A stretch of 64,000 nt of DNA from Nostoc sp. CENA543. Lineage in GTDB: Bacteria; Cyanobacteriota; Cyanobacteriia; Cyanobacteriales; Nostocaceae. A program made the translations under genes and the position numbers. Positions 1 to 64,000 of the stretch are shown one piece after another. The notes under the pieces were generated by a model, which saw only the letters and a program-made list of their open reading frames with translations, made no database searches and was not told the DNA's origin. Position 1 is the stretch's first letter. Every line of letters starts with the position of its first letter. The stretch is from the NCBI RefSeq assembly GCF_002896875.1, contig NZ_CP023278.1:4472501-4536500 (forward strand), written 5' to 3'.

Positions 1-1
1 T

Positions 2-304
2 TCCATATCCTTCCAAAGTGATCAGCCTTTATCTATCCGTAAATTCCAATATTTTCTAGATAACCAGTTACCAACAAATATCTTCCGCGCCAAGGGGATC
101 ATGTGGTTTGATGAGAGTCCCAAACGTCACATTTTTCACCTGTGCGGTAAGCGTTTCACCTTAGATGATGATGACTGGAAAGGCGAACCCAAAAATCAAT
201 TAGTGCTGATTGGTCAAAATTTAGACAAGGAAACCTTACTTTCTCAATTAGAAAACTGTCTTTGTCTACCTTCCACCAACAGAGGTAAAGGTTTTGGGAA
301 ATAG
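2..304 (+). CDS. CobW/COG0523-family GTPase, C-terminal part only
   Basis: Partial gene: the reading frame is open from the window edge, so the N-terminal GTPase domain lies upstream. The visible 100 residues match the CobW C-terminal domain, with the stretch FRAKGIMWFDESPKRHIFHL and a late GQNLDKETLLSQLENCL-like segment. CobW-family proteins are GTP-dependent metal chaperones or insertases, commonly for zinc or cobalt; which metal cannot be told from this fragment. The stop codon lies directly against a heptamer repeat array. An in-frame ATG at 101 is internal to the domain and is not the start. Confidence 0.75.
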   Translation, partial: SISFQSDQPLSIRKFQYFLDNQLPTNIFRAKGIMWFDESPKRHIFHLCGKRFTLDDDDWKGEPKNQLVLIGQNLDKETLLSQLENCLCLPSTNRGKGFGK

Positions 305-372
305 TTGTTAGTCAATAGTCAATAGTCATTAGTCATTGGTCATTAGTCATTAGTTATTGGTGATTAATAAAA
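303..372. repeat. STRR heptamer array (AGTCATT/AGTCAAT type)
   Basis: About eight degenerate copies of a 7-bp unit (AGTCATT, AGTCAAT, AGTTATT) fill the gap between the CobW-type gene and dtd. Short tandemly repeated repetitive sequences of this kind are known from heterocystous cyanobacteria. Confidence 0.85.
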
Positions 373-408
373 TGACTAATGGCTCATGTTAGAAGAAAGA
401 TCACTATT

Positions 409-873
409 ATGCGTGTAATTGTCCAGCGAGTGAAATCGTCTCAAGTGACTGTAGATGGTGAAACCATTGGCAAAATTGGCCGAGGCTTGAATTTACTCGT
501 AGGTATTGCTGACACAGACACAGATGTAGAACTTGATTGGATGGCGCGTAAATGTCTAGAACTACGGCTATTTCCTAATACAGAAGACGGTGACAGGTGG
601 CAAAAATCCGTACAAGAAATTGGTGGTGATTTATTAGTAGTGAGCCAATTTACCCTCTACGGCGACTGTCGCAAAGGTCGCCGTCCCTCCTTTGACCGTT
701 CAGCCAACCCATCCCAAGCCGAAGAACTGTATAACAGTTTTGTAGCGAAGTTAAGAACTAGTGGCTTGCTAGTAGAAACAGGCAAATTCGGCGCAATGAT
801 GCAAGTGAGTGTTGAAAATGATGGGCCAGTAACTTTGATCTTGGAGAAAGAGTCAATGGTCAATGGTCAATAG
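409..873 (+). CDS. dtd: D-aminoacyl-tRNA deacylase
   Basis: Hydrolyses D-aminoacyl-tRNAs (for example D-Tyr-tRNA) in the cytoplasm, keeping D-amino acids out of protein. The 154-residue product has the family start MRVIVQRV, the catalytic-region motif SQFTLYGD at about residues 79-86 and the Gly-cisPro motif NDGPVT at 137-142. Length is close to the family norm of about 145-150. I chose the ATG at 409 because homology begins there; an in-frame ATG at 379 would add ten residues encoded next to the repeat array. The last residues (VNGQ) and the stop are encoded by the first units of the downstream heptamer array, so the repeat has replaced the native C-terminus. Confidence 0.93.
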
Positions 874-990
874 TTATTAGTCATTAGTCATTAGTCATTA
901 GTCATTAGTTTTTCTCCTCCCTTGTCTACCTTGTCTACCTTTTCTCCTCTTCCCCAGTCCCCAATCCCCAGTCCCCAATCCCCAGTATTC
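852..990. repeat. STRR arrays: AGTCATT heptamers then CCCCAATCCCCAGT units
   Basis: Heptamer copies run from the end of dtd to about 909. A pyrimidine-rich spacer follows, then alternating CCCCAGT and CCCCAAT units at about 951-987. The same two-part arrangement recurs at 3884-4016 and 39109-39217. Confidence 0.85.
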
Positions 991-1053
991 AATTCCCACC
1001 AAATAATGAGACAATATTAAACTAATGATTACAAAACTTTAAATTCATTCATC

Positions 1054-1389
1054 ATGGCGAAAATCCAGTTTTCCAGGGGACTTGACGAAGACGTAATTCC
1101 AGATGTACGGTTGACGCGATCGCGCAGTGGTGACACTGGTACAGCAACGTTTATTTTTAATAATCCCAAGATTTTAGACCAAGCTACTACTGAAGATATT
1201 ACTGGGATGTACTTAATTGATGAAGAGGGAGAACTGATTACTCGTGAGGTAAAAGCTAAGTTCATCAACGGTAAACCAGAAAGCTTAGAAGCTGTTTATT
1301 TGATGAAATCTAGCGAAGAATGGGATCGCTTTATGCGCTTTATGGAGCGATACGCCGAAGAAAATGATTTAGGATTTAGTAAGTCCTAA
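1054..1389 (+). CDS. psb28: Photosystem II assembly factor Psb28
   Basis: Psb28 binds early PSII assembly intermediates (RC47-type complexes) on the cytoplasmic face and is linked to CP47 and chlorophyll supply. The 111-residue protein has the family sequence [20 protein letters not shown] near its N-terminus, [10 protein letters not shown] in the centre and the conserved MYLIDEEGE segment, and its length matches the family. It is a single gene; no strong Shine-Dalgarno sequence is visible before the ATG. A hairpin at 1461-1491 lies downstream and is a plausible terminator. Confidence 0.93.
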
Positions 1390-1460
1390 GTGGTCAAATT
1401 TTTAGTTAGTCCCTAAATATATTTACTGTACTTTCAATCGAATAAACACCACAATCTATA

Positions 1461-1497
1461 TCACCGCTAAATCCCCAAGGGTTAGCGGTGAAAGTTT
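1461..1497 (+). terminator. Hairpin downstream of psb28
   Basis: TCACCGCTAA at 1461-1470 pairs perfectly with TTAGCGGTGA at 1482-1491, and AAGTTTTAA follows. It fits a rho-independent terminator for psb28. It also covers the GTG at 1488, which argues against that codon as the start of the next gene. Confidence 0.6.
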
Positions 1498-1517
1498 TAA
1501 GGGAGAAAAACTTGAAT

Positions 1518-2636
1518 ATGCGAGTAAATCCTGTTGCAGTTACTCTAGTTGCTTCAATGGTAGCAATGCAGAGTGCCTCCGCGCGAGATATCGACATTAC
1601 CAGTCAACCTTTTATGCGAGCTGCGCTGACGGTGATGACGTTTGATTATTTTGCCGCGAAATGTGAACAGCGTGGGGGATTTAAGCCTGATGATGCAGGC
1701 AAAATTGCTGTGTGGGAAAAAACCAATGGTGTAGCTCAGATTAGAGCGCGCTTGAGTGACTTTGAGCGTCATCCCACCGAAAAGCGTCAACTCGAACAGG
1801 CGTTAGCTATCATTACTAACAAAGTTGAAGAACAAAGTAATAGTATTGACACTTGTCAGGCGGCGTTGTCACTTTCCGGGCTACCCGAAGCACAGTTTGC
1901 CAAGATATCACCCGAAATTTTAGCCCCAGTAAGCAACCCACCCCAAAACCGTCAGGAAACCGTTAAACCACCAGCTTCGAGGAATGCGATCGCACCCTCT
2001 GGTGTAAACTCACAAACCGTGGCTCAAATCCATAGTTTCGGCTTCAATACTCGACCCAAAATAGGTATTGGTGGTTTTGTGGCTCTCGATATTTATCCTA
2101 TTGTTCTGTTTCGCAATGGAGAAGTGCTGACCGACGTTGAAGGATTGTCTTTCAATGGTGGTTTGACAGCCCACAAGCGTGCAAACCCCAAAGACTGGAC
2201 TCGTTGGCGAAATCAGGGCGGAAAACTTCAAATCGCTACCAAAGACGGCTGGGAAAACTTACCTTTTCAAACAACCTATGGCAAATTACCAGATAACTTC
2301 AAACTCGATGGCTTGTTTCGCTCACTTTCTGGTACAGGGACGGTTGCAATTGGAGGTAGTCAATCTGTTGCAGTTTGGCAAGACTATCGTTTTTCACCAG
2401 ATGGCCGAGTCGTGCGCGGTCGAGGTGCAGGTGGACAGTCCGAATTTGGGGATTCATCGGTCGTTACCAGCAACATCGTACCCAATCAACGCGGTCGCTA
2501 TCGGATACAAGGGTTAACCCTAAATATTACTTATGACGATGGTTCACAAGAACGCCGCATTTTAATTACTGATCCCAAAGATCCCAAAAGTGCCATTTGG
2601 CTAGATGGAATTAGCTACGTACGCCGCAAGCAGTAA
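1518..2636 (+). CDS. Secreted hypothetical protein
   Basis: I do not recognise this family. The 372-residue product starts MRVNPVAVTLVASMVAMQSA, which looks like a signal peptide cut near ASA-RD, so it is probably periplasmic or outer-membrane associated. The mature N-terminal half (to about residue 140) looks helical and has two Cys (CEQRGG and DTCQAAL) that could pair. A Pro/Ser/Thr-rich linker follows, then a Gly-rich, beta-looking C-terminal half with regularly spaced Trp and aromatic residues. The ATG at 1518 has AAGGGAG about 12 bases upstream and is preferred to the GTG at 1488, which lies in a hairpin. No operon partner is seen. Confidence 0.6.
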   Translation: MRVNPVAVTLVASMVAMQSASARDIDITSQPFMRAALTVMTFDYFAAKCEQRGGFKPDDAGKIAVWEKTNGVAQIRARLSDFERHPTEKRQLEQALAIITNKVEEQSNSIDTCQAALSLSGLPEAQFAKISPEILAPVSNPPQNRQETVKPPASRNAIAPSGVNSQTVAQIHSFGFNTRPKIGIGGFVALDIYPIVLFRNGEVLTDVEGLSFNGGLTAHKRANPKDWTRWRNQGGKLQIATKDGWENLPFQTTYGKLPDNFKLDGLFRSLSGTGTVAIGGSQSVAVWQDYRFSPDGRVVRGRGAGGQSEFGDSSVVTSNIVPNQRGRYRIQGLTLNITYDDGSQERRILITDPKDPKSAIWLDGISYVRRKQ

Positions 2637-2671
2637 GGGAATTCTAACTTAAAAAATATCCTATCACTATG

Positions 2672-3382
2672 TAGGCAGGGGGCAGGGGGCAGGGAGCAGG
2701 GGAGATACAAGAAATATCAACTAAGTAAATTGGATAATTTATTTTCTGGAAGTCCCTAATTTTGTTATGACAAGACAACCTCACCCCAATACACCAGGAA
2801 TGACTGTAACTTGTGCAGTTGTGACTGTCAGTGATACACGCACCCCAGACACAGATAAAAGCGGTCAAATTATCCAGCAATTACTCATCGATGCTGACCA
2901 TACTGTAGGAGCATACACCATCATTCCCGATGAACCAGCGCAAATTCAACAGCAGATAGAATTACTCAGTAAAAAAGCAAATCTCGATGCTGTAATTTTC
3001 AATGGTGGTACGGGGATCGCACCTAGAGATACTACCTATGATGCCATTGAAAAATTGTTAGAAAAAACCCTACCAGGATTTGGGGAGTTGTTTAGATTCT
3101 TAAGTTATCAAGAAATTGGTTCACGCGCGATCGCTTCTCGTGCAGTTGCCGGTGTTTATCAAGATAAAATCATATTTTCCCTACCTGGTTCTAGCAATGC
3201 TGTGCGCTTAGGTATGGAAAAGCTAATTTTGCCAGAAATCACCCATTTAGTTAGTCAAATAAGACAATAGGGAGTAAGGAACTTCTAAATTTTGACTTTA
3301 TCTAGGGACTTCCAGAAAATAAATTATCCAATTTCTGCGAGAAGACATCGTAATTTTTCCCCCTGCTCCCTGCCCCCTGCAC
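2672..3382. repeat. Inverted repeats bracketing the moaB gene
   Basis: A 32-bp sequence at 2727-2758 recurs as a perfect inverted copy at 3303-3334, on either side of the gene at 2767-3270. Outside these arms both flanks carry a second inverted G/C-rich tract with the core GGGGGCAGGGAGCAGGGG (2672-2703 and about 3359-3380). The pair leaves only a few bases upstream of the start codon and about 30 bases after the stop. Confidence 0.8.
2767..3270 (+). CDS. moaB: Molybdenum cofactor biosynthesis protein, MoaB/Mog family
   Basis: MoaB/MogA-fold proteins bind molybdopterin, and Mog-type members adenylylate it during molybdenum cofactor synthesis. The 167-residue protein shows [15 protein letters not shown] near the N-terminus, the pterin-binding [12 protein letters not shown] at about residues 79-90, LPGFGELFR, and [18 protein letters not shown] near the C-terminus, so the family is clear. 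MoaB versus Mog cannot be settled by eye. The start is either the first ATG or the ATG at 2800. The gene is alone, without other moa genes, and is enclosed by long inverted repeats, which is unusual. Confidence 0.88.
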
Positions 3383-3395
3383 CTCTGCCTTTAAG

Positions 3396-3824
3396 TTATT
3401 TTGGTCTAGCGCAACCTTCTAATACAGTGTTGCCACTAATATAGATAGCTGAGTAGGGATACTTGATATCAGACATTCCATCACTACAGGATGCTACCTT
3501 TTTGATTACCAGAGTATTAGTTAAGTTGTTTTTACCTCTTAATCGATAAACTCTGACTACATCTACAGGACGACCTGATGCTTGTAAAGGCGCGACATAG
3601 GGAAAACTTTGGCGAGATTCTGGAGTGGAATAAGTAATACCTTTTTTACTAACTGTCACACTCCAAAATGGCTCTGTTCCACTGACAATAAACTCTTCTG
3701 TAACACGATTTCGATTGTTAGCCTGAGCAACTAACAAGTTACTATTGTTGGCATTGCTGGGAGTGCTTGCTAATAAGTTGGCACTAATCCCCATTAATAA
3801 TATAGGTGCAATTAATCGTTTCAT
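3396..3824 (-). CDS. Secreted small protein, COG3650-like
   Basis: The 142-residue product begins MKRLIAPILLMGISANLLAS, a probable signal peptide. The mature part has GTEPFWSVTVSKKGITYSTP, resembling small exported proteins of the COG3650 type, and two Cys late in the chain (ASCSDGM and EGCARPK) that could form a disulfide. Function is unknown. I chose the ATG at 3824; the upstream TTG at 3857 adds residues that weaken the signal peptide. It converges on the moaB cassette. Confidence 0.6.
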   Translation of the reverse strand: MKRLIAPILLMGISANLLASTPSNANNSNLLVAQANNRNRVTEEFIVSGTEPFWSVTVSKKGITYSTPESRQSFPYVAPLQASGRPVDVVRVYRLRGKNNLTNTLVIKKVASCSDGMSDIKYPYSAIYISGNTVLEGCARPK

Positions 3825-3883
3825 ATTTGCATTGAATAACTCTATAAATATATTCAATTTGCTGACAGATAATTTCTGAATAA

Positions 3884-4016
3884 GTTAGTCAATAGTCATT
3901 AGTCATTAGTCATTAGTCATTAGTCATTAGTCACTAGTTTTTGCTACTTGTCTACCTTGTCTCCAATGCCCAATGCCCAATTCCCTAGTCCCCAATCCCC
4001 AGTCCCCAATCCCCAA
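3884..4016. repeat. STRR arrays (AGTCATT heptamers and CCCCAATCCCCAGT)
   Basis: Roughly eight AGTCATT units at 3884-3940 are followed, after a pyrimidine spacer, by CCAATGCC and CCCCAATCCCCAGT units to 4016. Confidence 0.85.
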
Positions 4017-4022
4017 ACAGAA

Positions 4023-4052
4023 TAACCCCACCTTCCTCTAGAAAGCGGGGTT
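4023..4052 (-). terminator. Terminator of mraY
   Basis: On the minus strand, AACCCCGC pairs with GTGGGGTT around a short loop just after the mraY stop, with one or two mismatches in the stem. Position and composition suit a transcription terminator. Confidence 0.5.
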
Positions 4053-4077
4053 AATATTTATGGTTATTTAAAAAGCT

Positions 4078-5181
4078 TTAAAAAGGAGCGATCGCTATAC
4101 AAATTGTCGCTAAAATTGCGGCGATGATGTAGAAAACACCAACTACTTGTAATTCTGACCAACCAGATAATTCTAAGTGATGATGTAAAGGAGCCATTTT
4201 AAATAAACGCTTGCCTTTGCCATCGGGGCCTTTTGTGGCTTTGTAATAAGTTACCTGTGCCATCACAGATAGGGTTTCTACAAAGAAGATGCCACTGAGG
4301 ATAAATAAGGCTACTAAAGTGTTAGTTAACAATCCTACGGCGGCTAAAGCACCACCCAAAGCTAGAGAACCTGTGTCTCCCATGAATACGCGGGCGGGGT
4401 TGCGGTTGTGTGCCAAAAAGCCTAAACAGCTACCACTCAAGGCTGCACAGAAAACCATTAATTCTGGGGAATTAGGGGCAGCTATCGCACCTAATGCTAA
4501 CAAGGCGATCGCAACTGTACCACCGGCTAAACCGTCAATACCATCAGTTAAGTTAGTAGCATTACTCTCTGCTACCAGCACGAAACCGGCTAAAGGCCAA
4601 AATAAGAATCCTAAAGGTAGGGCAAAACTCACCCAAGGTAAAGCAATACTTGTAATATTAGCGGGTTGATTAAACATCAGCCAGACACAAAAGGCAACCG
4701 CAAAACCGATTTGCAACATCAGTTTCATCCGAGGTGAGATACCTTTATTAGATTTGCGGCGGAGAATTTGCCAGTCGTCAATCCAGCCAATTAAACCATA
4801 GCTAAGAGTTAAAGCAGAGACGGCAAGCACTTGGGGAGCAAAATTAGACCAAACACAAGCGACAATCACCGCTACAGGGATGAAGAAGATTCCTCCCATA
4901 GTTGGTGTACCCGCTTTCTTTAAGTGGGCTTGTGGGCCATCTTCACGGATAATTTGCCCAGCTTTCAGTTTTTGTAGCATAGGAACTACAAAGTAACCTA
5001 CCACTGCTGACATGACGGCAGACACTAACAAAGGCAAGGTGAGAGACATACCCTGCCAGGGGGTTCTGTTTGCCAGCCAATCTAAAGTTACGGCTGCTAT
5101 TCCTAGTCCAGTGGCTAAACCAGAAGCTAGACCGATGCCAGAAAAATTCAATCCTTGGTTTGGAGATAATTTAGCGTCCAC
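4078..5181 (-). CDS. mraY: Phospho-N-acetylmuramoyl-pentapeptide-transferase
   Basis: Integral membrane enzyme that moves phospho-MurNAc-pentapeptide from UDP to undecaprenyl phosphate, making lipid I of peptidoglycan synthesis. The 367-residue chain has about ten hydrophobic segments and the signature sites: GTPTMGG at about 91-97, the Mg-binding Asp pair in IGWIDDWQI (135-136), NLTDGIDGLAGG, FMGDTGSLALGG and the late HHHLELSGW. An extra N-terminal hydrophobic region of about 50 residues makes it slightly longer than the E. coli form. The DUF3134-like gene lies 79 bases upstream on the same strand and may be co-transcribed. Confidence 0.96.
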   Translation of the reverse strand: MDAKLSPNQGLNFSGIGLASGLATGLGIAAVTLDWLANRTPWQGMSLTLPLLVSAVMSAVVGYFVVPMLQKLKAGQIIREDGPQAHLKKAGTPTMGGIFFIPVAVIVACVWSNFAPQVLAVSALTLSYGLIGWIDDWQILRRKSNKGISPRMKLMLQIGFAVAFCVWLMFNQPANITSIALPWVSFALPLGFLFWPLAGFVLVAESNATNLTDGIDGLAGGTVAIALLALGAIAAPNSPELMVFCAALSGSCLGFLAHNRNPARVFMGDTGSLALGGALAAVGLLTNTLVALFILSGIFFVETLSVMAQVTYYKATKGPDGKGKRLFKMAPLHHHLELSGWSELQVVGVFYIIAAILATICIAIAPF

Positions 5182-5260
5182 AAAACCTTCCCTTCACTCC
5201 ACACTAAATAAAACTGCTTAACTGCATAAGTTTTCGGAAAAATATCAGTCTTTTAAAAGA

Positions 5261-5497
5261 TTAATCTTCATCTAGAGTGATATCGTCGTCATCATCATCA
5301 AGGTAATCAATGCCATCATCTCCGCCCAGAAATTCGGAAATTTCTTCTTCTTCATCTTGAAAATCAGGTTCGTGGACATCCCTAGCGATAATGCGTCCGT
5401 TAGCTTGTAGCCAATCTAATAAAGAAGATTCTTGCTTTAGAGGGATGACAGCAGCACGCTGATTTCGGGGTTCTTCACGTAGGGGAGAATTCAACAT
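5261..5497 (-). CDS. Small acidic protein, DUF3134-like
   Basis: A 78-residue protein with a conserved-looking N-terminus (LREEPRNQRAAVIPLKQESS, then LLDWLQANGRIIARD) and a very acidic tail with a run of Asp. The pattern fits the cyanobacterial DUF3134 family, of unknown function. No membrane segment is seen. It lies directly upstream of mraY in the same orientation, which may only reflect shared transcription. Confidence 0.6.
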   Translation of the reverse strand: MLNSPLREEPRNQRAAVIPLKQESSLLDWLQANGRIIARDVHEPDFQDEEEEISEFLGGDDGIDYLDDDDDDITLDED

Positions 5498-5739
5498 ATC
5501 GATTTAATAGGCAAAAAAGCTTATGTAACTAGACATTAAGAAGTCTATCACTTGATACGCAATAATTTAGTTATTTCTTCAACTATGGGATGAATAAATC
5601 CGCAAGCTAACAAAAATATTTTATTTAATAGTGATAAAGCAATTAACAATTGATTGTGAGTATTTTTTCTGGAGTCATACATAGGGATTAACATCGAAAT
5701 AATAAGGCTTGAATTCTGATAGTTATTGAGGGATAGGTG

Positions 5740-6324
5740 ATGGTGAAAAAAGCCGCTCTATTAAATGCGATCGCCGGGACAAATCGGGGTTTACTAGCTA
5801 GTGAACCGCAAAAGCAGGCTATCTTAGCTGCGATCGCCACCTTAGAAGACCTAAATCCTACACCGCGTCCTGTAGAGGCTGCCAACCTGCTAGAAGGCAA
5901 TTGGCGTTTACTTTATACCACTAGCAAGGCTCTCTTGAACATAGATCGCCTACCGATATATAAACTTGGACAAATTTATCAGTGTATTCGGGTAGAAACC
6001 AGCAGTGTTTACAATATTGCCGAAATCTATGGCTTACCTTATCTCGAAGGATTAGTCAGTGTTGCGGCTAAATTTGAGCCAGTTTCTGAACGGCGCGTCC
6101 AAGTAAAATTCCAGCGTTCTATCGTTGGTTTACAACGATTAATAGGATACACTTCCCCAGAGAATTTGATCCAACAAATTGTTGCGGGTAAAAAATTTAC
6201 GGCTTTAGATGTACCTATCAACAGCGAAACACAACAGGGTTGGTTAGATATCACCTACATCGACGAGAATCTACGGATTGGCAGGGGTAACGAGGGTAGC
6301 GTGTTTGTTTTGAGCAAAACATAA
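5740..6324 (+). CDS. PAP/fibrillin-family lipid-associated protein
   Basis: A member of the plastid lipid-associated protein (fibrillin) family, related to plastoglobule coat proteins and usually tied to photoprotection and lipid or carotenoid storage. Features are LEDLNPTPRPVEAANLLEGN near residue 40, NWRLLYTTSKALL, and a late WLDITYIDENLRIGRGNEGS segment, the usual N- and C-terminal family hallmarks. The ATG at 5740 has GAGGGA at proper spacing; GTG at 5737 is the alternative. The partner lipid is unknown. It is a single-gene unit. Confidence 0.85.
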   Translation: MVKKAALLNAIAGTNRGLLASEPQKQAILAAIATLEDLNPTPRPVEAANLLEGNWRLLYTTSKALLNIDRLPIYKLGQIYQCIRVETSSVYNIAEIYGLPYLEGLVSVAAKFEPVSERRVQVKFQRSIVGLQRLIGYTSPENLIQQIVAGKKFTALDVPINSETQQGWLDITYIDENLRIGRGNEGSVFVLSKT

Positions 6325-6624
6325 GATTTTCCTTAAAAATGTGTTTGCGAACGAACTTATTTTATTGTTGCCACTTTGTCAAGTAGGGCATGACCCCATA
6401 CTAGGTTGGCAAGGTTGGACATAAAAGTAACTGGAGGTAGAGATCGGTTGATTGGGGATTGGGGACTGGGAGAAAAATACTAATGACTATTGACTAATGA
6501 CTATTGACTATTACCAAATCAGATAAATAACTTAACAAAACCTCTAGTAACGACCTTCAAGTTGTAGAGTGAAATCAATTAGCCCTACATAAATGGCGAT
6601 TCATAACTAAAAGGGAAAATAATC
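6325..6624. other. Intergenic region upstream of psaE with repeats
   Basis: It holds G-rich GGGGATTGGGGACTGG units and TAATGACTATTGAC heptamers at about 6449-6513, then an AT-rich stretch that must contain the psaE promoter. I could not pick a convincing -10 element. Confidence 0.6.
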
Positions 6625-6837
6625 ATGGTACAACGTGGTTCTAAAGTTCGTATTCTTCGCCCCGAATCCTACTGGTTTCAAGAAGTAGGCACTGTGGCTT
6701 CTGTAGACCAAAGCGGCATCAAATACCCTGTAATTGTCCGCTTTGAGAAGGTGAATTACTCCGGTATCAACACCAACAACTTCGCTGTTGACGAACTCGT
6801 AGAGGTCGCACCACCCCCAGCTAAAGCCAAAAAATAA
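6625..6837 (+). CDS. psaE: Photosystem I reaction centre subunit IV (PsaE)
   Basis: PsaE is a small peripheral subunit on the stromal/cytoplasmic side of photosystem I, helping ferredoxin docking and cyclic electron flow. The 70-residue product has [39 protein letters not shown] and ELVEV, the complete SH3-like fold, with a short Pro/Ala/Lys tail. The length is normal. AAAGGGAAAATAATC precedes the ATG and supplies a ribosome-binding site. It is monocistronic. Confidence 0.97.
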
Positions 6838-7091
6838 CTAAGCAGCCAAGTCTGAAAGGATTTATTTAATGGGATGATGAAGTGAAGGGTGATGTATAGA
6901 TACTGGAGTATGAAAATTATAAGCAAATTATAATTATTTCATTCTTCACCCCAGACTAGCCTACTAATTCTGTACCTACCTGCGGGTATTTGCGGATCAT
7001 TTTTCGGAGTTTGGGCAGACATTGTATCTATATTATTAATCTCATTTTTGATCCCTATAAATAAATCCAATCGCTTGCTTAATCAGCTTAA

Positions 7092-7943
7092 ATGCCTGAA
7101 CTGCCTGAAGTTGAAACAGTCCGTCGGGGTCTGAATCAGTTGACCCTGAATTGCAAAATCACGGGTGGAGATGTGTTGCTAAATCGCACCGTCGCCCACC
7201 CTTTTTCTGTAGATGAGTTTGTAAATGCGATCGCCAATCAGACCATAGTTAATTGGCAACGTCGCGGTAAGTATCTCCTGGCTGAACTTTCTCAATCTTC
7301 CCCATCTCCCTCTAGTAGTTGGCTAGGAGTGCATTTGCGGATGACTGGTCAATTGCTATGGCTAAAGCAAGATGAACCATTGCATAAGCACACACGAGTC
7401 AGAATCTTTTTTGAGAATCAGCAGGAATTACGGTTTGTTGACCAGCGCACTTTCGGACAAATGTGGTGGGTACAGCCTGGGGTAGCTGTAGAAAGTGTGA
7501 TTACTGGTTTAGCCAAACTTGCAGCCGATCCCTTTTCGCCAGAGTTCACAGTGAAGTATTTAGCCAATAAATTACATAATCGTCGCCGACCGATTAAGAC
7601 TGCACTATTAGATCAGTCTGTGGTGGCTGGGTTGGGTAATATTTATGCTGACGAAGCCTTATTTAAAAGTGGCATATTACCGCAAACTCTGTGTACAGAT
7701 TTAAAGTTAGAGCAAATTGAGCCTTTGCGAACGGCAATTATTCAAGTCTTAGAAACCAGTATTGCGGCTGGTGGTACGACTTTTAGTAATTTCCTGAATG
7801 TTAAGGGGATCAATGGTAACTATGGGGGTGTAGCCTGGGTTTACAATCGCACAGGCGAACCCTGTAGAGTTTGTGGCGAAGTAATTCAACGCATCAAGTT
7901 GGCAGGAAGATCCAGCCATTTTTGTTCTCAGTGTCAAAGTTAG
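7092..7943 (+). CDS. mutM: Formamidopyrimidine-DNA glycosylase
   Basis: Base-excision repair enzyme removing 8-oxoguanine and FaPy lesions, with AP-lyase activity. The 283-residue protein has the catalytic N-terminus MPELPEVETVRRGL (Pro2, Glu3), catalytic Lys60 in RRGKYLL, the void-filling region, and a C4 zinc finger with Cys258, 261, 278 and 281. A low-complexity Gln/Ser/Pro insertion (about 67-76) sits after Lys60 in a surface loop. Start and length match the family. Confidence 0.96.
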   Translation: MPELPEVETVRRGLNQLTLNCKITGGDVLLNRTVAHPFSVDEFVNAIANQTIVNWQRRGKYLLAELSQSSPSPSSSWLGVHLRMTGQLLWLKQDEPLHKHTRVRIFFENQQELRFVDQRTFGQMWWVQPGVAVESVITGLAKLAADPFSPEFTVKYLANKLHNRRRPIKTALLDQSVVAGLGNIYADEALFKSGILPQTLCTDLKLEQIEPLRTAIIQVLETSIAAGGTTFSNFLNVKGINGNYGGVAWVYNRTGEPCRVCGEVIQRIKLAGRSSHFCSQCQS

Positions 7944-7990
7944 GGGGGTAAGGGTGTGAGGGTATAGGGGTATAGGGGAGATTAAGGTAA

Positions 7991-8188
7991 GGTGAGTTCG
8001 ACGAATTTTAAGAAACTCTCTCTAAACCTCTCTCATGCAAAGAACGAGGCTTTAAAACCTTCATTTTTCGTTGATTCTCAATATATCTAAGCCCCTCTCC
8101 GCGTCGGAGCGAAAAGTCTGGGCGGAGGTTTCCTCCGAACAGAACTTTTCAAGAGAGAGGGGTTTGGGGAGAGGTCGTCGAATTCACC
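7991..8188 (-). mobile_element. MITE-like element, copy A (with nested insertion)
   Basis: Ends GGTGAGTTCGACGA and TCGTCGAATTCACC are inverted repeats with one mismatch. The flanks TTAAGGTAA (7982-7990) and TTAAGATAG (8189-8197) look like a diverged target duplication. The interior (CTCTCCGCGTCGGAG, AGAGGTTTGG-like tracts) matches copies at 15871-16029 and 36006-36163. No ORF is inside. Strand is given relative to copy B. Confidence 0.6.
8111..8150. repeat. Short palindromic element nested in MITE copy A
   Basis: GAAAAGTCTGGGCGGAGG and the opposing CCTCCGAACAGAACTTTTC form an imperfect hairpin around TTT. It interrupts the MITE sequence after CGTCGGAG. A relative with a better stem is at 37437-37476. 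Confidence 0.65.
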
Positions 8189-8228
8189 TTAAGATAGGAT
8201 TTGTACCCAATCCCCAATCCCTCACAAG

Positions 8229-8369
8229 TGTAGGTTTTTTACCCAGCAGTGAGTGATGACTCTCAGACTAACGACAGAATCATTGTTTCACTCACCCCTA
8301 CACCCCTAAACCCTTACACCCCTACACCCCAAAACCAAGGTTTTTGGTACACAACGTAAAAAACCTACA
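8229..8369. repeat. 141-bp element with 14-bp perfect terminal inverted repeats
   Basis: TGTAGGTTTTTTAC at 8229-8242 is matched by GTAAAAAACCTACA at 8356-8369. The interior has ACACCCCTA-type repeats and no ORF. No clear target duplication was seen. Confidence 0.5.
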
Positions 8370-8449
8370 TCTGTCAGACCCCCAATCCCCAATCCCCCAA
8401 TCCCCTATAATTCTCTATAAAATAACGTAATCAATTGAGAGGGGAACTT

Positions 8450-8665
8450 ATGCCGATTAAGAAAGGAAATATGGTGCGCGCTGTGCGTGAGAAGCTAGAA
8501 AATAGTTTGGAAGCTAAAGCTAGTGATACTCGCTTTCCAGCGTATTTATTTGATACTCAAGGTGAAGTCGTAGATATTAAAGGTGATTACGCCTTAGTGA
8601 AGTTTGGACAAGTCCCCACCCCTAATATTTGGTTACGTTTAGATCAACTGGCAGAATTTGAATAA
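8450..8665 (+). CDS. ndhO: NAD(P)H-quinone oxidoreductase (NDH-1) subunit O
   Basis: NdhO is a small cyanobacterial/plastid-specific subunit on the cytoplasmic side of the thylakoid NDH-1 complex, which serves cyclic electron flow and respiration. The protein of about 71 residues reads [19 protein letters not shown] through [20 protein letters not shown], the family pattern. The ATG at 8450 has GAGAGGGG six bases upstream; the TTG at 8435 lies in front of that ribosome-binding site and is rejected. Confidence 0.94.
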
Positions 8666-8697
8666 TCTGTTGGTGAATTACCCATAACAAAATAAGC

Positions 8698-8751
8698 TTG
8701 TAGTAAGCACTTTAGTGCTTAAGGATTTCAGGACTAAAGTCCTTACTACAA
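8698..8751. repeat. 54-bp palindromic intergenic repeat
   Basis: TTGTAGTAAGCACTTTAGT and ACTAAAGTCCTTACTACAA form 19-bp arms with one mismatch around a loop of about 16 bases. A half-copy (TTGTAGTAAGGGCTTTAGCC) is at about 63073-63094. It could act as an ndhO terminator but lacks a T-tract. Confidence 0.75.
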
Positions 8752-8845
8752 ACGATTACGGGATTTTATCACTTTGGTCACTGGCGATCGCAATTCTAGC
8801 TGTTACCCTTAGTAACTATACAGGTTGCATTGTCTAAGCAAGTTT

Positions 8846-9829
8846 ATGTTTTCTCCTGTTGAATCCCCAATTGTCTGTCGTCTACCGCGCGTTGCTATTA
8901 TCGGTGCTGGTAGGGTGGGTAGTACGTTAGCCCAACGCATTGCTGAGAAAAATCTGGCGGATGTGGTGTTATTAGATATTGTTGAGGGAATACCTCAAGG
9001 TTTAGCACTGGATTTATTAGAAGCTAGGGGTATTGAATTACATAATCGTGAGATTATCGGCACAAATAATTATGCAGATACAGCAGATTCGCAAATTGTG
9101 GTGATTACCGCCGGATTTCCCCGCAAAACAGGGATGAGTCGGGATGATTTGCTCAAAACCAATGCCAAGATTGTGGTTGAAGCTGCTAAAAATGCGATCG
9201 CCTATTCTCCTAATGCTATTTTTATCGTAGTCACCAATCCTTTAGATGTGATGACTTATCTAGCTTGGGAAGCTACAGGTTTACCGCGAAATAGAATTAT
9301 GGGGATGGCTGGGGTACTAGACTCAGCACGGTTTGAAGCTTTTATCGCCTTGGAATTAGGGGTATTACCTGCTGATGTCAAGGCGATGGTGTTAGGTAGT
9401 CACGGGGATTTGATGGTTCCGTTATCTCGTTACGCCACCGTTAATGGTATCCCCATTACAGAATTATTAGATGCAGAAACAATTGCGCGCTTAGTAGAAA
9501 GGACTCGCAATGGTGGTGCAGAAATTGTGGAATTAATGCAGACTGGCGGTGCATTTTTCGCGCCAGCTTCCGCGACAAGTTTGATGGTGGAATCGATTGT
9601 ATTGAATCAGTCACGGTTGTTACCTGTGGCGGCGCATCTGCAAGGTGAATATGGTTTAAAAGATGTGGTGATTGGTGTACCTTGTCGTTTGGGTTCTCAT
9701 GGAATTGAGAGTATTTTAGAATTAAATCTGAGTGATTCTGAAAAAGAAGCTTTGCATATTTCGGCTCAAGCTGTACGGAAAAATATCGAGCGATCGCAAG
9801 AAATTTTAGCTGCAACAAGTTCGATATAG
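8846..9829 (+). CDS. mdh: Malate dehydrogenase (LDH-like type)
   Basis: NAD-dependent malate/oxaloacetate interconversion. The product of about 327 residues has a Rossmann GAGRVG at 20-25, an Asp after the second strand (VVLLDIVEG) suggesting NAD use, the substrate-loop sequence RKTGMSRDDLLKTN, VTNPLDVMTYLAW, and the catalytic His in GSHGDLMVPLSRY at about residue 185. The loop with Arg-Lys fits malate better than lactate. The ATG at 8846 is chosen over a TTG at 8825. A hairpin at 9840-9866 follows. Confidence 0.9.
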   Translation: MFSPVESPIVCRLPRVAIIGAGRVGSTLAQRIAEKNLADVVLLDIVEGIPQGLALDLLEARGIELHNREIIGTNNYADTADSQIVVITAGFPRKTGMSRDDLLKTNAKIVVEAAKNAIAYSPNAIFIVVTNPLDVMTYLAWEATGLPRNRIMGMAGVLDSARFEAFIALELGVLPADVKAMVLGSHGDLMVPLSRYATVNGIPITELLDAETIARLVERTRNGGAEIVELMQTGGAFFAPASATSLMVESIVLNQSRLLPVAAHLQGEYGLKDVVIGVPCRLGSHGIESILELNLSDSEKEALHISAQAVRKNIERSQEILAATSSI

Positions 9830-9839
9830 TCAAAACAAA

Positions 9840-9866
9840 AGGCAGTAGTTTTAGAAGCTACTGCCT
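9840..9866. terminator. Bidirectional terminator between mdh and the charged small protein
   Basis: AGGCAGTAG and CTACTGCCT form a perfect 9-bp stem with a 9-base loop. On the minus strand it is followed by TTTTGTTTT; on the plus strand by AATTT. It lies 11 bases after mdh and about 50 bases after the convergent gene. Confidence 0.75.
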
Positions 9867-9916
9867 AATTTAAAATCACACAATTCATCACCTCATAAAA
9901 CCAAATTTTTCAGTAG

Positions 9917-10180
9917 TTATTCGTCTTCGTCTTCATCATCGTGGCGGTATTGTCGAGAACGGCGACGACCAGAATCTTCCTCATCATCTTCATCATCATA
10001 ACGGTCTTCACGGGAACTGCGGCGACTATAATTTTCTTCATCTTCATCATCATAACGGTCTTCGCCGTCTCTTCTTCCTCTGCGTCCCCGATATTCCCGA
10101 TAATCTGCTTCTTCCTCACGTTCTTCGCGCCTTGAACCACTCATAAAATCCTGAGCTTTTCGTAAAAAATCACCCACCAT
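9917..10180 (-). CDS. Small highly charged low-complexity protein
   Basis: An 87-residue protein starting MVGDFLRKAQDFMSGS. The rest is nearly all Arg, Glu, Asp, Tyr and Ser, with the unit RYDDED appearing three times among RRSSRE-like blocks. The first 16 residues could be a helix; the remainder is probably disordered and might bind nucleic acid or protein. I know no function. The ATG at 10180 has GAGGAAA seven bases upstream and is preferred to an earlier codon at 10231. Confidence 0.6.
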   Translation of the reverse strand: MVGDFLRKAQDFMSGSRREEREEEADYREYRGRRGRRDGEDRYDDEDEENYSRRSSREDRYDDEDDEEDSGRRRSRQYRHDDEDEDE

Positions 10181-10637
10181 AATTGATTTCCTCGCTGAGA
10201 TATTGCAGTAGGATAAACACCTATTTTGCAAAAATTTGTAGTTACCCCTGTTATGATGAGTCGGTTTTTTTGTTCTTCCGTCCTACTTTTGAAATACTTT
10301 GCGATCGTTCTTGAGAAATATACTTTTAGTTGGATTATATGTGCAGAAAAATAATAAGTGTTCTCTAGAAATGATCTTTACAAACAATAATTTGACGTAA
10401 AACATACTGTGGAATTAGTAGCATAATTTACAGTGGTATCATAACAAAACTATCTATTTAGTGTATTTTCAATAACATAATAAGCATATTTATATTTGGT
10501 CGCTTGTGCCTTATTTATTGATAAAATAGCAATTTGTCTAAAATTTCCAGAAAATTTTCAATGCTACATAAATAGTATATGCAATAAAAAGCAAATTATA
10601 ATATTGTCAGAATTATCAGTTAAATAGGCTACATCAC
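10181..10637. other. AT-rich intergenic region before the accessory cassette
   Basis: About 450 bases with no gene, heptamer array or element found. Base composition is clearly more AT-rich than upstream. It should hold the promoter of the three-gene cassette. Confidence 0.6.
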
Positions 10638-11303
10638 ATGGGTTCAGGCAAAGATAGCTTACAGAGTGCCAAAACTAAAACTCGTCTTCTGCTGGCTTTA
10701 TGGGATTTGGGAGGAACACAGCAGGAAGTAAAGAAAGGGCAACTCAACAAGCGCATTTTATCGAAGGGCAAGAAAGCCGCAGATTATCAAGGTGTATTTG
10801 AGGAATTACAGAAACAAGGGACGATATCGATTTCAAAAACAGGATATTCTCTGACATCGCCCAAGGGTTTGAAGGTGCTGAGTGACGGTTTGAGAAGTGG
10901 TGAGTTTAAGTTTGATGGCACTATTGTTGGCACTTGGGCGGCGAATGCGTTGGTGAAGTGGATTGGCCAAATTGATATTGCAGAGGTTAGCACATCTACA
11001 CCAGCTAATGGGAGCAGTGCGATCGCTTCTTATGAAGAGTTCAAGTCAGTGGTGTTGGAAGTCTACGACAAGTTGAACCAGAATTACAACTTTAATGATT
11101 TAGTACCAATTTATCGGCTCAGAAGAGAAATAGGTGATCGCGTTAGTCGTGAAAGTTTCAATAATTGGCTACTTGAAATACAGACTGACGACATACTTCA
11201 GCTAATTGCTGGTGAAATTCCAGACTTCACTCCTGATAAACGTGAAGATTCAATAACCATACCTGAAGTTGGATTGCGTTCTTATGCCAAGAAATTGAGT
11301 TGA
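10638..11303 (+). CDS. Cassette gene 1: winged-helix-like protein of unknown function
   Basis: I do not recognise a named family. The 221-residue protein seems to have two winged-helix-like parts. The first (about 15-85) runs from RLLLALWDLGGTQQEVKKGQ through FEELQKQGTISISKTGYSLT, typical of a helix-turn-helix with a wing. The second (about 130-220) has DLVPIYRLRREIGDRVSRES then FNNWLLEIQTDDILQLI, like the wHTH modules seen beside AAA+ ATPases in accessory loci. The stop codon nearly abuts the ATPase frame, so it is probably co-transcribed with the next two genes. Its role may be DNA binding or adaptor; that is inference. Confidence 0.65.
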   Translation: MGSGKDSLQSAKTKTRLLLALWDLGGTQQEVKKGQLNKRILSKGKKAADYQGVFEELQKQGTISISKTGYSLTSPKGLKVLSDGLRSGEFKFDGTIVGTWAANALVKWIGQIDIAEVSTSTPANGSSAIASYEEFKSVVLEVYDKLNQNYNFNDLVPIYRLRREIGDRVSRESFNNWLLEIQTDDILQLIAGEIPDFTPDKREDSITIPEVGLRSYAKKLS

Positions 11304-11353
11304 TTAGATTGTCCTCAGATACTTTGAAGTTCCTCACACTAAATAGAATTGTT

Positions 11354-13330
11354 ATGACAAATAATCCTGTTTCTTCAATAGAAGTTGTCAACGCTGCTAT
11401 TCAAAGCCAAAATCCATTCATTAATGCTGGAATTGCTAAAGAGCAAGATGTTTGGGGAAGAAAGCTTCCTGATGTAACTACGCTCAATTCCCATGCTTCT
11501 GACACAGTTTTTCAGGCGATTGATCTGGTAAATAAAAGTACATATAGTCAAGATAAAGTAACATCAATAGCCATAACGGCACAACAAGGAGTCGGTAAAA
11601 CTCATCTTCTCAGCCGTATTCGTCATCGATTAGAGCAGGAAGGTGGTGCTTTATTTATATATGCTAGCGTCAATAACTATACTGACTTGAACTTAGTCAA
11701 GTACCAATTTCAGCAAACTTTGGCAGATAGTCTGAGCAAAACTGGTAGCCAAAAGGTTATGCAGTGGCAAGAAGTAGCCGCAGCTATGGCAAACGAAGGT
11801 TTTAAATCAATCAATGCTAATGCTCCTAGTCTTTCTGCATGGGATCTACTCGAAAGATTTGATAAAGTCTATGCAAATTGGTTGGCTAAAAATAAAAATT
11901 TGATGGACAAACTGACTAGTGAAGTACTCAAAACAAAACCAAATGCAGATCCTTATATCGTTAGAGCTATTTTGTGGACTCTTTCTGATACCCAAGCAAC
12001 CTTTGCAATCAAATGGCTCTCTGGTGAAGAATTAGCAAAATCAAATGCTGATTTCTTGGGTTTACCAAATGCTGTTAAAACAAATCAAGATAGAGAGGCT
12101 GAAGCTCTTAAGAATATTCAACAGATATTAAATTTAGTTAGTTACTATAATTCAGTAGTTATTTGTTTTGATGAAATAGATGTAAAAAATAATGCTAATG
12201 ATGATGGTTTGCCTACAGAAATTGTAATTGCTAATTTAGTCAAAATCCTTCATGATACCCTTGAAAACTCCGAATTAGGCAAAGGTATTGTAATTATTAC
12301 AGTTATGCTACCAGAAACCTGGACAGATAAAATACTAAACATACCAGGAGGTACACCTGCTAGAGCATCAAAATATACAGGTACAAAACCAATAGATTTA
12401 AGAAATATTGATAGTAATTCTCTTGTTGAATTGGTAAATCTTTGGTTACAAGATTTCTACAATACAAATAGTTTATTACCTCCTCATCCTTTGTACCCAT
12501 TTGAAGAAATTAAGCTGAAAGAATATGGCAAACGAAGACCAACTATTAGAGAGGCGTTGAAGTGGTGTGCAGAAAACTTTAAAGCTCCAGGAGATATTTT
12601 ACCAGATGACCCATATGAAAGATTTGAACTTGCTTTGAATAGAGAAATTACAACAGATAAAGAAAATTATCTGGATGATAATTCTTTAATCGCTGAAGCT
12701 TTACGCTTAGGTTTTGAAACGCTAAAAGGAGAAATATTAGAAGGGGAAACATCAACAGGCGAAAAATTAAACCAATTAGAGATAATTGATGTTGAAGAAG
12801 TGCCAGCTAAATCACAAAATAACGGTTATATTAATTTCAAAGTAGTTACCAGAGAAAATGAAAAAATTATTAAAATTGGATTAGCTGTCATCCAACCACC
12901 TAGATCAGTACTATCAGGATTAAATCGACTAACTCAATACCAAACTTTCGATATAAATCGTGGTTGTTTATTGCGTTCTAAATCTCGAAAAATTAATAAA
13001 AAAGGAGAGGCTTATCAATTACTTAAGCATCTAGTATCAAACTTGGGTGGTGAATGGGTAGATTTAAAGGCAGAAGAAATCAAACCCATTATTGATATAT
13101 ATTATGTTTATCAAAAACGTGATAACTACCGAATTAACGATGAGCAGTTCATAACATTTGCAAAAAAATTAACTCGTACAAATCCTTTATTACTAGAGAT
13201 TTTGAGTTCTCCTTGTGGACAAGTTGATGAAGAAACTATTGAAGCAGAAGAACTGTTAAATGACTTTCTCAACCCCTCAGTTATAGAAGAAACAGATGAT
13301 TCGGATGATCTGAGTGAGTTGTTTACATAA
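11354..13330 (+). CDS. Cassette gene 2: large P-loop ATPase
   Basis: A protein of about 658 residues with Walker A QQGVGKTHLLSRIR at about 78-90 and a Walker B-like VVICFDEIDVK at about 267-277, giving an AAA+/STAND-type ATPase core. The N-terminal NPFINAGIAKEQDVWGRKLP resembles the entry region of ATPases found in defence loci. Residues after about 450 form a separate C-terminal domain with INRGCLLRSKSRKIN-like sequence and an acidic tail. An upstream TTG at 11300 overlaps the previous stop (TTGA) and could give translational coupling; ATG 11354 is chosen by codon type. Only two bases separate it from the nuclease gene. Exact function is unknown. Confidence 0.75.
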   Translation: MTNNPVSSIEVVNAAIQSQNPFINAGIAKEQDVWGRKLPDVTTLNSHASDTVFQAIDLVNKSTYSQDKVTSIAITAQQGVGKTHLLSRIRHRLEQEGGALFIYASVNNYTDLNLVKYQFQQTLADSLSKTGSQKVMQWQEVAAAMANEGFKSINANAPSLSAWDLLERFDKVYANWLAKNKNLMDKLTSEVLKTKPNADPYIVRAILWTLSDTQATFAIKWLSGEELAKSNADFLGLPNAVKTNQDREAEALKNIQQILNLVSYYNSVVICFDEIDVKNNANDDGLPTEIVIANLVKILHDTLENSELGKGIVIITVMLPETWTDKILNIPGGTPARASKYTGTKPIDLRNIDSNSLVELVNLWLQDFYNTNSLLPPHPLYPFEEIKLKEYGKRRPTIREALKWCAENFKAPGDILPDDPYERFELALNREITTDKENYLDDNSLIAEALRLGFETLKGEILEGETSTGEKLNQLEIIDVEEVPAKSQNNGYINFKVVTRENEKIIKIGLAVIQPPRSVLSGLNRLTQYQTFDINRGCLLRSKSRKINKKGEAYQLLKHLVSNLGGEWVDLKAEEIKPIIDIYYVYQKRDNYRINDEQFITFAKKLTRTNPLLLEILSSPCGQVDEETIEAEELLNDFLNPSVIEETDDSDDLSELFT

Positions 13331-13332
13331 GT

Positions 13333-14784
13333 ATGAGCGAATCAATCTTACTTCAAACAAGTTTGTTGCTACCTGCTCCTGATATAGCAGCTTTAATTGA
13401 AGGCAGAACTATCACAGCTATGCCTCGGAAATTCATCCACCCAGGGCAAAAATTTGCTCTCTGTCCAACTAATATTGTGACACTATCAAATGAAAAATTC
13501 TATCGTTCAAATTTTTTACATATTGTCCAAAGTGTTACTGCTAACTTAAATTCTAAAACAGCCTTAATTACAGCTTGGGCGAAATGTGAACTGTGTCAAA
13601 TGCTAAATGCTCCAGAATCATTTGATGCTTTGTCTCAATTAACTATCTGGACAAAAGAAGCATTAGAAGAAAATCTCAAACAAAGACCCTATATCTTTTT
13701 AGCTTACTTGCGTGTTTATTTACTACCAGAAGCACAGGAGATTGATCTACAAAATCAAATACGCCAATTTATACCTTTGCCACATTCTCTAACTGTTACT
13801 GAAGCAGACCCAATATTAACTGATCGCACTTTCGCACAACGCAAACAACAACTGCAAAACTTAGAACCTCCAAAGCATCCTGAATTAGAAGAATTGCAGA
13901 GTATTCTATCCCAACTTGCAATTAACAACCCAGCCGCCCAAGAATTAAATGATGATATCCAAATATTTTTAGGTTGGAATAATACTAAGCATATTCAACC
14001 AATAAATACAGATTTAGCTTGGATAAATAATATTGCATCTCTGGGTAATCGAAGCCTAGAACTAGATGAGAAAAAAAGTAATTACCAAGCTGGAACAGAT
14101 TTTGAGAATATCACACGCCAAAGCTTAGATTTTTTAGGGTTTAAAGTTGAGGATGCTTTCAAAGGAGGTGCTGGCGGTTTAGATTTATTTTGTTCAAAAC
14201 CATACCCTCTAGTTTGTGAATGTAAAGCAGGTAAACTGATTCCTAGCCACACAGTACAAGAACTGATTAAGTTGGGTGGTATGCACTTAGGTGCAGATAA
14301 ATTCCTACACTCGGCTAAATTGATAATTGGCCCTGGTAATCCCTCAACAGATACTCTAAAAGCCGCACAACAATGGAAAGTAAGTATTATTAATGCTATG
14401 ACTTTACAAAAGCTAGTTGAATTAAAAGCAAAATATCCTGGTGCTATCAACTTAATTGAACTTAAGCAATATTTAGAACCTGGACAAATTGACGATAAGA
14501 TTGATGAGTATATTGCTCAGACTGAACAGCAGATTAAATTGCGATCGCACGTTATCCAAGTATTAAAAAATTATCTTGAACTTACCAAATACGATCGTGC
14601 TGGAGTTGAAGCACTTCATGCTGCATATATGACTTCTTATCCTCCTACATCCCTAGAATCTAGGCAATTACACGAAATTTTAATAGAACTTTCATCGCCA
14701 TTAACAGGGTACTTAGGGCGAATTAAAAGTAATGATTGGAGAAGCGATCGCTTTTACTATTTACGTGACTTACCACTTAACTAA
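13333..14784 (+). CDS. Cassette gene 3: DUF1802-like protein with PD-(D/E)XK nuclease domain
   Basis: A 483-residue protein. Residues about 10-150 resemble DUF1802: IEGRTITAMPRKF, FALCPTN, then ALITAWAKCELC and AYLRVYLLPEA. Residues about 250-350 carry the restriction-endonuclease-like pattern: a Glu in GTDFENITRQSLDFLGFKV, Asp in GGAGGLDLF, and Glu-x-Lys in LVCECKAGK. This is the layout of a metal-dependent DNA nuclease such as the Mrr/HJC-like group. The remaining C-terminal 130 residues look helical. It starts two bases after the ATPase stop, so the two are almost certainly made together. A role in DNA defence is inferred from domain content only. Confidence 0.75.
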   Translation: MSESILLQTSLLLPAPDIAALIEGRTITAMPRKFIHPGQKFALCPTNIVTLSNEKFYRSNFLHIVQSVTANLNSKTALITAWAKCELCQMLNAPESFDALSQLTIWTKEALEENLKQRPYIFLAYLRVYLLPEAQEIDLQNQIRQFIPLPHSLTVTEADPILTDRTFAQRKQQLQNLEPPKHPELEELQSILSQLAINNPAAQELNDDIQIFLGWNNTKHIQPINTDLAWINNIASLGNRSLELDEKKSNYQAGTDFENITRQSLDFLGFKVEDAFKGGAGGLDLFCSKPYPLVCECKAGKLIPSHTVQELIKLGGMHLGADKFLHSAKLIIGPGNPSTDTLKAAQQWKVSIINAMTLQKLVELKAKYPGAINLIELKQYLEPGQIDDKIDEYIAQTEQQIKLRSHVIQVLKNYLELTKYDRAGVEALHAAYMTSYPPTSLESRQLHEILIELSSPLTGYLGRIKSNDWRSDRFYYLRDLPLN

Positions 14785-15096
14785 AGATTAGTTTTAAGAG
14801 TACCAGTGTTGAGATAATTTTGAATAAAGAAAAGTAACAATAACCAAAGAGCGATCGCATTTCCTCGAATGTTAAGCAAAGTAACGGGAAAACAGCGATC
14901 GCCTTTTTTTGTCGGAAAGTTTTATACGTAAATATAACTACTAGTTCTGAATATTACGTTAACTTTATACCTATGTCCTGAGTTGTATACTTTACAAAAA
15001 CTTTTAAATTTATACTGTCGAACAAGTAAGGATATACTGATTACACTAATAGTTAAGAAAACACTTGTAAATTTAAAATCAGAGGTAAAATGGAAT
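14785..15096. other. Intergenic region after the cassette
   Basis: AT-rich spacer with two HIP1 octamers (near 14850 and 14896). No gene or terminator hairpin is convincing. An open frame extends upstream of 15097 to 14983 but lacks a ribosome-binding site. Confidence 0.5.
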
Positions 15097-15753
15097 ATGT
15101 ATTACCAAATTTGGGCGTTCTTTCTCCAAGAAGACGAATACCAGCAGTGGAGAAAAAATACAAAACTTAATAATAATTATAATAGATTAACATGGCAAAA
15201 AATCATTGATTTTTTCGCTTCTGTAGAAGATAACTTCCTTGTCAAGAGTCAATTGGGAGAAGCAAAAAATCCAGAGCATTTTATTAGCATTGCAACTGAA
15301 AATGGCTATCACTTAATCTTAGAAGAACTAGCTTGGTTTCTTGTCACCAGAAAGCATATTTGGACATTTCTTGATTTCGCACAAAAAACCCCATCTGTCA
15401 AAGACAAACTATTAGCATCTAAAACTCCTCAACAATTTGTACAAATAGCGGCTAATTATGGTTATCACTTTACCGTCGATGAATTAGCCTGGCTACTCAC
15501 AGAAATTAAATCATCACCAGAATTAGTACCAATTGATAATAGTGTGGGAGAAGTTGATACTGTCTCTAACTACGGCAAAATCGAAATAGGATATTGGATT
15601 TGGTTAGCGGAAGAATGGGGAATCATAGCACCTTTTTGTCATAGAGAACCACCACTGAACTTTATGTCTCAGTATGGTGACAATCCTTTTTTGCCAGATC
15701 GCTGTTTCTTGCCCAAAAGCTACTTTAATCAGCACTTAATTAGCAATAGATAG
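15097..15753 (+). CDS. Protein with two tandem Nif11-like domains
   Basis: A 218-residue protein. Residues about 35-82 and 88-136 are two copies of a Nif11-like module: FFASVEDNFLVKSQLGEAKN then ATENGYHLILEELAW, and FAQKTPSVKDKLLASKTPQQ then AANYGYHFTVDELAWLL. Nif11 domains occur in nitrogen-fixation-associated proteins and as leader peptides of ribosomal natural products. The C-terminal 70 residues are aromatic-rich and lack the usual Gly-Gly cleavage site plus short Cys-rich core, so a precursor role is unlikely. No modification enzyme is nearby. The ATG at 15097 has AGAGG about 11 bases upstream. Confidence 0.65.
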   Translation: MYYQIWAFFLQEDEYQQWRKNTKLNNNYNRLTWQKIIDFFASVEDNFLVKSQLGEAKNPEHFISIATENGYHLILEELAWFLVTRKHIWTFLDFAQKTPSVKDKLLASKTPQQFVQIAANYGYHFTVDELAWLLTEIKSSPELVPIDNSVGEVDTVSNYGKIEIGYWIWLAEEWGIIAPFCHREPPLNFMSQYGDNPFLPDRCFLPKSYFNQHLISNR

Positions 15754-15831
15754 ACACTCAACACTCAAAGATTTGCCTTTTGTGTGCTGCGAAACAGTTT
15801 ACAGACATGAATTTATTAATTTTGACTCAAA

Positions 15832-15865
15832 AAAACCCGCCTTCTTAATGAAAGCGGGTTTTAAA
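15832..15865 (+). terminator. Terminator after the Nif11 gene
   Basis: AAAACCCGC at 15832-15840 pairs with GCGGGTTTT at 15854-15862 around a 13-base loop. The AT-rich end of the stem would also work on the minus strand. Confidence 0.7.
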
Positions 15866-15870
15866 ATTAA

Positions 15871-16029
15871 CGTGAGTTCGATAAGTCTTTTTTGACCTCT
15901 CCCCCGACCCCTCTCCGACACGGAGAGGGGAGTAAAGAGCTAAAATATCAACGAAAATGTGGGTTTTAAAGCCTCTCTCCTTGCAGGGGAGAGGTTTGGA
16001 GAGGGGTTTTTTTGTTCGTCTAACTCACG
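15871..16029 (+). mobile_element. MITE-like element, copy B, with 10-bp target duplication
   Basis: Terminal inverted repeats CGTGAGTT and AACTCACG bound 159 bases. The direct repeat TTAAAATTAA occurs exactly at 15861-15870 and 16030-16039. Internally, CCTCTCC and GGAGAGG tracts make a long imperfect hairpin. No coding capacity, so it would need a transposase in trans. Confidence 0.75.
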
Positions 16030-16084
16030 TTAAAATTAATAGAACTATTCCTGGTTGAACTTTTGTGTAGCAGTATAAAATTTA

Positions 16085-17671
16085 TTAGCCTAGAGAAACT
16101 TTTAAACTGCTGGGTTGAGCAAGATTTCCCTGCAAAACTACACCGCGTTGATTAGCGTACAGGTGACGCAAAATCTTGTAAATAGCTTCAACTTGATCAG
16201 CTGCACCTAATTTATCTGCAATTTCTGCCAAAGAGAGGGCTGATTTTTCTGTTTGCAGTAAGTCTACTACCTTAGCTTGCAAGTCCAAAATAGCCGCAGC
16301 CGCTTTTTTACCAGCTTCTACCCCTGGCTGGTGGTAAGCGTTAATGTTAACCAAGCTAGCGTATAAACCTACAGCCCGTTCATACAAAGCGACTAATGCG
16401 CCGACAGTCCTAGCGTTAACTTGGGGAATGGTGACAGTGATTGAGTCACGCTGATTTTCATACAAAGCTTGGCGAGTTCCTTGTAAGAAGCCAGAGAGAT
16501 AGTCACCGGAAGTTACACCAGGATCAATCTCTGGAGATGCGCCGTTGCGGTCTTCCAAAACTTCGATTAAGGTAGCAAAGAAATTGGGTACACCTTCACG
16601 CAATTGCTGTACATAGGCGTGTTGGTCGGTTGAACCCTTGTTACCATAAACGGCAATACCTTGATAAACAACATTGCCATCTAAGTCTTTTTCTTTACCC
16701 AAGGATTCCATCACTAGCTGTTGTAAGTAGCGGCTAAACAACAGCAAGCTGTCCTTGTAGGGTAAGACAACCATGTCTTTTTCACCCTTACCGTTACCCG
16801 CAAAATACCAAGACAACGCCAACAACGCCGCCGGGTTATTTTTCACATCACTGACGCGGGTAGCGTCGTCCATTTCTTTTGCACCTTCTAGCATGGTGCG
16901 GACATCAATCCCTTGCAAGGCGGCGGGAACTAACCCAACAGTAGACATTTCCGAAGTCCGTCCGCCTACCCAATCATACATAGGGAATCTAGCCAGCCAA
17001 CCTTCAGCTTTTGCTAATTTATCCAGATTACTATCAGCACTAGTAATAGCTACTGCATATTGAGCAAAATCTAAATTTTGTCCAGCATAGGCTTTCTTGA
17101 CTTCAATCATGCCGTTACGAGGTTCTGGTGTGCCTCCAGATTTGGAGATCACTAGTACCAAGGTGCTAGCAAGATGATTTCTCAGTTGAGTGAGAACCCG
17201 ATCAATACCGGCGGGATCGGTGTTGTCGATAAAATGAATTTTTAGGGGCGGAAAGTCTGGGGCGAGGGCTTCAGCAACAAATTGAGGGCCAAGGGCAGAA
17301 CCACCTATGCCAATAGAAATAATATCTGTGAAGCGGTTTGCTTTAGGTGGATGAATTGCACCAGTGTGAACTTTTTCGGCAAAGGCTTCCACTTGTTCTA
17401 AGGTTTGCACAATTTCTTGTGTCAGTTCTGGAGTGGGGGCTAAATCTGGGTTTCTTAGCCAGTAGTGTCCCACCATGCGGTTCTCATCAGGATTGGCGAT
17501 CGCACCCTGCTCCAATTGAGCCATCTCCGCAAACGCTTTGTCAAACTTCGGCTGCAACGACTTCACGAAGGCATCATCAAAACGCATCCGACTTACATCT
17601 AGATACAGTCCTAATCCCTCGTGGAAATATAACCAATCTTGGTATCGTTGCCAAAGTGCCTTCGCATCCAT
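16085..17671 (-). CDS. pgi: Glucose-6-phosphate isomerase
   Basis: Interconverts glucose-6-phosphate and fructose-6-phosphate in glycolysis, gluconeogenesis and the pentose phosphate cycle. The 528-residue protein has [19 protein letters not shown], the sugar-phosphate-binding [22 protein letters not shown] and the [14 protein letters not shown] segment with the catalytic His. The length is normal for the cyanobacterial form. It stands alone on the minus strand; the MITE-like copy B lies just downstream. Confidence 0.96.
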
Positions 17672-17774
17672 AGGGAAATCTCTAGTAAAGTGTCCTTAAA
17701 ATCAAGTGTAATGTAACGGTAGACCCATCCCTGCTTTGCCTTATACAGTTTTTAGTGTTGAGAAACTCATCGAC

Positions 17775-18020
17775 CTAAACATCTGGCATAGGTATGACGC
17801 GCAGAAATTTAACAATCTCACCCCTGATTTCTATCCCAACCAAATAATTATCAATGGTAAACCTGTGAAAAATGCCCTCATCATCCAGCTGTCGTAACTC
17901 TGGAAGAGAATGCAAATTCCACTTGTCAGCAAACTCATAAAACACAAAATCGAATACTCGCTGATAGGCAGCTGATTCTAAACTTTTCAGGTCTACTAAA
18001 AAAGACCTCGCATAACGCAT
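17775..18020 (-). CDS. RelE/ParE-like toxin candidate
   Basis: An 81-residue protein: MRYARSFLVDLKSLE, then a helix pair and FHRFTIDNYLVGIEIRGEIV with KFLRVIP, the strand pattern of RelE/ParE-type translation or gyrase inhibitors. It lies downstream of a small antitoxin-like gene on the same strand. The frame stays open for another 66 codons upstream through repeat DNA, but that part ([10 protein letters not shown]-type) is repeat-encoded and probably not used. ATG 18020 is chosen; a GTG a few codons earlier with AAGGTG before it is possible. Confidence 0.6.
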   Translation of the reverse strand: MRYARSFLVDLKSLESAAYQRVFDFVFYEFADKWNLHSLPELRQLDDEGIFHRFTIDNYLVGIEIRGEIVKFLRVIPMPDV

Positions 18021-18049
18021 TTCGAGATTCACTGCGTTCACCTTAGTAG

Positions 18050-18221
18050 GGGCATAGGGCATAGGGGATGGGGCATGGGGCATGGGGCATAGAAGAGGAA
18101 TTGGAGCAGGGTGCAGGGTGCAGGGGGGAGAAGAATTTCCCCATTTCCCCCTGCTCCCTGCCCCCCTGCCTCCTTTATCCCAGTCCCCAATCCCCAGTCC
18201 CCAGTCCCCAGTCCCCAATCC
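18050..18221. repeat. GGGGCAT and CCCCAGT repeats inside the toxin-antitoxin pair
   Basis: Tandem GGGGCATA/GGGGCATG units, a GCAGGGTGCAGGG tract and then CCCCAATCCCCAGT units separate the two genes. Confidence 0.8.
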
Positions 18222-18418
18222 TAAACAAACATCAACATTCGGACGGCTTCATCATGGGTTAAGATATCCCACGGTTGCTGCGATCGCTTGACTTGTTGTA
18301 TTGCTTTTAGCATATAAAAATCACAATGCAGCGCATGGATATCATGCCAAACGCTTTCCAGTTCCTCATCCCCTAACTGTTCAATTAAATGATGGATTCT
18401 AATTCTCAACAAGTTCAT
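18221..18418 (-). CDS. Antitoxin-like small protein
   Basis: A 65-residue, mostly helical protein (IHHLIEQLGDEELESVWHDI early, then WDILTHDEAVRML) immediately upstream of the RelE/ParE-like gene on the same strand. Size, order and helix content fit the antitoxin of a type II system. No DNA-binding motif is obvious. About 200 bases of repeat DNA separate it from the toxin gene, unusual for such operons, which normally overlap or nearly so. Confidence 0.5.
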   Translation of the reverse strand: MNLLRIRIHHLIEQLGDEELESVWHDIHALHCDFYMLKAIQQVKRSQQPWDILTHDEAVRMLMFV

Positions 18419-18483
18419 CTATTCTTCATATCAACCAAAATACAAACGTATTGTTCCCAAAAATCGGCAATGTTTAACGGGAT

Positions 18484-18628
18484 GGGGATTGGGGATTGGG
18501 GATTGGGGACTGGGGATTGGGGACTGGGGATTGGGGACAAGGTAGACAAGGTAGAATTTTACCCAATGACTAATGACTAATAACTAATGACTAATGACTA
18601 TTGACTATTGACTATTGACTAATAACTA
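18484..18628. repeat. GGGGATT/GGGGACT array followed by TAATGAC heptamers
   Basis: At least eight GGGG tracts with ATT or ACT spacers at 18484-18537, then TAATGAC/TATTGAC heptamers at about 18562-18630 that run into the start codon of the next gene. Confidence 0.85.
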
Positions 18629-19762
18629 ATGATTGAATACCTGATTTTTCTTGCAATTTCTACAGCCACCTTTGCCCTGTTTAGTTTAGGACTCAATTTA
18701 CAGTGGGGTTTTACAGGGTTAATTAATTTTGGTCATATCGCTTTTATGACTTTGGGTGCTTATACTACGGTGCTATTAAGTGTTAGGGGTGTACCTCTAT
18801 TCATCGCAGCACTGATAGGGGCAGCTGTGGCGGCTTTATTGGGTTTAATTATCGGTTTGGCAACTCTGCGCCTGCGGGAAGATTATTTAGCTATTGTTAC
18901 CATCGGGACTGGTGAACTTATCCGCTTGGTGGTGAATAACCAGGAGTTACCTGTGGGTGATACTTGGGTATCTGGGGCGTTTGGTGTACAAAGTTATCCG
19001 ATTCCGTTTTCGACACAGCCAAATTTGGTGTTTCGTTTGGGGATGATTGGAGTCTTAACGCTGCTGTTGGCGATTACAATTTTTTCATTATGGCGGTGGA
19101 TTCGCATTGCTCAAAAACCACAGGTTGTTGATTCAGGTTACAGAGTTGGTAACAAGCAAGAATTTATTTCGCGGTTGGTGGTGGGCAGTATCTTAGGTGT
19201 ATTAGCACTGCTCATCTATATTTCTGGGGTGATCACGCTCTATAATTACTTGCCCAAGGCAGGTTTAATGCTGTTATCGCTGTTAGTGTTAGCACTGGTA
19301 TTTTGGCGGTTGGAGTATTTAGTGCGATCGCCTTGGGGTAGAGTCTTGAAAGCTATCCGTGAAGATGAAGAAATACCCAAAGCAATGGGTAAAAATGTGT
19401 TTTGGTACAAGCTACAATCCTTGATGTTAGGTGGTGCGATCGCAGGTGTGGCTGGTGCTTTCTTTGCTTGGCAAATCAGTGCTATTTACCCTGATAACTT
19501 CCAGCCACAGCTAACTTTTGACTCCTGGATTATGGTAATTTTAGGCGGTTCTGGTAATAATGTCGGCACCATTTTAGGCGCAGTCATTTACTTTGCCTAC
19601 GATGCCATTACCCGCGAAGTTTTACCAAAAATTATTCCTCTGGATGAAGCGCGTTTAGGTGCATTTCGGATCATGGTGATTGGTTTAATTTTAATGGTGC
19701 TGATGATTTGGCGACCTCAAGGTATCTTAGGGAAAAAGGAGGAACTCACCCTTGGTAAATAA
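18629..19762 (+). CDS. Branched-chain/neutral amino acid ABC transporter permease (LivM type)
   Basis: Inner-membrane permease subunit of a HAAT-family amino acid importer. The 377-residue protein has about nine to ten hydrophobic segments, the motif GLNLQWGFTGLINFGHIAFM near residues 23-42, LREDYLAIVTIGTGELIRL, RAIREDEEIPKAMG-like cytoplasmic loop (around 250) and DSWIMVILGGSGNNVGTILG. A NatD/NatC-type role is plausible. The start ATG lies inside a heptamer repeat array with no visible Shine-Dalgarno. It overlaps the ATPase gene by 11 bases; no binding-protein gene is in the window. Confidence 0.85.
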   Translation: MIEYLIFLAISTATFALFSLGLNLQWGFTGLINFGHIAFMTLGAYTTVLLSVRGVPLFIAALIGAAVAALLGLIIGLATLRLREDYLAIVTIGTGELIRLVVNNQELPVGDTWVSGAFGVQSYPIPFSTQPNLVFRLGMIGVLTLLLAITIFSLWRWIRIAQKPQVVDSGYRVGNKQEFISRLVVGSILGVLALLIYISGVITLYNYLPKAGLMLLSLLVLALVFWRLEYLVRSPWGRVLKAIREDEEIPKAMGKNVFWYKLQSLMLGGAIAGVAGAFFAWQISAIYPDNFQPQLTFDSWIMVILGGSGNNVGTILGAVIYFAYDAITREVLPKIIPLDEARLGAFRIMVIGLILMVLMIWRPQGILGKKEELTLGK

Positions 19763-20534
19763 CCAATCATCCCCCCTTCCCCTATTAGCTGCTAGCGGAC
19801 TTTGTAAAAGTTTCGGTGGGATCAAAGCTGTCAGTGAAGCCCAAATCGAAGTTGCTCAAGGTAGCATCACTGGTTTGATTGGCCCCAATGGTGCGGGGAA
19901 AACTACTTTATTTAACTTACTTTCTAACTTCATCCGTCCAGATAAGGGACGCGTGATTTTTGACGGTGAACCCATCCAAAACCTACAACCCCACCAAATC
20001 GCCCAACAGGGATTAGTCCGCACTTTTCAGGTAGCGCGGACACTCTCTCGGCTGTCAGTGCTAGAAAATATGCTGCTAGCAGCCCAAAAACAAACAGGGG
20101 AAAATTTTTGGCAGGTGCAGTTACAGCCCCACATAGTTGCGAAAGAAGAAAAGGAATTAAAAGCCAGAGCAATGACGGTGCTGGAATCTGTAGGATTAGC
20201 CCATAAAGCCTACGAATATGCTGGTGGCTTGTCTGGAGGACAGCGCAAACTGCTAGAAATGGGTAGAGCCTTAATGACGAACCCCAAGTTGATTTTGCTT
20301 GATGAACCAGCAGCCGGAGTTAATCCCAGACTAATTGATGATATATGTAATCGCATCCAAAATTGGAATCGTCAAGACGGCATGACCTTTCTAATTATTG
20401 AACACAACATGGACGTAATTATGTCCTTGTGCGATCGTGTCTGGGTACTAGCAGAAGGAAGGAATTTAGCCGATGGCACACCTACTCAAATTCAAAACAA
20501 TTCCCAGGTTTTAGAAGCCTATCTAGGACAGTAG
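19752..20534 (+). CDS. Amino acid ABC transporter ATP-binding protein (LivG type)
   Basis: ATPase subunit for the permease encoded just upstream. It has Walker A GPNGAGKTT at about 44-52, the LivG-type AQQGLVRTFQVARTLSRLSV segment after it, the signature LSGGQRKLLEMGRAL, Walker B LILLDEPAAGVNP and the switch His in FLIIEHNMDV. The start is TTG at 19752, with AAGGAGG about ten bases upstream, inside the end of the permease gene, which implies coupled translation. The substrate is most likely hydrophobic or neutral amino acids. Confidence 0.9.
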   Translation: MVNNQSSPLPLLAASGLCKSFGGIKAVSEAQIEVAQGSITGLIGPNGAGKTTLFNLLSNFIRPDKGRVIFDGEPIQNLQPHQIAQQGLVRTFQVARTLSRLSVLENMLLAAQKQTGENFWQVQLQPHIVAKEEKELKARAMTVLESVGLAHKAYEYAGGLSGGQRKLLEMGRALMTNPKLILLDEPAAGVNPRLIDDICNRIQNWNRQDGMTFLIIEHNMDVIMSLCDRVWVLAEGRNLADGTPTQIQNNSQVLEAYLGQ

Positions 20535-20699
20535 GGTACAAGGGACAGGTTCCAGAGAAGTTGAGGGGCAGAGGATGTGGGAATGTGGGGAGCAATTCTG
20601 CAATTTTGAATTTTGTAGCTTGCTTCTCCGTTAGCGTTAGCATCTCCGTTAGGAGAAGAAATATTGTGAGTTTTGAATTGATAGTCCCCAATCCCCTTT

Positions 20700-21008
20700 T
20701 TAACCTTCTGCAACTCGCCAATACACTCCATTTTGTCGCTGCATCAGTTGATTAACAATTAACTCGCGTCTCAAAGTGGCGTAGTCAGGATAATACTTTT
20801 TGATTGTCGCATTCACTTGACTTTCTGGATATTTTACCCCCACCTCAAACTTTTCCACTAACCACTGAAGAATTACTAACCGCTTTTTGCGTTGAGCAGG
20901 AATTTCTTTCAAGATTTGATCAGAGTTATCTTTTTCAAGAAAATTCCGTAAAATCCTGCTTGACCACGATTCACTGTTCTCATCTACTACCGTTTGCTTG
21001 GTGTCCAT
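20700..21008 (-). CDS. Stand-alone DUF2087 protein
   Basis: A 102-residue protein consisting of a DUF2087 domain: EIPAQRKKRLVILQWLVEKF, then YYPDYATLRRELIVNQLMQR and YWRVAEG. It is a clear paralogue of the C-terminal half of the ArsR-type regulator encoded 79 bases upstream on the same strand, but has no helix-turn-helix. DUF2087 often forms the effector half of regulators; here it could heteromerise with its neighbour. Its promoter carries the same operator-like sites as the neighbour. The protein is intact, with its own start codon, so it is not obviously a pseudogene. Confidence 0.75.
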   Translation of the reverse strand: MDTKQTVVDENSESWSSRILRNFLEKDNSDQILKEIPAQRKKRLVILQWLVEKFEVGVKYPESQVNATIKKYYPDYATLRRELIVNQLMQRQNGVYWRVAEG

Positions 21009-21018
21009 AATTTTAAAC

Positions 21019-21058
21019 CAATTAGAAGATTATCTAATTAGAAGTATATCTAATTAGA
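21019..21058 (-). promoter_or_regulatory. Three operator-like sites (16-bp spacing) before the DUF2087 gene
   Basis: TCTAATTAGA at 21033-21042 and 21049-21058, and a partial CCAATTAGA at 21018-21026, are centred at 21021.5, 21037.5 and 21053.5, exactly 16 bp apart. They lie 10-50 bases before the start codon. The same motif and spacing recur at 21690-21730. Confidence 0.7.
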
Positions 21059-21086
21059 TTTCCCTTGTCCACATATTTTTGTGAAC

Positions 21087-21677
21087 TCAAGCCTCTGTGA
21101 CTCGCCAATAAACGCCGTTGTCACGCTGCATTAGGTGATAGCCAATTAATTCTCGTCTTAAGGTGGCATAGTCTGGATGATAGGTTTTGAGAATGTCATT
21201 CACATCATGTTCTGAATAGTTAACTCCCGACTCAAATTTGTTGGCTAACCATTTGAGAATTACTAAACGCTTTTTGCGACTAGCGGGAATTTCTTTGAGA
21301 CGTTGTACCATTGCCGTACTAGTTTGTTCTATTTCCAAGTAGTTTTTTAAGACTTTGCTCTCCCAGGCTTCAGTATCAACATCCTCTATGACAGAGGCTA
21401 GTTGTTCAGTCGTAAAAATTTCCTTGCTGATACGTTGTAAAACTTCACTATCCAATTGATATATGCGACTGTTGCCTTCTGGGCGCATTGTCACCAAATT
21501 TAACTCTCTTAGCTTGGCCAAATGATGGGAAACTGTAGGCTCTTTGAGTTGCATTAATGCTGCCAATTCCTCAACACTGCACTCTTGATTAGCTAAGATT
21601 CCTAAAATCTTTAATCGGCTTTCGTCAGCCAACGCTTTGAAAAATTGTAGCAGGGTTTGAAATTGTTCTCTGTTCAT
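21087..21677 (-). CDS. ArsR-type regulator with C-terminal DUF2087 domain
   Basis: A 196-residue transcription regulator. Residues about 8-80 are an ArsR-type winged helix (FKALADESRLKILGILANQE then MQLKEPTVSHHLAKLRELNL); about 135-195 are DUF2087 (RKKRLVILKWLANKFESGVN and HPDYATLRRELIGYHLMQRD). There is no Cys-x-Cys metal site, so the signal is unlikely to be arsenic. Palindromic TCTAATTAGA-like sites precede both this gene and the shorter paralogue, suggesting autoregulation and control of its neighbour. Confidence 0.85.
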   Translation of the reverse strand: MNREQFQTLLQFFKALADESRLKILGILANQECSVEELAALMQLKEPTVSHHLAKLRELNLVTMRPEGNSRIYQLDSEVLQRISKEIFTTEQLASVIEDVDTEAWESKVLKNYLEIEQTSTAMVQRLKEIPASRKKRLVILKWLANKFESGVNYSEHDVNDILKTYHPDYATLRRELIGYHLMQRDNGVYWRVTEA

Positions 21678-21689
21678 AATTTGTTATAC

Positions 21690-21730
21690 TTAATTCGACC
21701 CCAATCTAATTAGAGGTAGATCGAATTACT
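21690..21730 (-). promoter_or_regulatory. Three operator-like sites (16-bp spacing) before the ArsR-type gene
   Basis: TTAATTCGA, TCTAATTAGA (21705-21714) and TCGAATTAC are centred at 21693.5, 21709.5 and 21725.5. The array starts about 12 bases before the start codon, where a repressor would block transcription or initiation. Confidence 0.7.
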
Positions 21731-21849
21731 GATGCTGTAATCGTCTGATGCAGCACAAGCTCTGCTTTGGTTAATTTTGAATTAATGTTAATTTTGCGAT
21801 TCGTTGTGAAAAAAGTTGAGTTTTCTTAAGTAGTTCTTCACATTTCGCC

Positions 21850-22068
21850 ATGTTCCAATCATCATTCCGTCGAAGAAAGCAGAAACCAGGTATGCTCAAG
21901 CCAGGTACTTCGCTGGTGCAAGCAGCTAGACTTTTAGGTGTAGACCAAAGTACCCTGTACATGGCTCTGCAAAAAGGACAGATACCAACGCACAAAAGAA
22001 ACGGGCGCACTGTAGTTAGCCAAGGTGCGCTGCTAGATTATAGAGCAAGAATCAGGCACCTTTCATAG
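21850..22068 (+). CDS. Small helix-turn-helix DNA-binding protein (excisionase-like)
   Basis: A 72-residue protein with a basic N-terminus (RRRKQKPG) and an HTH_17/MerR-like helix-turn-helix: SLVQAARLLGVDQSTLYMAL then KGQIPTHKRNGRTVVSQGAL. Such domains bind DNA in excisionases and small regulators; no integrase or recombinase gene is near, so a regulatory role is more likely. It is divergent from the ArsR-type gene, about 170 bases away, and followed by a perfect 34-bp palindrome. Confidence 0.7.
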   Translation: MFQSSFRRRKQKPGMLKPGTSLVQAARLLGVDQSTLYMALQKGQIPTHKRNGRTVVSQGALLDYRARIRHLS

Positions 22069-22100
22069 TTATTCGTAATTGAGTCCAGCAGAAATCCTAA

Positions 22101-22134
22101 TAGGGGCGCACAACTAGTTAGTTGTGCGCCCCTA
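22101..22134. terminator. Perfect 34-bp palindrome, likely terminator or repeat
   Basis: TAGGGGCGCACAACTA at 22101-22116 pairs perfectly with 22119-22134 across a 2-base loop, followed by TATATTTAA. It lies 32 bases after the HTH gene. The T-tract is weak, so it may be a dispersed repeat used as terminator. Confidence 0.6.
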
Positions 22135-22231
22135 TATATTTAACAAGTCAGGAGAAAAGCTTACTGTATATGACGGTATCTTATAATTGGGGGAATTCAG
22201 TATTTTTTATGAATTAATCCCCAAAGATTAT

Positions 22232-22819
22232 ATGAAATTTTTCTGTTTAAGAACATTGATCACAACAGGTGCGATCGCCATTGGTGTAGTTAGCATCACA
22301 CAGCAACCAGGTTGGACACAATACAACAGGGGTTTTTACTGTGATATGTCCACAGGCAAACCAATCACGATGTATCGCAATTCTAGCGGAGAGCGAGAAC
22401 CGTGGATTCGCTGGACTTCTAATTTTTTTCAAAACAGTGGTTATGATAATTTCACCAGATGTAGAGAAGTTAGCAGGCGGTTAGAAATTTACCGCCAACA
22501 AAGAAGATTAAGATTCATTACTGTGGGTATGATGAATCGTCAGCGTGTGGTTTGCACCGCTAGTCAAATCAATGGTCGTTGTGAAAGACTTATTTTTACT
22601 CTGAAGCCAGGACAAGATGCAGTCGCAACGTTAGATAATCTCCTAGCTTGGCGCAAAGGTGAAACAGGAACACCTTCGCTGTATGAAAGTGCTTCAAGTC
22701 CTTATATTGATGTCAGTAGCCGTTTAGATAGTGACAGCGACACACCATCTGTGGTATCTCCCACTAATTCCCAGCATGAACCGCAATCACCTACTTCTAA
22801 TCCAGATAGGGAATTATAG
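22232..22819 (+). CDS. Secreted COP23-like protein
   Basis: A 195-residue protein starting MKFFCLRTLITTGAIAIGVV, a probable signal peptide. The mature part has the layout of the COP23 (circadian oscillating protein) family: FYCDMSTGKP, EPWIRWTSNFF, FTRCREVSRRLEIYRQQ, RFITVGMMNRQRVVCTAS and a late LIFTLKPG, with paired Cys. The tail is Ser/Pro/Asp-rich. The biochemical role is unknown; periplasmic or peripheral membrane location is inferred. The ATG at 22232 begins the signal sequence; an upstream frame start at 22187 is not needed. Confidence 0.7.
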   Translation: MKFFCLRTLITTGAIAIGVVSITQQPGWTQYNRGFYCDMSTGKPITMYRNSSGEREPWIRWTSNFFQNSGYDNFTRCREVSRRLEIYRQQRRLRFITVGMMNRQRVVCTASQINGRCERLIFTLKPGQDAVATLDNLLAWRKGETGTPSLYESASSPYIDVSSRLDSDSDTPSVVSPTNSQHEPQSPTSNPDREL

Positions 22820-22849
22820 TTTTTCCGCAAGGGGTGTGGGGGTTGATGA

Positions 22850-22912
22850 AAGGCAAAAGGTAAAAGGCAAAAGGCAAAAGTAGCCAGAAAGCAATCTTTC
22901 GCCTTTTTACTT
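22850..22912. repeat. AAAAGGC repeat with opposing GCCTTTTT arm
   Basis: Tandem GGCAAAA units followed by CTTTCGCCTTTTTAC allow a hairpin between the two convergent genes. Related arrays are at 32610-32665, 38365-38450 and 56430-56480, usually at gene ends, so they may serve as terminators. Confidence 0.6.
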
Positions 22913-22944
22913 TGTTACTTTTTACTTAATTCTGTACCCTTAAT

Positions 22945-24231
22945 TTAACTAAACTGCTCACCTACATCTAAGTTGAAGAGCATTTGTAGAGTTTGCATAC
23001 ATCGTCTTCTGGCTTCTACATCTTGCTGGGCGCGTAATTGCACCATCGGATCATGTAAAATTTTATTAACAATTCCTCGTGTTAAAGCTTCGATGACTTC
23101 TTGATGTTTATCGCCAAATTCCGAACCCAATCTTGATAAAGCTTTCTCTAATTCTTGTTCGCGAATGGTTTCGATTTTATTCCGCAGTGAACTGATTGTT
23201 GAAACGGTTTCGAGACTGCGCCACCAAACATCAAAAGCATCAACTTCTTCTTCTAAAAGTCGTTCAGCTTCCTGAGCCATTTTTCTCCGGCTTTCATAGT
23301 TTTGAGCGACAACTGCTTTTAAATCATCTACGTTAAACGCTTCTACGTGAGATAGTTCATTTACGTCTACATGGACGTTACGTGGTACAGAAATATCAAA
23401 TAGCATTAGAGGTTGGTGAGGAGCTAAAACCATCTCTAACTTTGATTTGTCTAAAATGGGGTCAGTTGATGATGTACTAGTAAATACTATGTCACTTTCG
23501 GCAATTACTTGCATCATTTCTGAGAGCAAGTGTATGCGGATGGGCTGTTCTGAAAACTGTTGTGCTAATTCTTGAGCGCGATCGCGGGAACGATTGACAA
23601 TACTAATTTGTGTAGCACCTTTAGAAATCAAGTGTTGCACTAGCAAGCGCGACATCTTCCCCGCACCGAGAATTGCCACACGACAAGCTGCTAAATTATC
23701 TACTTTGATTTGTGCGAGTTCTACAGCCGCCGAACTAATAGATACTGCACCCGTACCGATGCTAGTCTCTGTTCTCACGCGCTTACCGGCGGTAATTGCT
23801 TGTTTAAATAATCGATTCAAAATTGTTTTTATACCGTTATATTGCTGTCCCAGTTTGTGAGTATTTTTCACCTGAGCCAGAATTTGTCCTTCACCAAGGA
23901 CTAAGCTATCTAAACCAGCTGCTACCCGCATAACGTGCATAACAGCATCTTCATGGAGCAGTACAAATAAATGTTGCCGCAAAGAATTTATAGGTAATTT
24001 GCTGTGTTCAGAAAGAAACTGCGTCACTTCTCGGACACCGTGTTCGGTTTCCGCCGCCACAATGTAGATTTCTAAGCGGTTACAAGTGCTGAGGATAGCA
24101 ACTTCATCAATATGGGGATAGCTGATAAGATGAGCGATCGCGCTTTCTGTTTGTGGTTCTGGAATACTCAGCTTTTCCCGAATTTCGACTGGGGCTGTTT
24201 TATGGCTTAACCCCACCACTGCAATATTCAT
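22945..24231 (-). CDS. hemA: Glutamyl-tRNA reductase
   Basis: Reduces glutamyl-tRNA(Glu) to glutamate-1-semialdehyde with NADPH, the first committed step of haem and chlorophyll synthesis. The 428-residue protein starts [20 protein letters not shown] and has the catalytic Cys50 in [25 protein letters not shown], a Rossmann [12 protein letters not shown], and the helical C-terminal dimerisation domain. Length is normal. It is monocistronic. Confidence 0.97.
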
Positions 24232-24261
24232 TTCTTATCGGTAGTTTAGTAATGGATTATT

Positions 24262-24436
24262 TTGGGGATTGGGGATTGGGGCATGGGGCATGGGGCATTG
24301 GGTACTAGGAATTGGGAATTGGGAATTGGGAATTGGGAATTGGGCATTGTATTTTCCCCCTGCTCCCCCTGCTCCTCATCTTCCTTGTCCCCCTTGTCTC
24401 CCTGCCCCCTTGCCCCCTGCCCCTTGCCTCTAACTC
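24262..24436. repeat. GGGGATT/GGGGCAT/GGGAATT array and C-rich tract
   Basis: Tandem GGGGATT, GGGGCAT and GGGAATT units (24262-24347) are followed by CCCCCTGCTCCC-type sequence up to the glpX stop. It separates hemA from glpX. Confidence 0.85.
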
Positions 24437-25474
24437 TTAGTGCAGTTGCACAATCTTGGGCTGTTCAAACATATGAATTGTATCGACAAAGCGAGCCGTC
24501 TTGGATTGGCTGGAAATAACCAGACTTTGAGTTCTTGCACCGCCGTGGAAGAAGCGCACACCTTGCATGAGGTTGCCGGAGGTAATACCGCAAGCTGCGA
24601 ACAGTACGTTTTCTCCAGAGGCTAGTTCATGTGCATCATAGACCTTATCGGGGTCAGTGATGCCCATAGATTGCAAACGCTCGATGTTGGCTTCTTTGCT
24701 TTCGCCAATCAAACCTGTCTTCACGATTTCTGGATCGTAGATCAATTGACCTTGGAAGTGTCCGCCCAAAGCGCGCATTGCGGCTGCGGAGATGACACCT
24801 TCAGGCGCTGCACCAATACCCATTAAGGCATGAATATTAGTACCAGCAAAACCACAAGAGATGGCTGCACCCACGTCACCGTCGGCGATTAGCTGTACTC
24901 TCGCGCCTGCTGACCGAATTTCCTTGATCAAATCGTTGTGGCGATCGCGCTTCATGACTACTACTACCAGTTCGTCAATTGCCCGATCTAAACACTCAGC
25001 CAGAATCTTGAGGTTTTCTGTAGCTGACTTATTGATGTCTACTTTACCCTTAGCGGCTGGAGGTGCTGCTAATTTTTTCATGTAAAAGTCAGGTGCAGCA
25101 AACAAACCACCTTTTTCAGAAATTGCCAGTACAGCCATTGAGCCAGGTTGTCCGTAGGCTACCAAGTTTGTACCTTCGCAGGGGTCAACCGCAATATCAA
25201 TTTCAATTAATTCATCTGGGTTACAGAAATCTTTAGCATCTGAACGAGCGCAGATACCGACTTCTTCGCCGATATACAGCATAGGAGCGTCATCACGTTC
25301 CCCTTCCCCAATTACAATGCGACCACGCATATAAATCTTGTTCATACGCTCCCGCATTGCTTCTACTGCTACTTGGTCAGCAGTATTTTTTTCGCCTTTA
25401 CCCATCCACTTCGCAGATGCGATCGCGGCTTGTTCGACTACCTCAATAATTTCTAATCCAAGTGTATTTTCCAC
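24437..25474 (-). CDS. glpX: Class II fructose-1,6-/sedoheptulose-1,7-bisphosphatase
   Basis: Cyanobacterial bifunctional phosphatase of the Calvin cycle and gluconeogenesis. The 345-residue protein has [20 protein letters not shown], the metal site [45 protein letters not shown] and a [10 protein letters not shown]-type loop, all GlpX hallmarks. The start is GTG at 25474, preceded by GAGAGGG. The upstream region is long (about 400 bases), allowing light or redox control, but no specific site is recognised. Confidence 0.95.
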
Positions 25475-25891
25475 AGAGTCGCCCTCTCAACTGCTTGACT
25501 TTTGCGTCTTTTCATCTGGCCATTTCAGTTCTTAAGTCTACCAAAGGGCGGATACGTGTGTGAACCAATAAAAGAAATAGTATTAACTAAATAATTTACT
25601 GATGTGTTAAGTTTTACTGCTAAAATCAATAGTATCTAAGATTGTGTGTAAAATTCCCTGTCTATCTCAAGTTGAGAAATAAAATTTCTCGATGTCGAGC
25701 TGGCATCAACAAAAATAATCGTTGATGAGAAAGTAAAACTAGAGAAACTCTCAAAATTATTGAAAAATTGACTAATAATTTAAACTCAGTAAAACTAGAA
25801 ATATTGACATTTCCAGACAAATGAGACTATTGAAATAAAACTTGCTTTGGTGTCCACTTTATAATTTGTAAAAAAGCATCACATTAAAACT
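25475..25891. other. Divergent promoter region of glpX and the glutaredoxin gene
   Basis: About 417 AT-rich bases without gene or heptamer repeat. It should contain both promoters; I cannot assign sites. Confidence 0.5.
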
Positions 25892-26215
25892 ATGTTGGAC
25901 TTTCTCAATCCCCTACTTGGTCGTCATCCCGAACGAATCAAAGCAGATGTTGAGATATATACTTGGCAAACTTGTCCTTACTGCATTAGAGCCAAGCTAT
26001 TACTTTGGTGGAAAGGCGTAAATTTTACTGAGTACAAAATCGACGGAGACGAGACCGCAAGAGCAAAAATGGCAGAACGCGCCAACAGTCGCCGCACAGT
26101 ACCACAAATTTTCATCAATAACCAACACATCGGCGGTTGTGATGACCTTTATGAGTTAGACACCAAAGGTCAACTTGATCCCCTGTTAGAACAGTTAGTA
26201 GTCAATAGTCAATAG
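25892..26215 (+). CDS. grxC: Glutaredoxin 3 family protein
   Basis: Small thiol oxidoreductase using glutathione. The 107-residue protein has the dithiol active site TCPYC (Cys28, Cys31), the cis-Pro TVPQIF at about 69-74 and the glutathione-binding GGCDDLYEL. A short N-terminal extension (LNPLLGRHPERIK) precedes the fold. The last residues (VVNSQ) and the stop come from the AGTCAAT heptamer array downstream, as at the end of dtd. The gene is followed by tadA on the same strand. Confidence 0.92.
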   Translation: MLDFLNPLLGRHPERIKADVEIYTWQTCPYCIRAKLLLWWKGVNFTEYKIDGDETARAKMAERANSRRTVPQIFINNQHIGGCDDLYELDTKGQLDPLLEQLVVNSQ

Positions 26216-26313
26216 TCAATAGTCAATAGTTATCAGCAATCATCCCTTGTTTTCCAATTCCCAGTCCCCAGTCCCCAGTCCCCAGTCCCCAGTCCCCAAT
26301 CCCCAATCCCCAG
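26203..26313. repeat. AGTCAAT heptamers and CCCCAGTCCCCAAT array
   Basis: Heptamers at 26203-26232 form the 3' end of grxC; CCCCAGT and CCCCAAT units at 26258-26313 run into the tadA reading frame. Confidence 0.85.
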
Positions 26314-26822
26314 AATATTTAACATACCGCCACTGGATGAACCGAGCCTTAGAGTTAGCACAAAATGCAGGTGATGCGGGGGAAGTTCCTGTGGGGGCTG
26401 TAATTACTGATGCTGATGGTAATTTGATTGCTGAAGGCGAAAATAGAAAAGAACGGGATCAAGACCCTACAGCCCATGCAGAAATTATGGCTTTGCGTGC
26501 GGCTAGGGAAAGTCTAGAAAGCTGGCGATTTCATGGCTGTACTTTGTATGTCACCTTAGAACCTTGTCCAATGTGTGCAGGTGCGATCATACAAGCGCGT
26601 TTGGCTAAACTTGTCTATGGAGTGGACGATACTAAAACCGGCGCAATTCGGACTGTGATCAACATCCCTGACAGTGCGGCTTCTAATCACCGTCTGCAAG
26701 TTATCGGAGGTATCTTAGAATCAGCCTGTCGTCAACAATTACAAAATTGGTTTGCTACTAAGCGAAATCAAAAACAGTCGCAGACAGAGACAAAACTGTC
26801 CAGCTGTGATCACACAAATTGA
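26247..26822 (+). CDS. tadA: tRNA-specific adenosine deaminase TadA
   Basis: Zinc enzyme converting A34 to inosine in tRNA-Arg(ACG), allowing wobble decoding; it acts as a dimer. The zinc site is HAEIMAL with the catalytic Glu, and PCPMCAGAI. The start is uncertain: an ATG at 26337 (MNRALELAQ) is clean, but family similarity (YLTYRHWM) begins earlier, and the frame is open through the repeat array to a TTG at 26247, whose translation (SPVPSPQSPVPNPQSP-like) is repeat-encoded. The C-terminus has an extra Gln/Ser/Thr-rich tail. Coordinates give the longest form. Confidence 0.88.
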   Translation: MFSNSQSPVPSPQSPVPNPQSPEYLTYRHWMNRALELAQNAGDAGEVPVGAVITDADGNLIAEGENRKERDQDPTAHAEIMALRAARESLESWRFHGCTLYVTLEPCPMCAGAIIQARLAKLVYGVDDTKTGAIRTVINIPDSAASNHRLQVIGGILESACRQQLQNWFATKRNQKQSQTETKLSSCDHTN

Positions 26823-26896
26823 GGAAGAAAATTTACGGTGTAACTACATTACTTAATTTTTTGCCGTATCTTACCAGTTAATTTGCAGCTACCCAC

Positions 26897-27667
26897 ATGA
26901 TGGAAATTTACTCTGCTTCTGATAACTGTCCTTTACAAGCCCAAAAAACCACTCAAAAACCCCAAATAACCGTCTATGAAGGTAATATATCACCTTTATT
27001 GACTTCTACAGCTTACTTTCTAGGATATCATTTCCTCTTACCATTCTTTTTTGGACAAATCCAAATCCTCGGACAAGAACATATTCCCACAACTGGCCCT
27101 GTAATTTTAGCCCCTACTCACCGCGCTCGTTGGGATGCCTTACTACTAGCGTATGCTGCCGGTCGTTACGTTACCGGTAGAGACTTACAATTCATGGTGA
27201 CAGTTGATGAATGTCAAGGGTTACAAGGTTGGTTTGTGCGTCGTATGGGCGGATTCCCTGTAGATACAAAGCGTCCTGCTATTGCAACTCTCCGTCATGC
27301 TGTGGAAGTGCTACAACAAGGAAAAATGTTAGTTATTTACCCTGAAGGTAATATATTTCGGGATGGTAAAGTTCACACCCTAAAGCCAGGAATTTCCCGT
27401 TTGGCTCTAAGTGCAGAATCATATCAACCAGGATTAGGGGTCAAAATCCTCCCTGTGGGAATTAACTACAGTGAGCCTTATCCTAGTTGGGGCGCAGATG
27501 TCACGATCAACATTGGCCCAGCGATTAATGTCAATGATTATACTATTGGCAAAGCCAAACAAAACGCCAAGCAACTTACAGAGGATTTAACTAGGTCACT
27601 CCAAAATTTAAGCAGTCCAGAACTAACTGTTAGTCATCATGCTTTTGCAGAGATTCCCAATTCTTGA
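26897..27667 (+). CDS. PlsC-like acyltransferase (1-acylglycerol-3-phosphate type)
   Basis: Membrane-associated acyltransferase, probably adding the second acyl chain in phosphatidic acid synthesis. The 256-residue protein shows the catalytic HRARWDALLL (H-x4-D) at about residue 74, GGFPVDTKRP, and the substrate-binding VIYPEGNIFRDG, with a hydrophobic segment (FLGYHFLLPFFFG) before the core. The substrate is inferred from the family, which also includes lipid A or lyso-lipid acyltransferases. The gene begins 75 bases after tadA. Confidence 0.85.
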   Translation: MMEIYSASDNCPLQAQKTTQKPQITVYEGNISPLLTSTAYFLGYHFLLPFFFGQIQILGQEHIPTTGPVILAPTHRARWDALLLAYAAGRYVTGRDLQFMVTVDECQGLQGWFVRRMGGFPVDTKRPAIATLRHAVEVLQQGKMLVIYPEGNIFRDGKVHTLKPGISRLALSAESYQPGLGVKILPVGINYSEPYPSWGADVTINIGPAINVNDYTIGKAKQNAKQLTEDLTRSLQNLSSPELTVSHHAFAEIPNS

Positions 27668-27989
27668 AAAAAGACTCCTGATCAGCTTCCTATATCTTCA
27701 TGATCACAGATGTAAAGATGCGATCGCAGTATTTGACTTTGATGACCAAATATAATTCTATAGACTCAATTTATAAATCACTACCAATCAACATAGAAAA
27801 TATACGGTTATTTAGTAATAAATGAAAACTATTAAACAACCGTAATATTTAACTACTATAGTAAATCTATTACCACACCCGATTAATTTTCATAGCTCGC
27901 TGTTGTTCAGATACCCGACTTTTTGAAACAGTCGGGTATCTATAGGGTATCTATATTTGTTTAGCAAACCCTACATAAACTCTAAAAAC
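27668..27989. other. Intergenic region between convergent genes
   Basis: It holds a HIP1 octamer near 27720 and a strong inverted repeat at 27910-27940; otherwise nothing is recognised. Confidence 0.5.
27910..27940. terminator. Perfect 11-bp stem, terminator-like
   Basis: GATACCCGACT at 27910-27920 and AGTCGGGTATC at 27930-27940 flank a 9-base loop. It sits between the acyltransferase and the convergent gdhA; no clear T-run follows on either strand. Confidence 0.6.
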
Positions 27990-29279
27990 TTAAGGATACA
28001 AACCTCTGTCATGCAAGGCTTGAGCTACTCTACCTACTCCTAGAGTATAGGCTGCTAGTCTGAGGGGAACTTGTCGAGACTTGGACTTTTGGACTACTTG
28101 TTGATACGCTTGCACCATTAAGTGTTCCATTTCGCGGTTGACGCGCACTTCATCCCAAAATAGGTAAGAAAGACCTTGCACCCATTCTAGGTAACTAACT
28201 ACTACACCCCCAGCATTGGCTAGTATATCTGGTAATACAGTCACACCCCGTCCTTCTAGAATGCGGTTAGCTTCTAAAGTTACTGGGCCGTTGGCTGCTT
28301 CTGCGATGATTTGCGCCCTGACTTCGTGAGCATTTTCTTCTGTGATTTGGTTTTCTAAAGCGGCAGGAATTAACACGTCACAACGTAAGGTGAGTAATTC
28401 TGCATTGCTAATTGCTGAAGCTTGAGGGAAACCTACGACACTCCGACGATTTTCCGCCGCATAAGCTTTGAGTGCGGGAATATCCAAACCGTGAGATGAA
28501 TACACACCACCTGTAGCAGTGGAAACAGCAATAATTTTCGCGCCTGCTTGATGGAGTAATTCGGCTGCTGCGCCTCCTACATTCCCGAAACCTTGAATAA
28601 CTACGCGTATTCCCTCTAAGGATTTACCCATATCGGCTAAAGCTTCTCGGACGATAATCATCACACCCCGTCCGGTCGCCATTTCCCGTCCCAATGAACC
28701 ACCGATAGATAATGGCTTACCTGTGACAACTCCGGGTACAGCATGACCCACATTAACAGAATAAGTATCCATCATCCAAGCCATTTCACGGGCGGAAGTT
28801 CCCATATCTGGCGCGGGGATATCTACGGAAGGGCCAATATCTTTAATTAATTCGCTGGTATAACGGCGAGTGATGCGTTCTAGTTCAGCGACACTGTAAT
28901 TTTCTGGGTCGATCGCAATACCACCTTTTGCGCCACCATAAGGTATACCCAACAGCGCGCATTTCCAGGTCATCAACATAGCTAGAGCTGAAACTTCCCG
29001 CAGTGTCACAGCCGGATGGTAGCGAGTTCCGCCTTTGTAGGGGCCTAAAACATCAGAATGTTGGACTCGATGTCCTGCTAGGACTCGGATATCGCCATTG
29101 TCTAGTTTCACAGGGATAGAAACTGTTACTACCTTGCGGGGGTGACTGAGAATTTCTAAGACACCTTGATCTAACCTTAATTCTTTCCCGGCTGCGTCTA
29201 AATAACTACAAGCTTGGTCAAATGGACAAATATGCGCGGGGGTAGCAGCTTCTAACGGGTTGATAGGGGTTGAAACCAT
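27990..29279 (-). CDS. gdhA: Glutamate dehydrogenase (Glu/Leu/Phe/Val dehydrogenase family)
   Basis: Reversibly aminates 2-oxoglutarate, a secondary ammonium assimilation or glutamate catabolic route. The 429-residue protein has the substrate site GPYKGGTRYHP, the catalytic Lys in LGIPYGGAKGGIAIDP, PAPDMGTSAREMAWM, and a Rossmann GFGNVGG. The ATG at 29279 has AGGAG eight bases upstream and is preferred to a frame start at 29321. NAD versus NADP preference cannot be told. Single gene. Confidence 0.92.
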   Translation of the reverse strand: MVSTPINPLEAATPAHICPFDQACSYLDAAGKELRLDQGVLEILSHPRKVVTVSIPVKLDNGDIRVLAGHRVQHSDVLGPYKGGTRYHPAVTLREVSALAMLMTWKCALLGIPYGGAKGGIAIDPENYSVAELERITRRYTSELIKDIGPSVDIPAPDMGTSAREMAWMMDTYSVNVGHAVPGVVTGKPLSIGGSLGREMATGRGVMIIVREALADMGKSLEGIRVVIQGFGNVGGAAAELLHQAGAKIIAVSTATGGVYSSHGLDIPALKAYAAENRRSVVGFPQASAISNAELLTLRCDVLIPAALENQITEENAHEVRAQIIAEAANGPVTLEANRILEGRGVTVLPDILANAGGVVVSYLEWVQGLSYLFWDEVRVNREMEHLMVQAYQQVVQKSKSRQVPLRLAAYTLGVGRVAQALHDRGLYP

Positions 29280-29469
29280 AAGATTTTCTCCTAGTCGCGG
29301 TTTTTGGCGAACCGGATACATATATGCCTAGCGTATCTCGCGTTTTAGAGAAATATGGGAATTTTGTAGTTTTTGTTACATTTTTATATTGTGTTTAAAA
29401 AAATACAGGTTCTAGCCAAACGTGGGTTTTGACTAGAACCTATAGATATAAACACTTAGGGGATCAATT

Positions 29470-30963
29470 TTATGTAAAAATTTGTGAGGTAAAGTTACCG
29501 TGTAAACCGTAGGGGATATGATGTTTGAGATGTAGTTTAGCGAGCGCACCTTTTTTTAAATCACGAGCATCCAAAATCACCACATCTGAGCGATGGTAAG
29601 CAGCATCATAAACCAAAGCTAGCAACCAGCCATCATCCTCTGTTTGCGCGTCTGGACGTGGTACAAAAATCGGCTCACCAACGAACCCACGGGGAGCCGC
29701 ACTCCAAAGTTGTCTTTCCCCAGATTTTAAATCAATCTTGAGTATTGCTTGTAATGGTGCGTTGAGATTAGCCGCATGACTCGCTCCTAAGTAAACATAT
29801 CTGTGTTCACGTCCTACATAATCAGGATGTATGCTGGGAAACTCACAACAGCGACTCTCAATTAAATGACGCTGGACTTTTCCATCTTGGAGATTGACAT
29901 GAAATCGCCAGATTTGACCAGGAGAAAGAGCAGCGAAATCAACTTGGCGAAAATCGCTGTTTGGTTTTACTTCTGCTAAGGTATCGTAACAAATTGAGTC
30001 AATAAAAATTTCATCTCCCCTAGAGAAAGCATTAACATGGTGGAAGACAAAACCTGATTGTGTTTCTAAAATTTTTAACTCGGAATTTTCTTGTCTGGGA
30101 AAACGAGGAATAACTATAATTTTAGTCTTCTGCTCAGGCTGAAACTTAATACATTCTCCAGCCGCACGTAAACCCAAAACAAAAGGTAGGGGATTAAAAA
30201 CAACAGGGTTTTGAAAGAAAATATAGTGATGCGGAGTAATGACAAAATCATGAATAAAACAAAATCCAGAAACTTGATGAGTGTGTTCTCTGATAACTTT
30301 AGCTGCTGGATTTAATTCAAAAATTTTGATTGTCGTTGATGGGCCTGGTCTAATAGCAAAATTAACTAAACAGGGTGCGCCATCATCTTGCATACAACTA
30401 GGGTCAAATCGGGGATGTGCGCCGAAAGTATTACCCTTAGATAAAACTCCATCAAAGTATTCTTTACCCAAAGTTTCCAATGTATACGGGTCAAGAATAT
30501 ATGGCTCAGAAGCTTCCCACAAAGCTAACAGTTTATTACCCCAATAAATGACATTAGTGTTAGCAATTTCTTTGTTTTTCAAATCGCAGATATTAGCTAA
30601 CCAACCTCCTGATTTTTGCGTACCGAATACACCACGATAGAGTATTTTACCTGCTTTTTGTTCTGCTAAATATCCTTCAGTTCTGACAAAGCGATTGCGG
30701 AAATGAGCGCGACCATTAGTAAAGGTGATGCGGCTAATCATGCCATCACCATCAAAAGGATGATGGATTTTTTGCCCATTAATATCCAGTAATCCTGGCC
30801 CGTTTCTAAATAATGTTCCTTGTAATTGCGGTGGTATTTCTCCTTCTATATCATCAATCCAGTAGTCGAACTCTTCTTTAAGGGACTCATAACCACCTTG
30901 CCAATCTTCCAAGGTATAGGATTTGCTTAAAACTTCTGACTGTGGGTTTTGAAAAACTTGCAT
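29470..30963 (-). CDS. Carotenoid cleavage oxygenase (RPE65/CCD family)
   Basis: Fe(II) dioxygenase cleaving carotenoids or apocarotenals. The 497-residue protein has the iron-ligand His contexts GAHPRFDP, FIHDFVIT, FHHVNAF and the C-terminal GLHGNF, plus the early HHPFDGDGMI. Length is typical. Several paralogues exist in Nostoc; the one here cannot be assigned to a substrate by eye. No carotenoid gene adjoins it; a transporter gene lies just upstream on the same strand. Confidence 0.92.
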   Translation of the reverse strand: MQVFQNPQSEVLSKSYTLEDWQGGYESLKEEFDYWIDDIEGEIPPQLQGTLFRNGPGLLDINGQKIHHPFDGDGMISRITFTNGRAHFRNRFVRTEGYLAEQKAGKILYRGVFGTQKSGGWLANICDLKNKEIANTNVIYWGNKLLALWEASEPYILDPYTLETLGKEYFDGVLSKGNTFGAHPRFDPSCMQDDGAPCLVNFAIRPGPSTTIKIFELNPAAKVIREHTHQVSGFCFIHDFVITPHHYIFFQNPVVFNPLPFVLGLRAAGECIKFQPEQKTKIIVIPRFPRQENSELKILETQSGFVFHHVNAFSRGDEIFIDSICYDTLAEVKPNSDFRQVDFAALSPGQIWRFHVNLQDGKVQRHLIESRCCEFPSIHPDYVGREHRYVYLGASHAANLNAPLQAILKIDLKSGERQLWSAAPRGFVGEPIFVPRPDAQTEDDGWLLALVYDAAYHRSDVVILDARDLKKGALAKLHLKHHIPYGLHGNFTSQIFT

Positions 30964-31129
30964 ATTTTGATAGTTATTAATTGTTGTTGGAGATTTTCAA
31001 AAAATCTATTTTTAAGCCATTTTTTAATGATAATTTACAGATGTGACACATCACATCTGTAAATTTACTCTGCACTTTCATAAAAGTTAGAGTTAAGAAC
31101 TCTGGTAGATTGTAAAATTGCAATTGTCC

Positions 31130-32545
31130 TTATTCAATGGTTTCTGATTGTATTTCCTTGAGGCTTAATTCAGAAACTAAACTGGGAACTAATGTGGCTG
31201 TTTCAGCGTTGATTGTCTCGATTTTGGCATCATCCCCTGGTAGCCAATTCAGAAAGGGTAATGGTAGTAAGGTGCTGAGATTAGTAATTAGGACTAACAG
31301 CCATAATGAATCAAAATTGCTTTCAGTAATTCCCAGCCAGTGCATAATAATTGCACCAAATTCATAGGCAACCATCCCAGCTAAATTGGAAACTGACATT
31401 AATAAAGCAAATAGACTCGCTTCTACTCCAGGCGGACATAATCTGGCTGCTAAAACTAGCACCGGCATATAGGCGATTTGTCCCATAACTGTGAGAATTA
31501 GGCTATCACCTAAACTAAACCAGTGGTCGTCTATACCTAAAGCGCGGTTTGTGTGTGTGACCAAAAGCAGCATTGTCATCCCCAAAACGGCAGAAATTAC
31601 CGTACTCCAGCCAAAAATGACTCTAAATGGCACACTTTTGAGGAAGCGTTGGAAAATCCACACCCCAATTAAAGCTGCAAAACTGGTTACTAACCTCACC
31701 CTACCTAAAAATTCTGGTTCAAAGTGAAGTTCGTTGGTAGTGAAGAAGAAAAAGGCTGCATCGGCGGTGGGTGTGGCTTGCCAAATAAAGACAAATGCTG
31801 TTGGTAGCCAGATGCTTTTTTGAGTGATGGCTTGACGTAGCTGTGCTAGTTGATCTTTGAGGCTGAGATTGTCTGTGGTTGAGTTTTCGTTGGTATCCTT
31901 AGTAACTGGCGATTCAGCAATTAACCAAGCTACACAGGAAACAATCAAGGGAAATGTGGCTGTAATCCAAAATACAGTGCGGGTAGTGAAGTGTTCTAGT
32001 AGTAAGCCGCTAAAGTAAGCTGTGATTAGGCCACCCAATGCTGAAGTACCCCAGCATAGTGATTGTAGAGAACCTGCATCCGCTTGGGATTCTACCCTGG
32101 CTCGTTCTACAACCAATGAGTCAACAATTACATCGCTAACGGCTACGGATAGAGAACCAAGGGCGATCGCTACTGTAGCACTCCATCTATCATTAACTAT
32201 GGTCGCCAAACTCACCCAAGATAAAGCACCTAGTATCCCCGATAGTATCAAGTAGGGACGGCGACGATAGCCGAATATAGGTAAACCATCTGAGATAAAA
32301 CCAAATATTGGCTTAATAATCCAAGGTAAGGCCACAACTCCCAACAGTGCCGACACCTGAACCGGACTCAGTGATAATTCATCTTTCAGGAAAAAACTGA
32401 CGGCTAAACGTGCCAATCCTAAAATTCCTTGGACAAAGTAAACAGTCAGGATGGCGATTAACTCAGCACTGGGTTCATTACCGAAGAAGATTTTCTCTGT
32501 AACTGAGTCCTTGACCTTGGATAAGCCAGAGGAGTGAATCAGCAT
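31130..32545 (-). CDS. Folate/biopterin transporter family (BT1/FBT) protein
   Basis: A 471-residue membrane protein with about twelve hydrophobic segments in MFS arrangement. FBT hallmarks are seen: LPWIIKPIFGFISDGLPIFG, YRRRPYLILSGI and VSDVIVDSLVVERAR. Cyanobacterial and plastid members carry folates or related pterins; the substrate is inferred from the family. The hydrophilic N- and C-termini look cytoplasmic. The carotenoid oxygenase follows after about 170 bases on the same strand, but a shared function is not evident. Confidence 0.88.
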   Translation of the reverse strand: MLIHSSGLSKVKDSVTEKIFFGNEPSAELIAILTVYFVQGILGLARLAVSFFLKDELSLSPVQVSALLGVVALPWIIKPIFGFISDGLPIFGYRRRPYLILSGILGALSWVSLATIVNDRWSATVAIALGSLSVAVSDVIVDSLVVERARVESQADAGSLQSLCWGTSALGGLITAYFSGLLLEHFTTRTVFWITATFPLIVSCVAWLIAESPVTKDTNENSTTDNLSLKDQLAQLRQAITQKSIWLPTAFVFIWQATPTADAAFFFFTTNELHFEPEFLGRVRLVTSFAALIGVWIFQRFLKSVPFRVIFGWSTVISAVLGMTMLLLVTHTNRALGIDDHWFSLGDSLILTVMGQIAYMPVLVLAARLCPPGVEASLFALLMSVSNLAGMVAYEFGAIIMHWLGITESNFDSLWLLVLITNLSTLLPLPFLNWLPGDDAKIETINAETATLVPSLVSELSLKEIQSETIE

Positions 32546-32873
32546 TTGGTGAATATTTTTGAAGTTTTATCGACTTTTATATCATATCGATTTCTGAGGG
32601 ATTGGGTATAAAGGCAAAAGGCAAAAGGCAAAAGGCAAAAAAAGGAAAAGATTCTTTTGCTTTTTTACTTTGTCTGGGATTAGGGATTCTCCTTAGATGT
32701 TCTCATTGTCGGTTTACTTGATAACTAGTGGTTAGCACATTCGGTAATGTTTGCTGATTGAATATCACATATGTTAACTTCATGTTGAATTTGTTAATTT
32801 TTAACCAAACTTCATAAATCTGTCTTCACAAAGTTGACTGACATCAGAAGTTACACAATCACCATTTTTGAAC
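32546..32873. other. Intergenic region upstream of the RTX-like gene
   Basis: It contains GGCAAAA repeats followed by CTTTTGCTTTTTTAC (32605-32665), a possible hairpin, then AT-rich DNA that should carry the promoter. Confidence 0.5.
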
Positions 32874-35800
32874 ATGGGACTAATTAAAGGTAATTCTCTC
32901 AATAACATTCTCATCGGTAATAGTGATGATGATCAAATCTACGGTTATGACGGTGATGACATTATTAATGGGGGATACGGGAATGACAGTCTGTATGGAG
33001 GAAATGGAAATGACACAATTATCGGGAGTTACAGCAACGACATCTTAGAGGGAGGATATGGAGATGACATCCTCTATGGAGACACAGGAGAAGACATATT
33101 AGATGGCGGTTACGGCAATGATATCTTGTACGGAGGAGCGCAAAGCGATCGCCTGATGGGAGGAGAAAACGACGACATCCTCAAAGGCGGGAGTGGAGAC
33201 GACATCCTAGAGGGAGGATACGGAAAAGACATCCTCAATGGCGAAGATGGCAATGATAGCCTTGATGGTGGCGCAAACGAAGATATCTTAGAGGCGAGTG
33301 CAGGTAACGACATCCTCAATGGCGGAAGTGGGACAGATACAGCAGATTACAGTCAACGCTATCAACAAATTATTCTCACAGCCATTGACCGCATCGACAA
33401 AGGCACATCAGGACAAGACCAAATCCTCAACATCGAAAAGATTATTGCTAACAGCAGTTATCTACACGACATCATCGATGCGTCCACATGGGGAAACAAC
33501 GCCAGCATCAATGCTAATTTGCAAACTCAAAGTTTAACTGTGACTGATAGCAGTGGTGTGAAAACTCTCAGCGTGGTCAACTTTGATCATGTCAGGGGTA
33601 CAAGTCGTAATGACATCATCACTGGCAATACTGGCAATAATCAGTTATTTGGGAATGGCGGTGATGACACTATCCGAGGCAGTGGTGGTAATGACACTCT
33701 CGATGGTGGGACTGGTAATAATCTTGCTGATTACAGCCAACTTGGTCAAAGTGTTACTTTTGTGCCAAATAACACTATCAAGAAAGGTGCTTTAGGTAAA
33801 GACACACTCACTAACATTCAAACAATCATCGCTGATGCTACGACAGCTAACAATACTATTGATGTTTCCTCACTGACTACAATCACCTCAATTAATGCCA
33901 ATTTGGCTAATCAAACTATCACTGTCAATGGTTCTCAATCTTGGAGAGTGGTGAATTTTGATGATGTTAAAGGGACAAATCAGGCTGATTCTCTCACGGG
34001 TGATAGTCAAGATAATCAATTGTTTGGTTATGACGGTGATGACATTATTAATGGGGGATATGGGAATGACAGTCTGTATGGAGGAAATGGAAATGACACA
34101 ATTATCGGGAGTTACAGCAACGACATCTTAGAGGGAGGATATGGAGACGACATCCTCTACGGAGACACAGGAGAAGACATATTAGATGGCGGTTACGGCA
34201 ATGATATCTTGTACGGAGGAGCGCAAAGCGATCGCCTGATGGGAGGAGAAAACGACGACATCCTCAAAGGCGGGAGTGGAGACGACATCCTAGAGGGAGG
34301 ATATGGAAAAGACATCCTCAATGGTGAAGATGGCAATGATAGCCTTGATGGTGGCGCAAACGAAGATATCTTAGAAGCCAGCGCAGGTAACGACATCCTC
34401 AACGGGGGAAGTGGGACAGATACAGCAGATTACAGTCAACGCTATCAACAAATTATTCTCACAGCCATTGACCGCATCGACAAAGGCACATCAGGACAAG
34501 ACCAAATCCTCAACATCGAAAAGATTGTTGCTAACAGCAGTTATCTACACGACATCATCGATGCGTCCACATGGGGAAACAACGCCAGCATCAATGCTAA
34601 TTTGCAAACTCAAAGTTTAACTGTGACTGATAGCAGTGGTGTGAAAACTCTCAGCGTGGTCAACTTTGATCATGTCAGGGGTACAAGTCGTAATGACATC
34701 ATCACTGGCAATACTGGCAATAATCAGTTATTTGGGAATGGCGGTGATGACACTATCCGAGGCAGTGGTGGTAATGACACTCTCGATGGTGGGACTGGTA
34801 ATAATCTTGCTGATTACAGCCAACTTGGTCAAAGTGTTACTTTTGTGCCAAATAACACTATCAAGAAAGGTGCTTTAGGTAAAGACACACTCACTAACAT
34901 TCAAACAATCATCGCTGATGCTACTAAAGCTAACAATACTATTGATGTTTCCTCACTGACTACAATCACCTCAATTAATGCCAATTTGGCTAATCAAACT
35001 ATCACTGTCAATGGTTCTCAATCTTGGAGAGTGGTGAATTTTGATGATGTTAAAGGGACAAATCAGGCTGATTCTCTCACGGGTGATAGTCAAGATAATC
35101 AATTGTTTGGTTATGGTGGCGATGACATTATTAATGGGGGATATGGGAATGATATCCTTGCTGGTGGTAGTGGTAACAACATCTTAAATGGTGGGGGAGA
35201 CTATGACACCGCCGACTATAGCCAAATCACCAAAAATATCACTTTCTTACAAACTGGTGTGATTCAAAAAGATGGTGGTTTAGGTGAAGATAAACTAGTC
35301 AACATAGAAAAAGTTATTGTTAACGCCAATGCTAGTAGTAACGTTATTGATGCCTCTACAGCAGACTCCAACACATCAATTAATGTGAATCTTAACTATC
35401 AGTTTTTCGATGTTATTAGTCTTTCTGGAATTAAATCCTTTGCCGTAGAAAACTTTGATGTTGTCAAAGGCTCAAATCAAAGTGATGATATCGTCGGAGA
35501 CAATCAAAACAATCTGTTATTAGGTAACGGTGGTAATGACTTTCTAGATGGATATGAAGGCGACGATAATCTCAATGGTGGTAGTGGCGATGATTACATT
35601 TGGGGTTACTTCGGCAATGATTATTTAACAGGTGGGAGTGGTAACGACACTCTCATGGGAGAAGGCGATGATGATACTTTGCTTGGTGGTGATGGTGATG
35701 ACTCTTTGATGGGTGGTGATGGTGACGATATTCTTATCGGTGGTTTAGGTCAAGATAAATTTGTCTTTAATAATGTATCTGAAGGGATAGATATTATTAA

Positions 35801-35984
35801 AGATTTTAATATTAGTGAAGGTGACAAAATCCAGATTTATCAATTGATGTTCGGCACTTCTAATATTAATGATTTTAGCTACGATCCCTCTACTGGTAAT
35901 TTGTTTTTCGAGGGAAATAAATTTGTCACGCTGGAAAATCGCCCCATTGGATTTTCTCCTAATTCACAGATAGAATTCATTTGA
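32874..35984 (+). CDS. RTX-type (hemolysin Ca-binding repeat) protein with internal duplication
   Basis: A protein of about 1,036 residues built from glycine-rich nonapeptides (GGxGNDxLx type, e.g. GGYGNDSLYGGNGNDTI) that form Ca2+-binding parallel beta-rolls. Two beta-rich blocks without such repeats (starting DTADYSQ and NLADYSQ) occur in each of two units of 361 residues, nearly identical. A C-terminal RTX block is followed by an aromatic end domain (FVFNNVSEGIDIIKDFNISE), the usual type I secretion signal region. No signal peptide and no secretion genes nearby. The function (adhesin, matrix or toxin) is unknown. The start is ATG 32874, TTG 32868 being the alternative. Confidence 0.85.
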   Translation: MGLIKGNSLNNILIGNSDDDQIYGYDGDDIINGGYGNDSLYGGNGNDTIIGSYSNDILEGGYGDDILYGDTGEDILDGGYGNDILYGGAQSDRLMGGENDDILKGGSGDDILEGGYGKDILNGEDGNDSLDGGANEDILEASAGNDILNGGSGTDTADYSQRYQQIILTAIDRIDKGTSGQDQILNIEKIIANSSYLHDIIDASTWGNNASINANLQTQSLTVTDSSGVKTLSVVNFDHVRGTSRNDIITGNTGNNQLFGNGGDDTIRGSGGNDTLDGGTGNNLADYSQLGQSVTFVPNNTIKKGALGKDTLTNIQTIIADATTANNTIDVSSLTTITSINANLANQTITVNGSQSWRVVNFDDVKGTNQADSLTGDSQDNQLFGYDGDDIINGGYGNDSLYGGNGNDTIIGSYSNDILEGGYGDDILYGDTGEDILDGGYGNDILYGGAQSDRLMGGENDDILKGGSGDDILEGGYGKDILNGEDGNDSLDGGANEDILEASAGNDILNGGSGTDTADYSQRYQQIILTAIDRIDKGTSGQDQILNIEKIVANSSYLHDIIDASTWGNNASINANLQTQSLTVTDSSGVKTLSVVNFDHVRGTSRNDIITGNTGNNQLFGNGGDDTIRGSGGNDTLDGGTGNNLADYSQLGQSVTFVPNNTIKKGALGKDTLTNIQTIIADATKANNTIDVSSLTTITSINANLANQTITVNGSQSWRVVNFDDVKGTNQADSLTGDSQDNQLFGYGGDDIINGGYGNDILAGGSGNNILNGGGDYDTADYSQITKNITFLQTGVIQKDGGLGEDKLVNIEKVIVNANASSNVIDASTADSNTSINVNLNYQFFDVISLSGIKSFAVENFDVVKGSNQSDDIVGDNQNNLLLGNGGNDFLDGYEGDDNLNGGSGDDYIWGYFGNDYLTGGSGNDTLMGEGDDDTLLGGDGDDSLMGGDGDDILIGGLGQDKFVFNNVSEGIDIIKDFNISEGDKIQIYQLMFGTSNINDFSYDPSTGNLFFEGNKFVTLENRPIGFSPNSQIEFI
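32943..35108 (+). repeat. Tandem duplication of 1,083 bp inside the RTX gene
   Basis: Unit 1 is 32943-34025 and unit 2 is 34026-35108, in frame (361 codons each), with only about a dozen and a half single-base differences by eye. A partial third unit starts at 35109 and diverges after about 45 bases. Confidence 0.9.
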
Positions 35985-36005
35985 ATATCTCTCAACTAAG
36001 AAAAT

Positions 36006-36163
36006 GTGAATTTGACGAACAAAAAAACCCTCTTCAAACCTCTCCCCTGCAAGGAGAGAGGCTTTAAAAACTACATTTATCGTTAATATTTTAGCTCTTT
36101 ACTCCCCTCTCCGCGTCGGAGAGGGGCGGGGGGAGAGGTCAAAAAAGACTTATCGAACTCGCG
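36006..36163 (-). mobile_element. MITE-like element, copy C
   Basis: Same interior as copies A and B (CTCTCCGCGTCGGAGAGG, GGTCAAAAAAGACTTATCG), inverted relative to copy B. The flanks CTAAGAAAAT (35996-36005) and TTAGGAAAAT (36164-36173) match at 8 of 10 positions. It lies between the convergent RTX and ketoacyl synthase genes. Confidence 0.65.
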
Positions 36164-36183
36164 TTAGGAAAATGCGGTGATTA

Positions 36184-37344
36184 CTAATTTTTCTTAACCA
36201 CAATCACCGCATTTTGTCCGCCGAAACCAAAACTTAAACATAATGCTTGGCGAATTTGACGATGATACGCAGTGCTAACAATATTTAAATCAAATTCTGT
36301 TTGTTTTAATCCTATGTTGGGGGGCAAAATTTCGTGTTGCATCCCCAACAACGTAAAAGCTAATCCCAAAGATCCTGATGCTCCTAGTGTATGGCCTGTA
36401 GCTCCCTTAGTGGAACTAACTGCGACCGTATGGGGAAATAATTTTTTGATCACGCTACTTTCCATCTGGTCATTTAGCTGGGTAGCTGTACCATGAGCGT
36501 GAATGTAATCTATATCATGAGGGTGCAGATGACTGCGTTCTAGAGCTTGCTTAATAGCTGCGATCGCACTTTTCCCTTCTAAGTCTGGTTGATTGGGATG
36601 ATGTGCGTCTGCTGTCAACCCAAACCCTAAAATTTCACCATAAATCTTCGCTTGACGCTTTTGGGCTAAGGCTTTTGATTCTAAAACAAATACAGCCCCT
36701 CCTTCACCCAAAACTAAACCTTCCCGATGCAAATCAAAAGGGTAAGCACCAGTTTTCGCTAAAGCACCCATTCGTTGAAACCCTGAAATAGTCAAGGGTG
36801 TAATAGGTGCTTCTGTCGCGCCTGCGATCGCTCTTTCACATTGTCCTGTTTTAATTAATAATGTGGCTTGCGAAATTGCCCAAATTCCTGTAGAGCAAGC
36901 AGCCATTGGTGCTAAAACTATCCCTTCTGCACCAATTTGTCTAGCAGATGCGATCGCATTCATGTGGGGTAAAGTCTCTAACCAATCCTCTAATCTTTCC
37001 CCGATGACAAATGATTCTTGATGGAGAGATTTTGTATACCTATTCCTCGCTAACTTTTCCCAGGATGCTTGATGGCTACGACTAGAGCCAATTACTACTG
37101 CACAATCTGGTAATTTTGTCAATAAACCAGCATCCTTAATTGCGGCATCAACAACCAGCTGAGTTAATATTCTTAAACTAGCTGGTTGTTGACCAATTAG
37201 ACCCAGAGGTAGTTGTTCTAATTCCAGAAACGGTTGATATAACTTAATTCCAGACTCACCAGCAATTAATTTCTGCCAACTCCCCTCTAGACTTGTACCC
37301 AAGGCAGAAACTAAACCAATACCAGTGACCACAACTTCAACCAT
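36184..37344 (-). CDS. Beta-ketoacyl-ACP synthase (KAS II/FabF-like)
   Basis: Condensing enzyme of the thiolase fold. The 386-residue protein has catalytic Cys150 in MAACSTGIW, the first His in HAHGTATQLND (about 284) and the second in GATGHTLGASG (about 318), so it should be active. It is about 30 residues shorter than usual FabF, so it may be a paralogue serving a specialised lipid or polyketide pathway. No acyl carrier protein gene adjoins it. Confidence 0.88.
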   Translation of the reverse strand: MVEVVVTGIGLVSALGTSLEGSWQKLIAGESGIKLYQPFLELEQLPLGLIGQQPASLRILTQLVVDAAIKDAGLLTKLPDCAVVIGSSRSHQASWEKLARNRYTKSLHQESFVIGERLEDWLETLPHMNAIASARQIGAEGIVLAPMAACSTGIWAISQATLLIKTGQCERAIAGATEAPITPLTISGFQRMGALAKTGAYPFDLHREGLVLGEGGAVFVLESKALAQKRQAKIYGEILGFGLTADAHHPNQPDLEGKSAIAAIKQALERSHLHPHDIDYIHAHGTATQLNDQMESSVIKKLFPHTVAVSSTKGATGHTLGASGSLGLAFTLLGMQHEILPPNIGLKQTEFDLNIVSTAYHRQIRQALCLSFGFGGQNAVIVVKKN

Positions 37345-37376
37345 TTCAAAGGGTATAGGGGTGTAAGGGAGAGAAT

Positions 37377-37500
37377 TTTAGATTTTAGATTTTGGATTTT
37401 AGATTGAAATCCAATCCAAAATTTAAAATCCGTCTTGGAAAGTTCTGAGCGGAGGAAACCTCCGCTCAGACTTTCCGCAAAATCCAAAATTGAATTACCC
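37377..37500. repeat. ATTTTAGATTTTGG repeat interrupted by a palindrome
   Basis: Degenerate ATTTTAGATT/AATCCAAAAT units (37377-37430 and 37480-37492) flank a hairpin at 37437-37476: GGAAAGTTCTGAGCGGAGG, AAA, CCTCCGCTCAGACTTTCC. The hairpin is a relative of the one nested in MITE copy A at 8111-8150. Confidence 0.7.
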
Positions 37501-37505
37501 AGTCC

Positions 37506-38303
37506 CTATTGTCCAACCTTCAAATTTTCGCCGCCTTGAGTGACTTTAGCAGAAGTAATGCGATCGCCTTGCTGAATTTTGTTAACTACGTCAAAACCAT
37601 CGGTGACATAACCGAATACGGCATAGTTACCATCTAAAAATCCTAAATCTGCTAGTGCAAAATAGAACTGAGAAGATGCAGAATCAGGGTCTTGCGATCG
37701 CGCCATCGCTACCGCACCTTGTTTATGCCTTAATTGAGGTGCTTTAGTAATACGTGCTTGCTCAAAAGTTTTACTGTAAATCGGGCTAGCTTCCCCTTCG
37801 GGTTTGATTTCTAAGGGTATGTAACGTTCTTTCTTACTTACAGCGTCAATGTAACCGCCTGTTCCCCATCTGCTAGGAGGAACGTTTGTGCCTTCTTTAC
37901 TTTGAGGATCGCCACCTTGCACTACAAACGGCTGGGGATCACGTACAACACGATGGAACACTAAACCATCGTAAACGCCCTTTTGAACTAAATCGACAAA
38001 GTTACCAGCTGTGATGGGAGCATTTGTACCGTCTACCTCGATAGTAATCGGCGAGCCGTTGACCGTCATCACCACGGTAGCTTTACCTTCAAGACGGGGT
38101 AAATCTTTCATACCTGGAACACTCTCATTCGTATTATTAGATACAGGTGTTGCTTCAGTGGTCGTTGTCGTGGTTGTTTCGGCTGTTGTTGATGCTTGTG
38201 AGGAATTAGAACTAGCCTGCTGCGTAGAACAGCCCCCCAACATCAAAGCACCGACTATCAAAAGTGCAACAAAAAATTGTGAAACTTTTAACCGCATTGC
38301 CAT
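37506..38303 (-). CDS. Cyclophilin-type peptidyl-prolyl isomerase, lipoprotein
   Basis: Accelerates cis-trans isomerisation of X-Pro bonds. The 265-residue protein begins with a lipoprotein signal, [18 protein letters not shown], giving lipidation at about Cys25. A Ser/Thr-rich linker follows, then the cyclophilin domain from about 75: [46 protein letters not shown], and late [20 protein letters not shown]. It is therefore membrane-anchored in the periplasm or thylakoid lumen. The start could be the ATG at 38303 or two codons later. Confidence 0.92.
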
Positions 38304-38364
38304 TACTGACTCAACCAGTGTATCTTAGCCTGTTTTTGTCATGGGGCAAGGGGCTGGAATTAAG

Positions 38365-38450
38365 TAAAAAGGAAAAAGGAAAAAGGCAAAAGATGTTGAT
38401 TGTTAATTTACGCCTAATATGAATTAACACTTTGCCTTTTTCATGAGAGC
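38365..38450. repeat. AAAAAGG/GGCAAAA repeat with opposing TTTGCCTTTTT
   Basis: A GGCAAAA-type repeat and, about 40 bases on, CTTTGCCTTTTTC between ycf4 and the cyclophilin gene; potential hairpin. Confidence 0.5.
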
Positions 38451-38460
38451 CTTTTTTCTG

Positions 38461-39030
38461 TTAAAGTCCCTCTAATGGAACTTCTAAAAATCTGGCTAAC
38501 TCTGCACCTTGAGTTTCTAACTCTGATAGTGGTAATGGTTGTCCTACCCGTGTCAAAGGAATGTCACGACGGCCTTTAACACGCAAATACAACGCGCGCC
38601 GAGGATTGATCCCTTCTTTAATTTCTATCCGCACAGATTGCACATCTTGAATACGGGAATCAATTTCAATCCGCCGATTTTTACCAGGAAAACCCCAGCG
38701 AAAGATTTTCAAGTAACCAGTTTCCTTATTGAAATCATTGTACCCGCCTCCCAAATCCAAAAGGATAGCTAGCCACAAGTACAATGCTAATAGCAGACCT
38801 GCCGTACCATACAGCCCCATTACCAGTCCCTGGGGGATAAATACTAATTGAGACGGGTCAGTAACTATGAGTAAATTAACTTTTAGGTAACTTGAGAGAC
38901 CTGCCAATAAAAAGCCTGTAGCTCCCATTGTCACGACAGTTGCCCACCAGTAGTTACTAAACCTACGCGAACCGAGGACTTTTTGATGTAGAAGGCGATC
39001 GCCTTTGTTAACAGTTGTTGATCCAGTCAT
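38461..39030 (-). CDS. ycf4: Photosystem I assembly protein Ycf4
   Basis: Thylakoid membrane factor needed for efficient photosystem I assembly. The 189-residue protein has [20 protein letters not shown], two transmembrane segments (about 28-50 and 65-88), then [40 protein letters not shown] and PLEGL at the end, matching the family throughout. I chose the ATG at 39030 ([11 protein letters not shown]) with AAGG upstream; a longer frame to 39099 has no family similarity. Confidence 0.95.
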
Positions 39031-39577
39031 TGAACTACCTTGGCCTGTGAGTGCTTCCCTTTCACTAAAAGTCTGCCATTTTAACAGGATGTCTTGCAAG
39101 CTTAATGTTTAGTCAATAGTCATTAGTCATTAGTCATTAGTCCTTAGTTTTTTCTTCTCCTACCTTGTCTCCTTTTCCCAATGCCCAATGCCCAATGCCC
39201 AATCCCCAATCCCCCCAAATAAGATTTCTGAGAAAAGTTGTGTCAGATTGTAAAATTTCTGATATTGATAGTAATTAGTAGGATCGTGATCAATACTTGA
39301 TTCCCCTAAGTGGGTTGAGCGAAAACCCGAACAATGTGATAAGTTAAGAAGCATTAAGTTACTACAAGCTAGGTAACTAGCTTGTGGTACGTGTAACGAC
39401 ATATGCCTGAGAAATGCTGACTTTCATAATTAGCAGAATCTCAGAAACTCAGTAGTGGTAAACTGCTGAAACTGTCAAAAAAAACGTTATTTCCTCGCGG
39501 CAGTTGCTTACGGGATGAAATTCCTCAAAGGTTCTGCTTAGAAACGTTGCAATTTTAGTAAAAGAGGATTTAGTTAG
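39031..39577. other. psbD upstream region with repeats
   Basis: 547 bases containing AGTCATT heptamers (39109-39140), CCAATGCC/CCCCAATCCC units (39176-39217) and, nearer psbD, a repeat-free stretch for the promoter and leader. AAAGAGGA at 39561-39568 is the psbD ribosome-binding site. No gene is supported here. Confidence 0.6.
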
Positions 39578-40633
39578 ATGACCATCGCAGTAGGACGCGC
39601 CCCCAGTAGAGGGTGGTTTGACGTACTAGACGACTGGTTAAAACGCGATCGCTTCGTATTCGTAGGCTGGTCAGGGATATTATTATTCCCCTGCGCCTTC
39701 CTAGCATTAGGCGGTTGGTTAACCGGTACAACCTTCGTCACATCCTGGTACACCCACGGACTAGCATCATCCTACCTAGAAGGATGTAACTTCCTAACAG
39801 TAGCAGTATCCACACCAGCAGACAGCCTAGGACACTCCCTATTGCTGTTGTGGGGGCCAGAAGCCCAAGGCGACTTCACCCGTTGGTGTCAACTAGGTGG
39901 ACTGTGGCCATTCGTAGCATTACACGGAGCCTTCGGATTAATCGGGTTCATGCTACGTCAATTTGAGATTGCACGGCTAGTAGGAATTAGACCATACAAC
40001 GCCCTAGCATTCTCAGCCCCAATAGCGGTATTCGTCAGCGTCTTCTTGATGTACCCCTTGGGACAATCGAGCTGGTTTTTTGCACCCAGCTTCGGAGTAG
40101 CAGGAATCTTCCGGTTCATCCTATTCGTACAAGGGTTCCACAACTTCACCCTCAACCCCTTCCACATGATGGGAGTAGCAGGTGTATTAGGTGGTGCGCT
40201 ATTGTGTGCGATTCACGGAGCAACAGTAGAAAACACCCTATTTGAAGACGGCGAAGCCGCCAACACCTTCCGCGCCTTCAACCCCACCCAATCAGAAGAA
40301 ACCTACTCAATGGTGACAGCAAACCGATTCTGGTCACAGATATTCGGGATTGCCTTCTCCAACAAACGTTGGTTGCACTTCTTCATGCTGTTCGTACCCG
40401 TCACAGGCTTGTGGATGGCGGCAGTGGGTATCGTTGGTTTAGCACTCAACTTGCGGGCGTATGACTTCGTATCCCAAGAGTTGCGGGCGGCTGAAGACCC
40501 AGAATTTGAAACTTTCTATACCAAGAACATTTTGCTGAATGAGGGTATCCGCGCTTGGATGGCTCCTCAAGACCAGCCTCACGAAAAATTTGTATTCCCC
40601 GAAGAGGTACTACCACGTGGTAACGCTCTCTAA
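39578..40633 (+). CDS. psbD: Photosystem II D2 protein
   Basis: D2 is one of the two core reaction-centre subunits of photosystem II, binding P680 chlorophylls, pheophytin, QA and the non-haem iron. The 351-residue protein is full length with five membrane helices; [18 protein letters not shown] is helix A and the C-terminus ends [13 protein letters not shown] ribosome-binding site lies 9 bases before the ATG. It overlaps psbC by 17 bases. Codon use is odd: up to about 40,440 it favours A- and C-ending codons (CTA, GTA, GGA, TTC), then shifts to the T-ending style of psbC. Nostoc strains usually carry a second psbD. Confidence 0.98.
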
Positions 40634-42005
40634 TAGAACTGCCGTTATGGGCGGCGGACGCGACCAAGAATCCACAGGTTTCGCTTGGTGGTCTGGTAAT
40701 GCTCGCCTCATCAACTTATCTGGTAAACTGCTGGGCGCACACGTTGCTCACGCTGGTTTGATTGTCTTCTGGGCTGGAGCGATGACCTTATTTGAAGTCG
40801 CTCACTTCGTTCCAGAAAAACCAATGTACGAACAGGGCTTAATCCTGCTCCCTCACCTTGCTACTTTAGGCTGGGGTGTGGGTGCTGGTGGTGAAGTTAT
40901 CGACACCTTCCCTTACTTCGTAGCTGGTGTACTTCACCTCATTTCTTCCGCAGTCCTGGGCTTTGGTGGTATCTATCACGCCGTTCGTGGCCCAGAAACC
41001 TTAGAAGAGTATTCTTCCTTCTTTGGTTATGACTGGAAAGACAAAAACAAGATGACCAACATCATCGGCTTCCACCTAATCATTTTGGGTTGTGGTGCGT
41101 TGCTGTTAGTGCTGAAGGCGATGTTCTTTGGCGGTGTCTACGACACTTGGGCCCCTGGTGGCGGTGATGTGCGTGTAATTACCAATCCAACCCTCAACCC
41201 TGCCGTCATCTTCGGTTATTTAATCAAATCTCCTTTTGGTGGCGAAGGCTGGATTGTCAGCGTAGATAACATGGAAGATGTTATCGGCGGTCACATTTGG
41301 ATTGCTTTAATCTGTATCTCTGGTGGTATTTGGCACATTTTCACCAAGCCTTTTGGTTGGGCGCGTCGTGCTTTCATCTGGTCTGGTGAAGCTTACCTAT
41401 CCTACAGCTTGGGCGCGTTGTCCTTAATGGGCTTCATTGCTTCTTGCATGGTTTGGTACAACAACACCGTTTACCCCAGCGAATTCTTCGGCCCAACTGG
41501 CCCTGAAGCTTCTCAAGCTCAAGCTTTAACCTTCTTAATTCGTGACCAACGCTTAGGTGCTAACGTCGGTTCTGCTCAAGGCCCCACAGGTCTGGGTAAA
41601 TACTTGATGCGCTCTCCTACAGGTGAAATCATCTTCGGTGGTGAAACCATGCGCTTCTGGGATTTCCGTGGCCCTTGGTTAGAACCTCTACGTGGGCCTA
41701 ACGGTCTTGACCTAGAAAAAATCAAGAATGATATTCAGCCTTGGCAAGCTCGTCGCGCTGCTGAATACATGACTCACGCTCCTCTGGGTTCTTTGAACTC
41801 TGTAGGTGGTGTGGCTACCGAAATTAACTCCTTCAACTACGTATCTCCTCGCGCGTGGTTGGCAACTTCTCACTTCGTCTTAGGTTTCTTCTTCCTCGTA
41901 GGTCACTTGTGGCACGCTGGTCGCGCTCGTGCTGCTGCTGGTGGTTTCGAGAAAGGTATTGACCGTGAGAATGAACCAGTAATGTTCATGAATGATCTTG
42001 ACTAG
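40617..42005 (+). CDS. psbC: Photosystem II CP43 protein
   Basis: Core antenna of photosystem II and ligand to the Mn4CaO5 cluster. About 462 residues with six membrane helices and the large lumenal loop containing [20 protein letters not shown]. It starts at a GTG (40617) inside the psbD end, preceded by GAAGAGG, giving [20 protein letters not shown], as known for cyanobacterial psbC; the ATG at 40647 is the alternative. Translation is probably coupled to psbD. A strong terminator follows at 42048. Confidence 0.97.
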
Positions 42006-42047
42006 GTTCTAAGCTTTAATTCATCACTGACAATCGAACGCTTTTGC

Positions 42048-42080
42048 GGCTCTTGTGTAACAGCAAGAGCCTTTTTCTTT
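42048..42080 (+). terminator. Terminator of the psbD-psbC operon
   Basis: GGCTCTTG at 42048-42055 and CAAGAGCC at 42064-42071 form a perfect stem, followed by TTTTTCTTT. Confidence 0.9.
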
Positions 42081-42111
42081 AGGTAAAGAAGCAGAGGGAG
42101 TAGGGGAGAAT

Positions 42112-42167
42112 AGCTAATGACTATTGACTGTTGACTAATAACTAATGACTAATAACTAATGACTAAA
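42112..42167. repeat. TAATGAC/TATTGAC heptamer array
   Basis: About eight heptamers between the psbC terminator and the Spo0M-like gene. Confidence 0.8.
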
Positions 42168-42270
42168 TTCAGAGTTAGACTTGCATAACTTCGACAGCAT
42201 CATCTGATAGTTATCACATAAAGCGAAAGTTGGATTAACTTTTGTTCACTCAATTACTAACTTAGAAACT

Positions 42271-43035
42271 ATGTTTAAGAATTTTTTAGCTAGTGTTGGC
42301 ATTGGTGCAGCTAAAGTAGACACACGAATTTTCAATAATTCTGTAATTCCAGGTCAAGTATTAGAAGGCGAAGTCTATATTCGCGGCGGAGATGTCGCCC
42401 AAGATATTAATGATATTTATTTAAAGTTGGCTACTGAGTATAAACGAGAAGTAGATGATTCAACTGTGACAGAAGAATGTGTTCTTGTTAACTATCAACT
42501 TTTAGAACGTTTGACTATCCAGCCTAGAGAGGAAGTTGTCGTTCCGTTTGCAATAGATTTACCATATGAATTGCCATTAACTTTGGGTAGAACTCCTGTC
42601 TATATACGCACAGGATTGGATATCAAATCAGCTATTAATCCCAGAGATAGAGACTATCTAGAAGTACACCCACACCCATTAATGCAAAAGGTTTTGCAAG
42701 CGTTGGAAAATTTGGGTTTTCAGCTATATAAAGTTGATTGTGAATACACACATCATTTTGGCGGTGCTTATCCTTTTGTACAAGAATTAGAGTTTCGCCC
42801 TACAGGTAATTATCGTAATCACTTGGATGAGTTAGAAGTTGTCTTTCGTTTAAGAGAAGACAGATTAGAAGTTCTGTTGGAAATCGATAAACGCGCCCGT
42901 GGCTGGAAAGGCTGGATAGAAGAGGCTTTTGATGTAGATGAGCGTTATGAACGTCTGGTTGTGACACAATCAGATATGTATGAAAAAAATTTAGAAGCCA
43001 TGATTGATGAAATTATTCACAGGCATCTACATTAA
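42271..43035 (+). CDS. Spo0M/SpoOM-family protein
   Basis: A 254-residue arrestin-like protein of the Spo0M family (first named from Bacillus sporulation control). It begins MFKNFLASVGIGAAKVDTRI, then VIPGQVLEGEVYIRGGDVAQ, and has a beta-sandwich pattern through about 200, with HHFGGAYPFVQELEFRP and a late LEIDKRARGWKGWIEEAFDV. Its role in cyanobacteria is unknown. The protein has no signal peptide. It is a single gene. Confidence 0.85.
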   Translation: MFKNFLASVGIGAAKVDTRIFNNSVIPGQVLEGEVYIRGGDVAQDINDIYLKLATEYKREVDDSTVTEECVLVNYQLLERLTIQPREEVVVPFAIDLPYELPLTLGRTPVYIRTGLDIKSAINPRDRDYLEVHPHPLMQKVLQALENLGFQLYKVDCEYTHHFGGAYPFVQELEFRPTGNYRNHLDELEVVFRLREDRLEVLLEIDKRARGWKGWIEEAFDVDERYERLVVTQSDMYEKNLEAMIDEIIHRHLH

Positions 43036-43238
43036 TTTCTGTTACTAGCTTGGCTGAGTCATGCCAAGCTCAAAAATATGTATGGATATATCAAAGTTCG
43101 GACAGTAATTGAATCTGATTGAGAAGTTATAGCTTTTCTGACTCTAGTGAGGTACACAGAAGAATAATTAACCGCAGATAGACGCAGATAAATTTGTACC
43201 TCAGCAGACTAGGAAAGGCTATATTTGCTGACGAAAAC

Positions 43239-44075
43239 TTAATTTCCACCCACATTCATTGCTGCTAACATTGCTTTTTGGCTAACATCTTTATATAGAG
43301 TCTCTAAATATTTCATTACTACGTCGCTAGAATTTAAGTTAGTAGCATCATCCTCTGTTTTTCCTAAAGGAATAGCACCTAACATATCTAAAACGGTTTC
43401 ATTGCTTGATGGTGTAATCACTACTAAAGAAGAATCTAGTGGCTCATTATATTGCCAGCATTCATCAATTTTGACGCTATATTGATGACTATTAATTAGG
43501 TGTTTTTCATCATCTATTTTAGTTATATTAACTTCTAATTTCTCACCCCGTAAGTGGCGTAAATCGCTAATAATTTGTTCTTTAGTTCTGCCTCGTAACT
43601 GGAATAAAACAAAGGGGTCTTCGCTGAATCTATCGCCTAACTGATAGTAAATTGCGCCGATATGTTTACAAGGGTTAGCCTTATCAGGACAAGAACATTT
43701 ACTGTGAACATCACCCAAAGTGAAGGGAAATAGAGACAAACCATTAGCAGTGAATACTTCTTCAATATTTTGAGGCATTTCTCCTGCTAATAATTTAGCA
43801 GCGAAAACAGCTTTTTTGGACATGGTTTCAATAATATAGCCCCATTCTTCATCACTGAAAGAATCCAGAGAAAGGGAAACTTTATAAGGTTCGACTTCAC
43901 TACCTTGGACTTTGGCTAATACTTTTGCACCTTTAAATTCAATACTGAGAACGTTACCTTGACGTGCATAGTTTCTAGCACGTTCTAAGCGTTTTTTAAA
44001 GCGGTAGGAATCGAGTAGTTCTAACCATCTTTGTGACCACCATTCCCGGCTTGCTTGTAATGTTGTGTTTGTCAT
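43239..44075 (-). CDS. SWIM zinc-finger protein
   Basis: A 278-residue protein with a SWIM finger: Cys127, Cys129, Cys136 and His138 in CSCPDKANPCKHIGAIYYQL. The N-terminal part is rich in aromatic and basic residues (WWSQRWLELLDSYRFKKRLE). SWIM proteins commonly pair with SNF2-family helicases, and an SNF2 gene lies upstream on the same strand 154 bases away, so the two probably act together on DNA. The start ATG directly follows a heptamer array with no visible Shine-Dalgarno. Confidence 0.9.
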   Translation of the reverse strand: MTNTTLQASREWWSQRWLELLDSYRFKKRLERARNYARQGNVLSIEFKGAKVLAKVQGSEVEPYKVSLSLDSFSDEEWGYIIETMSKKAVFAAKLLAGEMPQNIEEVFTANGLSLFPFTLGDVHSKCSCPDKANPCKHIGAIYYQLGDRFSEDPFVLFQLRGRTKEQIISDLRHLRGEKLEVNITKIDDEKHLINSHQYSVKIDECWQYNEPLDSSLVVITPSSNETVLDMLGAIPLGKTEDDATNLNSSDVVMKYLETLYKDVSQKAMLAAMNVGGN

Positions 44076-44127
44076 AAGTCAATAGTTATTAGTCAATAGT
44101 CATTAGTTATTAGTTATTAGTCAGTAG
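44076..44127. repeat. AGTCAAT/AGTTATT heptamer array
   Basis: Heptamers abutting the start codon of the SWIM gene. Confidence 0.8.
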
Positions 44128-44229
44128 GGGCAGGTTTTGTACAATATTCACGTTACAAAACACATATGTTGATTAAACTCGCCTGTGCATTATTCATTAG
44201 CGTTTTGGCTGGGAATTGATATTTGGAGT

Positions 44230-47200
44230 TTATTCTGTATCTTCTTCGATGACTGCGTTGCGGTCTAATATTAATAAGTTTCGTAGTTGGTCTGTGTCTA
44301 GTTCTGTTAACCATTCTTCACCTGCACCCACTACTTGTTCTGCTAGTTGTTTTTTGCTTTCAATCATGTCATGAATTTTTTCTTCTAATGTGCCGGTGCA
44401 AACGAATTTATGTACTTGCACATTACGAGTTTGTCCAATGCGAAATACTCGGTCTGTGGCTTGATTTTCTACGGCTGGATTCCACCATCTATCAAAGTGG
44501 AATACATGATTGGCTCTAGTTAAATTTAAGCCGACACCACCAGCTTTGAGGGATAAAATCATGATTGGCGGCCCTTGGGGATCGTGTTGGAATCGGTCAA
44601 TCATTTCTTCACGTTGCTTTTTGGTGGTACTCCCATATAAAAAGAAGATTTCACGTCCAAGATGCTTTTCTAAGTGGGGTTTGAGGAGTTTACCCCATTC
44701 GGCAAATTGGGTGAAAATGAGGGCGCGATCGCCTTCTTCTAACGCTGTTTCTAACATCTCTTCTAGCCGTTGTAATTTGGCTGAATTGTGTTGTCCTAAG
44801 TTCGCTGCTTTTAAATACTGGGCTGGATGATTACAGATTTGTTTGAGCTTAATTAATAAGGCTAAAATCATGCCTCGGCGTTGCAATCCATCGGCTGATT
44901 CAATTTCAGCTAATGATGTTTCTACTACTTGTTGATACAGTGCAGCTTGTTCTGGAGATAAACCACAAAAAACTGTCATTTCTTGCTTTTCTGGTAAGTC
45001 TTGAATAATTTCACGGTCTGTTTTGAGCCGACGTAAAATAAAAGGCTGTACCAAAGCACGCAATTGATTTAAAGATGCTGCATCACCGTATTTTTCAATC
45101 GGCATAGCAAAACGGCGTTGAAAGAATTGCTTGTTACCTAAATATCCAGGGTTGAGAAAATCTAAAATAGACCACAATTCTTGTAGTCTATTTTCTACGG
45201 GCGTACCAGTTAAAGCAATGCGAAATGTTGATTCTAATTGTCTGACTGCTTGGGATTGTTTGGCTTCAGCATTTTTCACATTTTGCGCTTCATCCAGCAC
45301 AATTATTTGCCAATCAACTGTCTGTAAAGATTTCAAATCACGGTGAATTAATGAATAACTAGTAATTACTAAATCATGCTTCTTGACTGCTTCTTGAAAT
45401 GTCTTACCTTTGGGACGTTTATCACCGTGGTATTGCATAACTTTCAAAGTAGGTGCAAATTTTTTCACCTCCCTTTCCCAGTTTCCTAACACAGAAGTCG
45501 GACAAACAAGTAATGTGGGTTTTTCTAATACATCTTGTTCTTTTATGTGGAGTAAAAAGGCAATAAACTGAACAGTGTTGTGACAGATAATATTGTTAGC
45601 AATAAAGTTGTGATATTTACTCACTTCAAAGTCATAAACCCAACCTGTATGCTCAATATCTTCTATACTTTCAACTTTACAATAAAATACCTCCTGCTCA
45701 AGCAGATTTTGCAAATAATGCCTAGTTAAAATTAGATTTTCTATATCAATTTTTTCGTATGCGGCTAGTGTTTTTGTAGTCCATTTAGAAAGTTTAAGTT
45801 GTTGATATTGACTTTGTGATTCACCACTAATAATTCCGTTAATTGCCAACAAAACTTTCTGCAAACTATCTCTAGAGAATTGCTGTGAACCATTAATATA
45901 AACATTATTGTGCATTCCCAAATGTCGTAGGGGTAAGCCTGTATTGTTGATGATTTGGGCAACAATCTCACCAGCAGGAATACCTTCCACATTAGTATTA
46001 CTAGTTTTGTGACAAATTTCCTCTAATTTTCTTTGCTTGTATGTAATACTAAAGCCTATTTCTTTTAAGAATCTCCTGGCGGAGTTACCACCAATTACAC
46101 CTATATAGTAAGTACGGAAAATCCGCTTACCATTGGTAGCACATTTACGTTTTGGTGAGATACGTAACCAAATACCAAATCGCCGCAGTAATGTAGAAAG
46201 TTGCTCAATTAATAAAGGTGATGCTGTGGCAATTTCAATACTCTGCATACTGGTAACTACAGCAGATTCAGCATCAAAATAGTGACGCAAAAATAGCCGC
46301 ACACTATTTAAATCTGACTGCATAATCAAGCTGGGGATTGATTTTTCTGCGGATAATTTACCCCAGATATAACCTTGATCAACTAAAAATCGGCGATAGG
46401 CTTGGCTGTTAACTCTCAAAAAAGCTGTTTTTTTGGAATGACTAACAATACTAGGATGATTAATTTTAAGATGATAGCGATCGCCTAAACGCTGAAATGT
46501 CTCCAGTAAATCTTCTAAGACTGTGGTGTCCTTTTGATGTATGTTCACAGTTCCTTTGTCTAGTAGCTCATAACCTTCCGCAATTTGCCAAGCTAGTAAT
46601 TTCACTAAATCTGGGTCTTGTGGTCTACCATGCCACAGCATTTTAGATGGAACACAAACATAATCACCAACCTGTAAGTTATTTGTCCAACCATGATTAG
46701 TTAATAACTTGTGACGATGTGTAATAGTGACACTGCTACCGTCTTGGAGTGTAATTTTGCGTAATTTTTCCTGGACTTGTTGCCGATATAAATATCTAAT
46801 GGGAGCTTGGAGAATTTCGCCGGTCTCTTCATTCAGAGAATTAGTCAATAATTCTGTTGTTGGTTCTGTCCAAAATCCTTCTCCATCAAACTTTGTTTCT
46901 CCTGCATAATTTGACCAAATTGATTCAGCTGTGAGTAATAGTCCATTCACATTAACTAATGTATCTGGTGCTACACATTTACCGAGTCCCATGTCGTCTG
47001 CGAGACACGCACCTAAACCCCAACGTTCTAGAAAAGCTAACCAAGCTGCGCCTCTTTCTTGATAAGGTCGTAACTGTCCTTGAAAGTCTTTTGGTGTGGG
47101 TAAAGGTGCAACTGCTTGATTATTAGTTAGCGCGCCAATTAATTCTTGTAAAGCCCCAGATGCTTCAAAGCTAACGACTGGTAATTTTTCAATTACTTGC

Positions 47201-48846
47201 GTATCTCCCGTACTCAAACGTAAAGCATCTTCCAAAGATAAAGACATTTGTTCTTTTCGAGATGCAAAGAAATTCTGGGCTGTTTTAATATCTTGGGGAC
47301 GCAATTCCACCCATTCGCCGTTAATTTCTACTAAGGGACTATTTAACGCCACTAAGCGATCAAATTCGGCTTTAGAAATTGTCTGCCCACCGATCGCTAA
47401 TTGCCATTGAAAGTTTAATAAACTTTGTAATCCTAGTCTTCCCTGCTTTTTCTTGGAAGTTTCGGCGGAAATCTTTAACCCCAAGCGGTTCGCCCAGCCT
47501 TCGCGGTTGGCTAAACTCGGCGGTAAAATCACACCTAGTCCGCTATCTTCAAATCGCCAAGCCACAGCTTTAATAAATTCATAGGCTTGGATGGGGGTGA
47601 GGTGACAAAATTGGGGTGATTCTGTTTCTAAACTGGATGCGATCGCTGGATACAATCGAGAGGCTAACCCTAAACCCCGTAATAACGCTTCCTGGGGTTG
47701 GTCAATGGTACGATTTTGATAAACTAATTGCTCAACGGGATGTTGCCAAATTGTCGCTGCATCTACTAAATATTCTGGATTATCAGCCGCTTGCAAAAAA
47801 TACGCCAATGTCCAATCAGTTTTTCCCTCATCAGGTGCAAGCAACTGAAAACAAGCACGAAATTGATTTTTAGTGGCTAATTGATATTGTAGCGGCAGCG
47901 TCCAAGCTTTTAATGCCGCCTCTAGCCGTTCTACCCCAATTACATCTGCATTGACTGCACCAGATGCAGCAGTTAAAGCCTGCAACCATTGACGCACAGG
48001 TAATGGTAAAGCCCCCATCACCCTGGGTTCAAGTAGAGTTTGATTCCCTATCATTTCTCGCACTTGAGCATCAATCACACTGTTGAGAAACGATAAAATT
48101 AATTCCTGTGGTTGATAAGGAAAATCGACATACATTGGCGACTGACTAATTTCTTCCCCAGTCCCCAGTCCCCGATAAATCCGACAAACTAACGGCATTT
48201 TTGCCGCAAACTTTTCTAACCGAGTCCCATCTATGGCACTATCTAAAAGCACTTGCCATTGAGCAGCAAAATTCCCATTAACTGGTCGTTGGATAATGGG
48301 TAAAAACTTAGAACGAGAAATTAAATCTAAACTCCAACGGGCAATTTGTGACCAAAAACGTAAATCTCCACCTAAAAATGTATCTTCTCCGTTGACGATA
48401 TTTAAAGGTAAAGAGGTGAGAAATTTAGTTGCGGCTAGAGGTGAAAGACAAAAACCTTCGACTAACCAAGGTTGCAAGTATGGTTTGGGATCAGGTGCTG
48501 ATTCTACAGCCGCCGAGTGTACGGGCGCAATGAATGCTGTGTCTTCCTGGGTGACTTCTAAAATCTGCGTCGGGAGATTAATGATTTGAGAATGACTTGG
48601 TAAATTGATTTTTTTAGCAGGTGCAGCTTTAGTACCTGATTTCTGTGCTGTTTGAGTGTTAAAGTCTGCAATTGGAAAATTTTCGGCAATCAACCACTCA
48701 CTTAACTCTGCTGCTGTCATCGCCAAAGGATGGAGTGGTAATTCACTAAAATTTACATTTACTCGCGGCGATCGCCAAGTTTCACCCCAAATAAATAAAC
48801 AATTTTCCTGCTCTTTTAATAACCAACTACCATGTAAAATCGCCAT
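44230..48846 (-). CDS. SNF2-family DNA helicase/ATPase interrupted by an intein
   Basis: The 1,538-residue precursor would splice to 1,071 residues. The N-terminal 550 residues form the SNF2-associated region of bacterial members. The ATPase core begins RPYQERGAAWLAFLERWGLG and reads LADDMGLGK up to residue 623, where a 467-residue intein intervenes; it resumes TVQFIAFLLHIKEQD. Later motifs are LDEAQNVKNAEAKQ (motif II, DEAQ), LTGTPVENRLQELW, LKAGGVGLNLTRANHV, and NQATDRVFRIGQTR (motif VI). It likely translocates on dsDNA in repair or remodelling, probably with the neighbouring SWIM protein. Without splicing the Walker A would be broken. Confidence 0.95.
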   Translation of the reverse strand: MAILHGSWLLKEQENCLFIWGETWRSPRVNVNFSELPLHPLAMTAAELSEWLIAENFPIADFNTQTAQKSGTKAAPAKKINLPSHSQIINLPTQILEVTQEDTAFIAPVHSAAVESAPDPKPYLQPWLVEGFCLSPLAATKFLTSLPLNIVNGEDTFLGGDLRFWSQIARWSLDLISRSKFLPIIQRPVNGNFAAQWQVLLDSAIDGTRLEKFAAKMPLVCRIYRGLGTGEEISQSPMYVDFPYQPQELILSFLNSVIDAQVREMIGNQTLLEPRVMGALPLPVRQWLQALTAASGAVNADVIGVERLEAALKAWTLPLQYQLATKNQFRACFQLLAPDEGKTDWTLAYFLQAADNPEYLVDAATIWQHPVEQLVYQNRTIDQPQEALLRGLGLASRLYPAIASSLETESPQFCHLTPIQAYEFIKAVAWRFEDSGLGVILPPSLANREGWANRLGLKISAETSKKKQGRLGLQSLLNFQWQLAIGGQTISKAEFDRLVALNSPLVEINGEWVELRPQDIKTAQNFFASRKEQMSLSLEDALRLSTGDTQVIEKLPVVSFEASGALQELIGALTNNQAVAPLPTPKDFQGQLRPYQERGAAWLAFLERWGLGACLADDMGLGKCVAPDTLVNVNGLLLTAESIWSNYAGETKFDGEGFWTEPTTELLTNSLNEETGEILQAPIRYLYRQQVQEKLRKITLQDGSSVTITHRHKLLTNHGWTNNLQVGDYVCVPSKMLWHGRPQDPDLVKLLAWQIAEGYELLDKGTVNIHQKDTTVLEDLLETFQRLGDRYHLKINHPSIVSHSKKTAFLRVNSQAYRRFLVDQGYIWGKLSAEKSIPSLIMQSDLNSVRLFLRHYFDAESAVVTSMQSIEIATASPLLIEQLSTLLRRFGIWLRISPKRKCATNGKRIFRTYYIGVIGGNSARRFLKEIGFSITYKQRKLEEICHKTSNTNVEGIPAGEIVAQIINNTGLPLRHLGMHNNVYINGSQQFSRDSLQKVLLAINGIISGESQSQYQQLKLSKWTTKTLAAYEKIDIENLILTRHYLQNLLEQEVFYCKVESIEDIEHTGWVYDFEVSKYHNFIANNIICHNTVQFIAFLLHIKEQDVLEKPTLLVCPTSVLGNWEREVKKFAPTLKVMQYHGDKRPKGKTFQEAVKKHDLVITSYSLIHRDLKSLQTVDWQIIVLDEAQNVKNAEAKQSQAVRQLESTFRIALTGTPVENRLQELWSILDFLNPGYLGNKQFFQRRFAMPIEKYGDAASLNQLRALVQPFILRRLKTDREIIQDLPEKQEMTVFCGLSPEQAALYQQVVETSLAEIESADGLQRRGMILALLIKLKQICNHPAQYLKAANLGQHNSAKLQRLEEMLETALEEGDRALIFTQFAEWGKLLKPHLEKHLGREIFFLYGSTTKKQREEMIDRFQHDPQGPPIMILSLKAGGVGLNLTRANHVFHFDRWWNPAVENQATDRVFRIGQTRNVQVHKFVCTGTLEEKIHDMIESKKQLAEQVVGAGEEWLTELDTDQLRNLLILDRNAVIEEDTE
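45577..46977 (-). mobile_element. Intein with LAGLIDADG-type homing endonuclease domain
   Basis: Residues 624-1090 of the SNF2 precursor. It starts with Cys (CVAPDTLVNVNGLLL, block A), has block B SVTITHRHKLLTNHGW at intein 83-97, two dodecapeptide-like motifs LLAWQIAEGYELL (127-139) and LFLRHYFDAESAV (228-240) that keep an acidic residue each, block F VYDFEVSKYHNFIANN, and ends IICHN before Thr. All residues needed for class 1 splicing are present, and the endonuclease looks intact. It splits the Walker A Lys from its Thr. Confidence 0.95.
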
Positions 48847-49320
48847 TTTTTAATTACTCAGACCTTAATATCATTAAATTTATGAAATATTTTTGGCATT
48901 TTCTCAAGAATTGCAATTATTACAAAACTAATATATTCATTTTGAGAATAAATTTAATATTATTAATCATTGTTTAAACTCTATATTTAATTAATATAAA
49001 AAATCACTAATATATACTGTAAATACACAAATTATTATTAAAATAATATTCCCTGCGTCCTCAATTCCAGCCAAACAACATTAGTAAAGTTATTGTCTAT
49101 TCCAAATAATAGCTCTATTCTTGTGGTACTGTACTAGTTATTTTTACTCAGTACCTAACATTGGCTAAACTACCCGCTATCGCCAACAGCACTCAAGAGG
49201 TGTTGGGCTTGGCTTTAGGCTACTTGTTGCTATTTATTATGTAATAGAAGCCAGCCAGAGGGCATAAATGTTAGGATTGCCACAGAGAGAGAATAAAGAA
49301 AGAGAAGGAAAAAAAGCTGA
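48847..49320. other. AT-rich intergenic region between SNF2 and pnp
   Basis: Divergent region of 474 bases with no gene. The SNF2-proximal half is very AT-rich. Near pnp, GGCTTGGCTT (49206-49215) could pair with AAGCCAGCC (49248-49256) in the leader. Confidence 0.5.
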
Positions 49321-51477
49321 ATGGCAGAATTTGAGAAGTCAATATCCTTCGATGGAAGGGATATTCGACTGAAGGTAGGCTTACTAGCACCGCAAGCCGG
49401 TGGGTCTGTGTTGATAGAATCAGGGGATACAGCTGTTTTGGTAACAGCTACGCGATCAGCAGCCAGAGAGGGCATTGATTTCCTTCCCCTGACAGTAGAT
49501 TACGAAGAAAGACTATACGCAGCTGGGAGAATCCCTGGTGGGATTATGCGCCGGGAAGGTCGTCCACCAGAAAAAGCCATTCTGACCAGCCGTTTGATTG
49601 ACCGTCCCTTGCGTCCTTTGTTCCCTTCATGGTTGCGGGATGACTTGCAAGTTGTGGCTTTCACCATGTCAATGGATGAACTAGTACCGCCAGATGTATT
49701 GGCCGTGACAGGTGCTTCTATTGCCACTTTGATTGCTAAAATTCCCTTCAATGGGCCAATGGCAGCAGTACGGGTAGGCTTGGTAGGTGATGACTTTATC
49801 ATTAACCCTACCTATGCAGAAATCGAAGCTGGAGATTTGGATTTGATCGTAGCTGGTTCACCACATGGTGTAATCATGGTGGAAGCAGGCGCGAATCAAC
49901 TGCCAGAGCGAGATATTATTGAAGCGATTGATTTTGGCTATGAAGCCGTGCGCGATTTAATTAAGGCGCAACAAGATTTAGTAGCGGAACTAGGTTTGGA
50001 ATTTGTGCAGGAAGCACCACCAGAGGTAGACCAAACCTTAGCAAATTATATTCGCGATCGCGCCAGCGATGAAATTAAGAAAATTTTGGCTCAGTTTGAT
50101 TTAGGCAAAACCGAACGCGATAACGCGTTAGATGCCGTTAAAGAAAATATTGCCACAGCGATCGCTGAATTACCAGAAGAAGACCCCATCCGCGTTGCGG
50201 CTAATGCTGATAGCAAAGCTTTGGGTAACACTTTCAAAGACATTACTAAATACTTCATGCGCCGTCAAATCGTTGAAGATAACGTGCGTGTGGATGGTCG
50301 CAAACTGGATGAAGTTCGTCCCGTTTCTTGCCAAGTTGATGTTCTACCCAAGCGCGTCCACGGTAGCGGTTTATTTAATCGCGGACTCACCCAGGTACTA
50401 TCCGCCTGTACCCTTGGTACTCCTGGAGATGCCCAAAACCTTAACGACGACCTCCAAACCGACCAATCTAAACGCTACCTACATCACTATAATTTCCCCC
50501 CCTTCTCCGTCGGGGAAACCAAACCATTACGCGCCCCAGGTAGACGAGAAATTGGTCACGGTGCCTTAGCAGAACGGGCAATTCTACCTGTATTACCGCC
50601 CAAAGAACAATTCCCCTACGTTATCCGCGTAGTTTCGGAAGTGCTTTCTTCTAACGGTTCTACCTCAATGGGTTCTGTGTGCGGTTCTACCCTAGCGTTA
50701 ATGGATGCAGGCGTACCCATTATTAAACCAGTTAGTGGTGCGGCGATGGGTCTGATTAAAGAAGGCGATGAAGTGCGAGTCCTCACCGATATTCAAGGTA
50801 TTGAAGACTTTTTAGGTGATATGGACTTTAAAGTCGCCGGCACAGATACAGGGATTACAGCCTTACAAATGGACATGAAAATCTCTGGTTTATCTTTAGA
50901 TGTCATTGCCCAAGCCATCCACCAAGCCAAAGCCGCCAGGTTGCACATTCTAGAAAAAATGCTGCAAACCATCGACACACCACGCACTGAAACCTCACCC
51001 TATGCCCCACGTCTGTTGACTATCAAGATTGATCCAGACATGATTGGTCTAGTCATTGGGCCTGGTGGTAAAACCATCAAGGGAATTACCGAAGAAACTG
51101 GTGCTAAAATTGACATCGAAGATGATGGTACAGTTACCATTTCTGCGGTAGATGAAAATAAGGCTAAACGTGCGCGTAATATCGTTCAAGGCATGACCCG
51201 CAAATTGAACGAGGGCGATGTTTATGCTGGACGTGTGACTCGGATTATACCAATTGGTGCTTTTGTGGAATTTCTTCCTGGTAAGGAAGGAATGATCCAT
51301 ATTTCTCAACTTGCTGATTATCGTGTAGGCAAGGTAGAAGATGAGGTTGCCGTAGGTGATGAAGTCATTGTCAAAGTGCGTGAAATTGACAATAAAGGAC
51401 GGATTAACCTCACACGCTTGGGTATTCACCCAGACCAAGCAGCAGCAGCACGAGAAGCTGCGGCAGTAAACCGTTAA
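49321..51477 (+). CDS. pnp: Polyribonucleotide nucleotidyltransferase (PNPase)
   Basis: Phosphorolytic 3'-5' exoribonuclease of mRNA turnover, forming a trimer. The 718-residue protein has two RNase PH domains (about 10-215 and 310-545; second with [20 protein letters not shown] and [15 protein letters not shown]), a KH domain near 555-610 ([20 protein letters not shown]) and an S1 domain near 625-695 ([20 protein letters not shown]). AAGGA lies about 13 bases before the ATG. Two hairpins follow the gene. Confidence 0.97.
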
Positions 51478-51486
51478 AATCGATGG

Positions 51487-51536
51487 GGATTTTAGATAAT
51501 ATCTAAAATCCGCGATGCCTTTTCGGTAGGCATCGC
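51487..51536 (+). terminator. Two consecutive hairpins after pnp
   Basis: GGATTTTAGAT/ATCTAAAATCC (51487-51511, 3-base loop) and GCGATGCCT/AGGCATCGC (51512-51536) directly abut. Neither has a strong T-run. They may protect or end the pnp transcript. Confidence 0.6.
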
Positions 51537-51691
51537 CGCCAAGTTTTTGATTACTTTGAAATACAGCGACTAAATCAAGCGACATTCTCACCAAAATCCT
51601 CATATTGTGAGTTTGTCGATCGCGACGAAGTTTGGTAAATAAAAGATAGCTGCAATGGTTAGCTTTTGTTCCATACTTAATACCAAGCATT

Positions 51692-51955
51692 GTGAGTGCT
51701 AAACGTTTGCCCGAAACTACTGCCCACGTCAAAATCACTCGCCAATCCTGGCAACACGGCTTCCTAGAAGGCGAAGTGAGTGCAGGTGATTTTGAGTGGC
51801 ATTTTCAATGGAATTTTCGTCTGGGAGAACTTTCCGTCAAACCTTCCCAGGGTCGTGCTTTAATCAAAGAACCTCTAGGACGATTTTTGGAACAGCAAGA
51901 TTATCAATTAGAACCAGGAGGAGATTACGCGTTTACGATTCGCGCACAGCTATAG
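51692..51955 (+). CDS. Small conserved cyanobacterial protein, DUF3146-like
   Basis: An 87-residue protein, MSAKRLPETTAHVKITRQSW to the end, with EGEVSAGDFEWHFQWNFRLG and ALIKEPLGRFLEQQDYQLEP. It fits my recollection of cyanobacterial DUF3146. Function is unknown; no membrane or metal-binding motif is seen. The start is a GTG at 51692. Confidence 0.65.
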   Translation: MSAKRLPETTAHVKITRQSWQHGFLEGEVSAGDFEWHFQWNFRLGELSVKPSQGRALIKEPLGRFLEQQDYQLEPGGDYAFTIRAQL

Positions 51956-51961
51956 GAAGAG

Positions 51962-52141
51962 GCAGGGGGGCAGGGAGCAGAGAGCAATGCGGTCTTCTCT
52001 TCTCTACGAGAGGCTGCGCCAACGAGACGCTCCGCGAAGGGCTTTGCCCAAGTGGAGCAATTGCGGAGGAGCAGGGGGAGAAAACTAATGACTAATGACT
52101 ATTGACTAATGACTATTGACTATTGACTATTGACTATTGCC
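51962..52141. repeat. Composite repeat region: GCAGGGAG tract, GGTCTTCTCT palindrome piece, TAATGAC heptamers
   Basis: A GCAGGGGGGCAGGGAGCAG tract is followed by a roughly 30-bp sequence (51989-52022, GGTCTTCTCT...GAGGCTGCGCCAA), whose inverted copy is at 55571-55600, and then heptamers at 52087-52141. Confidence 0.75.
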
Positions 52142-52144
52142 TTT

Positions 52145-52579
52145 TTATTCCGTCAGTCGGCTTAAATATCTTTCAATTAACAGAATCGCAACTATGTCGT
52201 CTATGGGTCGTGGTGGTTGGCGCATTCCCTCTGGAATAAGTTTTGTGAGTCCTTGGGGTGGGTACATCTGCCAATAGCGATCGCGTGCTTCTAGGGTAGA
52301 ATAACGCTCATCCACCAAAACAATATTGACAGGTTCGACTAATTCTTGTTGTAACTGCTGTTTCCAGCGTTTGGCTGTGGTTTGATTGCCCATTACCAAT
52401 AAGGAAACAGGGAATCTTTGTCTGAGTATATTAATCGTAGCGATCGCTTCTGGGGAAGGTACGACCTGATGATAATGCAATTGTCGGTCTAATCCCATGA
52501 TGGCTACACCACATTTATCTTTACCAGGGTCAAAACCTAAAATTACTGGTTGTGTTGGCGAAAACTCATTAGAAAACAT
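52145..52579 (-). CDS. YqgF/RuvX-like RNase H-fold nuclease
   Basis: A 144-residue protein with ILGFDPGKDKCGVAIMG near the N-terminus (the first catalytic Asp), VDERYSTLEARDRYW in the middle and a late RPIDDIVAILLIERYL (acidic pair), the RNase H-like active site of the YqgF family. Family members process pre-16S rRNA ends or resolve Holliday junctions; this divergent form is longer at its C-terminal part and cannot be assigned. It lies downstream of the DUF3084 gene on the same strand, 51 bases away. Confidence 0.8.
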   Translation of the reverse strand: MFSNEFSPTQPVILGFDPGKDKCGVAIMGLDRQLHYHQVVPSPEAIATINILRQRFPVSLLVMGNQTTAKRWKQQLQQELVEPVNIVLVDERYSTLEARDRYWQMYPPQGLTKLIPEGMRQPPRPIDDIVAILLIERYLSRLTE

Positions 52580-52630
52580 AAACTTTATTCCCCAGTCCCC
52601 AGTCCCTAATACCCAATCCCCAGTCCCCTT

Positions 52631-54043
52631 TTAAGTGCTTAAAACCACTTTGCCATTTTGAATTGCTATTAATTTTACTCTCAATGGCCCGGATGTATAA
52701 GTATTTTCTGCTGCTACGGCTTTAATTTCTATTGGTTGTTCTAATTGTCTTAATAAAGAAACAAAGCGGATAAAAGTTCCATCGATTTGTACGCTTTCAA
52801 CAATTCCGGCATTCCTGGCACGAAATTGGGAGGCTGAAATTAATAAATCTAATCTTTGCCTTAACTCATAAGAGGTCATGGTTTTGAGGTCGGCTGTGGT
52901 TGTCGCCAGTACCTCACCTTCAGAAAATACTAAAACATTTCTAGCGGCATCAGCGAAAAATTCTATTTGCTTTTCTCCCCTGACATAATTACCAGCAGAG
53001 AAAATTCTGACTACATATTCTCGTCCATCACTAATTTGCTTGATCAGTGGTTCTATCCTGTCGGGAGTCACGCGCAATAACTGCGTATTGGCGGGAGTTC
53101 CAGGTTCAGCTAGTTCGATGCTAGCATTGCGGTTGGCTTCTTGGAGCAGTTGCGAAACTAATTGCTGGGGTGTAACTTCTCGACTGATACGCACTACCGC
53201 CGCCGCCAACACTTGACCCCGCACTAAGGCCAATTTACCCAAGCGCAAGTCGCGATATGACTGGTAATACTTCTCCAGTCTCGCCACTTCCTGTTCTAGA
53301 TAGTCCTGTTGTTTTTCTAATTCTTTGAGTAAAGATTCGCGTTTAGCAATTACTTGTTCTCTTTGGGCAATTTCTAAGTTGCGTTTCTGGATGAGTTTAT
53401 CTAGTTGATCAATTTTGATATCGCGTTGTTTAATGGCTTGTAGACGATTACTCAGTTCACGATCGCGTTCTTCTATGGCTTGTTTGCGGTTACTTAATTC
53501 GCGATCACGTTCTTCTATGGCTGTTTGACGTTCAGCAATTTGGGCAATTAAGCGTCTGCGTTCTGTTTCTAGTTGAGTGACGACTGTTTGTAAACCTTTT
53601 CTTTGGGAGTACAGGTTTTTCAGTTCGTTTTGGGTGCGCTGGAGTCTTGTTTGGGTTTGTGCCAAATCTTGCTGCGCTGTGAATTTCTCTTTTTTGGTAA
53701 CTTCTAATGCTTGATTGGCTTGGTTGCGTTGTACTTCTGCTTGAGTTTTCTGTTCTTCTGTGACTTTGAGTTGTTCTCGTTTTTGTCTGAGGTCTTTGAG
53801 GATATCTTCTAATTCAAAAACTCCCTTTCGCAAACCATCATCAACTAAAAATAGAATGGCGAGAGTGGTGGCTGCCGTCAACACACCACTGAAAATAGTT
53901 ACTAGTACAGCCGTGTTTTTGGGACGCAGCTTAAATAGAGAGAGGCGTGCTTTGCCAACCCTGGTGCCGATGCGATCGCCAACGGTGGCAATTACGCCTC
54001 CCAAAATTAAAATTGCTGCAATCAGGATGTACCCGGTGGTCAT
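52631..54043 (-). CDS. DUF3084 membrane protein with long coiled coil
   Basis: A 470-residue protein with two N-terminal membrane segments (about 4-22 and 44-67) around a short basic loop, then a long Gln/Arg/Glu-rich coiled coil (about 80-250), with the unit ERDRELSNRKQAIEERDREL repeated, and a globular C-terminal DUF3084 half (LVRGQVLAAAVVRISREVTP). Its function is unknown; the topology suggests a membrane-anchored scaffold on the cytoplasmic side. The YqgF-like gene follows and may be co-transcribed. Confidence 0.8.
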   Translation of the reverse strand: MTTGYILIAAILILGGVIATVGDRIGTRVGKARLSLFKLRPKNTAVLVTIFSGVLTAATTLAILFLVDDGLRKGVFELEDILKDLRQKREQLKVTEEQKTQAEVQRNQANQALEVTKKEKFTAQQDLAQTQTRLQRTQNELKNLYSQRKGLQTVVTQLETERRRLIAQIAERQTAIEERDRELSNRKQAIEERDRELSNRLQAIKQRDIKIDQLDKLIQKRNLEIAQREQVIAKRESLLKELEKQQDYLEQEVARLEKYYQSYRDLRLGKLALVRGQVLAAAVVRISREVTPQQLVSQLLQEANRNASIELAEPGTPANTQLLRVTPDRIEPLIKQISDGREYVVRIFSAGNYVRGEKQIEFFADAARNVLVFSEGEVLATTTADLKTMTSYELRQRLDLLISASQFRARNAGIVESVQIDGTFIRFVSLLRQLEQPIEIKAVAAENTYTSGPLRVKLIAIQNGKVVLST

Positions 54044-54346
54044 CTTCAGCTACCGAAATGTTTCCAGATACAGCCCACTTCTTTCATTGACACTCCCCAT
54101 AGCTATGAAACTCTCACGATTAATCATGTATCTCCAGCAGTATTCACAGACTGTTGAGATTGTCTAATTATTTTCCTTAAGGATGAATTTATGGGCTGTA
54201 TACCCATAGAGATGCGGTCATTTGTGTGTGGAGGATGGGGAGTCGGCAATGGCTAAAGTTGCTCAATATCTGAGATTCACTGCCAACTACAGGTGTGATA
54301 TAGAGCAATATAGCACAAGACCATTTTCCCCCCAATCCCCTTGATG
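54044..54346. other. Intergenic region downstream of ntcA
   Basis: About 300 bases between ntcA and the DUF3084 gene; I see no gene or repeat array. It should contain the DUF3084 promoter. Confidence 0.4.
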
Positions 54347-55018
54347 TTATGTGAACTGACGGCTGAGAGTCACGGGTTTATGCACAGTAATCTTCTTTTT
54401 GTGAATGGAAATCATCTTTTTCTCACGTAGATCCCCTAGTAATCTAGTCACGGTGACGCGAGTTGAACCAATGGCTTCTGCGATCGCTTGGTGAGATAGT
54501 TTTAAATCAATCGTGATGCCATCAGCACAAGGAATCCCGAAATCGCGACAGAGAATTAACAGAAAACTAATCAACCTTGAACCCATATCTCGGTGAGCTA
54601 AGGTTTCAATCATCATTTCTGTTTGCAAAATTCGCGAAGATAAACCCCGCAGCATTAACATTGATAATTCTGGATTCTCTTTGAGTGCTTGCTCTACTTG
54701 TTCAATGGGTGCAGAGAGCAATTCTACAGGAGTAAATGCCACCGCATGGTAAAACCGATCAGATTTATTCCCTGTCAATAAAGACAGCACTCCAAAAACG
54801 CTATTTTCCCGCAGTAGTGCAACTGTAATTTCTTCTCCTGCCTCATACACCCTGGAAAGCTTCACTGCGCCTTTCAAAAGGAAATAGACTCGCTCGGCAG
54901 GATCGCCAGGAAAAAAGATCGTTTTATTGCGTTCAAACGTTTCGACAACTGGCGGAAAAGCTCCAGTTGCCATTTGACGAAAAACATTTGCTAGGGCCTT
55001 ATCTTGTGTCACGATCAT
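54347..55018 (-). CDS. ntcA: Global nitrogen regulator NtcA
   Basis: CRP-family transcription factor that senses 2-oxoglutarate and activates nitrogen-assimilation genes and heterocyst differentiation, binding GTA-N8-TAC. The 223-residue protein starts [20 protein letters not shown], has a CNMP-binding-like barrel (about 25-120; [20 protein letters not shown]) and the helix-turn-helix [20 protein letters not shown] (about 172-191). The ATG at 55018 gives the usual length; six more codons are open to 55036. The promoter lies in the long upstream gap, where only an off-spacing GTA-N9-TAC is seen (55055-55069). Confidence 0.97.
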
Positions 55019-55649
55019 CTCCCTTCCCCTACCCAATGCCGGAATAACAAAAAAGTAAAAACTAATTACCTAAGAATACACCTGAATATTCAATAAAGCA
55101 CCGTTAACCCAACTGTACTTTCCTATACTCCAACCCATAACTTCATAGCTATTTGTTTATAATGATACCTAATTTTTGCATTTTTTAGCTAGCAATTCTT
55201 GATAGATACTTCTGCTTAATAGAACTATCAGGTTTTTCAACTAAAAACTTAAGTAATCTTGAAAATATCTTAAGGAATAATATGTATTTTAAACCTCAAA
55301 ATCATCATTCCTAATCATCATTTTTGCCAGTCCTGTATAAAAACAAGACCAACAAGCCCCAGATTCTAGTATGCTCATGAAGACAGGAGACAGGGGGCAG
55401 GAGACGGAAGGTTAAGGAAACAAGGAAAATCAACAATCATGCCCAATCCCCAGTCCCCAATCCCCCCTTCCCTTCGGGACGCTTCGCGAACGGGGTTCGT
55501 CAGTCGCACCCTTACGGGTTCGCGGTAGCGTTGCGTAGCAAAGGCTTACGCCAACATGGGGGAAACCCCCTTGGCGCAGCCTCTCGTAGAGAAGACCGCG
55601 CTGACTCACCAGTCCCCAATTTCATCAACCGATCACATCCAAGGTTTCT
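55019..55649. other. Divergent ntcA-fabI regulatory region with repeats
   Basis: 631 bases. The ntcA-proximal 350 bases are AT-rich and lack repeats, suiting the multiple ntcA promoters known in Anabaena. The fabI-proximal part has CCCCAGTCCCCAAT units (55441-55468) and GC-rich palindromic pieces (55471-55612). Confidence 0.6.
55471..55612. repeat. GC-rich composite repeat
   Basis: Contains CTTCGGGACGCTTCGCGAA, GGTTCGCGGTAGCGTTGCG, a GGGGGAAACCCCC hairpin and, at 55571-55600, an inverted copy of the segment at 51989-52022. Such modules are dispersed in this genome type. Confidence 0.7.
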
Positions 55650-56426
55650 ATGCTGAATCTGAATGGAAAAAATGCTCTAGTTACAGGTATTGCCAATAAT
55701 CGTTCCATTGCTTGGGGAATCGCCCAACAACTACACGCCGCAGGTGCAAATCTTGGCATTACCTATCTACCGGATGACAAGGGCAAAATGGAGAAGAAAG
55801 TTGCTGAACTAGTAGAACCTCTCAACCCCAGCTTATTCCTTCCCTGTAATGTCCAAAATGAGGAACAGATTCAATCTACCTTTGATACCATTCGCGATAA
55901 GTGGGGCAGACTAGATATTTTGATTCATTGTTTAGCTTTTGCTAACAAAGATGATTTAAGTGGAGATTTTAGTCAAACTTCTCGTGGTGGATTCGCTACA
56001 GCTTTAGAAATTAGTACCTATTCACTAGTACAGTTAAGCGGTGCAGCTAAACCATTAATGACGGAAGGAGGAAGTATTATTACTCTGACTTATTTGGGTG
56101 GTGTGAGAGCAGTTCCTAATTACAACGTGATGGGTGTGGCTAAGGCTGGATTGGAAGCTAGTGTACGGTATTTAGCATCAGAACTCGGCCCCCAAAATAT
56201 CCGCGTGAATGCCATTTCTGCCGGGCCTATTCGCACTTTAGCCTCTAGTGCTGTGGGCGGAATTTTAGATATGATTCACCATGTAGAAGCAGTTGCTCCC
56301 CTACGTCGCACCGTTACCCAAACAGAAGTCGGTAACACAGCAGCTTTCTTAGCTAGTGACTTGTCTAGTGGGATCACCGGACAAGTGATTTACGTTGATT
56401 CAGGATATGAAATCATGGGAATGTAA
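55650..56426 (+). CDS. fabI: Enoyl-[acyl-carrier-protein] reductase (NADH)
   Basis: Last step of each fatty-acid elongation round. The 258-residue SDR-fold protein has NALVTGIANNRSIAWGIAQQ (FabI-type nucleotide site), the catalytic Tyr and Lys in YNVMGVAKAGLEASVRYLAS, and ISAGPIRTLASSAVGG in the substrate loop. Length and layout match. It is monocistronic, with GCAAAAGGC repeats after it. Confidence 0.96.
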   Translation: MLNLNGKNALVTGIANNRSIAWGIAQQLHAAGANLGITYLPDDKGKMEKKVAELVEPLNPSLFLPCNVQNEEQIQSTFDTIRDKWGRLDILIHCLAFANKDDLSGDFSQTSRGGFATALEISTYSLVQLSGAAKPLMTEGGSIITLTYLGGVRAVPNYNVMGVAKAGLEASVRYLASELGPQNIRVNAISAGPIRTLASSAVGGILDMIHHVEAVAPLRRTVTQTEVGNTAAFLASDLSSGITGQVIYVDSGYEIMGM

Positions 56427-56429
56427 AAA

Positions 56430-56596
56430 AAGTCAAAGGTAAAAAAGCAAAAGGCAAAAGAAAATAAAAGAATCTTTTAACAGTGATCAGTGAACTTTGA
56501 TCAAGTAATTGACAACTGATAACTGTTCTTAACTTTTATTTTTTGCATCCCCAATCCCCAATCCCCAATCCCCAATCCCCAGTCCCTATTCCCTAT
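56430..56596. repeat. GGCAAAA repeat and CCCCAATCCCCAAT array
   Basis: GGCAAAA units at 56430-56462 and CCCCAAT units at 56550-56588 between fabI and hisB; the array ends a few bases before the hisB start codon. Confidence 0.8.
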
Positions 56597-57224
56597 GCAA
56601 ATCAGCGATTATCCCCAAGTTAATTTCTCTTCAGTTCCTCGCATTGCTTCTGTGCATCGCACCACTGGTGAAACTGATGTACAAGTGAGCATCAACTTAG
56701 ATGGTAGTGGTATTTGCAAAGTCGAAACGGGTGTTCCGTTTTTAGATCATATGTTGCATCAGATTGCTTCCCACGGCTTAATTGATTTGGAGGTGAAAGC
56801 TACAGGAGACTGGGAAATTGATGACCATCATACTAACGAAGATGTGGGTATTACCTTGGGTCAGGCTTTACATAAAGCTTTGGGTGATAGAAAAGGTATT
56901 GTCCGCTTTGGTAATTTTTTAGCTCCTTTAGATGAAGCGTTAGTCCAGGTAGCACTGGATTTTTCTGGTCGTCCTCACCTCAGCTATGGTTTAACCATTC
57001 CTACCGAACGGGTGGGGACTTACGACACCCAATTGGTGCGAGAATTTTTTGTGGCATTAGTCAACCACAGTCAAATGACGCTGCACATTCGTCAGTTAGA
57101 TGGTATTAATTCCCATCACATTATTGAAGCCACATTTAAAGCCTTTGCTAGAGCAGTACGCATCGCTGTGGAAGTTGATCCCCGTCGTGCTGGGACTATT
57201 CCTAGTTCTAAAGGTGTGCTTTGA
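56595..57224 (+). CDS. hisB: Imidazoleglycerol-phosphate dehydratase
   Basis: Sixth step of histidine synthesis, a Mn2+ enzyme. The 209-residue protein has [20 protein letters not shown], the metal-binding [10 protein letters not shown], and the second set [20 protein letters not shown]. Length is typical of monofunctional HisB. It is not near other his genes, which is usual in cyanobacteria. A hairpin lies downstream. Confidence 0.97.
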
Positions 57225-57282
57225 GGCTAATTCATCAGGTTTTTGATGATGTGAATCAATCAAATAGAGAAAATCGAATTTC

Positions 57283-57318
57283 GGGGTGTAAATTTTTGCA
57301 CCCCTATATGTTTTATTT
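57283..57318 (+). terminator. Terminator of hisB
   Basis: GGGGTG (57283-57288) and CACCCC (57299-57304) form the base of a short hairpin, with TATATGTTTTATTT after it. Confidence 0.65.
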
Positions 57319-57431
57319 ATAAATTGAACCTGAAACTTAAGCTTTCACTAAAGTAATTTTCAATTATTCCTCAATTGAAAACTTTAATCCAAAATCCAAA
57401 ATTATTTAAATCCATTCATCAATAATTGACT

Positions 57432-58328
57432 ATGGAAGCAAACGTTTTTACTGCGGTTATCTTACCTATAGCCTTGGCTATCATGATGTTAGGAATGGGT
57501 TTATCTCTTGTACCGGAGGATTTTCAACGGATCAGGAAATATCCCAAGGCTGTGTCAGTTGGCTTAATTAGTCAGTTAGTGTTTTTACCTGCGATTGGTT
57601 TTGTGATTGCGAAAGTGATCCCCATGCAACCTGCGATCGCAGTCGGACTAATTATCGTCGCTATCTGTCCTGGCGGCCCCTCCTCAAACGTCATTACATA
57701 TTTGGCTAAGGGTGATGTTGCTCTTTCCGTCACACTGACTGCGGTTAGCAGTGTGATTACAGTATTTACAATTCCCGTTTTGGCTAACCTAGCCTTACAG
57801 CACTTTATGGGACAAACAGCCGCGATCGCACTTCCCATTGTCTCAACCATCGCGCAAATTTTTCTGGTGACAATTTTACCCGTAGTCTTGGGAATGACTT
57901 TAAAACAAATCTTCCCAGAACTGGCTCGTCGTCTAGAAAAAGTCACCAGTAAATTAGCGATCGCCTTACTTGCAACAATTATTCTCCTGTTGGTAATTCG
58001 CGAGTGGAATCGTCTTCCGGGCTTCATTGTGCAAGTCGGAGTCGGCGTTGTTCTCTTAAATACCCTGGCAATTGCAGTAGGATTTTATACTAGTAAATTT
58101 TCAAAATTAAATCCTGCACAACAAATCTGCATTGCGATTGAAGTCGGCCTGCAAAATGGCACACTTGCCCTAGCAATTACCGCCGGACTACTCAAAAATC
58201 CCGACATGGCAGTCCCAGCAGCAGTTTACAGTTTATTCATGAACGTTACAGGGTTTATGGCAATTGTTTACGGCAGAAAACTAGCTGCGATCGCGCCAGT
58301 GCGAAAACCCCTGGAGAGTAAGGTTTAG
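57432..58328 (+). CDS. Bile acid:sodium symporter (BASS) family transporter
   Basis: A 298-residue membrane protein with about nine to ten hydrophobic segments and family motifs: MGLSLVPEDFQRI near residue 24, AICPGGPSSNVITYLAKGDV at about 75-94 (sodium/substrate region) and IAIEVGLQNGTLALAI near 235. BASS members move organic anions with Na+; in plants and cyanobacteria substrates include pyruvate and other acids. The substrate here is unknown. The ATG at 57432 is preferred to a TTG two codons earlier. Confidence 0.9.
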   Translation: MEANVFTAVILPIALAIMMLGMGLSLVPEDFQRIRKYPKAVSVGLISQLVFLPAIGFVIAKVIPMQPAIAVGLIIVAICPGGPSSNVITYLAKGDVALSVTLTAVSSVITVFTIPVLANLALQHFMGQTAAIALPIVSTIAQIFLVTILPVVLGMTLKQIFPELARRLEKVTSKLAIALLATIILLLVIREWNRLPGFIVQVGVGVVLLNTLAIAVGFYTSKFSKLNPAQQICIAIEVGLQNGTLALAITAGLLKNPDMAVPAAVYSLFMNVTGFMAIVYGRKLAAIAPVRKPLESKV

Positions 58329-58500
58329 TGGGTGGGGGATTGGGGACTAGGGATTGGGGACTGGGGAAGAGAGGAAAAATACTAATGAGTAATGAGTAAT
58401 GAGTAATGAGTGCTGACTAATGACTAATGACTAATGACTAATGACTATTGACTAATGACTAATGACTATTGACCATCGACTATTGACCACTTGGAGCCGA
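58329..58500. repeat. GGGGATT units and TAATGAC/GAGTAAT heptamers
   Basis: G-rich units (58333-58370) then many TAATGAG, TAATGAC and TATTGAC heptamers up to 58495. Confidence 0.85.
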
Positions 58501-58554
58501 TCGCAGTTATCCTATTGAGTAACTTGTTACCAACGCTGTGTTAATTCAACTGAG

Positions 58555-59538
58555 ATGAAATCTGTCAAAGACACTGCTGATGCTCAATTGACTACTGAAG
58601 ATGTTCCGCCAGTAGTTATTACTTCCGGTTTAAGAAAGGTATATCGTACAGGCTTTTGGATGAATCAACAGGTTGTCTCCCTCAAAGGCTGTTCTTTGAC
58701 TGTTTATCAGGGTGAAACTTTTGGTTTATTGGGGCCGAATGGGGCAGGGAAAACTACTCTGTTAAAACTGTTACTGGGAATTATTCGCCCTAGTGGTGGT
58801 AGAGGTTTACTCTTGGGTCAACCTTTAGGCGATCGCCAAGTTAAACAACACATCGGCTATTTAAGTGAAAACCCTTATTTATATGAGTATCTTACAGGCT
58901 GGGAGTTTTTAGAGTTAGCCGCCGGCTTATTTGAGATCCCTGTCAGTGTGCAACGTCAACGCATTCCCGAACTACTGGATTTAGTGGGTTTATCTCAAAC
59001 TGATGCACGCAAAAAACAGATGCGTCGCTACTCCAAAGGGATGTTACAACGGGTGGGAATGGCGCAGGCTTTGATTAATGACCCAGAATTAATCTTTCTA
59101 GATGAGCCGATGTCAGGACTAGACCCTTTAGGACGTTACCGGATGCGGGAAATTATTTTGTCACTCAAAGCCGCCGGTAAGACGATATTCTTTAATAGTC
59201 ATATTCTGAGTGAAGTGGAACAGATTTGCGATCGCATCGCCATTTTGTCCCAAGGTGAATTAGTCTGTGTCGGTTCTCTGGGGGAACTATTAGGCCAAGA
59301 TGAAACATATCATGTCAAAGGTGAGGGTGGAGATTGGGCAATCCTCAAAAAATGGCTACCTAGTATAGTTTTTGAACCTGACGGTTCTTGGCATGGTGTT
59401 CTACAAGGCGATTACTATGATTTTCTCTCTAGTTTGCGCTTGATGGATGGCAGAATTATTACACTTAATTTATCTCGCCAATCTTTAGAAGAGTTTTTTA
59501 TACAACAAATTAGTCAAAAATCAGAAAATAGGGAATAG
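58555..59538 (+). CDS. ABC transporter ATP-binding protein (ABC-2/CcmA type)
   Basis: A 327-residue ATPase with Walker A GPNGAGKTTLLK at 60-71, signature YSKGMLQRVGMAQALI near 162, Walker B LIFLDEPMSGLDP near 180 and switch His in FFNSHILSEVEQ near 218. The C-terminal extension after about 240 resembles that of multidrug/polysaccharide-type exporters. No permease gene follows in the 560 bases downstream, so its partner is elsewhere. The substrate is unknown. Confidence 0.9.
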   Translation: MKSVKDTADAQLTTEDVPPVVITSGLRKVYRTGFWMNQQVVSLKGCSLTVYQGETFGLLGPNGAGKTTLLKLLLGIIRPSGGRGLLLGQPLGDRQVKQHIGYLSENPYLYEYLTGWEFLELAAGLFEIPVSVQRQRIPELLDLVGLSQTDARKKQMRRYSKGMLQRVGMAQALINDPELIFLDEPMSGLDPLGRYRMREIILSLKAAGKTIFFNSHILSEVEQICDRIAILSQGELVCVGSLGELLGQDETYHVKGEGGDWAILKKWLPSIVFEPDGSWHGVLQGDYYDFLSSLRLMDGRIITLNLSRQSLEEFFIQQISQKSENRE

Positions 59539-60101
59539 GCAATAGGCAATAGGGAAAAAATAATCAATCTCTTATTGTGTGTTTTTTGACAGAAATCACA
59601 TATTAGGGATAAAAATCTGCTGTATATTTATTGTCATGAATTATTAAAATGTATAACCTTAGATGGGTTTACAAGTAACCAATTAAAAATATAAATTGCT
59701 CAAGTAATTACGTCTTGCTTGACATAATATTAGCTGTCATTTAGACACTAATAGCTTTGATTAATTAGGAGATATATAAGTTGTTTTTGCTACATTAACC
59801 AAAACTAGAGACAATATAAAATTTGTGCTTGAATACTTGACAAAACTAACTTTTAAAATGATTCATCTCCGTTTCCATTTCACTGTTACCTACTTCAGCA
59901 AGTCATTTAAAACCTCAATCAAATCCATAGATTCCATTGTGCTTCATTAAAAATTCAACAACCTAGTCAAAATATTCTTCCGGAAAAGATAGCTTTTTTA
60001 GGAAAATGAGATTGTCGGGAAACCTAAATACTTAAGTATAGTCAAGATTAAAATGTTTAGACAATACTTTAACACTTGTAGTCTCAGAGTCTAAGGTAAA
60101 T
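59539..60101. other. Long AT-rich intergenic region before the polysaccharide export gene
   Basis: 563 bases. AATAGGCAATAGG units at 59525-59552 at the start, then no gene or array that I can support. It may carry an unusually long leader or an undetected small RNA. Confidence 0.4.
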
Positions 60102-61577
60102 ATGGTTAACGCAGGTTCGCTGAAATTTCTAGCCCAGCCAGCTGTGGGTGCAGCTTTGTTAACAGCTGTTCATCTCATTTTGCCGTCTGCCAGTTTAGCT
60201 CAGGGACAGTCAGTATTTCCCAATTCCCAAACAGTACCTCGGATTAACCGACCCGTATCCACGCCTATCCAACAACCAGATACAAATTATCTGTTAGGCG
60301 GTGGAGACCTCATCCGTGTCAATGTTTTTGAAGTTCCTGAATATACGGGTGAATACCAAATTCCGCCCGGTGGTGCAATTAATTTACCTTTAATTGGTAG
60401 TGTTTCTGTTTTGGGTTTAACCACTGAACAAGCGGCTGATATTATTACCGAAAAATATCGTAGATTTCTGAAACGTCCGCAAATTTCTATTAATCTTTTA
60501 TCTCCACGCCCGATTAATGTTTTGGTTGCAGGAGAAGTTACCCGTCCTGGTGCTTATACACTGAGTTTGCAAGGTGGTGCAGGTAACAATCCAGGGGTAC
60601 AATATCCCACTGTCCTAGCTGCATTGACGACAGCACAGGGAGTTACCTTAGCAGCCGATGTTACTCAAGTACAGCTTAAACGTAAAACGGGGCGTTCTGG
60701 TGAGCAACTGGTAACGCTCAATCTCAAGGAACTCATTCAAACTGGTAATACTGCCCAAGATATCACCCTGCGGGATGGTGACGTGATAGTTGTGCCAACA
60801 GCCACTACTTTTAATGTGGCAGAAGCACGTAATTTGTTTGCAGCGAACTTTGCAGCTAGCCAAACTGCACCGCGCACCGTCGCAGTTATTGGTGAAGTTT
60901 ACCGCCCAGGTTCTTACCTAGTTTCAGCAGGTTCGACAGATGGACAAAATGGCACGGCTGCTAGCTCTGGTTTACCCAATGTGTCACGAGCTATTCAATT
61001 AGCTGGTGGGATCACATCCCAAGCTGACATTCGCAATATTAAGCTACGTCGCCCCACAAGAGTAGGTTCAGAACAAACTGTAGATATCAACCTCTGGGAA
61101 TTATTGAAAAATGGCGATGTCAATCAAGATGTAATCGTGCAAGATGGAGACACGATTGTGATTCCGACAGCCACAGCAATCACTCCAGCAGAAGCTACTC
61201 AATTAGCAACAACAACTTTATCTCCTGCCAAAATTCAAGTCGGGGTAGTGGGTGAAGTCAAACAGCCAGGAGCAGTATCATTACAAGCGAATAGTTCCTT
61301 AAACCAAGCTTTACTGGCAGCTGGTGGTTTTAATGATGCTAGAGCGCGTAAGGGTAGCGTAGAGTTAATTCGCTTAAACCCCAACGGTTCAGTTACTAAG
61401 CGTGAGATTAAGGTTGATTTCAGTCAAGGAATCAATGAGGAAAGTAATCCTATTCTTCGCAACAATGATGTGGTAGTAGTTAACCGGTCTGGTGTTGCCA
61501 GAACTACTGACGGTCTTAACATCCTAGCAGGGCCTCTAGGTATTATCTTTAATATGTTGAGATTTTTCGGAATTTAA
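60102..61577 (+). CDS. Polysaccharide export outer-membrane protein (Wza/SLBB type)
   Basis: A 491-residue exported protein. It starts with a signal-like stretch ending in a probable cut after SASLA (about residue 33). The Poly_export domain follows (YLLGGGDLIRVNVFEVPEYT, then PGGAINLPLIGSVSVLGLTT), then three SLBB-like units: VLVAGEVTRPGAYTLSLQGG, VAVIGEVYRPGSYLVS and VGVVGEVKQPGAVSL. This is the outer-membrane part of a Wzx/Wzy or ABC-dependent exopolysaccharide exporter; a lipobox Cys is absent. A strong terminator follows. Confidence 0.9.
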   Translation: MVNAGSLKFLAQPAVGAALLTAVHLILPSASLAQGQSVFPNSQTVPRINRPVSTPIQQPDTNYLLGGGDLIRVNVFEVPEYTGEYQIPPGGAINLPLIGSVSVLGLTTEQAADIITEKYRRFLKRPQISINLLSPRPINVLVAGEVTRPGAYTLSLQGGAGNNPGVQYPTVLAALTTAQGVTLAADVTQVQLKRKTGRSGEQLVTLNLKELIQTGNTAQDITLRDGDVIVVPTATTFNVAEARNLFAANFAASQTAPRTVAVIGEVYRPGSYLVSAGSTDGQNGTAASSGLPNVSRAIQLAGGITSQADIRNIKLRRPTRVGSEQTVDINLWELLKNGDVNQDVIVQDGDTIVIPTATAITPAEATQLATTTLSPAKIQVGVVGEVKQPGAVSLQANSSLNQALLAAGGFNDARARKGSVELIRLNPNGSVTKREIKVDFSQGINEESNPILRNNDVVVVNRSGVARTTDGLNILAGPLGIIFNMLRFFGI

Positions 61578-61598
61578 TTTCAAATACACTGAGCATTT

Positions 61599-61637
61599 GG
61601 GGACGGAAGTTAAATACTTTCGTCCCCATTGTTTTTT
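61599..61637 (+). terminator. Terminator of the polysaccharide export gene
   Basis: GGGGACGGAAGT (61599-61610) and ACTTTCGTCCCC (61616-61627) pair with one mismatch; ATTGTTTTTTG follows. Confidence 0.88.
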
Positions 61638-61649
61638 GAGAGTGCTGAG

Positions 61650-61866
61650 TAGTGAGTGCTGTTAGCGGTAGCGCGGCGTTTAGCCGGTGCTGAGTAATAA
61701 GTAATGAGTAATAAGTAATGAGTAATAAGTAATAAGTTATGAGTTATGAGTGGTGAGTTATCAAGTGCTGAGTAATGAGTAATGAGTGAAGTTTTTCTTC
61801 CCTTGCTCCCCCTGCTCCCCCTGCTCCCCCATCCCCAATCCCCAATCCCCAGTCCCCAATTCCCGT
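61650..61866. repeat. GTTAGCGGTAGCGCGGCG element, GAGTAAT heptamers and CCCCAATCCC units
   Basis: A GCTGTTAGCGGTAGCGCGG piece at about 61658-61690, then repeated TAATGAG/TAATAAG heptamers (to 61785), CCCCTGCTCC units and CCCCAATCCCCAGT to 61863. The 483-base gap to the next gene (61578-62060) contains no supported gene. Confidence 0.8.
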
Positions 61867-62060
61867 ATTTCCCGAAAGCTCAACAAAAGTCTCTCAACAT
61901 TTTGTGGTTTACTGGTGATGATGTCGATATAACTATAATTGTTGACTACTCAGTTTATAAAGTTACAAGTTACAAACTCAAAACATTAGACTGAAATGTA
62001 GAACATGGTAGTACCATGTCCTTTAAACTAAAATCTCCTTAAAAGCTAATAGGAGCATAT

Positions 62061-62897
62061 ATGGAGCCAATTATTGCTGTAGTCTTAGCACTGATAGCCT
62101 ATGCCTTGGGATCTGCCAAAATCATCAATGAAGGTAATGCAGCCCTTGTGGAACGCTTGGGCAGAAAACACCGTACACTGACACCAGGTTTAAACTTTGT
62201 GGTGCCTTTGGTGGATCAGATTGTGATGGAAGATACCACACGAGAGCAGTTCATTGACATTAAACCCCAGAACATCATTACAAAAGATAATATTTATTTA
62301 GAAGTTGATGCTGTGTTGTTCTGGCGTATCAAAGATATAGAGAAAAGCTTTTACGCAATTGAAGATTTACAAGGTTCTCTGACACAGTTAGCTACAACCA
62401 CACTAAGAGAAATTATTGCTCGGAACACTGTGGAAGAAACTAATGTGACGAGGGCGGAGATGGATAAAGCCATCCTAGACCAGTTGAACAGTACAACGAT
62501 TGACTGGGGTGTTGAGATTATTCGCTTAGATATTCAAAGAATTACACCACCAGAGAGTGTGCGTAAATCAATGGAAGAAGAACGCGCTGCGGAAATTAAA
62601 AAACGGGCGTTGATTACGGAAGCTGAAGCGGAAAGACAAGCTGCAATTAAGAAAGCAGAAGGAACTATGACTTCCATGCAGATTATTGCAGAAGGTTTGC
62701 GTAGTAATCCTGAAAGTAAGGAAATTCTGCGCTATTTAGTGGCTCAAGATTATATTAATGCTAGCTACAAGCTAGGAGAAAGCCCAAATGCCAAGGTTGT
62801 GTTTGTAGATCCTGGTAAAACTGGTGAATTGATGAAGGAAGTCATCGCGGAATCAACTAATACTGAAGGTAATGGGAAAAGTTCTGAACATGGTTAG
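62061..62897 (+). CDS. SPFH/band-7 (stomatin-like) protein
   Basis: A 278-residue membrane-anchored protein: N-terminal hydrophobic segment (about 3-18), SPFH domain (about 22-190; GNAALVERLGRKHRTLTPGL, DAVLFWRIKDIEKSFYAIED, TTLREIIARNTVEETNVTRA) and a coiled-coil EEERAAEIKKRALITEAEAE stretch. It resembles slipins and bacterial paraslipins that organise membrane domains. No NfeD partner gene follows. AGGAG precedes the ATG by 8 bases. Confidence 0.9.
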   Translation: MEPIIAVVLALIAYALGSAKIINEGNAALVERLGRKHRTLTPGLNFVVPLVDQIVMEDTTREQFIDIKPQNIITKDNIYLEVDAVLFWRIKDIEKSFYAIEDLQGSLTQLATTTLREIIARNTVEETNVTRAEMDKAILDQLNSTTIDWGVEIIRLDIQRITPPESVRKSMEEERAAEIKKRALITEAEAERQAAIKKAEGTMTSMQIIAEGLRSNPESKEILRYLVAQDYINASYKLGESPNAKVVFVDPGKTGELMKEVIAESTNTEGNGKSSEHG

Positions 62898-63000
62898 GGG
62901 AGTGGGGAGTGATGAGTGCTGAGTAGTGAGTGCTGTTAGCGGAAGCGGGGCGTTTAGCCCGTGCTGTTAGCGGTAGCGCGGCGTTTAGCCGGTGCTGAGT
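62898..63000. repeat. Duplicated GCTGTTAGCGG element
   Basis: Two tandem copies of a roughly 33-bp unit with the core GCTGTTAGCGG, then GGCGTTTAGCC and GTGCTG (62932-62997), related to the one at 61658-61690. GAGTGCTGAGTAGT heptamer-like units precede it. Confidence 0.75.
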
Positions 63001-63167
63001 GTTGGGAATCATTCACCAAACTAAATTGGTGTGGGTAAGCCAATCGTCATTCATTTTTCCAGACTGATTCGCTTGTAGTAAGGGCTTTAGCCCTGGCTTT
63101 ATGCAACTTAAATAGGGTACAAATCTGGAGTTTGAATCCAAAATCTAAAATTGGTATGATTCAGTTT

Positions 63168-64000
63168 CTAATTGATTTCCCTAAATATGGCATCTGCAAC
63201 TAGGGAGACATCGCTGATTTCTTTGACATCATGAATGCGGAGGATATCAGCTCCATTGAAGATGGCTGCACAACAAGCCGCAGCTGTTCCCCAGACTCTG
63301 GCTTTTGGGTCTGGTTGATTTAAAATGCGTCCAATAAAACTTTTGCGGGAGACTCCTACTAAGATAGGACAATTAAGCGATCGCAATTCTTCTAAGCGGC
63401 GCAAAATTTCTAAGTTCTGCTCATAGTTCTTGGCAAAACCAATACCAGGATCAATGATGATTTTGGTGGAATCAATGCCCAAATCGGTGGCTATGGCTAT
63501 CTGTTTAGCCAAAAAACTCGCAATTTCTTTGACTACGTCCTGATAATTAGTCATTTGTTGCATTGTCTGGGGTGTCCCTTGAATGTGCATCAAGACAATA
63601 GGTACACCTAAACTGGCGGCTGTGGGCAACATTTGCTCATCAAATGTACCGCCAGAAATATCGTTAATGATATCGGCTCCAGCTTCTACAGATGCTTTGG
63701 CGACATCAGCCCTAGTTGTATCTACTGAAATTGGTACAGAAATTTTGGGTCGTAATGCCTCAATAATTGGCAATACGCGGTTGAGTTCATCTTCTAGGCT
63801 AATTTGCTCGGCACCAGGCCTGGTGGATTGTCCACCGACATCGATAATATCGGCACCAGCTGCCACCATTGCCTGGGCTTGGGATAAAGCCGCCGCAACA
63901 TTATTAAATTCACCACCATCACTAAAACTATCAGGAGTAACGTTTAATACTCCCATTAGATAAGTACGCTGTCCCCAGTCGAAACAGCGATCGCGTATGA
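63168..64000 (-). CDS. folP: Dihydropteroate synthase (N-terminus cut by window end)
   Basis: Joins p-aminobenzoate to the pterin diphosphate in folate synthesis. Visible motifs are MGVLNVTPDSFSDGGEF, DVGGQSTRPGAEQIS, NDISGGTFDEQM, DPGIGFAKNYEQNL and VGVSRKSFIGRIL, the complete TIM-barrel set. The frame is open upstream of the Met at 63956 (reading RDRCFDWGQRTYL, which matches the family), so the true start lies beyond 64000. Otherwise normal. Confidence 0.95.
   Translation of the reverse strand, partial: IRDRCFDWGQRTYLMGVLNVTPDSFSDGGEFNNVAAALSQAQAMVAAGADIIDVGGQSTRPGAEQISLEDELNRVLPIIEALRPKISVPISVDTTRADVAKASVEAGADIINDISGGTFDEQMLPTAASLGVPIVLMHIQGTPQTMQQMTNYQDVVKEIASFLAKQIAIATDLGIDSTKIIIDPGIGFAKNYEQNLEILRRLEELRSLNCPILVGVSRKSFIGRILNQPDPKARVWGTAAACCAAIFNGADILRIHDVKEISDVSLVADAIFREIN

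Follow-up and report, generated by a model that had tools for sequence, protein, structure and literature searches.

What do a winged-helix protein, a P-loop ATPase and a nuclease, encoded side by side in a cyanobacterial chromosome, accomplish together? The question is raised by three closely spaced genes in the 64,000-nucleotide stretch of Nostoc sp. CENA543 DNA analyzed here (the window). We conclude that their products probably form an ATP-dependent, and likely modification-sensing, restriction system, as predicted from their domains, conservation and genomic behavior. The genes and their neighbors are as follows.

8825..9829, + strand: mdh (malate dehydrogenase), the left border of an exchange slot; context, outside the system
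10638..11303, + strand: g1, winged-helix protein of 221 aa, with an N-terminal winged helix and a C-terminal winged-helix-like half
11300..13330, + strand: g2, P-loop ATPase of the KAP/AAA_16/Orc-Cdc6-like type, with Walker A GVGKTH and Walker B FDE
13333..14784, + strand: g3, DUF1802 domain, PD-(D/E)XK nuclease and C-terminal winged helix
16085..17671, - strand: pgi, which we take to be glucose-6-phosphate isomerase, the right border of the slot in the Nostoc sp. CENA543 lineage; context, outside the system

The g1 protein is conserved across a 45-row alignment, and has no match at E<=1 in Pfam, PADLOC or NCBIfam. One winged helix is recognized by fold search and a second by the predicted order of helices and strands; no third was seen. 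The N-terminal winged helix (residues about 1–112) is a constant anchor, and the C-terminal half (residues about 128–221) is inherited with g2. The true start of g2 is likely the ATG at 11354. Among 52 members of the g2 family, Pfam matches at E<=0.001 are to AAA_16 (42), AAA_22 (38), KAP (27) and BrxC_BrxD (2), and g2 itself scores 27.5 bits against the KAP family NTPases (PF07693), above the gathering threshold of 20. Weak matches to NACHT/STAND-like ATPases are also present. Searches of PDB sequences with profiles of g1, g2 and g3 gave nothing usable; the best row for g2 (E 0.008), in which 71 profile positions aligned with a YTH domain, was taken as chance. Placement of g2 in the Orc/Cdc6 clade, and an inactive REase within its C-terminal part, are putative.

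The g3 protein fuses an ASCH-type domain and a restriction endonuclease domain. Residues about 5–159 constitute DUF1802, which adopts an ASCH/PUA-like fold in the predicted model; the ASCH match is one of fold (E 2e-3, about 10% identity). Residues about 223–399 form the PD-(D/E)XK domain with Glu258, Asp284, Glu296 and Lys298, whose modeled fold resembles FokI/Nt.BspD6I and also HindIII, and residues 400–483 form a C-terminal winged helix. Asp284, Glu296 and Lys298 are kept in 127–128 of 128 de-duplicated trios; the complete D...ExK site reported in the initial annotation is confirmed. Many cyanobacteria also encode DUF1802 on its own, in proteins of about 200 aa; as nothing in its sequence points to base reading, the domain may instead serve another role.

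The grouping of the three genes on one strand is real and is conserved in relatives. Among fetched relatives, g1 and g2 lie upstream of 153 of 165 full-length g3 genes (141 of 151 once g3 is merged at 97% identity). Tandem trios of diverged sequence occur at two loci (L063 and L066). At 14 loci full-length g2 genes outnumber full-length g3 genes; in some of these the excess merely reflects a g3 that is truncated, disrupted or missing. The idea that extra ATPase genes near some trios serve as a reservoir of spare alleles was dropped: several solitary genes have their nearest relatives among genes that are likewise solitary, and none of those compared closely matched the trio ATPase of a different lineage. 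Similarly, the six frames of less than 420 aa that bear the C-terminal motif of g3 in the loci scanned, considered as alternative effectors, are shortened, broken or remnant g3 genes.

A g3 match at E<=1e-90 is present in 32 of 42 genomes of the family to which Nostoc sp. CENA543 belongs and missing from the other 10. In the contig scan for relatives, all 80 listed of 252 relatives are cyanobacterial by title. The trio stands beside mdh in 39 of 132 loci and, in part of the lineage, is kept at this one chromosomal place. No g3 turned up in searches of plasmids and phages or among viral contigs, where 17 pattern matches proved not to be relatives. Retention at one place and the absence of g3 from these replicons, unlike many mobile defence islands, run against a restriction function.

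Where the trio has been lost, scars of the g3 3′ end remain beside mdh, sometimes accompanied by other defence genes. At E<=1e-50, PADLOC profiles match 3 of 7 proteins from trio-less places, chosen for their foreign look and leaving out smaller recurrent neighbors and the genes of L233 and L094, versus about 5 (strict bound 13) of 123 control proteins of at least 150 aa, drawn from 20 random 9-kb regions in 20 genomes of the family. The matching control proteins are TPR proteins, a TnpB-like Cas12f and a methylase. Single PADLOC names carry little weight because PADLOC is permissive: 48 families match at least one of the 123 random proteins at E<=1e-15. Other defence-type genes do occur where the trio was lost; the enrichment is only suggestive, since the seven proteins were hand-picked from an incomplete set, and is not proven.

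At the mdh slot, three modules have been exchanged separately, to synonymous saturation, around catalytic residues that are nearly invariant: the C-terminal half of g1 together with g2 and the ASCH-like domain, the nuclease, and the C-terminal winged helix of g3. In 35 disjoint pairs, picked for discordance, identity at four-fold synonymous sites is 0.82 for g1 residues 1–112 and 0.77 for the nuclease, compared to only 0.44 for g2 and 0.41 for g1 residues 195–221 within the same genomes. Where identity breaks at g3 residues 404–413 (17 pairs), the corresponding values are 0.80 for the nuclease and 0.29 for the winged helix (62 codons). Discordance is also reciprocal, with nuclease identity below 0.60 in 205 of 382 pairs whose g2 identity is at least 0.70. 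This count, and the comparison showing that the trio evolves fast relative to its flanking genes, use the set before de-duplication (139 trios or subsets); reduction to 128 trios hardly altered conservation and breakpoints, and lowered the disjoint pairs from 38 to 35. On the mdh tree of the 128 trios, g2 and winged-helix types show no more clustering than labels assigned at random (values as low arise in 35 and 38 of 200 shuffles), whereas the set with repeated genomes had given 0 of 200. Unequal evolutionary rates of the domains, in the absence of recombination, could mimic some of this pattern, as conserved motifs such as g3 residues 449–462 (amino-acid identity 0.88) create local steps in identity. 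Such rates are a very improbable explanation, because synonymous identity itself splits within genomes and at the 404–413 break, the discordance is reciprocal, and g2 and winged-helix types are spread over the mdh tree almost as shuffled labels.

The HIP1 octamer (GCGATCGC) occupies few sites in g1 and g3, several of them close to borders of the exchanged modules, and g2 has almost none. The sites are listed below; none occurs between 11027 and 14540.

11019..11026, + strand: HIP1 at g1 residue about 127, close to where the anchor meets the exchanged block
14541..14548, + strand: HIP1 at g3 residue about 403, where nuclease and winged helix meet
14744..14751, + strand: HIP1 in g3, residue about 471, within the 3′-terminal segment left as a scar at trio loss

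The median distance from breakpoint to HIP1 is 19.5 residues, versus 37.8 for random places (0 of 1000 random sets), with borders and sites so few that the effective sample is small. When the HIP1 map is shifted circularly, proximity in g3 (39 of 68 breakpoints within 10 residues) is reached by 15 of 483 shifts (about 3%), and proximity in g1 (17 of 32 within 10 residues; 31 of 221 shifts) is not unusual. Many g1 breaks (170–193) fall beyond its HIP1 sites, and those near g3 residue 450 need no HIP1, since residues 449–462 are conserved as protein. It is conceivable, though we consider it rather doubtful, that HIP1 marks recombination joints, or acts as such, in an operon that works as a restriction machine with shuffled domains. 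The fixed ends would be the 5′ part of g1 and the 3′ end of g3. Between them, the g1 C-terminal half with g2 and ASCH would be swapped, as would the winged helix and, occasionally, the nuclease or an entirely different defence system. The weak circular-shift test and the scarcity of sites led us to lower our estimate slightly. If true, the long-puzzling HIP1 repeat of cyanobacteria would be linked to homologous or site-specific recombination.

How might the three proteins work together? In the mechanism we favor, g1 and g2 would engage DNA by means of winged helices and of a ring or clamp formed by an ATPase of Orc/Cdc6- or KAP-like type. In g3, the DUF1802 domain with its ASCH/PUA-like fold would inspect nucleic acid, most likely for a modified or wrongly modified base, and the ATPase state together with this reader would license the FokI-like nuclease to cut. 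We infer a DNA substrate, base reading by DUF1802, control of cleavage by ATP, and a phage or plasmid target. The more general proposal of the initial annotation, a DNA-acting defence operon of ATPase, adaptor and nuclease, is well supported indirectly, because of the linkage, the near-invariant catalytic residues, fast evolution, the exchange of recognition parts and the defence-type genes found in the same place. Taken as a whole, with its possible anti-phage role, the initial interpretation is partly supported.

The trio might instead kill its host: the ATPase would sense infection and g3 would cut host DNA or RNA, sacrificing the filament cell with no selective restriction of the invader. 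The weak NACHT/STAND-like matches and the multicellular hosts are compatible with suicide, as is the nearest ASCH fold, from Zymomonas mobilis, which is reportedly a ribonuclease. A restriction-type fold (FokI/BspD6I/HindIII), several winged helices and swapped recognition parts fit target discrimination better, and we regard suicide as unlikely. Less probable still is that the genes serve filamentous cyanobacteria in host DNA repair or genome maintenance, cutting DNA that is damaged or aberrant, and that their fast evolution is incidental. A constant position next to mdh and pgi within part of the lineage, the absence of g3 from plasmids and phages, its wide presence in one family and an ORC-like winged helix would suit such a role, which is difficult to reconcile with loss of the trio leaving scars and other defence-type genes, tandem diverged copies, exchanged recognition modules and the 10 family genomes lacking such a g3 match. 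If restriction is the correct reading, a candidate ATP-dependent restriction system is common in filamentous cyanobacteria, with the ASCH-like DUF1802 domain as a new reader. Its swapped recognition modules would provide a natural library of chimaeras for mapping the determinants of specificity, and further defence genes might be sought in the mdh slot.

The trio does not match a named system, as initially stated. In PADLOC-DB 2.0.0, g1 and g3 have no match at E<=1 and g2 matches only Csx19, over 39 residues (E 0.0029), which was rejected as chance; NCBIfam gave nothing above cut-offs for the three proteins. By this indirect comparison, McrBC-type IV restriction, with its GTP-specific McrB AAA+ protein and McrC partner, likewise has no PADLOC match in the trio. 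A literature search, mostly without subscription papers and without bioRxiv preprints, found DUF1802 in a soil study only, and neither a name nor an experiment for the trio, nor the mdh slot with its scars, the module exchange or the HIP1 pattern. Type I restriction-modification systems exchange their specificity subunit HsdS, and resemble the trio in one respect, that recognition parts are exchanged between constant anchors. The trio, in contrast, has no methyltransferase and exchanges its ATPase, ASCH-like domain, winged helices and nuclease module too. The EVE-HNH enzyme VcaM4I (PMC7897488), a modification-dependent (Type IV-like) restriction enzyme with a reader of the PUA superfamily, resembles g3 in fusing a PUA-like reader to a nuclease domain. 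In the trio, however, the PUA subfamily is a different, ASCH-like one, the nuclease is FokI-like, and an ATPase and a winged-helix protein act as dedicated partners.

The closest likeness is to operons foreseen in one sentence (section 22) of PMC10853773 (2024), in which an Orc/Cdc6 ATPase, an ASCH-REase and a DndG-like triple-wHTH protein are predicted to form counter-invader systems; the earlier description of the cassette as undescribed was therefore too strong. Shared features are three kinds of genes per operon, the ASCH-REase fusion, a wHTH adaptor, a P-loop ATPase and the predicted role, the likeness being one of description. The paper differs in calling the neighborhoods of its operons mobile, and its main text contains neither "cyanobacteri" nor "Nostoc". 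It also covers systems of Orc/CDC6, iREase and HerA/FtsK (with or without a 3′-5′ exonuclease), which a paralogous set in the Nostoc sp. CENA543 genome (L097; ATPase at G000:C1:4736703-4738868) resembles, with a wHTH-like protein, an AAA ATPase and an SspH-like DNA_pol_A_exo1-PDDEXK_1-FtsK protein. This set differs from the trio in having no DUF1802 nuclease, and the two ATPases are 27% identical over residues 30–400. To the kind of operon foreseen in PMC10853773, the present analysis adds the mdh slot, the scars, the exchange of modules and the HIP1 pattern.

The initial annotation had placed three genes on one strand in an AT-rich block flanked by mdh and pgi, an arrangement borne out in the window, which, to judge from its named relatives, comes from a filamentous cyanobacterium.

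10638–11303, + strand: g1, a winged-helix protein (221 residues) for which a family match was searched and none found
11300–13330 (probable start 11354), + strand: g2, a P-loop ATPase with a KAP_NTPase match
13333–14784, + strand: g3, DUF1802 (ASCH/PUA-like) at its start, a PD-(D/E)XK nuclease and a C-terminal winged helix (wH)

DUF1802 opens g3 with 110 bits, and KAP_NTPase scores 27.5 bits in g2 (cut-off 20), with AAA_16 and AAA_22 below cut-off. An NCBIfam search of g1, g2 and g3 gave nothing above the cut-offs, and the sole PADLOC match of the trio is a short and weak one of g2 to Csx19. Some ATPase variants contain a SeqA C-terminal-like domain (29.7 bits in L051, cut-off 25.5; below cut-off in L108, 23.4 bits, and L052, E 0.009; L numbers denote fetched loci of relatives). 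The SeqA DNA-binding match lies at the C terminus of longer g2 ATPases of 817–954 residues (L051 5210–7912, L108 4240–6690, L052 4524–7385). In SeqA of E. coli, this domain reads GATC methylation.

The neighbourhood check proposed with the annotation recovered the same trio. Both g1 and g2 lie upstream on the same strand for 153 of the 165 full-length g3 (300 residues or more; some genomes entered twice, by handle and by name) in the fetched loci, and the trio is complete in 141 of 151 after merging g3 at 97% identity. The incomplete sets have g2 only (6), g1 only (1) or neither (5), with contig ends near at least four (L065, L117, L122, L190). Tandem trios occur in L066 (three, one of which has a g1 containing a run of N) and L063 (two). 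Matches to g3 at E≤0.001 were found in 116 of 195 genomes at the order level, a count that takes in standalone DUF1802 proteins and remnants, and in 78 of 386 at the phylum level, where the best match reaches E≤1e-90 in 54, including 32 of the 42 of the window's family. All of the best 80 of 252 g3 relatives from named genomes have cyanobacterial titles, and g3 was sought in plasmids, phages and viral contigs and not found there. Standalone DUF1802 proteins of ∼190–220 residues (e.g. G214:C1:1499908 and G222:C1:1411057 in the phylum search) are present in many cyanobacteria, including some whose genomes have no full g3.

Modules of the trio are discordant with one another, which is the result of replacement and not of rate. 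In Spearman correlations of pairwise identities over the 30 loci having both mdh and pgi, the halves of these two genes correlate among themselves at 0.67–0.85. Against these halves, the N-terminal wH part of g1 (residues 1–112) reaches 0.51–0.74, the nuclease 0.26–0.36, wH 0.22–0.28, the ASCH part 0.01–0.08 and g2 −0.02 to −0.19. The halves of g2 agree at 0.84, and at 0.61–0.62 with the C-terminal half of g1, with a lower value (0.36) for the ASCH part; over 128 loci, the correlation with g2 is 0.58–0.60 for the ASCH part, 0.22 for the nuclease and 0.21 for wH. Identity of g2 is below 0.55 in 86 of the 122 pairs with at least 0.85 in the nuclease and at least 0.80 in g1 1–112; 50 loci are involved, and the pairs are not independent. 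A set of 35 pairs with no locus in common, chosen for discordance, contains 105 breakpoints (g1 32, g2 5, g3 68), with g3 clusters at 142–186, 404–414 (17 pairs at 404–413) and 445–452. Four-fold synonymous identity in this set is 0.82 for g1 1–112 and 0.77 for the nuclease, and 0.44 for g2, 0.41 for g1 195–221 and 0.52 for ASCH 1–140; the 17 pairs breaking at g3 404–413 have 0.80 in the nuclease versus 0.29 in wH (62 codons). This contrast at synonymous sites argues for replacement rather than rate. As an example, L141 (Anabaena catenula) and L171 (Trichormus sp.) share 93–99% DNA identity upstream and in most of the first half of g1, 42–67% from late g1 into early g3, and 86–98% across most of the nuclease.

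An mdh tree built from 48 loci after de-duplication was also used to count type changes, which were compared with 200 label shuffles. The counts for g2 (8 types, 23 changes, shuffled 24.9, 35/200 as low) and wH (6 types, 22 changes, shuffled 23.9, 38/200) are close to the shuffled ones, so the fit of these modules to the host tree does not exceed chance. The corresponding values are 12 changes for the nuclease (4 types, shuffled 14.9, 4/200), 28 for ASCH (21 types, shuffled 33.1, 0/200) and 6, the minimum plus one, for g1 1–112 (6 types, shuffled 8.9, 0/200).

The HIP1 octamer GCGATCGC, whose abundance in cyanobacteria is known (PMC4390886), occurs 54 times in the window versus 0.26 by chance. 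Among 118 trios with g3 identity under 90%, there are 170 octamers in the 82 kb of g1, mainly at residues 62–64 (67), 125–128 (51) and 166 (32), and 308 in the 175 kb of g3, mainly at residues 163 (37), 191 (31), 238 (45), 403 (91) and 471 (82). Just 8 are found in 232 kb of g2, where about 90 would be expected from the 0.39 per kb of 35 other genes in these loci with its GC content (0.36–0.38). The window's trio has the same pattern: octamers lie at 11019, 14541 and 14744, and the stretch 11027–14540 is free of them. By circular shift, coincidence of HIP1 with breakpoints is moderate in g3 (15/483 shifts) and absent in g1 (31/221 shifts).

Across 132 loci, the trio most frequently has pgi (44), a mutM-like gene (43) or mdh (39) as a neighbour, so about a third show the mdh place; the others sit elsewhere, e.g. 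adjoining genes that we take to be folC-like or surE-like. Among 44 mdh neighbourhoods (40 new, of 79 mdh places found, and 4 earlier), 17 have a complete trio, 1 a truncated trio and 26, one of them cut by a contig end, no trio. Ten of the 26 retain either pgi at this slot or remnants of the trio. These 10 were compared together with L094 and L197, whose places, found via remnants, may not adjoin mdh. Eight of the 12 (L093, L094, L196, L197, L214, L221, L233, L244) retain a g3 scar from profile positions 455–467 to 480–482, the weakest of which (L214, L221, two of three in L233) are marginal at 16–17 bits. Longer remnants start at 422 in L198 and 371 in L203, and a search of L208 and L220 found none. 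The start of g1 is retained up to position 91–112 in four (L094, L197, L198, L233). A similar scar (454–482) lies at another place in L195, L193 and L194 have additional scar-type copies downstream of a full g3, and 13 of the 15 remnant segments listed contain the HIP1 octamer.

Six of the 12 places hold a large foreign defence-type gene: PDC-S28 in L196 (E 2e-276), BnzB in L197 (E 1e-61), a retron-type RT (E 1e-137) with a Schlafen/AlbA protein in L214, a helicase nearest DpdE/DrmD in L244 (E 4e-17), a NACHT protein in L220 (Pfam only) and a gene in L094 that resembles the BnzB gene of L197 in its first residues. Judged against the PADLOC control, this association is suggestive, not proven. 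L246 and L244, of one genus (code g199), have downstream genes in common, with the trio in the slot of the former versus the helicase and a g3 scar in the latter.

Several other genes share this region. A Nif11-domain protein (window 14983–15753, between trio and pgi) is kept in some relatives even without the trio (L093, L208, L214, L221) and is thus apparently independent of it. A recurrent pair of small genes (∼120 and 105 residues; L181 9483–9842 and 9842–10258, and many mdh–pgi slots) occurs both beside the trio (27 and 31 of 132 loci) and without it; a Pfam match was sought for the 120-residue protein and none found. Between mdh and the trio, a small, highly charged, repeat-rich ORF (window 9917–10231, − strand) had no Pfam match, and similar small ORFs recur at that spot in relatives.

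A paralogous operon in the same genome (L097 6821–12476, G000:C1 about 4735820–4741475) encodes a wHTH-like protein (282 residues), an AAA ATPase (722 residues; 27% identical to g2 over residues 30–400) and an SspH-like protein of 859 residues with DNA_pol_A_exo1, PDDEXK_1 and FtsK domains. At the order level, 102 of 148 genomes have matches to its ATPase at E≤0.001, distant ones such as g2 included, and several of these are often adjacent. An additional, solitary gene for a g2-like ATPase lies near the trio in L039, L044, L046, L061, L063, L075, L082 and L184, the last with two, one cut by the locus end. In a few loci, g3 adjoins genes that we take, from their sequences, to be macrodomain-like or ADP-ribosylglycohydrolase-like (L063 12447–13031, L066 17166–17741, L041, L044, L074, L085).

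The trio is probably a restriction system sensing nucleic-acid modification under ATP control, with putative substrate, modification and target. A reader-type domain, a restriction-type nuclease, an ATPase and several winged helices fit such a system, as do fast evolution, the exchange of recognition modules while the catalytic residues stay nearly invariant, and the presence of other defence-type genes at places of trio loss.

Literature searches returned no account, in the text they covered, of the mdh slot, the scars, the module exchange or the HIP1 pattern. A search on ASCH, CDC6, REase and wHTH together found all four, among the papers searched, only in PMC10853773 and PMC12839542; the ASCH passage of the latter deals with another fusion. 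The trio very probably belongs to the operon class predicted in section 22 of PMC10853773, in which an Orc/Cdc6 ATPase, an ASCH-REase and a DndG-like wHTH protein are combined; two defining features of this class, the Orc/Cdc6 clade and three wHTH, may be shared by the trio. The initial description of the cassette as undescribed-looking and matching no named system holds for the name, which section 22 does not give, but very probably not for the class, which is predicted there. The trio is, very probably, a new member of an already predicted kind of system.
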